Assembly (NCBI GenBank): GCA_001917735.1
Contig: MNEO01000059.1
Span: 1-46,717 of the forward strand
Source of the DNA: Chloroflexi bacterium 13_1_40CM_68_21
GTDB lineage: Bacteria > Chloroflexota > Limnocylindria > P2-11E
DNA length: 46,717 bases
Direction of reading: 5' to 3'
Positions 1 through 46,717 of the stretch are shown here, piece after piece. Position numbers and translations under genes: made by a program. The stretch's first letter is position 1. Every line of letters begins with the position of its first letter. The notes under the pieces are model-generated. The model did no database searches. It was not told the DNA's origin and worked only from the letters and a program-made list of their open reading frames with translations.

Positions 1-1
1 C

Positions 2-259
2 GTTGAGCTCTGCCGGGAGCTCGTGCCCGACGTGCTGGTCCTGGATAACAGCATGCCGCGGGGCGACGGCGTCACGGTGACGAGGACACTGGCCCGCGGG
101 ATGCCCGAAGTCCGTGTCGTGATGTACACGCTCGACGACGAGATCTGTCCGGTCGCTCGGGCATTCGGCGCAGTGGCCTGTGTGAGCAAGGACTCGCCAT
201 ACGAGTACCTCTTGCAGGCGATCAGAAACTCCGTGGCGGTCGTGGCACGTCTGCCGTAA
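2..259 (+). CDS. Response regulator receiver domain, 5'-truncated by window edge
   Basis: The reading frame is open from base 2, so the gene begins outside the window. The visible part is the C-terminal two thirds of a CheY-like receiver: the phospho-acceptor Asp lies in VLVLDNSMPRGDG, the conserved Thr in VVMYT and the Lys in VSKDS. The protein stops directly after the last receiver helix, so no DNA-binding output domain follows; it is either a stand-alone receiver or has its output domain upstream, which is rare. A 10-bp hairpin (290-314) follows the stop. The partner kinase is not visible. The family is clear, the pathway unknown. Confidence 0.75.
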   Translation, partial: VELCRELVPDVLVLDNSMPRGDGVTVTRTLARGMPEVRVVMYTLDDEICPVARAFGAVACVSKDSPYEYLLQAIRNSVAVVARLP

Positions 260-289
260 TCGAGATTTCCCCCACCCCCAACCCGGCGC

Positions 290-314
290 GACGGCTCCCA
301 GACAGGGAGCCGTC
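290..314. terminator. Hairpin between convergent genes
   Basis: Perfect inverted repeat, 10-bp stem GACGGCTCCC / GGGAGCCGTC with loop AGACA, lying between the receiver gene (plus) and the VOC pseudogene (minus). No U-run follows on either strand, so it is a candidate bidirectional transcript end or RNA-stabilising hairpin rather than a classical intrinsic terminator. Confidence 0.55.
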
Positions 315-325
315 TCCCTTCGGGT

Positions 326-645
326 TCAGACACCCCTGTCTCGCCCGGCGGCCAAGAGCTCGAGGGGATTGCCCGATGGGTCGTCGATGAGGATCTGAGA
401 CCCGCCGGGTCCCGTCACGATGTCGTTCCGAAAGCGGAGCCCCACCGCGCGGAGGCGAGCCACTTCGGCTGGAAGGTCCTCGACGATCAGCTGGATCCGG
501 TTCCAACCGCCCGGACCAGGGCGCCGACCGTCTGGCATCGACCGGCCGGCGGAGCTCCTCTCGCCGCTCAGGAGCAACCGCAGTGCTTCGTGTAGAAGGC
601 GACGGCGGCATCGACGTCGTCGACCATGTAGCGGAGGTTGACCAT
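326..645 (-). pseudogene. VOC/glyoxalase-family protein, broken by deletion and frameshift
   Basis: The N-terminus starts with ATG at 645 and reads MVNLRYMVDDVDAAVAFYTKH, the typical first beta-alpha unit of a vicinal-oxygen-chelate protein, but then hits TGA after CGCS. The rest of the fold continues in another frame: LRLLLSG, MPDGRRPGPGGWNRIQLIV and the C-terminal segment ending DDPSGNPLELL. Compared with the family about 20 residues are missing at the junction near 590-600, and the lost length is not a multiple of three. It lies 9 nt downstream of the endonuclease III gene and was probably co-transcribed with it. Either a real decaying gene or a local assembly deletion. Confidence 0.75.
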
Positions 646-654
646 GTGGTGACA

Positions 655-1320
655 CTACCGCGAGTTCACCACGCCAACGCGCGGGCAGAGATCGCGCAGC
701 ACGCACTCTGAGCAGCGCGGCCGCTGCGCCAGACATACGGCACGCCCGTGACGGATGAGATTCATGTGCAGCGCGTACATGTCTTCTTCGGGCACGCTGG
801 CCTGGAACGCGGCCTGCGTGGCGACCGCGTCGGCTCGCGGTGGGACGAGGCCGAGGCGCTTGGCCACGCGATGGACGTGCGTGTCGACCGGGAAGTAAGG
901 GCGATCAAGGGAGAAGAGGAGGACGCACGCGGCGGTCTTCGGGCCCACGCCTGGCAGCGCGACAAGCGTGTCCCAGAGGTCCTGATCGCGCATCCGCGTG
1001 AAGGCCCGGTCGTCGAGCGGCACGCCGCTGTCGCGGATCGCACGGAGCATCGCGCGGATGCGCACCGCCTTCGTCGGACCGAGGCCGCCGCGACGGATGG
1101 CGCGAGCGAGAACGGGTAACGGAGCGTCCGCGACCTCGTCCCACGTCTCAAGACGCCTGCGTAGGTCCGCATATGCGCGGTCGCGGTTCGTATCGCTCGT
1201 GTGCTGCGACAACACGGTGAGGACGAGCTCTTCGAGCGGCGGCAGGTGTCGAGGTGGTGGCGGATCGCCGTATGCCCGAACGAGCCGTCGCATGATGGCG
1301 CGAAGCCGCCGCCGATCCAC
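655..1320 (-). CDS. nth: Endonuclease III-like DNA glycosylase (copy 1)
   Basis: Base-excision repair DNA glycosylase/AP lyase for oxidised pyrimidines by family. The 221-aa protein has the helix-hairpin-helix GVGPKTA at residues 124-130 with catalytic Lys128, the catalytic Asp146 in PVDTHVHR, and a C-terminal 4Fe-4S motif C196-x6-C203-x2-C206-x5-C212, exactly the canonical spacing. It starts with GTG at 1320; TAGGCT lies 7 nt before that codon, suggesting a leaderless mRNA. It is divergent from the sigma factor gene and is the more diverged of the two endonuclease III genes in the window; the other is at 2776-3519. The family is certain; which lesions this paralogue prefers cannot be read from the sequence. 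Confidence 0.9.
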   Translation of the reverse strand: MDRRRLRAIMRRLVRAYGDPPPPRHLPPLEELVLTVLSQHTSDTNRDRAYADLRRRLETWDEVADAPLPVLARAIRRGGLGPTKAVRIRAMLRAIRDSGVPLDDRAFTRMRDQDLWDTLVALPGVGPKTAACVLLFSLDRPYFPVDTHVHRVAKRLGLVPPRADAVATQAAFQASVPEEDMYALHMNLIRHGRAVCLAQRPRCSECVLRDLCPRVGVVNSR

Positions 1321-1327
1321 CCGGGCG

Positions 1328-1333
1328 AGCCTA
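1328..1333 (-). promoter_or_regulatory. -10 box TAGGCT for the endonuclease III gene, leaderless type
   Basis: On the minus strand TAGGCT is followed by 7 nt and then the GTG start at 1320, the spacing expected when transcription starts at or next to the start codon. No Shine-Dalgarno sequence precedes the start. It overlaps the divergent SigR-type promoter region. Confidence 0.45.
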
Positions 1334-1335
1334 TC

Positions 1336-1372
1336 GGGAATGGCCTGAGGCCCGCAGGCGTTGGTCTAAAGT
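1336..1372 (+). promoter_or_regulatory. SigR-type promoter GGGAAT-N18-GTT plus TAAAGT box
   Basis: GGGAAT at 1336-1341 is separated by exactly 18 nt from GTT at 1360-1362, matching the consensus recognised by SigR-type ECF sigma factors of Actinobacteria. It sits directly before the gene for such a sigma factor, which points to autoregulation. A separate TAAAGT box at 1367-1372, 6 nt before the GTG start, could serve as a housekeeping leaderless promoter. Confidence 0.6.
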
Positions 1373-1378
1373 GACCGG

Positions 1379-1960
1379 GTGGCGCAAGATCCGTTCGAGA
1401 CCGAGGCGCTGACTTACATCGATGCGCTTTACCGAACGGCGCTCCGGATGACCCGATCGGAGGCGGACGCCGAGGACCTCGTGCAGGAGACCTATATTCG
1501 CGCGCTGCGCTTCCGCGAGCAGTTCACGCCCGGGACCAACCTCAAGGCGTGGCTCTTCCGCATCCTCACCAACACCTTTATCAACGCCTACCGGAAACGC
1601 GCTCGGCAGCCCCAAACAGCAGAGCTGGAGGACGTCGACGAGTTCTCGCTCTACCGGCGCATGGCCCAGGACGGATCGGCCGCGGGCTCGTCCGACCCCG
1701 AGCGGGAGTTTCTCGACGGGATCGTCTCGAGCGAGGTGAAGGACGCCCTCGAGGCGCTCCCCGAGAAGTTCCGGACGACCGTGCTCCTCGACGTCGAGGG
1801 CTTCTCCTATAAGGAGATCGCCGAGATGCTCGCCATCCCGATCGGCACGGTCATGTCGAGGCTTCATCGCGGCCGGAAGTTCCTGCAGCAGCGGCTCTAC
1901 GACCTGGCTCGCGAACGCGGGATCGCCGCCGTTCGGGCGAGCGGGCAGCAGCCGGATTAG
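1379..1960 (+). CDS. sigR: ECF RNA polymerase sigma factor, SigR-like
   Basis: A 193-aa two-domain sigma-70 factor of the ECF group. Region 2 holds [15 protein letters not shown] and the core-binding/-10 recognition stretch [20 protein letters not shown]; region 4 holds [25 protein letters not shown] with the helix-turn-helix ending in [12 protein letters not shown]. The NAYRK(K/R)xR plus sigma4 wording resembles SigR/RpoE of Actinobacteria. It starts with GTG and is followed after 9 nt by a zinc anti-sigma gene with a strong ribosome site, a standard sigma/anti-sigma operon. The SigR-type promoter just upstream suggests self-activation under thiol-oxidative stress; that last step is inference from the pair and the promoter. 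Confidence 0.88.
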
Positions 1961-1969
1961 GAGGAGGCA

Positions 1970-2212
1970 ATGGACTGCGACGACTGCCTCGAGAAGCTCT
2001 ACCAGTTCCTAGACCAGGAGCTCGGGCCCTTGGAGCGCACGGAGATGGCGCGCCACCTCGAAGGATGCGATGACTGCGGGGACACGGTCGTGTTCGAGGA
2101 GCGCTTTCTGAAGGTGATCCGTGACTGCGGGACCTCCGACATCGCCCCCGCGGAGCTCCGTCAGCGCGTCGTGGAGCGATTGCGAGGCGACGTCCCTCCG
2201 ACCACCGCCTGA
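1970..2212 (+). CDS. rsrA: Zinc-binding anti-sigma factor, RsrA-like
   Basis: An 80-aa soluble protein with the ZAS signature H29-x3-C33-x2-C36 (HLEGCDDC) and an N-terminal Cys pair C3/C6, as in RsrA, whose zinc is lost on disulphide formation so that the sigma factor is released. It has a strong ribosome site (AGGAGG) before ATG at 1970 and follows the sigma gene immediately. There is no membrane segment, in keeping with a cytoplasmic redox sensor rather than an envelope sensor. C53 is an extra cysteine. Role assigned from motif plus gene order. Confidence 0.85.
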   Translation: MDCDDCLEKLYQFLDQELGPLERTEMARHLEGCDDCGDTVVFEERFLKVIRDCGTSDIAPAELRQRVVERLRGDVPPTTA

Positions 2213-2232
2213 TGTCGCTCGGGTCTCATGTG

Positions 2233-2263
2233 TTGACATTTGCAACGTGAGTGTGTCTATATA
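2233..2263 (+). promoter_or_regulatory. Strong sigma70-type promoter for the lysine-rich peptide
   Basis: A perfect -35 hexamer TTGACA (2233-2238) is followed by TATATA at 2258-2263 (19-nt spacer) or TCTATA at 2256-2261 (17-nt spacer). Transcription would begin near 2270, giving a leader of about 30 nt that carries a near-perfect Shine-Dalgarno sequence. Confidence 0.65.
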
Positions 2264-2299
2264 ACCGTCAATGCGTGGCCAGGAGGAGGTGATCCACTG

Positions 2300-2347
2300 A
2301 TGCCAGCGAAGAAGAAGGCGAAGAAGTCCTCGAAGAAGAAGAAGTAA
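2300..2347 (+). CDS. 15-aa lysine-rich peptide MPAKKKAKKSSKKKK
   Basis: ATG at 2300 to TAA at 2345-2347 encodes MPAKKKAKKSSKKKK, ten lysines in fifteen residues. The sequence AGGAGGAGGTGAT at 2281-2293 is one of the best ribosome sites in the window, 6 nt before the ATG. The unit has its own consensus promoter upstream (2233-2263) and a textbook intrinsic terminator 12 nt downstream (2359-2384), so it is a complete monocistronic gene despite its size. The composition resembles the basic tails of histone H1-like nucleoid proteins, so nucleic-acid or polyphosphate binding is conceivable, but no function can be assigned. A non-coding role of the transcript is the main alternative. Confidence 0.7.
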   Translation: MPAKKKAKKSSKKKK

Positions 2348-2354
2348 GCATGTC

Positions 2355-2882
2355 GTGAGCGACGACGCGAGTCGTCGCTTTTTTCGTTTCACGAGTCTGG
2401 CACCTTTCGCGAACCCGCCGATCCGCGTAGGCCTCGCGGATCGGTTTTCTTTTTCTAGCGATACGCTCGAGGTCATCTCACCGCAGCGCTCGCTCCCACC
2501 GATCGATCGGACCGCGGTCGCGATCGGCCTCCTCGCGGCCGTCGGGAGCGCTCTCATCCTCGGTCTCGGCGCCGGGCCAGGCGCGCCGATCTTTGGTATC
2601 GCCGCTCCACTTTGTGGTATCGCGATCGGGGCGTATTTGGCTGGAAAACTGGCCAAATACGCGGGCCTCTACCACGGGGCGCTGGTGGGGGCGGGCTACG
2701 TGCTGATCGAAGCTTTCGGCTTTGCACCCGCGCCGCTCGAGCCGCTCGAGGGCGGGATCGCGGAGGGCCTCTGGATCATCGCGGGCGACGCATCGCTGCT
2801 CCTGGTGGCAGCGCTGTTTGGCTGGATCGCAGCGCCGCGGGCAACACCTTTGTCTTCTTCGGATAAGGACAGAGGTCGTTGA
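2355..2882 (+). CDS. Small membrane protein with four predicted TM segments; start uncertain
   Basis: The frame is open from GTG 2355 (175 aa) but its first 33 codons run through two intrinsic terminators, so the true start is probably later. The convincing protein starts near residue 45 and has hydrophobic segments at about 54-72, 78-97, 104-122 and 140-160, with GAYLAGKLAKYAGLYHGALVGAGYVL resembling the glycine-rich TIGR04086/YrzE-type membrane proteins. No ATG or GTG lies in frame between the second terminator and the first TM segment, so a rare start codon or a lost start is implied. The last 107 nt overlap the convergent endonuclease III gene. No function is recognised. Confidence 0.55.
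   Translation: MSDDASRRFFRFTSLAPFANPPIRVGLADRFSFSSDTLEVISPQRSLPPIDRTAVAIGLLAAVGSALILGLGAGPGAPIFGIAAPLCGIAIGAYLAGKLAKYAGLYHGALVGAGYVLIEAFGFAPAPLEPLEGGIAEGLWIIAGDASLLLVAALFGWIAAPRATPLSSSDKDRGR
2359..2384 (+). terminator. Intrinsic terminator after the lysine-rich peptide
   Basis: Perfect 8-bp stem GCGACGAC / GTCGTCGC, tetraloop GCGA, followed at once by TTTTTT (2379-2384). Confidence 0.88.
2418..2454 (+). terminator. Second intrinsic terminator in tandem
   Basis: Perfect 10-bp stem CCGATCCGCG / CGCGGATCGG with a 7-nt loop, followed by TTTTCTTTTT. It lies 34 nt after the first terminator, a tandem arrangement typical after a strongly transcribed unit. Confidence 0.82.
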
Positions 2883-3519
2883 CCGGACAGATGGGACAGA
2901 GCGGCGTCGGCCGGCAGATGCGACGGCCGTGCAGCACGAGGCACCACGTCGCCCTGATCCAGTCCTTCTTCGGGTAGAGCGCTCGGAGGCTTTCCTCGAT
3001 CGAGCCGGCCGCTTTGGAGAGCCGCAAGCGATCGGCGACCCGCTCGACATGGCGGTCTACGGCGACCGCGGGGACCCCGAAAGCGGCTCCGAGGACGATC
3101 GACGCCGTCTTGCGACCAACGCCATGGAGCCGGGTTAGGCCCTCCATGTCGGAGGGGACCTCTCCTCCGAACTCCTCGAGGAGCCCGCGCGACATCGCGC
3201 GGAGCGACTTGGCCTTCTGGTTGAAGAAGCCGGTCGCCTTGATGTCCCGCTCGAGAACACCCGCCGGGGCCGAGGCGTAGTCCGCCGGAGTCCGGTATTT
3301 CTGGAAGAGGGTGCGGGTGACCTGGTTGATCCGCTCGTCCTGGGCCTGCGCGGCGAGGATCGTGGCAACCAGCAGCTCGAGAGGGCTCGAGAACAGCAGA
3401 GTTGGACCCCAGTCCGGGTTCGCCTTCGCCAGCCGGGCGAGGATCCGCCGCGCCCGCGCGCGTAACGCGGGATCGGGCGGTTTCGGCGGGCGGGGTTTGC
3501 CTTTCCTTCGTGCAGACAC
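2776..3519 (-). CDS. nth: Endonuclease III (copy 2)
   Basis: A 247-aa DNA glycosylase/AP lyase with the canonical core: HhH GVGRKTA at 133-139 (Lys137), catalytic Asp155 in AVDRHVERV, and a 4Fe-4S loop C202-x5-C208-x2-C211-x5-C217. The first spacing is one residue shorter than the usual x6, an oddity that copy 1 does not share. The N-terminus is Lys/Arg/Pro-rich. It starts with GTG, 9 nt after the DM13 gene stop, so the two form one minus-strand unit. The 3' end overlaps the convergent membrane-protein gene by about 107 nt. This copy looks like the general-purpose Nth; copy 1 is a diverged paralogue. Confidence 0.9.
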   Translation of the reverse strand: MSARRKGKPRPPKPPDPALRARARRILARLAKANPDWGPTLLFSSPLELLVATILAAQAQDERINQVTRTLFQKYRTPADYASAPAGVLERDIKATGFFNQKAKSLRAMSRGLLEEFGGEVPSDMEGLTRLHGVGRKTASIVLGAAFGVPAVAVDRHVERVADRLRLSKAAGSIEESLRALYPKKDWIRATWCLVLHGRRICRPTPLCPICPVNDLCPYPKKTKVLPAALRSSQTALPPGAAMRRPR

Positions 3520-3528
3520 GGGCCGACG

Positions 3529-4074
3529 CTAGCTGAGGTCGGCCCAGGTGATCAGCACGCGGAACGCGCGGCACCACACGACGACGCTCCCGTAGCTCGC
3601 GACATCGACCGCCGCCGGGAGCTCGTAGTTAAAGGAGCCGTTCGTCGCCTTGAGCGCACCCAGATAGAGGCTCGTCGCCTCGGCCCACTTTCCGCCGGTC
3701 TCGCGCGAGAGATAGACGTGAATGTCCGGCGCATTCGTGATGGCGACGTCCTCGAAGCGGACGAATCGCTGGCCGCCGACCTCGACGATCCGCACCGGCC
3801 CTTTGCCGTTGTGGACCGAGTCGACGTAGCCGAGCTCCCCCATGACGAGTACGCGCGGGCCGGCTGGGGTGGACGTAATGGTGGCAGCGGTCGGCTGGGG
3901 TGTCGCGACGGTGGTCGCGGGCGCCGGGAGCGCTTCGTTGGTGTACGTGCGTACGAAGAGCGGCGACCCGAGGTACCAGCCGAGCGCCGCGATCAGGACG
4001 AGCAGCGCGGCGGCTCCCCCGATCCGGACCGGGTGCCCGGCGAAGAACGCCGCGACGGGGACCATCTCCCCCAT
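3529..4074 (-). CDS. Membrane-anchored DM13-domain protein
   Basis: About 181 aa. A single TM segment near residues 14-33 is followed by an Ala/Pro/Thr linker and a DM13 domain ([21 protein letters not shown] to the end), including the conserved APDIHVYLS strand and the Trp-Cys of [10 protein letters not shown]13 domains are proposed to take part in extracytoplasmic redox or electron transfer; this is a family-level statement. The start is ATG 4074, or ATG 4065, which has GGGGGAG directly before it. The start codon overlaps that of the divergent ABC gene, so the promoter must lie inside that gene. It runs into the endonuclease III gene. Confidence 0.8.
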
Positions 4075-4819
4075 GATGGCGCAGGCGCAGGTGATCGAGT
4101 TCCGCGACGTCCACAAGCACTTCGGTCCGCTGCACGTGCTGCGCGGCATTAGCCTGTCCGTCCGCGAACGTGAGGTGCTCGTGATCATCGGGCCTTCGGG
4201 GTCGGGAAAGAGCACTCTCCTCCGCACGATCAATCGCCTCGAGCCGATCGAGAGCGGGACCCTGATCGTCGATGGGATCCCCGTCCACGCGATCGACACC
4301 GACGTGAACCGGCTCCGCAAGCGTGTGGGGATGGTCTTCCAGTCGTTCAACCTGTTCCCTCACCTCACCGCCGCCGAGAACGTGATGCTCGCGCCAACGA
4401 AGGTGCACGGCATCTCCACCAAGGAGGCCCGCGAGCGTGCCCTCGCGCTCCTGGCGAAGGTCGGGATCCCCGAGAAGGCGGATGTCCACCCCGCGCGCCT
4501 CTCCGGCGGTCAGCAGCAGCGCGTCGCGATCGCCCGGGCCCTCGCCATGGAACCGAAGGTCATGCTCTTCGACGAGCCCACGAGCGCGCTCGACGCCGAG
4601 ATGATCCGCGAGGTGCTCGACGTCATGCGGCAGCTCGCGCGGGAGGGCATGACCATGCTGGTGGTGAGCCACGAGCTAGGCTTCGCGCGCGAGGCGTCCG
4701 ACCGGGTGGTCTTCATGGACGAAGGACGCATCATTGAGGACACGCCGACAGCGGATTTCTTCGTGTCGCCAAAGGAAGAACGCGCGAGGCAGTTCCTCAG
4801 CAAGGTCATTCGGCACTAG
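4073..4819 (+). CDS. Polar amino-acid ABC transporter ATP-binding protein
   Basis: A 248-aa ATPase of the GlnQ/ArtP/HisP group. Walker [11 protein letters not shown]-loop [10 protein letters not shown], signature LSGGQQQR, Walker B VMLFDEP, D-loop SALD and H-loop VVSHE are all intact. Two adjacent ATG codons (4073, 4076) compete as start; neither has a good ribosome site. It is the first gene of a four-gene importer operon: ATPase, binding protein, permease, permease. Substrate by neighbour: glutamate/glutamine or a similar polar amino acid. Confidence 0.93.
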
Positions 4820-4833
4820 GGCAAGGAGGGAGC

Positions 4834-5745
4834 GTGTCGATGAGAGGCATCGGGCGAGCATTCGCGTTCGGTCTTGCCGTCGCGTTCGTCGCGGGCGCCT
4901 GTGGGGGCGCGGGCACGGGCGGCGGGACGGCCGCGACGTCGACCCTGCAGACATCGGCGGGGGCGAAGCCGAAGTTCGAGGTCCAGACTTTCATGTACTC
5001 GATCCAGGTCAAGGGAAAGCTCCGGGTCGGCACGCAGGAGGACAACCCGCCCTTCAGCGTGAAGAACCCCACGAACAGCAAGTGGGAAGGCTTCGACACC
5101 GACATCGCGCGGGAGATCGCGAAGGCCATCTTCGGGACGCAGGGCGACCCTGACAGCTTCATCGAGTGGGTTCCGGTCACGTCGGCGACGCGCATCCCAT
5201 CGCTGACGGACAACAAAGCCGACGCGATCATCAAGACGTTCACCATCAACGAGGACCGCAAGAAGCAGATCGACTTCTCGGATGTCTACTTCTCCACCGG
5301 CCAGCGGATCCTGGTGAAGAAGACCAACGATCAGATCAAGGAGGTCGCCGACCTCGGCGGCAAGACTTTCTGCGCGCAGCGCGGCTCGACCAGCGAGCAG
5401 AACGTGACGAAAGCGCAGCCGACCGCCAAGGCGCTCCTCCTGGACAGCTATCCGGCGTGCCTGCTGGCGCTCCAGCAGGGCCAGGCCGACGCCGTCTCGA
5501 CCGACGAAACGATCCTCTTCGGTCTCGTGAAGCAGGACCCGAACACCAAGATCGTTGGCAAGTACTTTTCCGACGAGCCCTATGGCGTCGGGGTCAAGAA
5601 GAACACCACCGGCGACCGGAACGGCTTCGTCGCCTTCCTCAACACCTGGCTCGCCGCGGCGATCAAGGATGGGACCTGGGGCAAGCTCTACGAGAAACAC
5701 ATCACGCCGGTCTCGGGCGACAAGAAGCAGGCACCGAAGGGCTAG
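4834..5745 (+). CDS. Amino-acid-binding lipoprotein of the polar amino-acid transporter
   Basis: A 303-aa solute-binding protein of family 3. The signal peptide ends in a lipobox (VAGAC), so the mature protein is lipid-anchored through Cys23, counted from the GTG. A low-complexity Gly/Thr linker follows, then the two-lobed fold from GKLRVGTQEDNPPFS; the motif GFDTDIAREIAKAI and the late GVGVKKN stretch fit glutamate/aspartate/glutamine binders. The ribosome site AAGGAGGG precedes GTG 4834 by 4 nt and ATG 4840 by 10 nt, so either start is possible. A 15-bp hairpin follows the stop. Confidence 0.92.
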   Translation: MSMRGIGRAFAFGLAVAFVAGACGGAGTGGGTAATSTLQTSAGAKPKFEVQTFMYSIQVKGKLRVGTQEDNPPFSVKNPTNSKWEGFDTDIAREIAKAIFGTQGDPDSFIEWVPVTSATRIPSLTDNKADAIIKTFTINEDRKKQIDFSDVYFSTGQRILVKKTNDQIKEVADLGGKTFCAQRGSTSEQNVTKAQPTAKALLLDSYPACLLALQQGQADAVSTDETILFGLVKQDPNTKIVGKYFSDEPYGVGVKKNTTGDRNGFVAFLNTWLAAAIKDGTWGKLYEKHITPVSGDKKQAPKG

Positions 5746-5769
5746 CGCTGCCGGCGTGACGCTAAGCGG

Positions 5770-5802
5770 GAGCGGGGGTCGGCCGACGGCCGGCCCCCGC
5801 TC
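5770..5802 (+). terminator. Strong intercistronic hairpin after the binding-protein gene
   Basis: A 15-bp stem with one G-U pair (GAGCGGGGGTCGGCC / GGCCGGCCCCCGCTC) and a 3-nt loop, with no U-run. It lies between the binding-protein and permease genes and probably acts as an attenuator or 3' mRNA stabiliser that keeps the binding protein in excess over the membrane subunits. Confidence 0.7.
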
Positions 5803-5817
5803 TTGGTGTATCGCCTG

Positions 5818-6486
5818 ATGCCGGGGGCGATCGCCTTCGAGTTCCCGGACCTCTTCTTCGGTGGGCTCTGGCTGACCATCCAGCTCTCGGTCCTCGGCCT
5901 TCTTGGGGCGCTCGTCCTCGGGACCGCGGTCGCGCTCCTGCGAGTCTCGCCAGTCGCTCCGCTGCGCTGGGCGGGCGCGGCCTATGTCGAGTTCTTTCGG
6001 AACACACCTCTGGTGGTCCAGCTCTTCTTCCTCTTCCTCGGGCTCCCGCTCCTCGGGCTCCGCTTCGCCACGGACACCTTCGACAACATCTTCCGCGCGG
6101 CCTTCGTGGGGATGGCGCTCTACCACGGCGCCTACGTCGCCGAGGTGGTGCGGGGCGGACTTCTCGGCGTGGATCGCGGGCAGATCGAAGCAGCCCGCTC
6201 GCTCGGGCTCTCGTACGTGCAAACGCTTCGTGAGGTGCAGCTCCCGCAGACCTTTCGCGCGGTGATCCCGCCGCTCGGCAACATCGCCATCGCCCTGGTC
6301 AAGAACACCTCGCTCGCCTCGACGATCGGCGTGACCGAGCTTCTCTTCGGCGCGGAGATCGTGGAGTCGCGCACGTTCCGGGCGGAGGAGGCCTTCCTGA
6401 CCGCCACGCTTCTCTATCTGGCGCTCACGATCCCGCTTGGTGTCGTGATGAACGGGCTCGAGCGCCGGCTGCTTGTGGTGCGCTAA
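5818..6486 (+). CDS. Polar amino-acid ABC transporter permease 1
   Basis: About 222 aa, a HisM/GlnP-type membrane subunit. The first TM segment is LWLTIQLSVLGLLGALVLG; AYVEFFRNTPLVVQLFFLF is the signature of this permease group and EAARSLGLSYVQTLREVQLPQ is the EAA loop that contacts the ATPase. The start is uncertain: TTG 5803 and GTG 5806 touch or follow the hairpin at 5770-5802, while ATG 5818 lies free of it and is preferred. No clear ribosome site is present. The stop is followed at once by the GTG of the second permease. Confidence 0.9.
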   Translation: MPGAIAFEFPDLFFGGLWLTIQLSVLGLLGALVLGTAVALLRVSPVAPLRWAGAAYVEFFRNTPLVVQLFFLFLGLPLLGLRFATDTFDNIFRAAFVGMALYHGAYVAEVVRGGLLGVDRGQIEAARSLGLSYVQTLREVQLPQTFRAVIPPLGNIAIALVKNTSLASTIGVTELLFGAEIVESRTFRAEEAFLTATLLYLALTIPLGVVMNGLERRLLVVR

Positions 6487-7218
6487 GTGAGGCCGGACAC
6501 GTGGGCGATGTTCACCGATCCGGCCATCTGGCGATTCTTCGGCGAGGGTCTCGTGCAGACGCTCGGGCTTTCGGTCGTCTCGGTGATCGTGTCCTTTGTC
6601 GTCGGCCTGGCCTTCGCGCTCGGGCGGCTCTCGTCGCGCCGGTGGATCCGCTGGCCGTCGACCGCGTACGTCGAGGCCGTGCGGGCCCTCCCGGTCCTGC
6701 TGCTCATCGTGTATTTCGGGATCAAAGGCTCGAGCTTCTTCCGGCCGATCTTCGGCGCGGACTTTGAGCTCCCGCGCTTCTGGGCCGGAGTGTTGGGTCT
6801 CTCGCTGTACACGAGCGCCGTCCTCGCGGAGATCATCCGGGCGGGGGTCCTGACCCTGCCTCGGGGGCAGACCGAAGCGTCGCGTGCGCTGGGACTCTCG
6901 TATCCGCAAACGATGCGTTTCGTTGTCCTACCGCAGGCCCTCCGGCTGATGGTTCCAGCGATGATGGGTCAGCTCACGACGGTCATCAAAGACACCTCGC
7001 TCGTCGGGACGATCGGCGTCTTCGACCTCTTACGACAGGGGCGCACGATCTACACACAGTTCTTCAACCCGATCGAGGTGCTGCTCATTGTCGCGAGCAT
7101 TTACTTCGTCATCTGCTTCGTGCTCTCGCAGCTCTCGCGCCGGCTCGAGCTCGGCAGGATCACGCGCGAGGCGAAGATCCGAATGACCGAGCTCGAGCTT
7201 CGCGACCAGGCCGCCTAA
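6487..7218 (+). CDS. Polar amino-acid ABC transporter permease 2
   Basis: A 243-aa HisQ/GlnP-type membrane subunit that pairs with permease 1. AYVEAVRALPVLLLIVYFGI and the EAA loop EASRALGLSYPQTMRFVVLPQA are clear. GTG 6487 follows the previous TAA without a gap. The C-terminus carries a charged tail (about 25 residues after the last TM segment). It ends the first importer operon; 150 nt of non-coding sequence follow. Confidence 0.9.
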   Translation: MRPDTWAMFTDPAIWRFFGEGLVQTLGLSVVSVIVSFVVGLAFALGRLSSRRWIRWPSTAYVEAVRALPVLLLIVYFGIKGSSFFRPIFGADFELPRFWAGVLGLSLYTSAVLAEIIRAGVLTLPRGQTEASRALGLSYPQTMRFVVLPQALRLMVPAMMGQLTTVIKDTSLVGTIGVFDLLRQGRTIYTQFFNPIEVLLIVASIYFVICFVLSQLSRRLELGRITREAKIRMTELELRDQAA

Positions 7219-7284
7219 CGCCCTCGTCGGGCAGCAGGGGCGGCGGTCGTGGGGGCGGTCGGCTGCGCGCGCGAGTGCTCTTAA

Positions 7285-7313
7285 TTGACGCCTGCTCGGC
7301 CGCCTCCTACGCT
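7285..7313 (+). promoter_or_regulatory. Candidate promoter of the branched-chain amino-acid operon
   Basis: TTGACG (7285-7290), 17-nt spacer, TACGCT (7308-7313). The spacing is optimal and it lies 56 nt before the preferred start of the binding-protein gene. Confidence 0.5.
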
Positions 7314-7369
7314 CCTCGGTCAAACGCGGGTCGCTCGCGCATGGAATGCACGAGGGCAGGAGACCCAAA

Positions 7370-8647
7370 ATGAAGTGGGAGGACGGAATGCAGAGACGCT
7401 GGCTTGCAGCGAGCGCAATCCTCGTCGGCCTCGCGCTCGTCGTCAGCGCTTGCGGTGCAGGCGGCACCGGCGGCGGTGCGACGGGTGGCGCTGGCGACAA
7501 GGGCGAGATCATCATCGCGAGCAACTTCCCGACATCGGGCGCCGACCGCGCGAGCGGCCGCGGTCCCGAGGCGGGAGTCGCGTACGCGGTCCAGCTCAAC
7601 CCGACCATCAAGGGCTTCAAGATCACGCACAAGCCGTACGACGACGCGGTGAACGGCGTGCACGATCCTCAGAAAGGCGCCCAGAACTTCGCTGACATGG
7701 TGAGCAACACGAAGATCCTCGGCGTCGTCGGGCCGTTCAACTCCAACGTCGCGCGCGCGACCATCCCGGTCGCCAACCGCGCGAGCCTCGTGATGATCAG
7801 CCCCTCGAACACGAACGAATGCCTCACGCAGACGTTCTCGTACTGCGACCCGCAGCCGTCGGCACTCCGACCCACAGGCAAGAACAACTACTTCCGCATC
7901 GCGGCGCCTGACACCGTTCAGGGTCCGGCGATGGCGGACTTCGCGATCGACACCCTCAAGGCCACCAAGATCGCGATCTGGTCGGACAACGAGACCTTCG
8001 GCAAGGGCGTCGCCGACAACTTCGGCAAGCGCGTCACGGCAAAGGGCGGCACGGTCGTCGTCCGTCAGGACTTCGACTGGAAGAGCACCAATGACTTCCG
8101 CCCGTTCCTTCAGCGGGCCAAGGACGGCGGCGCGCAGGCGATCTACGCGGGCGCTACCTCGGCGACCAAGGGCTGCATCCCGCGTGCGCAGATGAAGAGC
8201 ATCTTCACCACCGACATCCCGTACATGGGTCCGGACGGCATCGGCGACACGCAGTGCATCAAGGACGCGGCGGACAACGCAAACTCGAACCTGTACTTCA
8301 CGAACGCGGCGGCCGAGGCCGCGCAGGACACATCGAACAAGGACCTCATCGATAACTTCAAGAAGTCGTTCACCCAGAAGGAAGACCTCGGGGCCTACAC
8401 CTTCCCGGGCTACGACTGCGCGAAGATCCTTCTCGACGCGATCGGCCGCGCGATCGACACAGCCGGCGGAAAGATGCCGACCCGTGAGCAGGTCGTCCAG
8501 GCGGTGCAGGACACGAAGAACCTCAAGCTTTCCACAGGAACGTATAGCTTCGACAAGAACGGCGACCCAACATCCGCGACCATGGCTTTCTACCAGTACA
8601 AGGGCACCGACTGGTCGTTCGTGAAACAGTTCTCCGTCGGCCAGTGA
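7370..8647 (+). CDS. livK: Branched-chain amino-acid-binding lipoprotein
   Basis: About 425 aa, a periplasmic-binding-protein type I receptor (Leu/Ile/Val family). ATG 7370 is chosen over ATG 7346 because GCAGGAGA lies 7 nt before it. The signal peptide ends with lipobox VSAC; a Gly-rich linker precedes the fold starting at GEIIIASNFPTSG. The typical hinge-region text VVGPFNSNVARATIPVANRASLVMISPSNT is present. It heads the livKHMGF operon; a terminator-like hairpin follows the stop and may set the ratio of binding protein to permeases. Confidence 0.9.
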   Translation: MKWEDGMQRRWLAASAILVGLALVVSACGAGGTGGGATGGAGDKGEIIIASNFPTSGADRASGRGPEAGVAYAVQLNPTIKGFKITHKPYDDAVNGVHDPQKGAQNFADMVSNTKILGVVGPFNSNVARATIPVANRASLVMISPSNTNECLTQTFSYCDPQPSALRPTGKNNYFRIAAPDTVQGPAMADFAIDTLKATKIAIWSDNETFGKGVADNFGKRVTAKGGTVVVRQDFDWKSTNDFRPFLQRAKDGGAQAIYAGATSATKGCIPRAQMKSIFTTDIPYMGPDGIGDTQCIKDAADNANSNLYFTNAAAEAAQDTSNKDLIDNFKKSFTQKEDLGAYTFPGYDCAKILLDAIGRAIDTAGGKMPTREQVVQAVQDTKNLKLSTGTYSFDKNGDPTSATMAFYQYKGTDWSFVKQFSVGQ

Positions 8648-8670
8648 TCGAGCCCTAAGGAGCGTTAGCG

Positions 8671-8701
8671 GAGGGGGCGCGCGAGCGCCCCCTCCTCTTT
8701 T
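8671..8701 (+). terminator. Terminator-like hairpin between livK and livH
   Basis: Perfect 10-bp stem GAGGGGGCGC / GCGCCCCCTC, tetraloop GCGA, then CTCTTTT. The short U-run makes it a partial terminator; livH starts only 13 nt later with its own ribosome site, so read-through is presumably needed for the remaining genes. Confidence 0.75.
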
Positions 8702-8713
8702 GCGAGGCGGGGA

Positions 8714-9763
8714 ATGGGGACGATTGGCGAGACTGTCAGACGGCGCCGCAGCGGTCTTCGGACGGGCCTGACGGGCCGCGTGCTCGATGTCGGCCTCGTG
8801 GTGGTCGTCGCGGTCTTCATATTCTTTCTCGGGCAGAGGGTGGTCGCCCAGGGTCCCTCATTCTTCCTGCAGATCCTCACCTTCGCGCTAGCGAACGGCG
8901 GCATCTACGCTCTGATCGCACTCGGGTACACGATGGTCTACGGGATCATCGAGCTCATCAATTTCGCGCACGGCGACGTCTTCGCGTTCGGCGCATTTCT
9001 GTCCGGTTCGCTCATCCCGGTGTTTGGACTGAGCAGCGCGACGTTCGGGCTCGGCACGGCGGTCGGGCTCCTGGTGGTCTTCTTCATCACGATGGCGACG
9101 TGCGGTGTCCTGAATGTGTCCATCGAGCGCATCGCCTACCGCCCGCTGCGTAACGCACCGCGCCTTGCTCCGCTCATCACGGCCGTCGGCATGTCGTTCT
9201 TCCTGGAGGGTGTGCTCTTCCTGTGGAAGGGTCCCTCGAACGTCGCGTATCCAGCCGTCCTACCCAGCGTCTCGTTCGAGATCTTCGGCGCGACCGTGGG
9301 GATCAAAGAGCTCATCGTCATCGTCACGTCGGTCATCCTCATGATCTCCCTCGCGCTGTTCGTCGACCGAACCTGGCTCGGCAAGGCCATGCGCGCGACT
9401 GCGCAGGACCGGGATGCGGCGCTCCTCATGGGGATCGACATCGACAGGACGATCGCCGCGACCTTCTTTATCGGCGCGCTCCTGGCGGGCGCGGGCGGGA
9501 CGATGTACGGCCTGTACTACAACACGTCGGTCTTCGACCTGGGCTTCTCGGCGGGGCTCTTCGCGTTCACGGCTGCCGTGTTCGGCGGCATCGGGAACAT
9601 TTACGGCGCGGCCATCGGCGGCATGCTGATCGGACTGATCCGCTCGTTCTGGGACGGCTACTTCGAGTCGGCCTGGACCGACGTCGTGATCTTCACGATC
9701 CTGATCCTCACGCTTGTCTTCCGTCCGACCGGGATCCTCGGGATGCGGGTACCCGAGAAATGA
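8714..9763 (+). CDS. livH: Branched-chain amino-acid ABC transporter permease LivH
   Basis: A 349-aa membrane subunit. After a basic cytoplasmic start and an extra TM segment (about residues 26-44), the LivH core begins with LQILTFALANGGIYALIALGYTMVYGIIELINFAHGD, which is diagnostic. The EAA-like loop MRATAQDRDAALLMGID and the final TM/FRPTGILG are present. Ribosome site GAGGCGGGG precedes ATG 8714. The stop overlaps the livM start (ATGA). Confidence 0.93.
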   Translation: MGTIGETVRRRRSGLRTGLTGRVLDVGLVVVVAVFIFFLGQRVVAQGPSFFLQILTFALANGGIYALIALGYTMVYGIIELINFAHGDVFAFGAFLSGSLIPVFGLSSATFGLGTAVGLLVVFFITMATCGVLNVSIERIAYRPLRNAPRLAPLITAVGMSFFLEGVLFLWKGPSNVAYPAVLPSVSFEIFGATVGIKELIVIVTSVILMISLALFVDRTWLGKAMRATAQDRDAALLMGIDIDRTIAATFFIGALLAGAGGTMYGLYYNTSVFDLGFSAGLFAFTAAVFGGIGNIYGAAIGGMLIGLIRSFWDGYFESAWTDVVIFTILILTLVFRPTGILGMRVPEK

Positions 9764-10974
9764 GCCTCCTCCGCCAATTCTGGGAGCGCGGACCGCGCCG
9801 CGATGCAAATACGATCGCGTACGTCGTCTTGCTCGTGGGGGCGATCTTCTTTCCCATCCTCGCGCAGGTTGCCACCGGCGGGAACTCGTCATTCATCGTG
9901 ACGGTCGCCGCCGACGCGGGCGTGTATGTGCTCCTCGCGATCGGTCTGAACGTCGTTGTCGGCTTCGCCGGCCTGCTGGACCTGGGGTACGCGGCATTCT
10001 TCGCGATCGGCGCCTACACCTACGCCTTCCTCGCGTCGGACCACGGGCGGGTGACACCCTTGGGGGAACCCATACACATGCCGTTCTGGATCGTGCTGCT
10101 GATCGCGATGTTCGTCGCCGCCTCGTTCGGGGTGCTCCTGGGCGCACCGACCCTGCGGTTGCGCGGGGACTACCTCGCGATCGTGACGCTGGGATTCGGC
10201 GAGATCGTGCCGCGCGTCTTCAAGAACGCGGCGACGTGGACCAGCGGCGTGAACGGAATCTCGGCGCTGGACATACCCGCGCTTCCGGTGTGGCTACAGG
10301 GTCCGTGGTCGGGCGACCCCTTCCAATTCGTGACCGACTTCAAGATCCTTTCGTCGCTCGCCTACTACGTGATCATGGTGATCCTCCTCATCATTTCGGT
10401 GATTCTGGTGCGCAATCTCCACCGGTCGCGGCTCGGCCGCGCCTGGATGGCCGTCCGCGAGGACGAGGTCGCCGCAGCGGCGATGGGCGTGAACACCACG
10501 GCGATCAAGCTGCTGGCGTTCTCGATCGGCGCGGCGTTCAGCGGATTCGCCGGGACCTTTTACGCGGCCAAGTTGTCGCTCGTGTCGCCAGAGAACTTCG
10601 GCTTCTCGGTCTCGATCACGATCCTGGTGATGGTCGTGCTCGGGGGTATGGGGAACATCCCCGGCGTGATCCTCGGGTCGCTCGCGATCTACGGCGTGAT
10701 CTTCATCTTCCTGCCGCAGCTTCCTGAATACGCAACGAGCTTCGTAAACCAGATCGGGCTCTCCGGACTCAGCCAATCGAGCGGCGACTACCCCGGGATC
10801 GGCGAGTTCATCTCGCGGCTCAAGTTCCTCGTGTTCGGGCTCATCCTCGTGGTCGTCATGCTCGTGCGACCGCAAGGCCTGTTGCCCAGCCGGCAGCGCG
10901 AGCAGGAGCTGCAGAAGGGCATCGCGCACGAAGAGACGGTCATCGAGGACGTCACCGCCGAGGTCGGTGGATGA
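9760..10974 (+). CDS. livM: Branched-chain amino-acid ABC transporter permease LivM
   Basis: 404 aa from the ATG at 9760 that overlaps the livH stop. The LivM core GLNVVVGFAGLLDLGYAAFFAIGAY is intact, followed by LGAPTLRLRGDYLAIVTLGFGEI and the loop MAVREDEVAAAAMGVNT. The C-terminal tail is charged. A longer open frame upstream only shadows livH. The stop overlaps the livG start (ATGA). Confidence 0.93.
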   Translation: MSLLRQFWERGPRRDANTIAYVVLLVGAIFFPILAQVATGGNSSFIVTVAADAGVYVLLAIGLNVVVGFAGLLDLGYAAFFAIGAYTYAFLASDHGRVTPLGEPIHMPFWIVLLIAMFVAASFGVLLGAPTLRLRGDYLAIVTLGFGEIVPRVFKNAATWTSGVNGISALDIPALPVWLQGPWSGDPFQFVTDFKILSSLAYYVIMVILLIISVILVRNLHRSRLGRAWMAVREDEVAAAAMGVNTTAIKLLAFSIGAAFSGFAGTFYAAKLSLVSPENFGFSVSITILVMVVLGGMGNIPGVILGSLAIYGVIFIFLPQLPEYATSFVNQIGLSGLSQSSGDYPGIGEFISRLKFLVFGLILVVVMLVRPQGLLPSRQREQELQKGIAHEETVIEDVTAEVGG

Positions 10975-11753
10975 GCCTTCAGACGGACGCCAAACCGATC
11001 CTGCGGATCGATCATGTGACGAAGCGCTTCGGTGGCCTCGTCGCGGTCGATGACGTGACATTCGACGTCAAGCGGGGCGAGATCTTCGCGCTCATCGGCC
11101 CGAACGGCGCAGGCAAGACGACGCTCTTCAACGGGATCACCGGCATCTTCCCGCCCACCAACGGCCATGTCATCTTCCAGGATCGCGAGATCACCGGCGC
11201 CAAACCACATCAGGTGGCCACGCTCGGCATCGCGCGCACCTTCCAGAACATCCGACTCTTCGAGTACATGTCGGCGCTGGACAACGTGCGCCTCGGGCAG
11301 CATTGCCGTATGCACGCCAAGCTCTGGGATTCGCTGTTCAAGACGCCGGCCGAGCGCGCCGAAGAGCGACGCGTCACCGACCGCGCAATCGAGCTGCTCA
11401 ACTTCGTCGGCATCGAGCGCTACACCCACACGTACGCGCGAAACCTCCCTTATGGCTCGCAGCGCCGACTCGAGATCGCAAGGGCGCTCGCGACGAGCCC
11501 GGCCTTGCTGCTGCTCGACGAGCCGGCGGCCGGCTTCACGCCGCAGGAGAAGGTCGAACTCATGGGCCTCGTGCGCAAGATCATCGAGAACGGCGTCACG
11601 GTCTTCCTCATCGAGCACGACATGAAGGTGGTCATGGGTGTCTCACGCCGCATCGTCGTACTCGACCACGGCGAGAAGATCGCCGAGGGCACGCCGGAGC
11701 AGGTCCGCAACGATCAGCGCGTAATCGAGGCGTACCTCGGGAAGCAGCATTAG
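10971..11753 (+). CDS. livG: Branched-chain amino-acid ABC transporter ATPase LivG
   Basis: A 260-aa ATPase with Walker [10 protein letters not shown], the LivG-type extended loop [12 protein letters not shown], signature region [15 protein letters not shown] (LSGGQ degenerate as is normal for LivG), Walker [12 protein letters not shown] and H-loop FLIEHDM. The ATGA overlap with livM implies translational coupling. Confidence 0.94.
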
Positions 11754-11756
11754 GCG

Positions 11757-12467
11757 ATGGCGCTCCTCGAGATCTCCGAGATCGACGTGTTCTATGGCCG
11801 CGTGCAGGCGCTCCGCGCCGTCTCACTGACGGTCGATGGCGGCGAGATCGTCGCGCTGATCGGCTCCAACGGGGCTGGCAAGACGACGACGCTGCGCACG
11901 ATCTCGGGCCTGATGCACCCCACCGGGGGGAAGATCGTCTTCGACGGCCGAGACCTGACCCAGACGAAGGCGCATGAGGTGGTCCGTTCAGGCATCTGCC
12001 AGTCGCCCGAGGGCCGGCGGCTCTTTTCGCGAATGATCGTGTACGACAACTTGATGATGGGGACCTACGCGCGCAAGAGCCGCACCGGCATCGAGGACGA
12101 CATCGCTCGGGTCTACGACCTCTTCCCCCGTCTCAAGGAGCGCACGAAGCAGCTCGCGGGCACGCTGTCCGGCGGCGAGCAGCAGATGCTCGCGATCGGT
12201 CGGGCCCTCATGGCCCATCCGAAGCTGCTCATGCTGGACGAGCCGTCGCTCGGACTCGCCCCGATCCTCGTGGAGACCATCTTCCGCGTATGCACCGAGA
12301 TCAACGCTCAGGGCATGCCGATCCTGCTCGTCGAGCAGAACGCCAGCCAGGCGCTTGAGATCGCGCATCGGGCGTACGTTCTCGAGACGGGAAACATCGT
12401 CCAGACAGGCACGGGCAAGGAGCTTCTGTCATCGCCCGATGTCCAGCGCGCGTACCTCGGGATGTGA
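11757..12467 (+). CDS. livF: Branched-chain amino-acid ABC transporter ATPase LivF
   Basis: A 236-aa ATPase, starting 3 nt after the livG stop. Walker A GSNGAGKTT, CQSPEGRRLF, signature LSGGEQQML, Walker B LLMLDEPSLGLAP and LLVEQNA are all typical of LivF. Last gene of the operon; a short hairpin GGGCC-TAGC-GGCCC (12473-12486) without U-run follows. Confidence 0.94.
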   Translation: MALLEISEIDVFYGRVQALRAVSLTVDGGEIVALIGSNGAGKTTTLRTISGLMHPTGGKIVFDGRDLTQTKAHEVVRSGICQSPEGRRLFSRMIVYDNLMMGTYARKSRTGIEDDIARVYDLFPRLKERTKQLAGTLSGGEQQMLAIGRALMAHPKLLMLDEPSLGLAPILVETIFRVCTEINAQGMPILLVEQNASQALEIAHRAYVLETGNIVQTGTGKELLSSPDVQRAYLGM

Positions 12468-12550
12468 TCCTCGGGCCTAGCGGCCCTGCGGTTCGCTGCT
12501 CCGCGCCTGCGCTATCGCGCAGTGCTGCTCGCAGTAAACGCGCTGCTCCC

Positions 12551-12556
12551 TAGACT
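12551..12556 (+). promoter_or_regulatory. -10 box TAGACT for the CCA-adding enzyme gene, leaderless type
   Basis: TAGACT is followed by 6 nt and the GTG start at 12563; there is no Shine-Dalgarno sequence. The -35 region is poor. Confidence 0.45.
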
Positions 12557-12562
12557 CGCTCG

Positions 12563-13939
12563 GTGACCAGCACAGTGCCTCACATCCGCGTGCCCGCCGA
12601 CGTCGAGCGGGTGGTCGCGCGTCTTGTCGCCGCCGGGCACGAGGCCTTTGTCGTGGGCGGCTGCGTTCGCGACGCACTGCGCGGCGTCGATCCGCACGAC
12701 TGGGACGTGGCCACGAGCGCGACGCCGGAGGCGATCCAGAAGGTCTTCCGCCACGCGCTCTACCTGAACCGTTTCGGCACCGTGGTGGTGCGTCAGGGCG
12801 AGCACGACATCGAGGTGACCACCTACCGCGTCGAGGCGGATTATGCCGATCATCGGCACCCCACGGAGGTCGCGTTCACCGACTCGCTGCACGAGGATCT
12901 GGCGCGGCGCGATTTCACGATGAACGCCATGGCCTGGCGCCCGGGGATCGAGAGCAGGCCGGGCGAGCTCGTCGACCCCTTTGGCGGGCAGCGGGATCTG
13001 GACGCGAAGATCGTGCGCGCGGTCGGCGAGCCCCGCGAGCGCTTCCAGGAGGACGCCCTGCGGATGGTGCGCGCGGTGCGTTTCGCGACGCGGCTCGGCT
13101 TCACGATCGATCCGCGTACCGCTGAGGCGATTCGCGAGTGCGCGGGCCTCGCGAAGACCCTGTCGGGCGAGCGCATCCAGCAGGAGATCACCAAGATGCT
13201 CGACGCGGAACGACCGTCGGTCGCGTTTCGGATGCTTTCGGACCTGGGTCTCCTCGCGGTCATCTGCCCCGAGCTCGAAGTCGCGAAGGACACGCCGCAG
13301 GACAAAGCGGTCGCGCAGAACGTGTTCGACCACTCGCTCGCGACGATGGACGCGAGCCCTCTGGACGAGCGCGATCCCAAGCAGCGTTACGTCCTACGCC
13401 TTGCGGGGCTGTTCCACGACATCGGAAAGCCGGCGACCTTCTCAGACGGGCATTTCCACCAGCACGAGTTCGTCGGCGAGGCGAAGGCTCGCGAGATCCT
13501 GCGGCGGTGGCGCTTCGACAGAGAGACGGTCACCCAGGTGACGCATCTCATCCGCAATCACATGTTCTGGTACCAGACCGAGTGGAGCGGGTCGGCGGTA
13601 CGCCGTTTCGTGCGCAAGGTCGGGCTGGAGAACATCCCGGCGCTCTTCGCGCTACGCAAGGCGGACAACATCGGAAGCGGCGCGCGCTCCCCGCGGATGT
13701 ACGCGCTCGAGTCGCTTTGGGAGCGAGTGCAGGAGGAAATCCGCGCGGCCTCCGCGTTCTCGCTGCGCGATCTCGCGATCGATGGGAACGACGTCATGCA
13801 GGAGCTGGGCATCCCGCCCGGCCGAGAGGTCGGGCGCGTTCTCAACGAGCTCTTCGAGCATGTGCTCGATGACCCCTCGTTGAACACGCGTGAGAAGCTT
13901 CTCGCGCTTGCGCGCGAGATCGGCGGCGCGAAGCGCTAG
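12563..13939 (+). CDS. cca: CCA tRNA nucleotidyltransferase with HD domain
   Basis: A 458-aa class II nucleotidyltransferase. The head domain shows GGCVRD (32-37) and the metal-binding D46-W-D48; the ERFQEDALRMVRAVRFATRLGF segment is the classical tRNA nucleotidyltransferase/poly(A) polymerase signature. The C-terminal part carries an HD phosphohydrolase domain (LFHDIGKPATF, then HEFVGEAKA and TQVTHLIRNHMFW). It completes or repairs the CCA end of tRNAs. Bacteria may split this into CC- and A-adding enzymes, and which type this is cannot be told here. GTG start, probably leaderless. Confidence 0.92.
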   Translation: MTSTVPHIRVPADVERVVARLVAAGHEAFVVGGCVRDALRGVDPHDWDVATSATPEAIQKVFRHALYLNRFGTVVVRQGEHDIEVTTYRVEADYADHRHPTEVAFTDSLHEDLARRDFTMNAMAWRPGIESRPGELVDPFGGQRDLDAKIVRAVGEPRERFQEDALRMVRAVRFATRLGFTIDPRTAEAIRECAGLAKTLSGERIQQEITKMLDAERPSVAFRMLSDLGLLAVICPELEVAKDTPQDKAVAQNVFDHSLATMDASPLDERDPKQRYVLRLAGLFHDIGKPATFSDGHFHQHEFVGEAKAREILRRWRFDRETVTQVTHLIRNHMFWYQTEWSGSAVRRFVRKVGLENIPALFALRKADNIGSGARSPRMYALESLWERVQEEIRAASAFSLRDLAIDGNDVMQELGIPPGREVGRVLNELFEHVLDDPSLNTREKLLALAREIGGAKR

Positions 13940-13945
13940 TTCGCT

Positions 13946-14281
13946 CTAGCTCGCGACGTGCGGGGTCGAGCCGACCGCAGCCGGACGCGGCGAGCCGTTG
14001 GTCATCGCAGGCTCGGTCGCCCGCACCTTCTCAACCTGCTCGCTGATCTTGCGGCGCGTCTCGTCGCCCGAGAACGGGGTGAAGAGGAACGCGAGCGCGG
14101 CGCCCACGATCGCGCCGAGCACGATCCCCAGCCCGAACATGCCGAGGAGTGTCGCATCCGAATGACCGCCGATCGCGCGCCGCACCTCGGTCTTTCCCTC
14201 GCCCAGGAGATCCGCCGCGCGCTTGCTCGCCTGCCCTTTGAGCTCGTCCACGACGTCCTGAAGATCCTTCACGCTAACCAA
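13946..14281 (-). CDS. YtxH-like small membrane protein
   Basis: About 111 aa. One TM segment with small residues (LLGMFGLGIVLGAIVGAALAFLFTPFSG) is followed by DETRRKISEQVEKV, the hallmark of YtxH/gas-vesicle-protein-like proteins. TTG at 14281 is preferred because AAGGAGG lies 5 nt before it; the longer frame from GTG 14299 would have that ribosome site inside the coding sequence. It lies downstream of prfB and convergent to cca. Function unknown; in other bacteria such proteins are envelope- or stress-associated. Confidence 0.7.
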   Translation of the reverse strand: MVSVKDLQDVVDELKGQASKRAADLLGEGKTEVRRAIGGHSDATLLGMFGLGIVLGAIVGAALAFLFTPFSGDETRRKISEQVEKVRATEPAMTNGSPRPAAVGSTPHVAS

Positions 14282-14326
14282 TCCAGCCTCCTTCGCCACG
14301 GCCCGTGTTTAGTGCGTTCAGCGACA

Positions 14327-15446
14327 CTATGCAGGCGAGGTGCCAGCTTCGCCGCTCGCCGCTACCGGCTGCGAGAGGGCGGCTTCGATGAAGCGATCGA
14401 TGTCGCCATCGAGCACTCGCGTCGCGTCGCCCACTTCGACGCCGGTGCGGAGGTCCTTCACGAGCGTGTACGGGTGGAGGACGTAGGAGCGGATCTGACT
14501 GCCCCAGTCCGCTGAGCGGAGCTCGCCGCGCTCCTTGGCCCGCGCCTCCTCTTGCTCGCGCACCTTGCGCTCGAGCAAGCGCGCGCGAAGGATCTTCATC
14601 GCGGTCTCCTTGTTCTGGAGCTGTGACCGTTCGTTCTGGCAGGCGACCACGATCCCGGTCGGCAGATGGGTGATCCGGACCGCGGTCTCGGTCTTGTTCA
14701 CGTTCTGCCCGCCCGCTCCCGTAGCTCGATACGTGTCGATGCGCAGGTCCTCAGGCCGAACCTCGACTTCCGTGTCGCTTTCGACCTCCGGCGTCGGATC
14801 GACCAGGGCGAACGAGGTCTGCCGGCGCTTCTGGAAGTCAAAAGGTGAGATGCGTACGAGCCGATGCGTCCCACGCTCGGTCTTGAGGTACCCGTACGCA
14901 TAGTCGCCCTCGACGGTCAGCGTGGCGCTCCGGAATCCGGCTTCGTCACCCGGCGTCGCTTCGAGGAGCTCCGCCCTGAAACCACGGCGCTCCGCCCAGC
15001 GCAGATACATCCGCACGAGCATCTCGGCCCAGTCCGCCGCGTCTGTACCCCCGACGCCGGCCGAGATCGCGACCACCGCACTCCGCTCGTCGTACGGCCC
15101 CGAGAGCTGTGCCTCGAGGCTGGCGTGCGCGACCTCCTCGGCGAGCTCGGCGACCTGCGCGGCTACCTCGGTTTCGAGCTTGGGGTCCTCGCCCGCGAGC
15201 GCCGCGAGCTCCGCCAGATCCTTTGCCCGCGCGCGGTAGCGCTCCCACTTCTCCAGGCGCGCGCGCACCTGTCCGAGGCGCTTGAGGATCTGCTGAGCGC
15301 GCTGGCGGTCCTGCCAGAGGTCCGGCTTGGAAGCGCCGGCCTCTAGGGTCGCGACCTCGCGCGAGAGCGACGGCAGGTCAAAGGAACACCGCCATGCGCT
15401 CGATGCGGTCGCGCAGCGCCGCGATCGCTGCCTGGTCGAGTGTCAC
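14327..15446 (-). CDS. prfB: Peptide chain release factor 2 with programmed +1 frameshift
   Basis: The start is GTG 15446. A 22-codon first frame ends at TGA 15378-15380 in the context CTT TGA C, the conserved RF2 slippage site; after a +1 shift the frame runs from GAC 15379 to 14327, giving about 372 aa. Both halves read as RF2: the shifted frame continues [15 protein letters not shown], then SPFDFQ (stop-codon recognition tripeptide SPF) and [11 protein letters not shown] (GGQ peptidyl hydrolysis motif). The upstream GGCGGTG, 3 nt before CTT, may act as the internal Shine-Dalgarno stimulator. RF2 thus senses its own level. It starts 7 nt after the cysteine-rich gene stop. Confidence 0.93.
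15378..15384 (-). promoter_or_regulatory. prfB recoding site CTTTGAC
   Basis: Autoregulatory slippage site: at low RF2 the ribosome pauses at UGA and slips +1 from CUU to UUU. Both flanking frames match RF2 sequence, so it is not a sequencing error. Confidence 0.9.
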
Positions 15447-15453
15447 GAGCGTT

Positions 15454-15651
15454 CTACCGCTTGCGCGGACGCTCGAAGGTGGTCGCCACCGGCTGGAGAA
15501 CCGGGGCGAGCTTGCCTGCGGCGAACGAGACGAAGGTCACGCACGGGCAGTAGGTGTTGCGCGGGCAGCGCGGGCAATCGCCGTCGCAGTCCAAAGTCGC
15601 TCCATAGGAGCACTTGAGGCAGTTGTCCTCGCAGACGATCCATTCCTTCAT
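15454..15651 (-). CDS. Cysteine-rich 65-aa protein
   Basis: The protein has eight Cys in its first 37 residues (7, 11, 14, 22, 26, 29, 35, 37), spaced like two small zinc- or iron-sulphur-binding knuckles (CEDNCLKC and CDGDCPRC, then CPC), followed by a basic tail ending FERPRKR. ATG 15651 is chosen because AGAGAGGAA lies 9 nt upstream and the coding pattern begins there. It is the first gene of a unit with prfB, only 7 nt apart. No family is recognised; binding of a metal is inferred from the Cys pattern, and a ribosome-linked role only from position. Confidence 0.7.
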   Translation of the reverse strand: MKEWIVCEDNCLKCSYGATLDCDGDCPRCPRNTYCPCVTFVSFAAGKLAPVLQPVATTFERPRKR

Positions 15652-15903
15652 TAGCGGTGGTTCCTCTCTAGAGCGCGCGGGGTTCCCCGATGCCCGACCA
15701 CGCACTCCCCACTGCACATACGTATCGGTTCCTGAACGAAATTCTATAAGGGGGGCTCTTCCTTGAATAGAGGGGAAAACCGCAAGATACGGCCAGAAAA
15801 TCTGTTCTTTTTCGATTTCGGGCCCTCATCCGGGACAGTGCGATCAAAAGACCCACCGCTCGCTGCACGCGTCGGCGATCCGGAGGCGCCAGCCTCGCCT
15901 TCC
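15652..15903. other. Intergenic region, 252 bp, AT-richer than its surroundings
   Basis: No convincing gene. It must hold the end of the SDR transcript and the promoter of the cysteine-rich/prfB unit (both minus strand). A TAGAAT box on the minus strand (plus coordinates 15741-15746) is a weak -10 candidate. Open frames through it have no protein-like pattern. Confidence 0.5.
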
Positions 15904-16797
15904 TCACGCGCGACGGCGCAGGTAGTCGAGCGCACCGCGAAACGGCCGAGGCCGGACGCCGAAGACAGGCTCGAGCGCGTTCTGGCGGGGCGTGTTGTCG
16001 AGCGCGAGAAGGTCGAGCTGATCGACGGTCACCGGCGGGTCCGGCATGACGAGGCCCATGACCAAGGCCGGCGGCTTCATGAGCAGAACCGGGAGATGCA
16101 CCGTCGGCCGGCGCTTGCCTGTGCCGCGCATGGTCTCCGCGAGTAGCTCGTCGTAGGTCACGGATTCCGCTCCGCCGATCTCGTGCACGCCCGCGGTTTC
16201 CGCACGCTCGACCGCCGCGACGAGCGCCTGCGCGATGTCGTCCACGTGGACCGGCTGGAAGCGCGACTTCCCGTCGCCCGGCACGGGCACGACCGGGAAC
16301 ATCAGGCTGAACGCGAGCCGCGGAAAGAAATCGTCACCCTCGCCGAATAGCAACGACGGCCGCAGCACGACGCATGGGATGCCCGAACCGGTGACCAGCA
16401 CTTGGCCCTCGCCCTTGCTCCGCAGATATGGGTACGGAGACGCCGGATCCGCGCCCAGCGCCGACATGTGCACGATCCGCCGCACCCCGGCCCGGCGCGC
16501 CTCGGCCACGACGTGCGCGACCCCCGCGACATTCACCTGGGCGAAGCGCTGCTTTCGCTCCGTGGGGATCGCGACCGTGTGCACGACCGCGTCGTGGCCA
16601 TCGAAAGCGCCGCGGAGCGTCTCCGGGTTGCGGACATCGGCGCGGCGCACGTCCATCCCCACGCCCCCGCCCGGAAGCTCCTTCTCCGCGCCGAGCCGCT
16701 CGCTGATCAGGGCGCGGACTTCGTGCCGTCCGAGTAGGAGTCGCGCGACCAGGTGCCGCCCGACGAAGCCGTTCGCGCCCGTCACCGCAACGCGCAT
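15904..16797 (-). CDS. NAD(P)-binding SDR, complex I NDUFA9-like subfamily
   Basis: A 297-aa atypical extended short-chain dehydrogenase. GANGFVGRH at the N-terminus is the NAD(P)-binding GxxGxxG loop; DVRRADVRNPETL, VHTVAIPTE and the YxxxK of YLRSK follow, and RPSLLFGEGDDFFPRL matches the NDUFA9/ubiquinone-biosynthesis-like group. Ribosome site AAAAAGGAGA precedes ATG 16797. It follows lgt copy 2 on the same strand after 23 nt. Substrate unknown; members of the group often bind nucleotide without clear enzyme activity. Confidence 0.85.
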   Translation of the reverse strand: MRVAVTGANGFVGRHLVARLLLGRHEVRALISERLGAEKELPGGGVGMDVRRADVRNPETLRGAFDGHDAVVHTVAIPTERKQRFAQVNVAGVAHVVAEARRAGVRRIVHMSALGADPASPYPYLRSKGEGQVLVTGSGIPCVVLRPSLLFGEGDDFFPRLAFSLMFPVVPVPGDGKSRFQPVHVDDIAQALVAAVERAETAGVHEIGGAESVTYDELLAETMRGTGKRRPTVHLPVLLMKPPALVMGLVMPDPPVTVDQLDLLALDNTPRQNALEPVFGVRPRPFRGALDYLRRRA

Positions 16798-16820
16798 GCG
16801 AATCTCCTTTTTCCTAACTA

Positions 16821-17627
16821 CTACATGGACGTAGTACCATGGGCGGTTCCCGAGTCAAGCCGGCCGCGCGCGGCGAGCACCGGCAGCATCACCGCGCCGG
16901 CCACCGCATAGATGAAGCCGAGGAGCTGGGCCTCCTGCAGACCGTCGACGAAGAGCGGGTCTAGCCGCAGGAACGACGTGATGAACCGGAAGCCCCCGAA
17001 GAGCAGCAGGTATGCGAAGTACACGCGCCCCTCCGGCGGCCGCCCACGGACACGCCGCCAGTAAGCCAGGAGCACGACGAAGATCGCGAGCATGATCAGT
17101 CCGTCGTACGCGGCGACCGGATGCACGTACTCGCTCTGACCGAGGGTTGCGGGATGCGTGTAGCGCACGCACCAGGGAAGCCCCGCGCACGCCACAGCGT
17201 GATGCTCGCCGTTGATGATGTCGCCGATGCGGCCGATCGCCTCTCCGAGCGCGATGCCGATGACCGAGATGTCGAACATGAATCCAACGGGCAGCCGGAG
17301 CCGGCGCGCGGCGATGAGGCCGGCGATGCTCGAGCCGATCGGCGCGCCCGTCGTGCCGATGCCGCCGTTCCAGAACGCGAGCACGTCAGCGGGCCGCGCG
17401 GCGTAGAGGCTCCAGTTGTCGAGCACATGCGCGATCCGCGCGCCGATCAGCCCGCCGACCACGACCGCGATCGCGAAGGGGTAGATGCGCTCGTCGCGCA
17501 CCAGGTAGCGCGCCGCTCGGATCGAGACGATGCTCCCCGCGATCATCCCGACGAGCGCGAATATCGAATGCCAGGCGAAGCCGAACGAGCCGAGGTGGAG
17601 ATTCGGATCGAAGGGGAGGTCGATCAG
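16821..17627 (-). CDS. lgt: Prolipoprotein diacylglyceryl transferase, tandem copy 2
   Basis: A multi-spanning membrane enzyme family that moves diacylglycerol from phosphatidylglycerol to the lipobox Cys. The Lgt signature region reads ALGEAIGRIGDIINGEHHA. By alignment with copy 1 (LIQIPFDPN versus LIDLPFDPN) the start must be CTG at 17627, overlapping the copy 1 stop as CTGA; no ATG, GTG or TTG is nearby. From CTG it has 268 codons, the same length as copy 1. The segment that carries the HGG histidine in classical Lgt reads GGIGTTGAPIG, so this His is missing, and the distal part is diverged. It may be a specialised or degenerate paralogue. Confidence 0.8.
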   Translation of the reverse strand: MIDLPFDPNLHLGSFGFAWHSIFALVGMIAGSIVSIRAARYLVRDERIYPFAIAVVVGGLIGARIAHVLDNWSLYAARPADVLAFWNGGIGTTGAPIGSSIAGLIAARRLRLPVGFMFDISVIGIALGEAIGRIGDIINGEHHAVACAGLPWCVRYTHPATLGQSEYVHPVAAYDGLIMLAIFVVLLAYWRRVRGRPPEGRVYFAYLLLFGGFRFITSFLRLDPLFVDGLQEAQLLGFIYAVAGAVMLPVLAARGRLDSGTAHGTTSM

Positions 17628-18430
17628 ACCGCGAGGGTACGCGTCTGGGCGCGCGGCCGCGTGGTGAGGCGGAGCAGAACGGTCGCCGCCGCCGCGAAGA
17701 CGAGCAGTGCGATGGTCTGGTCCTGCCGCAGGCCGAACGCATAGGTGGGGTCGCCGATACGCAGGAAGCCGAGGACGAAGCGCCCGATCGCGTAGTGCAT
17801 GGCCCAGATCCAGAAGATGACCCCGTCGGGCCAGCGGCCTACGAACCGGCGCAGCCACAGGGTAAGCGCGACGGCGAAGAGGTCCCAGAGCATGTCGTAC
17901 GCGACCACGAGGTGGACCGGGCCCGCCTGCCCAAGCCCACCGAGCTCGGGAGGGAACGTATAGCCGACGCATATGCCTTCCGGCGGCGTGCAAGGCGTCG
18001 CGTGGTGCTCGCCGTTGATGATGTCCCCGATCCGCCCGATCGCGAACCCCAGCGCGAGGCCGGGCGCGGCGGCGTCGGCGCCGTAGCCGATCGGCACCCC
18101 GCGGCGGATGGCGGCGAGAAACCCGCCGAGCACACCCCCGATCGCCGCGCCCCAAATGGCGATCCCGCCCGTCCAGATGAAGAAGATCTGCTCGGGGTGC
18201 GCGATGTAGTAGGGGAGCTGGTCGATCACGTGGACGAGCCGCGCGCCGGCGATCCCGCCGATCACGCCCCAGGTCGCGACGGCCCAGCCGTCCTCTTCGC
18301 TGATGCGATCGCGTATGAGCCGGAGGGGCAGTGCGACGCCGAAGAAGATGCCGACCGCGGTGAAGATCCCGTGCCACGCGAGCGTGACCGGGCCGATGTG
18401 GATGTTGGGGTCGAACGGGATCTGGATCAA
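17624..18430 (-). CDS. lgt: Prolipoprotein diacylglyceryl transferase, tandem copy 1
   Basis: A 268-aa Lgt with PFDPNIHIGPVTLAWHGIF at the N-terminus and the family core GLALGFAIGRIGDIINGEHHA. The start is TTG 18430; AGGAGG lies 15 nt upstream, rather far. The usual HGG motif is replaced by GGIAIWGAAIGG. It is translated after secA in the same direction; a hairpin (18454-18476) separates them. Substrates in the window include the two lipobox-carrying binding proteins. Which of the two copies is the working Lgt cannot be decided, but copy 1 looks more conventional. Confidence 0.85.
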   Translation of the reverse strand: MIQIPFDPNIHIGPVTLAWHGIFTAVGIFFGVALPLRLIRDRISEEDGWAVATWGVIGGIAGARLVHVIDQLPYYIAHPEQIFFIWTGGIAIWGAAIGGVLGGFLAAIRRGVPIGYGADAAAPGLALGFAIGRIGDIINGEHHATPCTPPEGICVGYTFPPELGGLGQAGPVHLVVAYDMLWDLFAVALTLWLRRFVGRWPDGVIFWIWAMHYAIGRFVLGFLRIGDPTYAFGLRQDQTIALLVFAAAATVLLRLTTRPRAQTRTLAV

Positions 18431-18453
18431 CGAGGGTCTGGCCGGCCTCCTGC

Positions 18454-18476
18454 GGCGTGCGCGTAGCGCACACGCC
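18454..18476 (-). terminator. Hairpin between secA and lgt
   Basis: A 10-bp stem with one G-U pair and a CTA loop on the minus strand (GGCGTGTGCG / CGCGCACGCC), without a U-run. It ends just before the AGGAGG in front of lgt copy 1, so it could modulate access to that site. Confidence 0.55.
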
Positions 18477-18509
18477 AAGCAGCAGACCGGAGCGCCGCAG
18501 GCGCGAGGA

Positions 18510-21104
<2,595 letters not shown>

Positions 21105-21124
21105 GGGACTGCGGGTCGCGATCG

Positions 21125-22114
21125 CTAGTTGACCTGCAGCGGCAGCTGCAACCCCGGTGGATTGAAGAGTGCGCCGACGGACTCGCCCTCGTGGATGCGG
21201 CGGATCGCCTCCGCGAAGAGGGGGGCCACGGTCATGACTTCAAACTTCTGGGTGTCGCGAGCCGACGGCCGCAAGGGGACCGTATCGGTCGTGATGAGCT
21301 TTTCGATTCCGCTGCCGGCGAGCTTCTCGGCGGCATCCCCGGAGAGGACGGCATGGGTGCAGCCGACGTAGATCTCGTTCACCCCGCGATCCTGAAGGAT
21401 GCGAACCGTGTTCAAGATCGTCGTGCCGGTATCGATCTCGTCGTCGATGATGATCACGCGAGTCTTGTCGATGTCGCCGATGACGTTCACGACCTCGCTT
21501 CTGCCGGTGTTGTCGCGGTGCGTCTTCTGCATGAAGACGAGCGGGATCTGGAGCGCCTCGGCGATCCGGCGCGCGACGTTCGAGTAGCCCAGGTCGGGGA
21601 CGACAAGAGCGACACCTTCCGGGTCCTTTTCGACGATCGAGCGGAAGGACTCGACGAGCAGGTTGCGCGCGGAGAGCTCGTCGCCCGGGATCGAGAAGAA
21701 GCCCTGGATCTGCATCTGGTGCATGTCCATGGTGAGGAACCGGTCCGCGCCGGCGACGCCGATCAGGTCGGCGAGGAGCCGTGCCGTGATCGGGACCCTC
21801 GGCTGGTCCTTCTTGTCGCTCCGGCCATAGGCGTAGTAAGGCATGACCGCGGTGATGCGGCCGGCCGAGGCGCGCTTGAACGCGTCGATCATGATCAGGA
21901 GCTCCATGATCGCGTCGCTGACCGAGGGCCCGACCAGCGATTGCACGATGAAGACGTCATGCTCGCGGGCGTTCTCCTTGATCTGCACGAAGATGTTGTC
22001 GTTCGCGAATTTGAATACATCGATTGCGCCGGGCTGGATCTCCAGGTGATTACAAATGTCTCGGGCGAACTTGGGGTGGGCGTTTCCGGTGTAGACAGAG
22101 AGTCCTCGGAACAC
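21125..22114 (-). CDS. prs: Ribose-phosphate pyrophosphokinase
   Basis: A 329-aa class I PRPP synthase. The N-terminal Phe-Arg-Gly-Leu start, the DMHQMQIQGFF metal/ATP site and the PRPP-binding loop VIIIDDEIDTGTT are diagnostic. It makes PRPP for nucleotides, His and Trp. GTG 22114 has the strong ribosome site AGGAGGGGAG just upstream and a TATACT -10 box about 43 nt before the start. Confidence 0.95.
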   Translation of the reverse strand: MFRGLSVYTGNAHPKFARDICNHLEIQPGAIDVFKFANDNIFVQIKENAREHDVFIVQSLVGPSVSDAIMELLIMIDAFKRASAGRITAVMPYYAYGRSDKKDQPRVPITARLLADLIGVAGADRFLTMDMHQMQIQGFFSIPGDELSARNLLVESFRSIVEKDPEGVALVVPDLGYSNVARRIAEALQIPLVFMQKTHRDNTGRSEVVNVIGDIDKTRVIIIDDEIDTGTTILNTVRILQDRGVNEIYVGCTHAVLSGDAAEKLAGSGIEKLITTDTVPLRPSARDTQKFEVMTVAPLFAEAIRRIHEGESVGALFNPPGLQLPLQVN

Positions 22115-22156
22115 GGCTCCCCTCCTGCCGCGGATCGCAGGTGGTCCTGCATCAAA

Positions 22157-22162
22157 AGTATA
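22157..22162 (-). promoter_or_regulatory. -10 box TATACT of prs
   Basis: A near-consensus -10 hexamer on the minus strand in the 68-bp divergent region between prs and the small membrane protein gene; the -35 is not recognisable. Confidence 0.45.
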
Positions 22163-22182
22163 CGGGCGGTAGCCTGCGTAAT

Positions 22183-22356
22183 GTGAGCGTCGCGACCGGC
22201 CATCGCGTGCGCTGGATCGCTGTATGGGTGCTGGTTGTCGGTTGGTTCGTCGCCCAGGCGCTCAACCTCGGCGGGAACGCGGTGCATCTCATCCTGCTGG
22301 TTGCGATTGGGTTGCTGGTGTACGAGCTACTTGCCGAGGATGCTCCGCCGGCCTGA
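22183..22356 (+). CDS. Small two-TM membrane protein, lmo0937/DUF5670-like
   Basis: A 57-aa protein from GTG 22183 with two hydrophobic helices (WIAVWVLVVGWFVAQAL and AVHLILLVAIGLLVYELL) joined by the short NLGGN turn, the layout of the lmo0937 family. No good ribosome site is seen. It is divergent from prs and its last 30 nt overlap the convergent PHP gene. Function unknown. Confidence 0.65.
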   Translation: MSVATGHRVRWIAVWVLVVGWFVAQALNLGGNAVHLILLVAIGLLVYELLAEDAPPA

Positions 22357-23118
22357 CTGACGTCCGGGCTCGAGGCGCGCTCCCGCGAGAAAATGGTCTC
22401 GCCTGAGATCCGCCGCGGCGATCATCGCCTCGGTTTTGTCGAGGGGCTTGAGCTCGAAGTGCGTATCCGTTCCGACCGAGAAGAGCGCGCCCGCACGTGC
22501 GGCGCGAACGAGGAACTCGCGGTGTGGCACGCCGTAGCTCTCGTTGATCTCGATCGCGATCCCGCCCTCAACGCATAGAGCGATGAGCCGCTCCTGCCAC
22601 TCCTCAGGGTAGATCCGCTCCGGATCGCCGAGCGCCTGCAGCGCCGAGAAGGTTGGGTGGCCGAGGATATCGATGCGATCGCGCTCGATGCCTTCAGCGA
22701 CCACCTCGAGCGTCCGCGCGAGGATCCTTCGTTGGAGCTCGGGGTCGCTGAAGCGCTCGCGCTCCTTGAACGACTTCGTCCGGCCCTTCACGAACGCGCC
22801 GGCGTCGTCGTAGTGGACCCACTTACCGTCTATCTGAACCTGGTGGATCGCGCCGATAACGTAGTGCAGCGCCTCGCGCGTCGCCGCGGAGAGCGGCGGC
22901 GCGACGCCCAGGTCGTACTCGATCCCCACGCGTAGGCCGAGGCTTGTGGCGTCCTCGAGATACCGCCTGACGTCGTTTTCGTTCCGCAGCTTGTCCTTCC
23001 AGGGGTAGTGGTCCGATATGCCGTGCGGTCGGATCGCGACGCTCTTCGCCCGGCCCTGGAGCGACACCGTGCCGTCGGAGCGGTCGCTGTGAACGTGATG
23101 ATCGAAGAGCGCGCTCAC
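22327..23118 (-). CDS. PHP-domain phosphoesterase, histidinol-phosphatase-like
   Basis: A 263-aa protein of the PHP superfamily. DHHVHSDRSDGTVS is the first metal-binding motif, GISDHYPW the second, then GIEYDLG, DILGHPTF and the final SVGTDTHF. Together they supply the His/Asp/Glu set of a trinuclear metal site. Substrate not certain: histidinol phosphate, another phosphomonoester or a polymerase-type activity. GTG start. It is the last gene of a minus-strand run that starts with the Tad genes. Confidence 0.82.
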   Translation of the reverse strand: MSALFDHHVHSDRSDGTVSLQGRAKSVAIRPHGISDHYPWKDKLRNENDVRRYLEDATSLGLRVGIEYDLGVAPPLSAATREALHYVIGAIHQVQIDGKWVHYDDAGAFVKGRTKSFKERERFSDPELQRRILARTLEVVAEGIERDRIDILGHPTFSALQALGDPERIYPEEWQERLIALCVEGGIAIEINESYGVPHREFLVRAARAGALFSVGTDTHFELKPLDKTEAMIAAADLRRDHFLAGARLEPGRQSGRRSILGK

Positions 23119-23191
23119 AGACTAGCGAGGGCGGGCAGCGGCAGCCGCGGTTGACGCTGACGCACGAGCGACGCCTGCATTGGCGAAGCCA

Positions 23192-24295
23192 CTACATCTC
23201 CGGATGCCCTGCCCATGCGGCCTCGACCATCGTCCAGAACGCGCCTGAGACGAGCGTGTGTCCGCCGAGGAGCAGCGGGAACGGCGCGTCGCGCGCCGCT
23301 TCGGTGAATTCACGCAGGGGCTTCGTGGCGATGCGTTCGGCCCTGAAGAGATACGACGCAAAGCGCTCCTCGGCCCCTGGCCGCCAGCCGAGATGAGCGA
23401 AGAGCACCAGCATGTCAAAGAGCATGCCGTCGCCGAGCTCTCCCATTTTCGCGAAGAACTCGCGCGGCCCGACCAGCTCGTACAAGAAGCCCAGAGCGCT
23501 CCGGGCCTCGCCTGATGTGTCGCGCCCGGCCGCCTGCATTCCCCGCTCCTCCGCGAGCATGCGCACGCGGCACGCGGTCTGGGTCTCGATGAACGTCCAC
23601 ACCGGCGCACCGACGCGTCCGGCGACGATGAGCTCCTTGTCGGGCGTCGTCACGATCCGCATGAGCGCGTCGATGCGGCCCCCGAGCTCGTCCTGCCATG
23701 CCGGGAGATCGCGCAGCTCGGGGGGACAGCGCGGATGTCGCGCCAAGAGCGCCGCGTCGGTGGGCGTGTCGACGTCCAGGAGGCTCGCCGCCGACTTCTC
23801 CATCTGGCGCGACGACAGCCCGCCTTGCTGGTGCAGGCGCCGCGGGAGCGGGTTGTCGGTCGCCGGGAGATCGATCGCGTCGAGCGCGGATGCCGGCGTG
23901 AACGCGACCAGATCGGCCGAGAACGAGTTGTTCGAGAGCACGAGCGCCTCGCTCGATTCGAGATCCTCGCGCAGCGCGGAGAGGTCCTGCGCCGAGAGGA
24001 GCGCCCCCGCGCCCGCTCCGATCGTGCACACGCGGTCGAGCTTCTTCTCGTGAACGATCCGGGAAAGCTCCTGACCGAAGTGGAACGGGTCCGTCCGCGC
24101 GGGAAGGATCGCCGCACCCTGCGCGCGGAACGCCGCGGCGGCCTCGCCGTCGTTGGTCACGCCGTACAGGCGCGAGAAGCCCGCCTCGCCGGCGCGCCTC
24201 AGCACGAGGCCGCCGATCGCGATCTTGACGGAGTCGAGCTGTCGCTCGATGTCGCTCGATCCGCCGCGCCCGAAGAAGAGGATGAACGCGGTCAC
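23192..24295 (-). CDS. Unknown protein with a nucleotidyltransferase/GT-A-like N-terminus
   Basis: A 367-aa soluble protein. The first 170 residues look like a Rossmann-type nucleotidyl- or glycosyltransferase A fold: FSRLYGVTNDGEAAAAF, RVCTIGAGAGALLSAQDL, then VLSNNSFSADLVAFTP and DLPATDNPLPRRLHQQGGL, with LLDVDTPTDAALL reminiscent of MobA-like enzymes. The C-terminal 180 residues, rich in helices, match nothing I recognise. The GTG start lies 2 nt after the stop of the GT-C-like gene. Function not assigned. Confidence 0.6.
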   Translation of the reverse strand: MTAFILFFGRGGSSDIERQLDSVKIAIGGLVLRRAGEAGFSRLYGVTNDGEAAAAFRAQGAAILPARTDPFHFGQELSRIVHEKKLDRVCTIGAGAGALLSAQDLSALREDLESSEALVLSNNSFSADLVAFTPASALDAIDLPATDNPLPRRLHQQGGLSSRQMEKSAASLLDVDTPTDAALLARHPRCPPELRDLPAWQDELGGRIDALMRIVTTPDKELIVAGRVGAPVWTFIETQTACRVRMLAEERGMQAAGRDTSGEARSALGFLYELVGPREFFAKMGELGDGMLFDMLVLFAHLGWRPGAEERFASYLFRAERIATKPLREFTEAARDAPFPLLLGGHTLVSGAFWTMVEAAWAGHPEM

Positions 24296-24297
24296 AC

Positions 24298-25761
24298 CTA
24301 GGACGCTAGCTCACTCCTGCGCGCCGCACGTAGCTCGAGGCGTATGAAAAGCGTGAGCACGAGCATGGTCAGGATCGCGCCGGCGATGGCCCGCTCGTCG
24401 TTCACGGCGGACGGGACGGATCGAAGGACGGCCAGCCACTGCGGATCGCTCCAGTTGAAGAGCTTGGAGGGATCGTCGTTCACGTTCACCGGAAGCGTGT
24501 CCCAGGACTTGTCGTAGAGGAAAGCGGCCGCCTGGAAGATGACGACCGACCAGAGCGCCATGATCCCGAACACGACGCGCTCGACGAGCGTCCGCATGAG
24601 CCCGACGCCGATCCCCCAGGCGAGGGCGGCGAAAAGGACCGGGGCGAGGTCATCGAGGAAGCGCGAGCCGAAGACGCGCCCGCCCCACCACTCGGCGTAC
24701 GTCGCGTAGAGGACAAGCGCCGCGATCCAAACGAGCGAAAGCCACCGTAGGCGCGTCGCGACCTCCCCCGGCCAGCGCCATGCGCGAAGGAGCGCTGCAA
24801 ACGCGAAGATGACATACGGCGTGTAGACGAGGAGGCCGCGGGAAGGCGAGAGCAGAAGGCCATATAGCCCGAGCGATACTGGCGTGTCGAAGGGCTTGGT
24901 GCCGTAGCCCTGCTCGAGCGGCGAGCCGAAGGCGAAGTAGTTGTAGACGAGCAGCGGCGCGACCCCGATCCCGGCGCCGATCAGCGAGACCACGAGCCGC
25001 GCGGGCCGCATCCCATGGAGGCCGAGTGCGACGAGGCCCGTGGTCTGGCGCACCACCGCGCCGAGCCCGAGGAAGACGCCCGCGAAGAGCTCGCGGCCGA
25101 GCGAAACCGGCTCCTCGCGCAGCGCCAGCCACAAGGCCACGGCCACCGCGAGATGCACACCGGAGTGCTGCCACAGCGCCTGGCTCGCGACCGTGCGTAC
25201 GCTCGTGGCCAGGAAATAGAGAAGCACGAGCACCAGCGACCAGCGCGGGCCGACGAAGCGTCTCATCAGGGACCAAAGAAGCAGCGTCGCGAGGACCTCG
25301 ACGAACGCGGCAACGACGTGGCCGCCGTGGACGAGGAGCCCGAGATCGAACGGGCTGAACCCGGCGAAGACGAATGGGGCGAAGAACGGCAGCGCGAGTA
25401 CGGCGATCCCGGGCGGGAAAACCGAGCAGACGTGGTCGTTCGGCCCGGGCGCCGGCGGGCCACCGACGCTGCGCTTGGCCTTGGGCGGCGCGGTCGCGCT
25501 GGAGACGCCGCACGCGCGGAAGAAGTACGCCTCGCGGTCGAGCTTGCCGGCGGCCGCGGCGCCCGCGGGCGCCGTGAATTCGTCATAGTCCACGTCGTGC
25601 TCCTTGATCACGGTCCAAGCGAAGAGCGCGTTCGGCAGAACGTCCGGAGACCAGAGACCCGGGGCTTCCGCGCTGGGCGGGCCGCTGCGGATGTCGTTCA
25701 GGTTGGCGAACGCGAGGACGAAGAGCAGCAGCCCGCGCACGAACCAGCCCGAGCGCGTCAC
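24298..25761 (-). CDS. Polytopic membrane protein, GT-C glycosyltransferase-like
   Basis: 487 aa with about ten TM segments. An N-terminal TM is followed by a large extracytoplasmic loop (about residues 25-120, with two Cys), as in dolichol-phosphate-mannose-type (GT-C) transferases; PLLVYNYFAFGSPLEQGYG and YAEWWGGRVFGSRFLDDLAPVL are typical of this group in Chloroflexota and Actinobacteria. The DxD/ExD catalytic acidic pair may be YDEF in the first loop; this is a guess. GTG start overlaps the comF stop (GTGA). Donor and acceptor unknown. Confidence 0.65.
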   Translation of the reverse strand: MTRSGWFVRGLLLFVLAFANLNDIRSGPPSAEAPGLWSPDVLPNALFAWTVIKEHDVDYDEFTAPAGAAAAGKLDREAYFFRACGVSSATAPPKAKRSVGGPPAPGPNDHVCSVFPPGIAVLALPFFAPFVFAGFSPFDLGLLVHGGHVVAAFVEVLATLLLWSLMRRFVGPRWSLVLVLLYFLATSVRTVASQALWQHSGVHLAVAVALWLALREEPVSLGRELFAGVFLGLGAVVRQTTGLVALGLHGMRPARLVVSLIGAGIGVAPLLVYNYFAFGSPLEQGYGTKPFDTPVSLGLYGLLLSPSRGLLVYTPYVIFAFAALLRAWRWPGEVATRLRWLSLVWIAALVLYATYAEWWGGRVFGSRFLDDLAPVLFAALAWGIGVGLMRTLVERVVFGIMALWSVVIFQAAAFLYDKSWDTLPVNVNDDPSKLFNWSDPQWLAVLRSVPSAVNDERAIAGAILTMLVLTLFIRLELRAARRSELAS

Positions 25762-26381
25762 TCGTCCACCGCCACAACATAGGCACGGACCGATCGCGCG
25801 CCGGCCGCGCGTGCGGCGGACGCGGCGTCGGCGATGGTGGCCCCGGTGGTCGCGACGTCGTCGACGAGGGCCACCGCGAGGCGGCGCAGCGACGACGCCT
25901 CCGAAACGAACGCGCCGCGCACGTTGGCTGCGCGCGCCGCCCGATCCAGCTCGACCTGCGGCCGGCCCTGCCGCACGCGCCGAAGCGCAAGGCGGAGCGG
26001 CAGGCCGGCGCGCGACGCAACCGCCGCGGCGAGGAGCGCCGCCTGGTCGTAGCCGCGCGACGCGGCGCGCGTCTGATGCAGCGGTACGGGGAGAACCGCG
26101 TCGATCGCCACGCCGCGGGCGAGATCGCGCGCGAGCTCGAACGCGACGAGTGCGCCGAGGTCGTCCGCCAGGCCGCGCTCGCCGCCGTACTTGAGACGAT
26201 GGATCGCCGTGCGGAGCGGTCCCTCGTACGGCCCGGCGCCGTGCACGGGTACGGCGCCCGAGAGCGTGACCGGATCGCAGAGGTCACGGCAGGCGATGCA
26301 GAACCAGGCACCCGGCTCGCCGCAACCGGTGCAGCGCGGCGCGATAAGCACGTCGCGGACCGCGTGCGCGATCTCGATCAC
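25758..26381 (-). CDS. comF: ComF-family phosphoribosyltransferase-like protein
   Basis: A 207-aa protein with the N-terminal zinc finger C17-x2-C20-x7-C28-x2-C31 and a type I PRTase fold whose PRPP loop reads VALVDDVATTGATI. The YGGERGLADDLGALVA segment and LPVPLHQTRAASRGYDQAALLA are the ComF signature. In transformable bacteria ComF helps bring single-stranded DNA into the cytoplasm; its position beside pilus genes fits but does not prove that. GTG start overlaps the DUF192 stop (GTGA). Confidence 0.88.
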   Translation of the reverse strand: MIEIAHAVRDVLIAPRCTGCGEPGAWFCIACRDLCDPVTLSGAVPVHGAGPYEGPLRTAIHRLKYGGERGLADDLGALVAFELARDLARGVAIDAVLPVPLHQTRAASRGYDQAALLAAAVASRAGLPLRLALRRVRQGRPQVELDRAARAANVRGAFVSEASSLRRLAVALVDDVATTGATIADAASAARAAGARSVRAYVVAVDE

Positions 26382-26701
26382 CGCTCTGCCCCCGCGTACG
26401 TGAGTTCGTCACCGGCTTGCGTGCGCGTGCGGGCGGCCGTCCCGGCGGGGAGCTCGAGGACGCTGTCCGCGCCACGCGCCGCGAATGCCGGCCGCCACGG
26501 CCGGAGATGTTCGGCGACCCTCACGACGCGCAGAGAGCGGTCGAGGAAGAGTGCATCGATCGGAAAGCGCATGAAGAACATGGTGATCGAGCCGGTCTTG
26601 GTGATGAGCAGCGCCTCGCCATCAGCGAGACCGGAGCGCGGGATCAGGCCAAAGCCCCGTGTCAGGAAGCTGTTCGCGATGTCGCAGCGTGTCGCGACCA
26701 C
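26378..26701 (-). CDS. DUF192 family protein
   Basis: A 107-aa DUF192 protein without signal peptide. The motif FLTRGFGLIPRSGLADGEALLI and MFFMRFPIDALFLDRSLRVVRV is diagnostic, as is VLELPAGTA. The fold is known but not the function. GTG start, 46 nt after the TadC stop. Confidence 0.87.
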   Translation of the reverse strand: MVATRCDIANSFLTRGFGLIPRSGLADGEALLITKTGSITMFFMRFPIDALFLDRSLRVVRVAEHLRPWRPAFAARGADSVLELPAGTAARTRTQAGDELTYAGAER

Positions 26702-26747
26702 GGTGCCGCGGGTGCGGTTCGTGACGGTGACAGGGCCGCGGGGCGTT

Positions 26748-27662
26748 CTAGACCGTTCCGCAGGACTTCATCGCGGAGAGCGCGGCGGGCGCGAGGATCA
26801 CGATGAAGAGCGAGGGGAAGATGCATCCCACGGTCGGCAGCATGATCAGGATCGGGGCGCGTGCGGCCTTCTCCTCGGCGCGCTGGCGGCGCTCGGTGCG
26901 GAGCGTCTCTGATTGGATCCGCAGCACCTTGGACATCGAGACACCGAGCTGATCGGCCTGGATGATCGCGGAGATGAAGCTCTGCAGCTCCTTGACGTCG
27001 ACCCGCTCGCTGATCCCGCGCAGCGATTCCTGACGGGACTTGCCGACGCGCTGCTCGGCCGCGGCGCGCTTGAACTCCTCGCTCAAGGCGCCCTTCATCT
27101 TCTCGGTGACCTTGATCACGGCGGCGTCGAAGCCGAGGCCGGCCTCGACCGAGATCGTGAGCAGGTCGAGCGCGTCGGGGAGCTGTTCCAGGATCGAGTT
27201 GCCGCGTCCGCTGGCGCGGCTGGTGAGGTAGAAGTCCGGGGCGAGGAACCCGACGATCAGTCCACCGACCAGTCCGCCGAGGGTCGCGAGCGAATCGCCT
27301 GTGATGAGGTTCAGGAGCGAGGAGCCCGCGACCGCGCCGAGGATGCCGACGAAGGCCTTGACGCCGAGGAAGAACTCGACGCTCGTGGTCTCCATGGCCG
27401 CCCGCTTCAGACGGATCTGGAGCGTGCGCGCGGTGTTCGCCGGGTAGAAGCGCGACATGAGCGCGGCGAGTCCCGAGACAATCGGCTTCAGGGTCCGCTC
27501 GGCGATCGGCCGCTGCAGCTCGAGCTCTTCGAGGGTTCGCGGCCGCACCGAGATCTGCTGCAGCCGGGCCTGCACGGGGTCGAGCTGGCGCCCGACGAGG
27601 AACGAGGCGAACACCATGAAGACCCCGATCCCGGCGAGGATGGCGAGGATGAGGAGTTCCAC
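26748..27662 (-). CDS. tadC: Tad pilus inner-membrane platform protein TadC
   Basis: A 304-aa protein with one type II secretion F domain. TM segments at the N-terminus and at about 110-140 flank the helical LPDALDLLTISVEAGLGFDAAV module; SKVLRIQSETLRTERRQRAEEKAARAPILIMLPTVGCIFPSLFIVIL is the typical C-terminal end of TadC. It forms the pilus assembly platform with TadB on the inner side of the membrane. GTG start 3 nt after the TadB stop. Confidence 0.92.
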   Translation of the reverse strand: MELLILAILAGIGVFMVFASFLVGRQLDPVQARLQQISVRPRTLEELELQRPIAERTLKPIVSGLAALMSRFYPANTARTLQIRLKRAAMETTSVEFFLGVKAFVGILGAVAGSSLLNLITGDSLATLGGLVGGLIVGFLAPDFYLTSRASGRGNSILEQLPDALDLLTISVEAGLGFDAAVIKVTEKMKGALSEEFKRAAAEQRVGKSRQESLRGISERVDVKELQSFISAIIQADQLGVSMSKVLRIQSETLRTERRQRAEEKAARAPILIMLPTVGCIFPSLFIVILAPAALSAMKSCGTV

Positions 27663-27665
27663 CGT

Positions 27666-28640
27666 CTAGACCTTGATGTCCGTGATCTTGCGGATCGCGT
27701 AGAAGCCGATGGCCATCATGACCGCGCCGATGATGAGGAGGACTCGGCCGATGGTCTCGGTGAAGAGCGGCTGCATGAACTCGGGGTTGATGAAGTTCAG
27801 CGTGATCATGATGCCGATGGGCAGGAACGCTACGAGGTAGCCCGAGTAGCGGCCCTGTGCCGTGAGCGTCCGGATCTCGCCCTTGATGCGCACGCGCTCG
27901 CGGATGGTGAAGGCGATGGTGTCGAGGATCTCGGCGAGGTTGCCACCTACCTGCTGCTGGACGCCGATCGCGGTGACCATGAGGTCGAGGTCATCGCTCT
28001 TGATGCGGCGCACCATGTTCGCGAGCGCTTCCTCCATGCCCAGACCGAGGTTCACCTCGCGCACGACGCGGCCCATCTCGGGGCCCATCGGCGCGGGCGA
28101 CTCGCGCGACACGAGCTCGACCGACTGCAGGAAGCTCGAGCCCGCGCGCAGCGAGTTGGAGAGCAAGGTGATCGTGTCGGGGAGCTGCTTGTTGAACGCG
28201 TTGAGGCGGCCACCGATCCGCCGGCCGACCCAGATGCGGGGCACGAAGTAACCGAGGATCGCTCCCACCACGGCGGAGAGCGGATCGCGAAGCACAAAGA
28301 GGATCGCCGCCAGGCCAAGCGCAAGACCGATGCGGATGTAGTAGTACTCGGCGGCCCGGAGGCGAAGGTCGGCGCGCGCGAGGTCACGCTGCACCCGCGA
28401 GATGAACCGCCGGTCGGCGACGTCGCCGGAGAGCGTGGCGAACGGATCGACGTCGCGGCGCTCCTTCTTCTGTGCCTGCTTCTTCTCCTGGGCTTGCACC
28501 TGTGGGCCGCCCGCGTAGCGCTGCATGCGCGACTCGAGCGTCTCGGCGCCCGCGCCGCCCATCATCGACGAGATGCCCCAGAAGAACAGGAGCACGCCAA
28601 TGAAGGCCGTGGCCGTGAGGACGTACTCGAGCGGGATCAA
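27666..28640 (-). CDS. tadB: Tad pilus inner-membrane platform protein TadB
   Basis: A 324-aa protein with the T2SF domain (LPDTITLLSNSLRAGSSFLQSVELVSRESPAPMGPEMGRVVREVNLGLGMEEAL) and two terminal TM segments. A charged cytoplasmic stretch with EKKQAQKKERRDVDPF lies after the first TM. TTG start overlaps the stop of the ATPase gene (TTGA), so the two are coupled. Confidence 0.92.
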   Translation of the reverse strand: MIPLEYVLTATAFIGVLLFFWGISSMMGGAGAETLESRMQRYAGGPQVQAQEKKQAQKKERRDVDPFATLSGDVADRRFISRVQRDLARADLRLRAAEYYYIRIGLALGLAAILFVLRDPLSAVVGAILGYFVPRIWVGRRIGGRLNAFNKQLPDTITLLSNSLRAGSSFLQSVELVSRESPAPMGPEMGRVVREVNLGLGMEEALANMVRRIKSDDLDLMVTAIGVQQQVGGNLAEILDTIAFTIRERVRIKGEIRTLTAQGRYSGYLVAFLPIGIMITLNFINPEFMQPLFTETIGRVLLIIGAVMMAIGFYAIRKITDIKV

Positions 28641-30037
28641 CGCAGTGCCGCGGACATGTCCCCGAACGTGTTCTGCGGCAGCTTGATGCCTGCGGCTTCG
28701 AACTTCTCGGAGAACTTCGGACGGATGCCCGTGGGCCGCAGGCGGCCCTGGACCTTGCCGTCGACGTAGCCGGTCTGCTCGAAGACGAACACGTCCTGCA
28801 GGACGATCGTCTCGCCCTCCATGCCCTGGACTTCGGTGATGTTGGTGATCTTGCGCGAGCCGTCCTTGAGCCGGGAGATCTGGATGATGAGGTCAAGCGC
28901 GCTCGCGATCTGCTCGCGGATCGCGCGCGCCGGAAGCTCGACGCCCGCCATGAGGCACATCGTCTCGAGACGGGCGAGGATGTCGCGCGGGGAGTTGGCG
29001 TGACCGGTGGACAGCGAGCCGTCGTGGCCGGTGTTCATCGCCTGGAGCATGGAGAGGGCCTCGCCACCACGCGTCTCACCGACGACGATGCGCTCCGGGC
29101 GCATACGCAGGGAGTTCTTCACGAGGTCCATGATCGAGACCTGGCCCTTGCCCTCGATGTTCGCGGCGCGCGACTCGAGGCGCACCACGTGGTCCTGCAC
29201 GAGCTTCAGCTCGGCGGCGTCCTCGATGGTGATGATCCGCTCGTCCTCGGGGATGAAGCCCGAGAGGATGTTGAGGAGCGTCGTCTTTCCTGAGCCGGTG
29301 CCGCCCGAGATATACATGTTGAGGCGCGCTTCGACGCACGCCCGCAGGAACTCCATCATCTCGGCCGTCGCGGTGCCGAACTTGATGTAGTCCTCGACGG
29401 TGATGCGGTATTTGGGGAACTTTCGGATGGTGACGACCGGGCCGTTCAGCGCGAGCGGCGGGATGATGATGTTCACGCGCGAGCCGTCCGGAAGGCGCGC
29501 GTCCTCATAAGGCTTCGCTTCGTCTACGCGCCGGCCGATCGGGGCGATGATCCGCTCGATCACGCGCATGACGTGCTCGTCGTTCACGAACGTGACGTCC
29601 GAGAGCTGCAGCTTGCCCTTGCGCTCCACGTATGTGCGGAACGGGCCGTTGACCATGACCTCGGTGATGGTGTCGTCGTTGAGGAGCGGCTGGATCGGGC
29701 CGAAGCCGAGGATCTCGTCGAGGATCTGCTCGAGCATCCGCTGCCGCTCGACGCGCGTGACGACGATGCCTTCCTCGTCGATGTACTTGTTGAACATCTC
29801 CTCGATCGAGGAGCGGACCGCTTTAGCGTCGGAGAGATCGAGACGCGGGTCGAGGTTGTTGATGATCTTGGTCTGCAGCTTCACGCGGGCGTCGCGCTGC
29901 GAGTCGCGACCGGGCGCCGCGGTCTGCGAGAGCGGCCCTTCGGCGGGTGGCCGGGGCGGCTGCTGGCCGCCGGGCTGACCCGGCTGCTGCGGCTGCTCGG
30001 GCTGGGGGCGGCCTTCGATGCGTCTTAGAAGCGACAT
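28637..30037 (-). CDS. cpaF: Tad pilus assembly ATPase TadA/CpaF
   Basis: A 466-aa secretion ATPase. A Pro/Gln/Gly-rich N-terminal 50 residues precede the CpaF N-terminal domain ([24 protein letters not shown]) and the motor domain with Walker [10 protein letters not shown], the Asp box TIEDAAEL and Walker [18 protein letters not shown], then [13 protein letters not shown]. It powers Flp pilin assembly. No ribosome site stands out before ATG 30037; 124 nt separate it from the broken cpaE upstream. Confidence 0.94.
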
Positions 30038-30161
30038 GTGTGGTTGTTTAACCCTGCCTTTCGCCGCCCGTTATCCGGGCGCCTGCTCCCTCGCCGCCCG
30101 AGTGTACGGTCGAGAGACGTATGTTTTGGGATTCAGACGGGGATCAGCGGTGTCTGGCCGG

Positions 30162-31344
30162 CTAGCGAGCGAAGAGGCGCATACCGCTCGGGCGGGCAGG
30201 AGCCTTGGCCCCAGTGGCGGCCGCCTCGGGCGCACCGGCGGTGAGGCGCTGCGCGAGGGTGAAGATGTCCTTCGCAACCTGGCTTTCGCGGTGGCTGATC
30301 ACGAACGGCACGCCGCGGTTCACGGCTAGTACCAATGTGCGGCCGTCCGAGACGATGGTGTGCGGGATCTTGCGGCCGAGGCTCGCCTCGACGTCGGATG
30401 CCTTGATACCACCCGAGCTGTCGTTACGGTTCGCGACGAGCTGCAGCTTCTCGTCGCCGTAGCCGAGCTTCTCCGCGATCTCCATGAAGACGCGCACGTT
30501 CTTGAGGCTCGTGGACGATGTAGGCGTAGCGCTCGCGCAGGAGCTCGAGCACGTGTTTCACGTTCGCGCCGGTGATGAGCTCTGCTGACTCGGGCGTGGG
30601 CGGCGCGAGGAGCACCTTGATCCCGGTGGAGTGCGAGACGAGGACCGACTCGAGGACGTCGGAGTCGGTGTTGTCGAAGCTGCCCACGAGGTCCGCGATG
30701 GTCTTGGCCTTGGGGCTCATGTTGAGGATGACAGCGATGTCGCCGAACGGCAGGCTGCCGTCGACGAGCACCACCGGCTTCTGCGTCGACTGGTGGAGCG
30801 CGACCGCGAGGTTGGTCGCGATCGTGGTCCGGCCGACGCCGCCCTTGGGCGAGAAGAATGTGATGATCCGGCCGGTGTCGCGCGCGGCCGGTGCGGCCGC
30901 GAGGGGATTAGCCGGGCTCGCCGCCGCGGGCACGGCCGCCGCGTAGCGGGCGCGCTTCACCTTCTCGAGCTCGTGGACGTGACGGATCGCGTTGATCAGC
31001 TCGTCCGCGGAGAAGGGCTTCACTAAGAACTCGCGCGCGCCGGCGAGCATCGAGCGGCGCAGGTAATCCTGCTCGCCCTGGACGCTCATCATGATGATCG
31101 GCGACTCAGGGACGGTGTTGCTGATGATCTCGGTCGCCGTGATCCCGTCCATGTCGGGCATGTTGATGTCCATGAGGATCACGTGCGGCCGCTCTTTCTT
31201 GGCCATGTTCACCGCGGCCTGCCCACCGTCGGCCGTGCCGGCCACTTCCATGTCCGGCTCGAAGCCGATCAGCTTCGCGAGGTTGTCGCGAGTGTCGGCG
31301 ATGTCGTCGACGATGAGGATGCGGATCTTCTCGCCGTCGGCCAT
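30162..31344 (-). pseudogene. cpaE: CpaE/TadZ-type ATPase with receiver domain, frameshifted by an internal deletion
   Basis: From ATG 31344: a complete CheY-like receiver (VILMDINMPDMDG, FLVKPF) followed by a MinD/ParA-like domain with SPKGGVGRTTIATNLA and LVDGSLPFGDIAVILNM. After YAYIV (30514) the frame runs into unrelated sequence, while the true C-terminal part starts in another frame with SLKNVRVFMEIAEKLGYG (30509) and continues to 30162. Family members have about 30 residues here, including the VVDT Asp region, so roughly 80-90 nt, not a multiple of three, are missing. The normal role is to guide Tad pilus assembly to its site. Either inactivated in vivo or damaged in assembly. Confidence 0.82.
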
Positions 31345-31450
31345 TACTCCCCTAACGCTCCCTTGATGAGTCGCGTTGTCCGCTCGTCCCGCCCCGTCAG
31401 GCAATATACAGGCAAGTCGTCCGCCGACCAGACAGGTGTCGCAATGCCGA

Positions 31451-31957
31451 TCACGCGCCCGCTCCGGGCAGGCGTCCGGAGACCTCCAACGCGAGCGCGA
31501 GGAGGGTGCCGATCCCGAGCGCCACGCCGTACGGGATCCACGTCTTCATGAGCCCGCCCATGGAGGCCTCGGCGCTGCCAGCGGCGCGCATGCGCCGCAC
31601 GGCGATGACGCCGAGCGCGATGACGCCGCCGATGAGCGCGCCATAGACGGCGCCGTAGAGGAGCAGACCGAGTCCGCGCATCGCGCCGACGGCCATGAGG
31701 TACTTCCCGTCGCCGGCCTTGAGCCCGCCCGCCGCGTAGAAGGGGTACGCGACGAGAAAGCCGACGATCAGCCCCGCGACGTGATCGGCCAGGCCGCGCA
31801 CGAAGAAATCGCCGGGGACCGCCTCGAACGCGCCGAGCACGAGCCCGGCGACCATGACCGGATAGGTGAATGCGTTGGGGATGCGACGCCAGCGCCAATC
31901 GGTGTACACAACGGCGGCCACGAACGCCACCAGGATCACGTTCTCGACCGCTCGCAC
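31451..31957 (-). CDS. tadV: Prepilin peptidase TadV/CpaA (A24 family)
   Basis: A 168-aa membrane aspartic protease without the methylase domain. The two catalytic Asp lie in YTDWRWRRIPN and in GGLKAGDGKYLMAVGAM, each next to a TM segment. It cleaves the Flp prepilin encoded just upstream. GTG start at 31957. The gene for the pilin lies 85 nt upstream with a hairpin in between. Confidence 0.9.
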   Translation of the reverse strand: MRAVENVILVAFVAAVVYTDWRWRRIPNAFTYPVMVAGLVLGAFEAVPGDFFVRGLADHVAGLIVGFLVAYPFYAAGGLKAGDGKYLMAVGAMRGLGLLLYGAVYGALIGGVIALGVIAVRRMRAAGSAEASMGGLMKTWIPYGVALGIGTLLALALEVSGRLPGAGA

Positions 31958-31990
31958 CCCGTCGATCTCAATTTCCCCCTGGAAGACGGA

Positions 31991-32016
31991 CCGGGCGGCG
32001 TCGAAGCGCCGCCCGG
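31991..32016 (-). terminator. Hairpin between flp and the prepilin peptidase gene
   Basis: Perfect 10-bp stem CCGGGCGGCG / CGCCGCCCGG with a 6-nt loop containing TTCG on the minus strand. There is no U-run in the direction of the genes, so it is likely a partial terminator or stabiliser that keeps pilin mRNA more abundant than the downstream message. Confidence 0.6.
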
Positions 32017-32042
32017 CCGTTTCTTTCAGCTAGTTGCGCGCG

Positions 32043-32195
32043 CTAGGTGAGGTTGTTGCCGATGTTGCTGAAGATGTTCTGGATCTGGCCACGAAGGAAG
32101 ATCATCGCGACGATCACGGCGATGGCAATGACTGCGATGATGAGTGCGTATTCGACCAGGCCCTGGCCTTCGTCGTCGCGCAGGAACGCCAGCAT
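32043..32195 (-). CDS. flp: Flp/Fap-type pilin subunit
   Basis: A 50-aa class IVb pilin. The short leader MLAFLRDDEGQG is cut before LVEYALIIAVIAIAVIV, with the conserved Gly before the cut and Glu five residues into the mature helix (GLVEYAL). A short hydrophilic tail (GQIQNIFSNIGNNLT) follows. GAGAGGGGG precedes ATG 32195. The longer open frame upstream is not coding; the leader of about 150 nt contains an inverted repeat CGCCAG/CTGGCG (near 32226-32245). Confidence 0.93.
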   Translation of the reverse strand: MLAFLRDDEGQGLVEYALIIAVIAIAVIVAMIFLRGQIQNIFSNIGNNLT

Positions 32196-32349
32196 TCGGG
32201 TACCCCCTCTCTGTCGTTCTAGGACGCCAGCCTGCCCGCCTGGCGGTGGCCGGACAAGTAGGAAGGTCGTACCTCCGCCATTCGGGCTAGGCCCAATTCT
32301 GCCTAACGCAACAAGACCCGGCCGCGTTTTGTCTACTTCTTGACACCGA

Positions 32350-33429
32350 TTAGCCAACCAGCGACAGCAGCGGTGGTCCGAGAAACACGCAAAGCAGGGC
32401 TGGCAGGACACAAAAAGCGAGCGGGAAAAGCATGAGGATCGGCAACCGCCGCGCCTGCGCTTCGGCGTGCCGGCGGTCGCTGGTGCGAAGCACATCGGCC
32501 TGTGTGACCAAGAGCTCAGCGAGAGGAGAGCCGAATCGCGTTGCGGCACGGACCAGCGCGGCGACCCGCGCTTCGGTCGGCCCGGCGGCGCCGAACGAGC
32601 TGAACGACTCGTCTGCACCGCGTCCGAGCGCGAGATCGGCGAGAAGCCGTCGCGCCTCCGGCAATCGTGCGACGGCGGGCGCACGCGCGACCAGAGAGGC
32701 CAGTGCAAGCTCGAATGTCATTCCGGCGTCGAGCCCGACCACAACGGCATCGAGCAGCGAGGCAAAGTCGGCCTGTGGTGAGCTCAGCCGCAGAATGCGC
32801 CAGAGCCAGAGCGCGCCCGCGATCTCGAGGGCCACGGCCACCGCGACGAGCCAGCGGCCCCGATCAACGAGGACGGCAACGTACTCGGGCGTCATCACCG
32901 CGAAGAACAGTCCACCAAGTGGTGCGAGCGCGATTAGCACGATCGCCGACGCTCGGCCCTGCGCGGTGAGCGCGTTCCGTTCATCGTCCAGCGCGATGCG
33001 GCCGCGAAGCAGTACCCCGACGCGTCCGAGACTCCGTCCGATCCTTCCTCCGCTCCTCGTGAATGCACCAAGCACGATCCCGAACGGGGCGAGATCCTCG
33101 TCGGCGATGACGCCGGAATAGGCCCGCAGCGCGTCGTCGACCGGCGCGCCGAGGGCGAGCGCCGCCGCGGCCCGCGCGGTTGGCTTGGCGAGTGAATGAG
33201 GCAGGGTCGGCGCAACCTCAGCGAACGCGAGCTGCACCGACAGGCCGCTGGCCAGCGCCGACGCCACCGCGTCGATGAGCCCAGGTAGAGCAAGGCGACG
33301 GTCCCTCGACGCGGCGCGCTCGCGGGGATCGAGTCGCCGCAGAAATGCCGAGACCGTCCGAGCGCGCCTGCCATCAAGGAACGCGACTCCCATCGCTGCG
33401 ACCGCCGCGATAAGGAAAAGCGCCGTCAC
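32350..33429 (-). CDS. Fused TadB-TadC platform protein
   Basis: 359 aa containing two type II secretion F modules in one chain: the first at about residues 48-150 (LPGLIDAVASALASGLSVQLAF), followed by two TM segments, the second at about 220-330 (FASLLDAVVVGLDAGMTFELAL), followed by the TadC-like end SDRRHAEAQARRLPILMLFPLAFCVLPALLCVFLGPPLL. In the other locus of this window these are two separate proteins. GTG start overlaps the ATPase stop (GTGA). Confidence 0.85.
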   Translation of the reverse strand: MTALFLIAAVAAMGVAFLDGRRARTVSAFLRRLDPRERAASRDRRLALPGLIDAVASALASGLSVQLAFAEVAPTLPHSLAKPTARAAAALALGAPVDDALRAYSGVIADEDLAPFGIVLGAFTRSGGRIGRSLGRVGVLLRGRIALDDERNALTAQGRASAIVLIALAPLGGLFFAVMTPEYVAVLVDRGRWLVAVAVALEIAGALWLWRILRLSSPQADFASLLDAVVVGLDAGMTFELALASLVARAPAVARLPEARRLLADLALGRGADESFSSFGAAGPTEARVAALVRAATRFGSPLAELLVTQADVLRTSDRRHAEAQARRLPILMLFPLAFCVLPALLCVFLGPPLLSLVG

Positions 33430-34538
33430 GGCCCGATCCGCGTGAGCACGTATGGATCGCCCCGGTCAGGAGAGAGTTCGATGATCTCCGTCACCCGCCG
33501 CACGCCGCTCGCATCGCGCTCCTGATGGACAACGATCTCGATCCCACGACGGATCTGCTCACGGATCGCTTCGAGAGGCAGGTCCACACCTCCCATGAGC
33601 GCCATCGTCTCGATCCGCATCAGCGCGTGTCCGGCGCTGTTGGCATGCGCGGTGGTGAGCGAGCCACGATGTCCGGTGTTCATCGCCTGCAGCATGTCGA
33701 GCGCTTCCCCGCCGCGAACCTCGCCCACCACGATTCGATCCGGTCGCATGCGAAGAGCCGCACGCAGGAGCGCCCGAACGTCGATCGTCCCGGTCCCCTC
33801 GACGCTCGGAGGGCGCGTCTCAAGCGCAACGACGTTCGACTGCGGGAGGCGAAGCTCGGCCGCGTCTTCGATGGTGACGACGCGTTCGTTCTCCCCCACG
33901 GCGAACGCGAGGGCGTTGAGGGTGGTGGTCTTCCCGCTGGACGTTCCGCCTGAGACGAGGATGCTGCGCCGCTCCGTGACCGCGCGGATCAGGTAATCCA
34001 TCGTGTCGCGCGAAAGTGTTCCGTTTCGGACAAGGTCGTCGGGGCCGAGCGGTCGCGCGCCGAATCGGCGGATGGTGAGGACCGGACCGACGAGCGAGAT
34101 CGGCGGAATGACCGCATGCACGCGGGACCCGTCTGGAAGTCGCGCGTCGACCAGCGGACTGGCGAGGTCGATGCGCCGGCCGAGCGGCGCCACGAGCCTC
34201 TCAATGATGACCATGATCTCGTCGGCATCGGAGAAGCGGATGCCGGTCTCCTCGAGGCGGCCGCTCCGCTCGACCCAGACTCCGCGCAATCCGTTGACCA
34301 TGACCTCGGTGACCCGCTCGTCACGCAACAGCGGTGCGAGCTCGCTGAGGCCGAACAGACGATCGTCGAGCCAGCGCTCGAGCACGCGCAGCTCTCCCGC
34401 GGGTACGACGAGCCGCTCCTCGATGAGCGTCTCACGCAGCGCCGCCGCAAGGTGCTCACGCCGCGGCCGTCCATCGGGTGCTTCGCGCAAGCGGGCAACG
34501 ATCCCTCGCTCAATCCGGGCCCGTGCGGCGATGGTCAT
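33426..34538 (-). CDS. cpaF: Second Tad pilus assembly ATPase TadA/CpaF
   Basis: A 370-aa ATPase from ATG 34538, which overlaps the upstream stop (ATGA). LRDERVTEVMVNGLRGVWVER, Walker [19 protein letters not shown] and Walker B MRPDRIVVGEVRGGEAL are intact, so it is predicted active. It is shorter at the N-terminus than the other CpaF and lacks the Pro/Gln-rich region. A longer open frame to 35237 shadows the next gene. Confidence 0.93.
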   Translation of the reverse strand: MTIAARARIERGIVARLREAPDGRPRREHLAAALRETLIEERLVVPAGELRVLERWLDDRLFGLSELAPLLRDERVTEVMVNGLRGVWVERSGRLEETGIRFSDADEIMVIIERLVAPLGRRIDLASPLVDARLPDGSRVHAVIPPISLVGPVLTIRRFGARPLGPDDLVRNGTLSRDTMDYLIRAVTERRSILVSGGTSSGKTTTLNALAFAVGENERVVTIEDAAELRLPQSNVVALETRPPSVEGTGTIDVRALLRAALRMRPDRIVVGEVRGGEALDMLQAMNTGHRGSLTTAHANSAGHALMRIETMALMGGVDLPLEAIREQIRRGIEIVVHQERDASGVRRVTEIIELSPDRGDPYVLTRIGP

Positions 34539-35476
34539 GTCGAGTCGATCGCCACGATCTCGGCGAGCTCGTCGTAGGCCCGGCCAAGCGCGCCGCCGAC
34601 AGCGCTCGGGCGCGATGCCGCTGCCGCGATCGCAGCCTCCGCACGAGGGAAGGCTCGGAAGACATCGCGTCCATTGAGCGAGGCAGCCGTGGATTGCGAC
34701 GCGATGAGCCAGGCCTTGTCCGGCATGTCCGCCGCGGCAAGAGCCGCGATCGAGACCGGGTCGTCGTAGCTCAGAACAAGCACGCGATCGACGGCACCGA
34801 GCAGCTGTCGGGTGTGCTCGTCGGCGAGGGTCGGGGCATCCACGATGACGATGTCGCAGAGCTCGAGCGCAGCCCGGAGGGCAGACCGAGCGAGACCTCC
34901 GCTTGGCGCCGATGGCGGACCACCGACGACACGCAGACCGGGCGCAGCTTCCGTCGCCACGACCGCGAGGTGCTCCGCGCTGAGCTCGTCGGCGAGCCCC
35001 TCGAGGTCCGCCCAGCTCGGTGCGCTCGAGCCCAGCCACCATGAGAGCGCTCCACCGCCGGTCACATCGAGCGCGAGCGCGGAGCGCGTCGGTGCGAGAC
35101 GCCGTGCGAGGTTCGCCGCGAGCAACGACCTCCCGACGCCGCCGCGGACCGATGTGACCATCACCGACCGGGTGGCCCGCCGGCGCATCGCCGGAACGGT
35201 CGCGGCGATGAGCGGACCGAGCTCGGCTGGCTCGCACGACCTCGCGACCGAGCGCTTCGGCATCCCTAGCGCTTCAGCCAACTCGATCTGCGCTTCATCC
35301 CCGACGACGACCCGCGGCAGATCGGCTGCGAGCGCGGCTGCCTGGGCAACCGAGCCCGCTGCTCGCAGATCGATGAGCGCCAAAGCAGCGTTTCCGGGAT
35401 CGGCTGGGATCAGCCCAAGGGCGTCGGCCGCCGAGGCGAGCTCAGGACCGCCGCAGAGCGCGACCCGGACCCTCAG
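34535..35476 (-). CDS. tadZ: TadZ/CpaE-like ATPase with degenerate P-loop
   Basis: About 313 aa if started at CTG 35476, which overlaps the upstream stop as CTGA. That start adds RVRVALCGGPELASAADALG, a natural first beta strand; the first conventional start, TTG 35383, would cut it off. The first 115 residues look like a degenerate receiver domain; the MinD/ParA-like part has VTSVRGGVGRSLLAANLA in place of KGGxGK, with both Lys replaced by Arg, and DIVIVDAPTLADEH as the Walker B region. A degenerate P-loop is usual for CpaE/TadZ localisation factors. Confidence 0.8.
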   Translation of the reverse strand: MRVRVALCGGPELASAADALGLIPADPGNAALALIDLRAAGSVAQAAALAADLPRVVVGDEAQIELAEALGMPKRSVARSCEPAELGPLIAATVPAMRRRATRSVMVTSVRGGVGRSLLAANLARRLAPTRSALALDVTGGGALSWWLGSSAPSWADLEGLADELSAEHLAVVATEAAPGLRVVGGPPSAPSGGLARSALRAALELCDIVIVDAPTLADEHTRQLLGAVDRVLVLSYDDPVSIAALAAADMPDKAWLIASQSTAASLNGRDVFRAFPRAEAAIAAAASRPSAVGGALGRAYDELAEIVAIDST

Positions 35477-35904
35477 CGAGCGGATCTCAACAGCGGGACG
35501 ATGAGCAAGCCTGACGCGCGCGCCGTCGCGATAGCGGTCGCGCTCTCCTCGTCGACTTCGAACACGACCGACCGCTCATCCGTCGCCATGATGTGCAGAT
35601 CGGCAGCGATCGGTAGCGCGAGCGGGCGGTCCCCCTGACGCACGGCGATGAGATCGACGCTGTCACCCACGCGGACTTCGGGTAGGGGTGCCGCGAGCCA
35701 AGCGGTGGGAACGGCCAGCGCCCAGGTCGATGCGGCGAGACGCTGCGTAAGCGGCCGGCTGGATGAGGCGGGGTCACTTGTCGTCGACGGCGATGCGAGC
35801 AGCATGGTGACCATGGCCGCGATGACAAGCGCGACCGCGCTCCCGGCAGCGATGAGTTGGCGCGCCGGGATCCGGCGCCGTGTGAAGGTCAGGGCCGGAA
35901 GCAT
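35473..35904 (-). CDS. CpaB/RcpC-like pilus assembly protein
   Basis: 143 aa: one TM segment (about 17-36) and a SAF-like beta domain (APLPEVRVGDSVDLIAVR to the end). In Tad systems CpaB/RcpC is an envelope protein; here, without a secretin, it would work on the outer face of the membrane or in the wall. ATG 35904 overlaps the end of the TadG-like gene by 16 nt. Confidence 0.75.
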   Translation of the reverse strand: MLPALTFTRRRIPARQLIAAGSAVALVIAAMVTMLLASPSTTSDPASSSRPLTQRLAASTWALAVPTAWLAAPLPEVRVGDSVDLIAVRQGDRPLALPIAADLHIMATDERSVVFEVDEESATAIATARASGLLIVPLLRSAR

Positions 35905-36329
35905 TCGGGCGCCGTAAAGCCCGCACGGTGGGAATAGGCCGCGAGCGTGAGGCGTGCCTCGACGCGGCCACGGTCACAGCTCACGTCGATCGCCTCGATC
36001 CGGCCGGCGCCGTTTAGCCGTGCAAGCTCGTCGGCCGCGATGCGCGCGGCTTCGATCGTTCGCGGATCAGCGATGAGCGCGACCACGTTCGGTGTAGGCC
36101 GCGGCTTCTCCTGCGAGCGCGACCGTACCGCGGCGAGATGAGCGACGTACGCGTCGGCGAGCGCGGCGCTCGCGGCCTCCACCGCGGCTTCGCCCGCACG
36201 GTGGGAACGCGCGGTCGCGAAGAAGCGCTCCTGTCCGGCGCGGAGACCGACCACCACCACCGCGGCGATGCCGAGCAGGAGCACGACAATGACAAGCGTC
36301 TGGCCGGACTCGTCGGTCAAGGCGTCCAT
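35889..36329 (-). CDS. TadG/TadE-like pseudopilin protein
   Basis: 146 aa: the short leader DESGQ is followed by a TM helix TLVIVVLLLGIAAVVVVGL, the TadE/TadG-type start, and an extracytoplasmic domain with two Cys (C132 and C143, near the end). Such minor pseudopilins are processed by the TadV peptidase. ATG start at 36329, overlapping the TadE gene end by 13 nt. Confidence 0.75.
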   Translation of the reverse strand: MDALTDESGQTLVIVVLLLGIAAVVVVGLRAGQERFFATARSHRAGEAAVEAASAALADAYVAHLAAVRSRSQEKPRPTPNVVALIADPRTIEAARIAADELARLNGAGRIEAIDVSCDRGRVEARLTLAAYSHRAGFTAPECFRP

Positions 36330-36712
36330 TCGATCCGGCGCGCGGCATCTCCCTCGACGACGAATCGCGGGAGACCGACGAACCCGAGCGGTATCGGGAT
36401 GGCATATTGAAGCCGGACCCGCAGAAGGGTTCCCCTAGGCGTGCTCGAACGCGGGGGCTCGCCGACGGTGGGCTCGATGGTGACGCGGACCCGCGATGGG
36501 TCGAGTGGAGCGACCGTCGCCGCTGCCGTGCCACGCACGAGATCGTCGTCATTCGTCAGCGCGCCAGTGCGGGCGGCCTCCGCGGCACCATGCTCGAGCG
36601 CGAGGCGCGCGACCCCCACCTCACCGACGAGCACCACGGCGATGATGAGTACCAGGATGAGCGGAAGGACGAGAGCGAACTCGACGATCGCCTGACCGTG
36701 ATCCCTCTTCAC
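36317..36712 (-). CDS. tadE: TadE-like pseudopilin
   Basis: 131 aa from GTG 36712, which overlaps the upstream stop (GTGA). KRDHGQAIVEFALVLPLILVLIIAVVLVGEV is the TadE signature with Gly before the cut site and Glu inside the helix. The rest is a small extracytoplasmic beta-rich domain. The longer frame upstream shadows the hydrolase gene. Confidence 0.88.
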   Translation of the reverse strand: MKRDHGQAIVEFALVLPLILVLIIAVVLVGEVGVARLALEHGAAEAARTGALTNDDDLVRGTAAATVAPLDPSRVRVTIEPTVGEPPRSSTPRGTLLRVRLQYAIPIPLGFVGLPRFVVEGDAARRIEWTP

Positions 36713-37833
36713 CGGCCGATCGATCGGAGAATCACACCGCCGAGGGCGTCGGCCCTGTCGATGAGTTCCCGCCACCCCGGAATGAATCGGGCGAGCCACA
36801 GTGCGATCGCGCCGACAACGGTCACGAGCAAGATGAATCGCCATACGGAGGTGGACCGATCCCACAACAGCGGCGCGACGACTCGCGTGATCCCATCGCG
36901 ACGGTCGGGCGGCAGCCGATGCTCGCGAATGGTTTCGACGACAACCTCGCCGATCTCCCGATTCGTCAGGCTCCCTCCGTGACCGTCGAGAAACTCGCCA
37001 GGCGATGCCGGAAGAAATACGCGCTGGTCGACACCCGGATCGATGGCGTCGTAACGATTGACGAATCCGTCGGTGGAAAGACTTAGGTCAAGCCTCACGA
37101 CACCTTGTGGCGGCGCGATCGGCCGAGCGGTGGCGAGGTCACGCGCCGCGGCGCTGTCGGGATCGCGCGCCACCAGCGCCGCTCCCGCGCGCACGATGTC
37201 CCTGACCGGCCCGATCAGCGGTAGCACAGCGCTCGGAACGCGTGCGAAGTCGGCCCCGCTGTGCGGTCCGGCGATCGAGACATAAGTTCGGACGCCGTCC
37301 TTGGCCGAGAGGCCGTCGCCAAAGGCGCGATCGACAACCGCGCCGCCCATCGAGTGCGAGACGATGTTCACGCCGGTGTACCGAGGAGCCAGCGCTCGGA
37401 TCTCATCGGTGAGCGCCGAGGCGCTTGCGTCGAGGGGCCCGTACGTGTCGTACGGAAACCGTTGATCGTCACCGAGGCGCCGGACGTCGTATCGATCGGC
37501 CGGGAATCGAGCACTCAGCGCGGTGAAGGCACCATCGTCGGCCTGTGACCCGTAGCCCCCGACGAAGAGCACGAGCTCCTTCCGGCTATTGACCGCGCGC
37601 GGGAGGTCGCGCACGTCGGTCGTGCCCGGAGGGCTGCTCGGCGTTGGGAACGCATGCGTCTCGATCTCCGACGGTCGAAGCCCGCTGATCGGAACTGGAA
37701 CTGAGGTCGGAGGATGGCCGACCTCCTCCGGACCTGGAGGCCGGCCATCGTCCGCGAGTGCGGCGGCTGCTCCGCCGGCCGGAAGGAGAGCCAGCGCGAG
37801 GAGCCACGCGCGGAGGAGAGCTCGTCCCGGCAC
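36709..37833 (-). CDS. Secreted, membrane-anchored alpha/beta hydrolase
   Basis: 374 aa: signal peptide 1-27, Pro-rich linker, alpha/beta-hydrolase core from ELVLFVGGYGSQ (oxyanion region), nucleophile elbow S159-H-S161-M-G, which gives Ser161, later Asp in NRYDAIDPG and His in LDGHGGS as likely triad members, then a C-terminal TM segment at about 333-352. Acts outside the cell, held in the membrane. Substrate unknown (lipid, ester or peptidoglycan-linked acyl group). It is the first gene of the Tad cluster and is coupled to tadE. GTG start. Confidence 0.8.
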   Translation of the reverse strand: MPGRALLRAWLLALALLPAGGAAAALADDGRPPGPEEVGHPPTSVPVPISGLRPSEIETHAFPTPSSPPGTTDVRDLPRAVNSRKELVLFVGGYGSQADDGAFTALSARFPADRYDVRRLGDDQRFPYDTYGPLDASASALTDEIRALAPRYTGVNIVSHSMGGAVVDRAFGDGLSAKDGVRTYVSIAGPHSGADFARVPSAVLPLIGPVRDIVRAGAALVARDPDSAAARDLATARPIAPPQGVVRLDLSLSTDGFVNRYDAIDPGVDQRVFLPASPGEFLDGHGGSLTNREIGEVVVETIREHRLPPDRRDGITRVVAPLLWDRSTSVWRFILLVTVVGAIALWLARFIPGWRELIDRADALGGVILRSIGR

Positions 37834-37880
37834 GCCGGGTACTCAACTCGCAAGCCGCATCTCGACGAACAGGACCTTCG

Positions 37881-37900
37881 GGCGGTACCGCGGTACCGCC
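37881..37900. promoter_or_regulatory. Perfect 20-bp palindrome GGCGGTACCGCGGTACCGCC
   Basis: Each half is the exact reverse complement of the other, with no loop; each half itself contains GGTACC. It lies in the 72-bp gap between gatD and the hydrolase gene that starts the Tad cluster. Best candidate: operator for a dimeric regulator; it could also fold in RNA. Confidence 0.5.
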
Positions 37901-37905
37901 ACTGG

Positions 37906-38631
37906 CTACGGTCGGGTGCGGGCAACCTCGGTCGCTTGATCGCGTGCCGACTTTTCCTCGGAGTCATCGAGCGGCGCGAGTCTCACCGCATCATGCCGGC
38001 GCGCGAGTGCCGAGCCCAGAAGGCGGTCCGCGAGCCAGGGGTTTTTCGGCAGACACGAGCCGTGCAGATAGCAGCCGATGACCTTGCCCTGCACCGCGCC
38101 CTCCGTCTTGTCCTCGCCGTTATTGCCGTTCCCGACGACCACCGTCCCAAGCGGCTTCGCGCCCGAACCGAGATACGTCATGCCGGAGTGGTTCTCGAAC
38201 CCGATGAGGTAGCCGTCGGGAGCGTTGACGAGGAGATTCCCCACAAAGCGTGTCTTTCCGGCCCGCGTCGTCACGTCGAGGATGCCGACGCCGGGGATCG
38301 CCGGCCCGGTCTCGGGCACGTACTGGTGACCGAGAAGCTGGTAGCCGCCGCACACCGAGAAGATCGCCGCCCCGCCTTCCACGGACTTCTTGAGTGCGGC
38401 CCCGTTCTTCCCGGCGAGGTCCGCGCCGACGATGTCCTGACCTTGGTCCTGCCCGCCGCCGAAGAACCAGACATCGGGCCAGTCCGGGTCGGCCCACGCG
38501 CCGACCGAGTAGGACCGCACCGCGACGTCGATGCCGCGCCACTTCGCGCGCTGGCCGAGCGCGATCACGTTCCCGCGGTCGCCGTAGATGTTCATGAGGT
38601 CGGGATAGAGGTGGGCGATGCGCAGGTCCAC
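37906..38631 (-). CDS. gatD: Lipid II isoglutaminyl synthase, glutaminase subunit GatD
   Basis: 241 aa. A CobB/CobQ-like class I glutamine amidotransferase: nucleophile Cys94 in FSVCGGYQ, catalytic His190 in CYLHGSCLPKNPWLAD, and the IYGDRGN start typical of GatD. It releases ammonia that MurT uses to amidate the alpha-carboxyl of D-Glu in lipid II. GTG start 4 nt after murT. The tail after LADRLL is extended by about 35 charged residues. Confidence 0.9.
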   Translation of the reverse strand: MDLRIAHLYPDLMNIYGDRGNVIALGQRAKWRGIDVAVRSYSVGAWADPDWPDVWFFGGGQDQGQDIVGADLAGKNGAALKKSVEGGAAIFSVCGGYQLLGHQYVPETGPAIPGVGILDVTTRAGKTRFVGNLLVNAPDGYLIGFENHSGMTYLGSGAKPLGTVVVGNGNNGEDKTEGAVQGKVIGCYLHGSCLPKNPWLADRLLGSALARRHDAVRLAPLDDSEEKSARDQATEVARTRP

Positions 38632-38635
38632 TCGC

Positions 38636-40027
38636 TCAATCCTCCCAGAACGGCGCGACCACGCCGATGCGCGCGAGCACTTCGCGGAGGTCTTGCATCG
38701 CCGTGTAGGTCGCGAGGACGACGACCTCGCCGCCCTTCGGCGCGAGCGAGGCCGCACGCTCGATCGCCGCGCGCGGGTCATCGACCACCTCGGCGCGCTC
38801 CTTCTGAAGGCCGGCGTACTTGAAGCGGAGCGCGAGGTCGCGGCCGCGTAAGCCGGTGATGACCGCGTGCGCCACCGCCGGCGCGAGCGTCTCGAAGTCC
38901 GCGTCCCAGATCCATGACACATCGCGCCCGTCGGCGTCGCGATCGTTGAGCGCGGCGAGCAGACGCGGCTTACGGCCTGTCTCGAGCAGCGCGCCGATCG
39001 CCGCGTTGAAGCCGGCGGGGTTCTTCACGAGCACGAGCCGCAGCGTCCGGCCTTCGAGCTCGACGGTCTCGAGGCGGCCGAACGCGGGGCGGAAGTTCGC
39101 GAGCGCGCGCGTCCCCTCGGCGAGGCCGATGTCGAGCGCGCGCGCCGCGGCGAGCGCGGCGAGCGCGTTGTACGCGTTATAGAGCCCGGGGATCGGGACC
39201 CGGACCGGCGCGAAGATGCTGCCGATCGTGCCGGCGAGGGAGATCTCGGACCAGCTCTCACCGAGCACGACTTTCGTCGCGGCGACGTCCCGCGCCGGTC
39301 GCGCCAGCCCGCACGAGGAGCACGACCAATCGCCGACGTGCGCGAGCACCACCCGCTTGTAGGTGAGCGGCGCCTTGCAGCGCGGGCAGCGCGTCGCGTC
39401 GCTGATCGCCTGAGGGATCGTCCCGCCGACGGAGTCGTCGTCGACGCCGAAGAAGATCGTCTTCGCGTCACGCCCGAGTGCGAGATTCGCGACGAGCGGG
39501 TCGTCGGCGTTGAGGACGAGCGTGGCGTCCGCCGGCAGGGTTGCGAGCGCGTCGCCGATGCGCTTCGCGAGCGCGTCGAGCTCGAAGTAACGGTCCATTT
39601 GGTCGCGGAAGAGATTGGTGATGACGACGACGCGGGGCTTGAGGCGACCGACGACTCCCGGAAGAGAGGCCTCGTCGATCTCGAAGAGGCCCACGTCGCC
39701 GCTCGTCTCCCCATACCAGTTCGCGTCGGCGAGGAGCGCGGCCGCGACGCCGCGGTCGAGGTTCGATCCCGACCGGTTGTGGATCGGCCCCCACCCCGCG
39801 GCGCGCGTGATGTCGGCGAGCATGCGCGCGGTCGTGGTCTTGCCGTTCGTGCCGGAGACGCAGATCACGCCGTGGCTCAGGCCGGACGACAGCGCGGTGA
39901 TGAAGTTGGGATCGACGGTGAGGGCGACGAGGCCGGGAAGCGCCGTGGCGCCGCGGCCGGTCGCGCGAAGACCTTCGCGGGTCAGCTTGCCGGCGGCGTT
40001 GGCGATGAGCGTGAGCGTGTCGGGCAC
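38636..40027 (-). CDS. murT: Lipid II isoglutaminyl synthase, Mur-ligase-like subunit MurT
   Basis: 463 aa. Mur-ligase ATP loop GTNGKTTT (59-66), FEIDEASL and NLFRDQMDRYFEL, then the MurT-specific zinc ribbon C214-x2-C217 / C236-x2-C239 and the DUF1727 C-terminal domain (LVKNPAGFNAAI, LNDRDADGRDVSWIWD). Works with GatD at the cytoplasmic face. Presence of the pair is a marker of a monoderm-type wall with D-iGln. GTG start with TACGCT 6 nt upstream, likely leaderless. Confidence 0.93.
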   Translation of the reverse strand: MPDTLTLIANAAGKLTREGLRATGRGATALPGLVALTVDPNFITALSSGLSHGVICVSGTNGKTTTARMLADITRAAGWGPIHNRSGSNLDRGVAAALLADANWYGETSGDVGLFEIDEASLPGVVGRLKPRVVVITNLFRDQMDRYFELDALAKRIGDALATLPADATLVLNADDPLVANLALGRDAKTIFFGVDDDSVGGTIPQAISDATRCPRCKAPLTYKRVVLAHVGDWSCSSCGLARPARDVAATKVVLGESWSEISLAGTIGSIFAPVRVPIPGLYNAYNALAALAAARALDIGLAEGTRALANFRPAFGRLETVELEGRTLRLVLVKNPAGFNAAIGALLETGRKPRLLAALNDRDADGRDVSWIWDADFETLAPAVAHAVITGLRGRDLALRFKYAGLQKERAEVVDDPRAAIERAASLAPKGGEVVVLATYTAMQDLREVLARIGVVAPFWED

Positions 40028-40033
40028 GTTCGA

Positions 40034-40039
40034 AGCGTA
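40034..40039 (-). promoter_or_regulatory. -10 box TACGCT of murT, leaderless type
   Basis: On the minus strand TACGCT-N6-GTG; no Shine-Dalgarno sequence. It lies in the 18-bp gap after the MerR-like gene. Confidence 0.45.
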
Positions 40040-40045
40040 CCGGCG

Positions 40046-40633
40046 CTACACGCTCGCGGGCTGGACCTCGCGAAGCAGCAGTTCGAGCTCGTCGATGGCG
40101 CGCCCAAGGCGCAGCGCGACCGCTTTCGCCGTGTCGCCGTTGGCCTGGGAGTTCTCGAGCGCCCCCTGCGCGTCCAGGCGCGCCAGGACCGCGACGGCCT
40201 TCCGCAGCCGGGCGATGGTCAACGAAGCCGGGAGGGCCCGGCGGAGCTCGCCGATCCGCGATTCGAGGCGCTCAAGACGCGTCCGAAGCTCGTCCTCGAG
40301 GGCGTCCGGCGTCATCTCGTCGAGCCTGCGGGCCTCGGCCTGGAGCGCACCCATCTCACGCTGGACAACCTGCGCCGCCTTCTCCAGCGAGTGCCCCTTC
40401 TCGAGCGCCTGCCGGATGCGGATGACCTTCTCCATCGCATAGACGTCGTAGTCGTGCTCGCCGTCAGACGAGGGCTTGACCAAGCCCTTCTTCGTCCAGT
40501 AGATGAGCTGGCGCGGGGTGACGTTACAGACGCGCGCAGCCTCGGCCGCGGAGAGGCGCAGGCGCCCCAGCACCTCGCCGTCGTTCGCGATCAGGACCTG
40601 TGCAAGCGCGTCGCGCGTCTCGGGCTCCGCCAC
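40046..40633 (-). CDS. MerR-type transcriptional regulator
   Basis: 195 aa. A winged HTH of MerR type lies at residues 28-95 (LSAAEAARVCNVTPRQLIYWTKKGLVKP and a wing YDVYAMEKVIRIRQALEKGHSLEKAAQVV). A long coiled coil follows (about 95-140), then a C-terminal helical region. No metal-binding Cys cluster, so the inducer is unknown. GTG start; AGGGGAG lies 11 nt upstream. Confidence 0.8.
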   Translation of the reverse strand: MAEPETRDALAQVLIANDGEVLGRLRLSAAEAARVCNVTPRQLIYWTKKGLVKPSSDGEHDYDVYAMEKVIRIRQALEKGHSLEKAAQVVQREMGALQAEARRLDEMTPDALEDELRTRLERLESRIGELRRALPASLTIARLRKAVAVLARLDAQGALENSQANGDTAKAVALRLGRAIDELELLLREVQPASV

Positions 40634-40658
40634 CGCCCTACAAACTCCCCTGACGCCA

Positions 40659-40701
40659 GATTCAGCGATCGAGTGTTGTAGGCGGACGATTCACGTGTCA
40701 A
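40659..40701 (-). promoter_or_regulatory. Candidate promoter/operator of the MerR-like gene
   Basis: A perfect TTGACA on the minus strand (plus 40696-40701), with TACAAC 15 nt on. GATTCA occurs twice on the plus strand (40659-40664 and 40688-40693, 29 nt apart), which could be regulator half sites. Confidence 0.4.
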
Positions 40702-40730
40702 TGACCCGAACAGATATCGAGACTTGGCTG

Positions 40731-40988
40731 CTAGCGAGTTCTCCGAACGGTCGAGCGCTGGCTCTGCCGGTACGCGACCTTGACCGAGGCGTGATACCGC
40801 GAGAGGCGGGAGCCCTCGAGCTCGGCCCAAAGTCGCCCGACCTCGACGCCGAGTGGATCTTTGACGTTCGCCGCCTTCACCGCCGCGAGCACCGCTGCGT
40901 CCCAGCTCTTGGTCGAGTCGCCCGAGGCTTCGACGAGCCGCACGACCGCGGGTCCGGCGGCGAAAGTACTACGACGACGTGCGGGCAT
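40731..40988 (-). CDS. Dodecin family protein
   Basis: 85 aa. Residues 15-75 match dodecin: VVRLVEASGDSTKSWDAAVLAAVKAAN, GVEVGRLWAELEG and YHASVKVAYR. Dodecins are small dodecameric flavin- or CoA-binding storage proteins. ATG 40988 overlaps the YtxH gene end by 20 nt, so its N-terminal extension MPARRRSTFAAGPA is less certain; a later GTG is possible. The longer open frame upstream is a shadow. Confidence 0.75.
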   Translation of the reverse strand: MPARRRSTFAAGPAVVRLVEASGDSTKSWDAAVLAAVKAANVKDPLGVEVGRLWAELEGSRLSRYHASVKVAYRQSQRSTVRRTR

Positions 40989-41223
40989 TCGAGCCGCGTG
41001 TGCCTCCCGCGCGACGAGCGGGCGGCGCGTCGCCGCCGTTCTGCCCCGCCTGCTTCGGCTCGATCGGAGGCAGCGCCGCGATCTCGAGGAGTTGATTCGC
41101 CATGATCGTGAGCTTCTCGCCGAGCATCTTCCGCGTCTCGGCGCCAGACCGCGGCGCGAAGAGCGTCCCGACGACGAACCCGATGACAAAAAAGCGCAGC
41201 GACGCGCGAGCGACGGCGAGCAT
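40969..41223 (-). CDS. YtxH-domain small membrane protein
   Basis: 84 aa. A single short TM segment (LRFFVIGFVVGTLFAPRSGAETRKMLGEKL), the YtxH pattern, then a Pro/Gly-rich, probably disordered tail. The start overlaps the end of the NtrC-type gene by 1 nt and its stop overlaps dodecin, so all three form one operon. Second YtxH protein in the window. Confidence 0.72.
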   Translation of the reverse strand: MLAVARASLRFFVIGFVVGTLFAPRSGAETRKMLGEKLTIMANQLLEIAALPPIEPKQAGQNGGDAPPARRAGGTRGSNARTSS

Positions 41224-42620
41224 CAGGCGGCCCTCCCCTTGGGCGGATAGCCCTCGAGCCCGTACTCCTTGATCTTCGCGTACAGCAGACGACGGTAAAT
41301 CCCCAGCATTTCCGCGGCTTTCGAGCGGTTCCCGTTCGCGTCGCGGAGCGCCTTCATGATGAGGTCCTTCTCGAATTGCGAGACCGATTTCTTGAAGAAG
41401 CTCTTCTCCGTTGAGACGTCCTCGCCCTCTTCCTCGTGCTCTCCCGCCTCGTGATCGCCGAACGGGAGCTCGCGGCTCGTGATGATCTGTCCGCGCGAGA
41501 GCACGACGGCGCGCTCGATCACGTTCTCGAGCTCGCGGACGTTGCCCGGCCAGTCGTATTCCATGAGGCGTTTGAGGGCCTCTTCGCTGATCGCCGCGGG
41601 CTGCGCGGTGGCGCTGTAGCGGTGCTTGGCGAGGAAATGCTCGACGAGCGCCGGGATGTCCTCCTTGCGATCGCGGAGCGGCGGCATGTGGATGGCGATG
41701 ACGTTGAGCCGGTAGAAGAGGTCGTCGCGGAACTTCTGCTGCTCGACCTGTCTTTGCAGGTCTTTGTTGGTCGCGCAGATGATCCGGATGTCGACCTTGA
41801 TCGGGAGCGACGAGCCCACCCGCTCGATCTTCTTCTCCTGCAGAACACGGAGAAGCTTCGTCTGCATCGGCAGGCTCATCTCGCCGATCTCGTCGAGGAA
41901 GATCGTGCCCTTGTCGGCGAGCTCGAAGCGCCCGCGCCGCTGCGTCATCGCGCCGGTGAACGAGCCCTTCTCGTGGCCGAAAAGCTCGGCCTCAAGGAGC
42001 GTCTCGGGGAGCGCGGCGCAGGAGACCTTCACGATCGGGCCCGACCGGCGGTTCGAGTTGTAGTGGAGCGCCTCGGCCACGAGCTCCTTGCCGGTGCCAC
42101 TCTCGCCGGTGATGAGGACGGTCGCGTCGGCCTTCGCGACTTTGCCGACGGTCTTGTAGACCTCCTGCATCGGCGGCGAGTTCCCGACGATGCGCTCGGT
42201 CTGCACGAGCGAGCTGATCTCGTCGCGCAGCACCTGAACCTCGCTCGTGAGGTCGCGGTACTCGATGACCCGCCTCACGGTGTGGCTGATCTTGTCGAGC
42301 TCGAACGGCTTGGTGATGTAGTCGAACGCGCCGAGCTCCATCGCGCGGATCGCGTTATTGGAGCTGCCGAACGCGGTCATGATCAGGACGCTCGTCTTGG
42401 GCGAGCTCACCTTCAGCTTGCTGAGCGCCTCGATGCCGTCGAGCTCCGGCATCCGGACGTCCATGATCACGAGGTCGGGGTTGACGTCCTTTACCTTTTC
42501 GACAACTTCGGTCCCCGTCGTGGCCTCGACGACGTTGTAGCCCTCGTCGGAGAGGAGCTGCTTCAGCAGCGAGCGGATCGAGGCGTCGTCGTCGGCGACA
42601 AGGATGGTGCGCTGGGCCAC
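41223..42620 (-). CDS. NtrC-family sigma54-dependent response regulator
   Basis: 465 aa. Receiver 1-120 with Asp54 (VIMDVRMPELDG), AAA+ domain with Walker A GESGTGKE (170-177), the sigma54 contact loop as GSFTGA (217-222, usual GAFTGA), Walker B GTIFLDEIGEM, and a Fis-type HTH at the end (NGNRSKAAEMLGIYRRLLYAKIKEYGL). Activates sigma54 promoters when phosphorylated. No histidine kinase or rpoN lies nearby. GTG start with GAAGGAAG upstream. Confidence 0.93.
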   Translation of the reverse strand: MAQRTILVADDDASIRSLLKQLLSDEGYNVVEATTGTEVVEKVKDVNPDLVIMDVRMPELDGIEALSKLKVSSPKTSVLIMTAFGSSNNAIRAMELGAFDYITKPFELDKISHTVRRVIEYRDLTSEVQVLRDEISSLVQTERIVGNSPPMQEVYKTVGKVAKADATVLITGESGTGKELVAEALHYNSNRRSGPIVKVSCAALPETLLEAELFGHEKGSFTGAMTQRRGRFELADKGTIFLDEIGEMSLPMQTKLLRVLQEKKIERVGSSLPIKVDIRIICATNKDLQRQVEQQKFRDDLFYRLNVIAIHMPPLRDRKEDIPALVEHFLAKHRYSATAQPAAISEEALKRLMEYDWPGNVRELENVIERAVVLSRGQIITSRELPFGDHEAGEHEEEGEDVSTEKSFFKKSVSQFEKDLIMKALRDANGNRSKAAEMLGIYRRLLYAKIKEYGLEGYPPKGRAA

Positions 42621-42758
42621 TTTCCGTACGCTTCCTTCTCACGTGGGCCAGGCTGGAGCCATTCAGGGGCTCTCCCGCGTGCGACCTGATGATTTTCTGT
42701 GGCGATCACCGTACATGTCAAACCGGCTGACTGCGGTCTGCCCGCGTACGGTGGGCGG

Positions 42759-44465
42759 TCACGCGACCTCGTACACCGCCCGGACTCGCGTACCGACAAG
42801 GGCTGTCGCGAGCGTCACGGCGCCAGCGATCCCGATGAGGAGCGCCGGGCCGAAGACATCGGCGAGCGCGCCGCTCACGAAGATCAATGGCAGCCAGCTC
42901 AAGTTGACGAGCGCGATGCGCGCGCCGAACACGCTGGCCCGCGTCTCGGGTGCGGTCTTCTCCTGAAGGATCGTGACGTTTGGGACGTAGAAGGCCACGT
43001 TCGCGATCCCGAGCATCCCGAACAGCACCACGGCGATCGGAAACGACGGCGCCAGGGCGATCAGTAGGATCACTGCCCCGGTCGCGGCGAAGCCAATGAT
43101 CAGCAGGCGGCCTTTCCTGACGTTCGCGACGAACCGCGGCAGCACCGCGCTTCCCAGGACCGCGCCCGACGCGATGGCCGCCTCGGAGATCCCAAACTGG
43201 ACGGCGCCGACGGCCGGATCGTTACCGGCGAACCGCTGGATGACGAAGGCCGGAGTCAGCCCGTTGAAGATCGGCGTCGAGACCTGCGCCGCAAGCGAGA
43301 ACACCGTGTTGGACCACAGCACGGCCGAGCGACGGAGGAGCCGCAGCCCCTCCTGTGCATCGGCGAAGAGTCGCGACAACGTCATCCCATAACGGTTCGA
43401 TTCGCCGACGACCACGCGCGAGAGCAGCAGCGCCGAAAGCGCGAACGTGATCGCATCCACGTAGAACGCGCTGCTTCCGATCGTCGCGACAAGGAGACCG
43501 CCGGCGAGTCCGCCCGCGATCTCCACGGCCCGATCTGTGGCGTACACGACGGAATTCCCGCGCGCGAGCTGGCTGTCGTCGAGGAGCGTCGGCACCAGGG
43601 CAATACGCGCGGGGTTGAAGACGGCGGCGCACAGCCCCGAGGCAAGCACGACGCCGAACACGACCGCGAGCGGGACGTTGATCGCGATCAAGAGCGGAAC
43701 CAATGCCAGAAGGATCGCGCGTAGGATGTCGCACCAGAGCATCACTCTCCGATGCCCAACGGCGTCGGCGACCGCACCACCGAAGAAGCCGAAAAGGGCG
43801 TTCGGGATCGTCGCGGTCAGGACCGCTAGGGCCGTCAAAAGAGCCGACTGCGTCGCGCGGTAGGTCACGTAGGTCAGGGCGATAAGCGTGATCGGGTCGC
43901 CGAAGCGGCTGATCGCCTGACCCATCCAGAAGAACGCGAAATTCGGCGATCGGAGCTCATGTCCCTTGCTCGCCGCGGCGGCCGGCTGAAGCCACATGAA
44001 GGGGATCAAGAAGCCGCCGAGGCCGACGAGGAAGTCGCCGAGGCTAAAGACCGAGCTGATTACGGCGACCGGGATCACATCCGAGAGGAACTCGAGCTTC
44101 GTCGTCGGCCCCAGGGGGATATGGAGCCCATCGTTCGGCGGCGGCGCTCCGACCGCAGCGACCGTCGCGGCGTCGTAGGGCATCCCCGAGTTCACGACCG
44201 CGACCAGGAGATTCAGGAACGTGCCGAAGGCCAGAAGGATCGCGCCTGGCACACGCCAGTTCCACGCCGCAACCACGGCGACGCCAAGTAGCGAGACGAG
44301 GTACAGCCCCAGGGGGGAGGAGGGGATGACAGTTCCGATGACACGAAGCCCGAGCGCTATCACAAGTACCGGCCAGAGCTTCAGGGTGAAGGTCGAGAGG
44401 CGACGCCAATCTCCGCCGAATGCGATGCCCGCGAAGATCCCTGCCGCTACTCCGCTAGCCAGCAT
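42759..44465 (-). CDS. DUF5317-MFS transporter fusion protein
   Basis: 568 aa. Residues 1-165 are a DUF5317-like membrane domain (LLAFGTFLNLLVAVVNSGMPYDA, then FSLGDFLVGLGGFLIP), which is normally a separate small protein. From LRSPNFAFFWMGQAISRFGDPITLIAL on, a complete MFS_3-type (MacA/enterobactin exporter-like) transporter with the loop GGAVADAVGHRRVMLWCD follows. There are about 15 TM segments in all. The start overlaps the end of the HD-GYP gene by 11 nt. Substrate unknown. Confidence 0.82.
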   Translation of the reverse strand: MLASGVAAGIFAGIAFGGDWRRLSTFTLKLWPVLVIALGLRVIGTVIPSSPLGLYLVSLLGVAVVAAWNWRVPGAILLAFGTFLNLLVAVVNSGMPYDAATVAAVGAPPPNDGLHIPLGPTTKLEFLSDVIPVAVISSVFSLGDFLVGLGGFLIPFMWLQPAAAASKGHELRSPNFAFFWMGQAISRFGDPITLIALTYVTYRATQSALLTALAVLTATIPNALFGFFGGAVADAVGHRRVMLWCDILRAILLALVPLLIAINVPLAVVFGVVLASGLCAAVFNPARIALVPTLLDDSQLARGNSVVYATDRAVEIAGGLAGGLLVATIGSSAFYVDAITFALSALLLSRVVVGESNRYGMTLSRLFADAQEGLRLLRRSAVLWSNTVFSLAAQVSTPIFNGLTPAFVIQRFAGNDPAVGAVQFGISEAAIASGAVLGSAVLPRFVANVRKGRLLIIGFAATGAVILLIALAPSFPIAVVLFGMLGIANVAFYVPNVTILQEKTAPETRASVFGARIALVNLSWLPLIFVSGALADVFGPALLIGIAGAVTLATALVGTRVRAVYEVA

Positions 44466-45861
44466 GAGCGTCGTGCACGAGAGGTTCGCTGGCGAGTCGG
44501 CGCCTCAGCTCGGCGAGCGTTTCGTAGTTGATTGGCGGCAGGTCGCTCACCTCGAAGGCTGTAGGGCCGCGCTTCTGAACAAGCTTCTGAAGCGCGCGGA
44601 CGATCACTGGGTCGAACTGAACTCCTTTGTAGCGATTGAGCTGATCCATCGCTCTCTCGTGGCCGATCGCCTTTCGATAGATGCGGTCCGAGGTCATCGC
44701 CTCGTAAGCGTCCGCAATGATGATTATTCGCGAACCTAGCGGAATGTCTTCACCCTTCAGGCCATCCGGATAGCCAGACCCATCAAAGTTCTCGTGGTGG
44801 TGTAGGACAAGTTGAACCAAAGGCTTAAGCGACGCGGACGGCTCAAGAATCGAAGCACCATAGATCGGATGCCGGCGCATCAGCTCTTGTTCGTCGGCGT
44901 CCAGTCGAGCGGGCTTCATGAGTATTCGATCTTCGACGCCAATTTTCCCGATGTCGTGCAATAGGCCAGCCAACTCAATCTCTTCGATTTGCCGCTCGGC
45001 AAGTCCCATATCGCGCGCTATTGCTCCAGCAATGCGAGAGACGCGATCGGCGTGGCCGCGTGTGAATCCGTCTTTTGCGTCGATAGCTTGGGAGAGCGCG
45101 CTCACGGTCCCGAAGAACAGTTCACGCGTCTCCGCGTACTTGGTGAATGCAAACCGCGCAAGGTAGAGCGGCATCAGGAAGAGGAATGAAGCCCAGAGCC
45201 CAACCTTGACAGCGATTTCAGCCATTAGCCAGCCGATTGGCACCAGCGCTACCAGACCGGTGAGCACATTGCTTACGCTCACGGCCCACACCCGACCGAA
45301 AGGACTGCCGGTCCGGAGGCTCGCAAGGCTTACACCAAGCAGGAGATTGACGAGGCTAAAGGCGATTCCCGCAAAGAAGATTTGAGCAAGGATTCCAAGT
45401 GGGTCGTCAGGAGGGACTGCAGCGTCCGTCGCACGCAAGGCGAGCCATGCCGCAAAAGCCGACAGCACATAGTCGAATCGGTTGTAGAGGATTCCCCAGA
45501 GTGGTAACTCGCGACGCAGATCCCGGATTTCGAGCGTGCCAATAAATGCGATCCAGCAGAGCGCGAACGGGTTTGGTAGACCCGTGTCGAACAGAGCCGC
45601 GATCAGTGGTGCCGTAGTTGTGTGTGCGACCATGCCTCCCGGTAGGCGGACAGGCAGAGCAGCAAGGGCGAAGGTAATTAAGGTCCAGTAGAAGATCCGA
45701 CCCAGTAGCAGTCCGTCTGGCATCGGGATGGAGACACGGACAAGAACGACCGCGCCGGCAAGCAGAACCGCGAAAACAAGGACGCGAGCGCGAGGGGGGA
45801 TAGCAAAGGCGTCCGGCACGGCCGGAAGAATAAGCGCTAGTCCTTCACCTGCCCGTGACAC
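44455..45861 (-). CDS. Membrane-bound HD-GYP phosphodiesterase
   Basis: 468 aa. The N-terminal 240 residues hold about seven TM segments, a sensor or anchor. The cytoplasmic HD-GYP domain shows HADRVSR, LLHDIGKIGVED, HPIYGASIL, HHHENFDGSGYPDGLKGEDIPLGSRIIIIADAYEAMTSDR, the full active set for c-di-GMP hydrolysis. GTG 45861 gives the longest frame; a GTG about 14 codons later is also possible. Base composition of the gene is clearly lower in GC (lines sampled about 52%) than its neighbours, suggesting transfer. Confidence 0.88.
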   Translation of the reverse strand: MSRAGEGLALILPAVPDAFAIPPRARVLVFAVLLAGAVVLVRVSIPMPDGLLLGRIFYWTLITFALAALPVRLPGGMVAHTTTAPLIAALFDTGLPNPFALCWIAFIGTLEIRDLRRELPLWGILYNRFDYVLSAFAAWLALRATDAAVPPDDPLGILAQIFFAGIAFSLVNLLLGVSLASLRTGSPFGRVWAVSVSNVLTGLVALVPIGWLMAEIAVKVGLWASFLFLMPLYLARFAFTKYAETRELFFGTVSALSQAIDAKDGFTRGHADRVSRIAGAIARDMGLAERQIEEIELAGLLHDIGKIGVEDRILMKPARLDADEQELMRRHPIYGASILEPSASLKPLVQLVLHHHENFDGSGYPDGLKGEDIPLGSRIIIIADAYEAMTSDRIYRKAIGHERAMDQLNRYKGVQFDPVIVRALQKLVQKRGPTAFEVSDLPPINYETLAELRRRLASEPLVHDAHAG

Positions 45862-45870
45862 GCGGGATAC

Positions 45871-45893
45871 GAAAAGAGAGCCGCTAGGCTCCC
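45871..45893 (-). terminator. Intrinsic terminator upstream of the HD-GYP gene
   Basis: On the minus strand GGGAGCC-TAGC-GGCTCTC (one G-U pair) followed by TTTT. It ends the transcript that carries the hydrophobic short ORF before the HD-GYP gene starts. Confidence 0.7.
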
Positions 45894-45936
45894 TTCCCGC
45901 GCGCTTTCATGCGCCTCTAGAGGACGCGATTTGACT

Positions 45937-46023
45937 TTAGATGCCGGAGACGCCTGCCCCGCCGCCGAGCACCAGTGCTGCGAGGGCCGCAATAGCTGCA
46001 AGTACACGATTCATACGGTTCAT
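45937..46023 (-). CDS. 28-aa hydrophobic peptide
   Basis: ATG 46023 to TAA 45937 encodes a basic start MNRMNR followed by a single hydrophobic segment VLAAIAALAALVLGGGAG and VSGI. GGGAGGG lies 14 nt upstream, far for a ribosome site. A terminator follows 44 nt after the stop. The pattern resembles type I toxins or regulatory membrane peptides, but nothing more can be said. Confidence 0.4.
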   Translation of the reverse strand: MNRMNRVLAAIAALAALVLGGGAGVSGI

Positions 46024-46280
46024 TCGGTCTGCTTACGCCCTCCCTTCGCGAAGAGTCCATCGTTCAAATCGTCAGCCGCGAACGGTTGCTTAAGCGCCTT
46101 CCCCATAGGAAAAGCCAGCAGATACCGGACAGAAACGACAGAAACTCCCGAAAACGAGCCTAAACAGACCCAACGGGAGCTGACGCTGACTTCCACACCT
46201 ATTTTCGACCTGCGACGGCGGGTTCTTAAGCCCGAAGGGCTCTCATTACGTGAGGTAATCGACTCGGCCTACGAAGCGCT
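46024..46280. other. Intergenic region of about 260 bp with short repeats
   Basis: Lies between darA and the hydrophobic ORF. It contains a tandem 9-bp repeat GACAGAAAC (46128-46145), an inverted pair CTCCCG/CGGGAG around it, and an ATTAC-N5-GTAAT palindrome (46245-46259) next to the darA stop. A plus-strand open frame crosses it but has no protein-like character. No tRNA or known riboswitch could be recognised. Confidence 0.5.
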
Positions 46281-46610
46281 CTAGATGCGCTCGTACCTCG
46301 CCACATCAAGAACGAACACCGTCGCGCCGCCGAAGGTCACCTCGACCGGGTACGGCATGTAGAACTCGCCGGGTTCCATGATCGGCGGCATCGGGTTGAT
46401 GAACTGGCTGCGTGCATGGCAGGTCTCTCGGATGGTCGCGAGCACATCGTCGACCTGCGGTTCTTCGACGCCGGCGAGGATGGTGGCGTGCGATTGCTTC
46501 AAGAATCCGCCCTGTGAGTGAAGGCGCGTAACGCGGTAATCCTTGTCGGTGAGCGCGTCCACCAGCGCGCCGGCGTCCTCGGGATGAACGATCGCAATGA
46601 CCAACTTCAT
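46281..46610 (-). CDS. darA: Cyclic-di-AMP receptor DarA/PstA
   Basis: 109 aa of the P-II-like DUF970 family. MKLVIAIVHPEDAGALVDALTDKDYRVTRLHSQGGFLKQSHATILAGVEE and the final VEVTFGGATVFVLDVARYERI match DarA/PstA, including the Gly-Gly-Phe-Leu loop that contacts the nucleotide. It binds c-di-AMP as a trimer; the partner protein is unknown. ATG start with TATAGT 9 nt upstream, likely leaderless. Confidence 0.9.
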   Translation of the reverse strand: MKLVIAIVHPEDAGALVDALTDKDYRVTRLHSQGGFLKQSHATILAGVEEPQVDDVLATIRETCHARSQFINPMPPIMEPGEFYMPYPVEVTFGGATVFVLDVARYERI

Positions 46611-46619
46611 CGGGCGGCG

Positions 46620-46625
46620 ACTATA
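46620..46625 (-). promoter_or_regulatory. -10 box TATAGT of darA, leaderless type
   Basis: On the minus strand TATAGT-N9-ATG; only 9 nt separate the box from the start codon, so the mRNA would have almost no leader. The -35 is not recognisable. Confidence 0.5.
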
Positions 46626-46717
46626 CCCCGCGGCTCTGCACTCGCACGGGCAGCGGATGTCCGTGGCGATCTCGTGACGTGCCGACCGTCGGAGCTGCGA
46701 TTCTCGGCTGGCCGAGG

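Follow-up and report, generated by a model that had tools for sequence, protein, structure and literature searches.

An amino acid composition resembling the tail of histone H1 is known from AlgP of Pseudomonas and from the chlamydial proteins Hc1 and Hc2; Hc1 (HctA) is regarded as an H1-like protein. Small ORFs can share a transcript with a pairing region, as in the dual-function RNA SgrS/SgrT, and annotation readily overlooks very short basic peptides such as bL37 and bS22 from Actinobacteria, the former of which can adjoin rsrA. AlgP is long, its C-terminal domain alone comprising 154 residues (PMC9239181). In Chlamydia, the DNA-packing basic protein encoded by hctA is controlled by a trans-encoded small RNA, IhtA, whose pairing covers 6-7 nt about the start codon of hctA (PMC4355289).

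The gene considered here, K1, lies in a window of 46,717 nt (the whole stretch of DNA analysed, contig MNEO01000059.1 from Chloroflexi bacterium 13_1_40CM_68_21), and the features of its locus are collected in Table 1. K1 shares the H1-tail-like composition of AlgP and Hc1/Hc2, but differs from AlgP in being a bare tail of 13-20 residues with no domain and with a second gene copy. Whereas IhtA pairs around a start codon, the K1 message would pair over about 26 nt at its 3' end, beside the terminator. As in SgrS/SgrT-type RNAs, the pairing region and the small ORF lie on one transcript; unlike in these, the pairing block follows the ORF on its 3' side, and a second, independent gene exists for the ORF. 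K1 resembles bL37 and bS22 in its size, basic character and inconspicuousness to annotation, but differs from bL37 in sequence and strand. The reading preferred here, with a probability of roughly 0.6, is that K1 would be a free-standing H1-tail-like polycation that coats a polyanion and is encoded by two genes, of which K1 is controlled by a trans-encoded antisense RNA.

Table 1. Features of the K1 locus and of the preceding sigma/anti-sigma genes in the window
Feature	Position	Strand	Basis
SigR/SigH-type promoter GGGAAT-N18-GTT before the sigma gene	1336..1362	+	motif match
ECF sigma factor, SigH/SigR type	1379..1960	+	TIGR02947 (below cutoff); Pfam Sigma70_r2, r4_2
RsrA-type zinc anti-sigma factor	1970..2212	+	TIGR03988; zf-HC2
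Putative promoter TTGACAT ... TGTGTCTATAT	2233..2262 (TTGACA 2233-2238)	+	TTGACAT and TGTG.C....T invariant or nearly so in alignments A1 and A2; TTGACA by direct reading
Leader GTGGCCA with extended Shine-Dalgarno sequence AGGAGGAGGTGATCC	2275..2295 (AGGAGGAGGTGATCC 2281-2295, ending 4 nt 5' of the ATG)	+	invariant in A1 and A2
K1 micropeptide ORF MPAKKKAKKSSKKKK	2300..2347	+	ATG at 2300, TAA ending at 2347, 15 codons
Hairpin 1, GAGCGACGAC-GCGA-GTCGTCGCTT, with T6 in this lineage	2357..2380	+	direct reading, terminator scan
3' block GGCACCTTTCGCGAACCCGCCGATC, antisense to the rplL-downstream RNA element of relatives	2399..2423	+	invariant core, pairing table
Hairpin 2 and T-tract TTTTCTTTTT, conserved terminator	2417..2454 (hairpin 2417-2445)	+	28/28 sequences

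The spread of the unit was assessed at two levels. When species genomes were scanned with the sigma protein, 80 loci were obtained, the first 19 of which come from Chloroflexota metagenome bins, the nearest being 96% identical in the sigma factor. The K1 unit occupies the same place in all 18 of these loci that have downstream DNA, and alignment A1 omits the remaining one (L018). Alignment A2 contains 23 sequences, with two near repeats (L004 and L115) left out and two members (L120 and L121) short at their 3' ends. Among the 177 genomes of the class, a strict pattern matches 24, while a profile of the whole unit matches 27 with E-values below 1e-20, which places the unit beyond chance. Since 22 of the 23 profile sequences originate from matched genomes and the other one is the window, the figure of 27/177 measures spread and is not independent proof; the best 12 candidates per genome were scored, and most matches at E-values up to 1 are noise. 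The genomes carrying the unit are referred to below as the group, which is defined by this presence and not by a tree. The initial annotation had proposed a search of related genomes for short lysine-rich ORFs with a conserved Shine-Dalgarno sequence and terminator in the same place, and such ORFs are what these 27 genomes contain. It had also supposed that standard gene callers would omit the ORF, and gene finders do normally miss genes this short.

In the window itself, the unit was initially described as having a consensus TTGACA promoter, a ribosome site, an ORF of 15 codons, a GC-rich hairpin with T6 and a second terminator. Direct reading bears out the ribosome site, the ORF and both hairpins. 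The TTGACA element is likewise present, but the promoter as a whole is unusual: a scan of positions 1-6000 finds neither a canonical sigma-70 site nor a canonical -10, and the form conserved in alignments A1 and A2 is TTGACAT-N12-TGTG.C....T. Since the motif TTGACAT-N11-14-TGTGTCT occurs once per genome in 12 of the 14 genomes searched, and always at the K1 locus, the promoter appears to be peculiar to this locus; the motif is missing from G017 and G148, in which the K1 copies differ. The stretch GTGGCCA..AGGAGGTGAT is invariant across both alignments and contains the extended Shine-Dalgarno sequence, which presumably fits the 3' end of 16S rRNA. The leader GTGGCCANNAGGAGGTGAT is single-copy in all of 19 genomes and missing from two outsiders, and GGAGGTGATC occurs once in the window against an expectation of 0.14. 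An upstream ORF that overlaps the K1 start codon (MRGQEEVIH) was considered and dropped; it is absent in L014-L017 and L019.

Nine terminator-like sites, both K1 hairpins among them, are found in positions 1-6000, compared with 2.7 +/- 1.7 in shuffled sequences. All 28 K1 sequences have hairpin 2 with its T-tract (that of G148 having been read by eye and recounted), with compensatory changes at pairs 9 and 10. A hairpin also follows the K1 stop codon in most relatives, but its sequence and T-run vary: a run of at least five T residues lies between the stop codon and the 3' block in 13 of the 28 sequences, and directly behind the hairpin-1 stem, as read by eye, in 10. The claim of two hairpins holds; by conservation hairpin 2, and not hairpin 1, is the universal terminator, and the K1 transcript should be taken to extend to about position 2454. 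The whole transcript folds modestly better than its shuffles (z -1.65).

Several properties of the ORF point to selection on a peptide. The 28 K1 sequences comprise 24 different coding sequences for 18 different peptides with lengths of 13-20 residues, which follow the form M[PA]AKKK..KK..KK[KH] and consist of Lys (.593), Ala (.192), Ser (.118), Pro (.058), Thr (.021), His (.013) and Gly (.005), with no other residue. Length changes stay in frame, the lysine-rich end and the stop codon are kept, and serine codons alternate between TCN and AGC. K1 genes of equal length differ pairwise at 48 synonymous and 69 non-synonymous codons, a count which is not decisive for coding on its own; by eye, the replacements are mostly among Ala, Ser, Thr, Lys and His. 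The relatives keep the lysine codons with synonymous changes and show no frameshift, which is the outcome that the initial annotation had associated with a highly basic peptide rather than with an RNA.

The stronger argument comes from K2, a second locus with the same kind of peptide, which was reached through the next-best profile matches and is found in 26 of the 28 genomes examined. Only the locus pieces were searched, and the remaining two genomes (G013 and G150) may carry K2 elsewhere. K2 is seen in relatives, outside the window; the nearest relative, G001, has K2 and gives no rplL hit. K2 has its own extended ribosome site and GC hairpin and is devoid of the 3' block. In 16 of the 26 genomes, a helix-turn-helix gene (HTH_17 of Pfam in L169) has its recognised end 39-51 nt before the K2 start, whereas in the other 10 (G001-G010) the end of this gene was not recognised. 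The hairpin after K2 is of the type GCGCCGCGGGCGGGCGGCGC, with no clear T-tract, in loci L154-L160, L169, L173 and L273-L291. Taken together, the 24 distinct K1 and 23 distinct K2 coding sequences specify low-complexity peptides rich in Lys, Ala, Ser, Thr and Pro, with no acidic or aromatic residue; the residues of K2 are those of K1 plus an internal Met in G002 and G011.

In three of 25 genomes (G017, G155 and G157), K1 and K2 specify the same peptide from DNA that differs at 4, 3 and 6 codons, respectively, all 13 differences being synonymous. Over the 25 genomes, the similarity of K1 and K2 within a genome is.743, compared with.586 for random pairing (sd.021), a value reached in none of 5000 permutations; the same result (0/5000) is obtained with 20 genomes after removal of near copies. 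This likeness is due in part to common ancestry, as the peptides of neighbouring species resemble one another at either locus. Common ancestry does not, however, explain differences that are exclusively synonymous. Because identical peptides are encoded by DNA that differs in synonymous codons only, comparison of the two loci marks K1 as a peptide gene under selection, and hence translated, and the K2 peptide as evolving in step with it, as far as can be judged from sequence. A reading of K1 as a pure small RNA is disfavoured, being hard to square with K2. As to the earlier expectation of strong, isolated expression, the signals are strong, and strong expression is inferred from them only; isolation does not hold, given K2 in 26 of 28 genomes, the look-alikes described below and the candidate antisense partner.

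The anatomy of the unit (15 codons, 10 of them for lysine, a strong ribosome site, a hairpin with a T-tract) is that of a classic attenuator, in which the lysine codons of a leader peptide would sense charged tRNA-Lys while hairpins 1 and 2 act as antiterminator and terminator. Such a role is nevertheless highly improbable. No lysine gene lies behind K1: the next ORF (2355-2882) has no Pfam or NCBIfam match and looks membrane-like by eye, and it is followed by an endonuclease-III-type gene on the opposite strand, while K2 in L158 precedes a CAP-domain gene. The variability of hairpin 1 leaves no conserved pair of competing hairpins, and the residues other than lysine are restricted and agree between K1 and K2, neither of which attenuation needs.

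The 3' block lies directly before the 5' arm of hairpin 2 (2418-2427) and runs into it. In a search of 22 genomes that allowed two mismatches or fewer, its sequence GGCACCTTTCGCGANSCCRCCGA was present in all 17 group genomes (in G156 as the rplL copy only) and in none of five outsiders; at one mismatch or fewer, none of the 17 matching genomes has more than two copies. The second copies with no more than one mismatch follow closely on rplL and occupy the strand opposite to that of the K1 sense. This element is seen in relatives, outside the window. A lookup of rplL in 30 genomes found the gene in 23, 22 of which have the downstream element (the copy of G010 being on a different contig end); in the remaining one, G158, rplL is present, and both the element and a K1 hit are absent. 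The identity of rplL is confirmed by Pfam in L166 and L170, as is that of the adjacent rplJ in L166.

On the rplL strand, an invariant TA..GT box (TAnnnT, -10-like) precedes the element in all 22 aligned sequences, and a terminator-like hairpin with a T-rich tail follows it (TTTGGTTT in 9 of 22, variable in the others and weakest in G148). Because of this box and this hairpin, a separate small RNA is the simplest reading, and the element is probably one; transcription by read-through from rplL is possible. A SigR-type promoter for the rplL-linked RNA was considered and found too weak. In scans against Rfam 15, the whole window gave no match at gathering scores, and 12 relative loci gave, at E-values up to 1, two tRNAs and nothing else.

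The complementarity between the 3' block and the rplL element spans about 26 nt, usually with one internal mismatch. The pairing table covers the 20 genomes with both loci, without seven that have K1 and no rplL hit (G001, G014, G017, G019, G152, G155 and G157). Over 26 positions, 499 of 520 cells are paired (475 Watson-Crick and 24 G-U) and 21 are mismatched, figures that count cells and not independent events in a stretch picked after the alignment had been seen. Nineteen of the mismatched cells fall at the adjacent inner positions 14 and 15, one or the other of which is mismatched in 19 of the 20 genomes, and the remaining two at position 1 (G007 and G009). Outside positions 14-15, there are 24 G-U-compatible cells at five sites as against two mismatching cells at one site. 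Covariation is observed at position 18 (G/G in 15 genomes and A/A in five, which may share one event), position 1 (A/A in G015 and G148) and position 14 (T/T in three genomes and A/A in one). Predicted duplex energies, to which the stem sequences of both terminators contribute, are -83.7 kcal/mol for own pairs, -80.8 for cross pairs and -52.6 +/- 5.2 for shuffled partners; the gain of own over cross pairs averages only 2.9 kcal/mol, with a slight loss in 5 of 20. Conserved complementarity with covariation, as expected of a trans-encoded small RNA and its target, is present. The K2 hairpin was also tried as a second paired element and set aside, as many matches with two or fewer mismatches were obtained and the reversed control behaved likewise.

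The same block might instead be an element of double-stranded DNA, or one linked to a terminator, that is bound by a protein at two loci, with no pairing between RNAs. The limit of two copies in each of the 17 matching genomes when no more than one mismatch is allowed, the near-constant mismatch at position 14 or 15 (19 of 20 genomes) and the terminator-like hairpin abutting the block at both loci are what such an element could display. The differences between the copies are, however, tolerant of G-U pairing in the manner counted above (24 cells at five sites against two at one), which a DNA site would not prefer, and the copies are antisense relative to their T-rich tails; protein recognition is considered unlikely. 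About as unlikely is a dual-function RNA, in which the target of the K1 transcript would be the rplL-linked RNA or the expression of rplJL, the ORF being an added product. The antisense complementarity in trans would suit it, as would the stronger conservation of the leader, the 3' block and hairpin 2 than of the stretch between the stop codon and the block. The identical K1 and K2 peptides from differing DNA argue against it, and K2 provides the same kind of peptide without the block, which makes the peptide valuable in the absence of this RNA.

A small peptide next to a complementary RNA also recalls type I toxin-antitoxin systems, in which an antisense RNA silences a small toxic peptide. 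K1, however, has no strongly hydrophobic residue and is not a hydrophobic membrane peptide, its position behind the anti-sigma gene is identical in the 18 loci read, and the similar K2 peptide has no antisense block, all of which renders this explanation very hard to sustain.

The initial annotation placed K1 just behind a redox sigma/anti-sigma pair, and the position is borne out. The pair is of the SigH/RsrA type, although the sigma protein scores 228.4 bits against TIGR02947 (SigH_actino), below the cutoff of 251.55, while the anti-sigma protein scores 67.4 bits against TIGR03988 (RsrA), above the cutoff of 62.5. The HxxxCxxC motif of the anti-sigma factor is found 5' of K1 in 27 of the 28 sequences, the exception being a contig end. 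In 18 of 20 loci (the window and L001-L019), the motif GGGAAT-N17-19-GTT, which we take to represent the SigR/SigH consensus, is located 5' of the sigma gene, in 16 of them 43 nt ahead of the matched start. Its location in front of the sigma gene suggests autoregulation, and with it a SigR-type sigma factor outside Actinobacteria that controls its own gene. Two genes for HhH-GPD DNA glycosylases of the endonuclease III type, both on the minus strand (655-1320 and 2776-3519), flank the sigma locus.

The neighbourhood raises the question of whether K1 is a tiny ribosomal protein similar to bL37. At least 3 of the 61 loci L020-L080 have bL37 behind rsrA (L052 and L063 by pattern and L078 by reading), and both the extended ribosome site of K1 and its rplL-linked RNA partner would agree with a ribosomal function. 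There, however, bL37 lies on the opposite strand, and its sequence (MSKRGRKRKDRRKGGANHGKRPNA in L052) is unlike K1. The free variation of K1 in sequence and length (13-20 residues) is not expected of a fitted ribosomal component either, and a ribosomal role is regarded as improbable. The narrower idea of K1 as a relocated bL37 was rejected, as by eye the bL37 sequences of L052, L063 and L078 share only basic residues with it.

The preferred reading, an H1-tail-like polycation under antisense control, builds on the composition of the peptide. With about 60% lysine and the rest mainly Ala, Ser and Pro, it can hardly fold and corresponds in composition to an H1-type tail, which fits a nucleic-acid- or polyphosphate-binding role. 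From this chemistry and from the precedents of AlgP and Hc1/IhtA, the peptide might neutralise and coat a cellular polyanion, such as nucleoid DNA, rRNA or polyphosphate. The rplL-linked RNA would pair with the K1 message close to the terminator and set the stability or termination of this message, potentially by blocking termination, by exposing or protecting the 3' end or by recruiting RNase III, which would give K1 a dial that K2 does not have. Control is placed at the 3' end because the ribosome site does not come out as masked in 24 of 27 genomes: pairing of CACCUUU in the 3' block with GGAGGUG, which the alignment fold had suggested, is predicted by ensemble folding at 0.15 or less in these, the exceptions being G001 and G148 (0.84 each) and G155 (0.40).

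A more specific and quite tentative extension is that, throughout the group, the rplJ-rplL-linked RNA meters K1 and couples a DNA- or rRNA-packing polycation to the making of ribosomes and perhaps, by way of the SigR-type locus, also to oxidative stress, with K2 supplying a constant base level. What appears to be new here is that H1-type tails lacking a domain are encoded by separate genes, present as twins, of which one has a putative antisense partner in trans; a search of open-licence PMC text for the peptide family or the RNA pair gave no description among the matches listed. K1 suggests that an H1-type tail can stand as a gene by itself, free of any domain. Few conserved bacterial protein families whose translation is established by comparison would be smaller. 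Although most genomes of the group carry it twice and similar ORFs occur across the phylum, the family lies below usual annotation and length-limited protein searches. If the RNA partner is real, a nucleic-acid-packing peptide would be linked to ribosomal protein genes, and antisense control would be exerted at the 3' end, at a terminator.

Similar ORFs occur beyond the group. In a draw of 400 Chloroflexota genomes, 24 match a pattern of ribosome site, start codon and lysine codons, namely 11 of the K1 group, two in which the match is bL33 and not a K-peptide (G213 and G409), and 11 with K-rich ORFs of 13-25 residues. The latter, which amount to 11 of the 389 other Chloroflexota (e.g., MAAKKKAGGKKKAAKKSSKKK, MAAKKKAAKKPAAKKKAAKKKK and MAAKKKAAKKKKK), have a GC hairpin behind them by eye and seem alike to K1 in kind, a comparison of kinds and not of descent. 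Five similar peptides of 20-25 residues have no Pfam or NCBIfam match at E-values up to 10 (the 15 residues of K1 itself being below the search range), and the best PDB match of one 25-residue look-alike (E 4.9) reveals no meaningful relative. Eight further outsider genomes contain no pattern match. Among 296 actinobacterial genomes there are four: a 29-residue K-rich ORF in G763, a long H1-like protein in G562, an unrelated protein in G692, the last two being discounted, and L269 from G571. This bin is placed with Actinobacteria, and L269 is a short contig with a Chloroflexota K1 unit, probably a contamination of the bin. In the distant relative L216, a second lysine-rich frame seems to lie a few hundred bases from the first, suggesting tandem copies. 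A class member without a K1 match (G142, locus L152) encodes an 85-residue Lys/Ala repeat ORF that resembles a longer H1-like tail.
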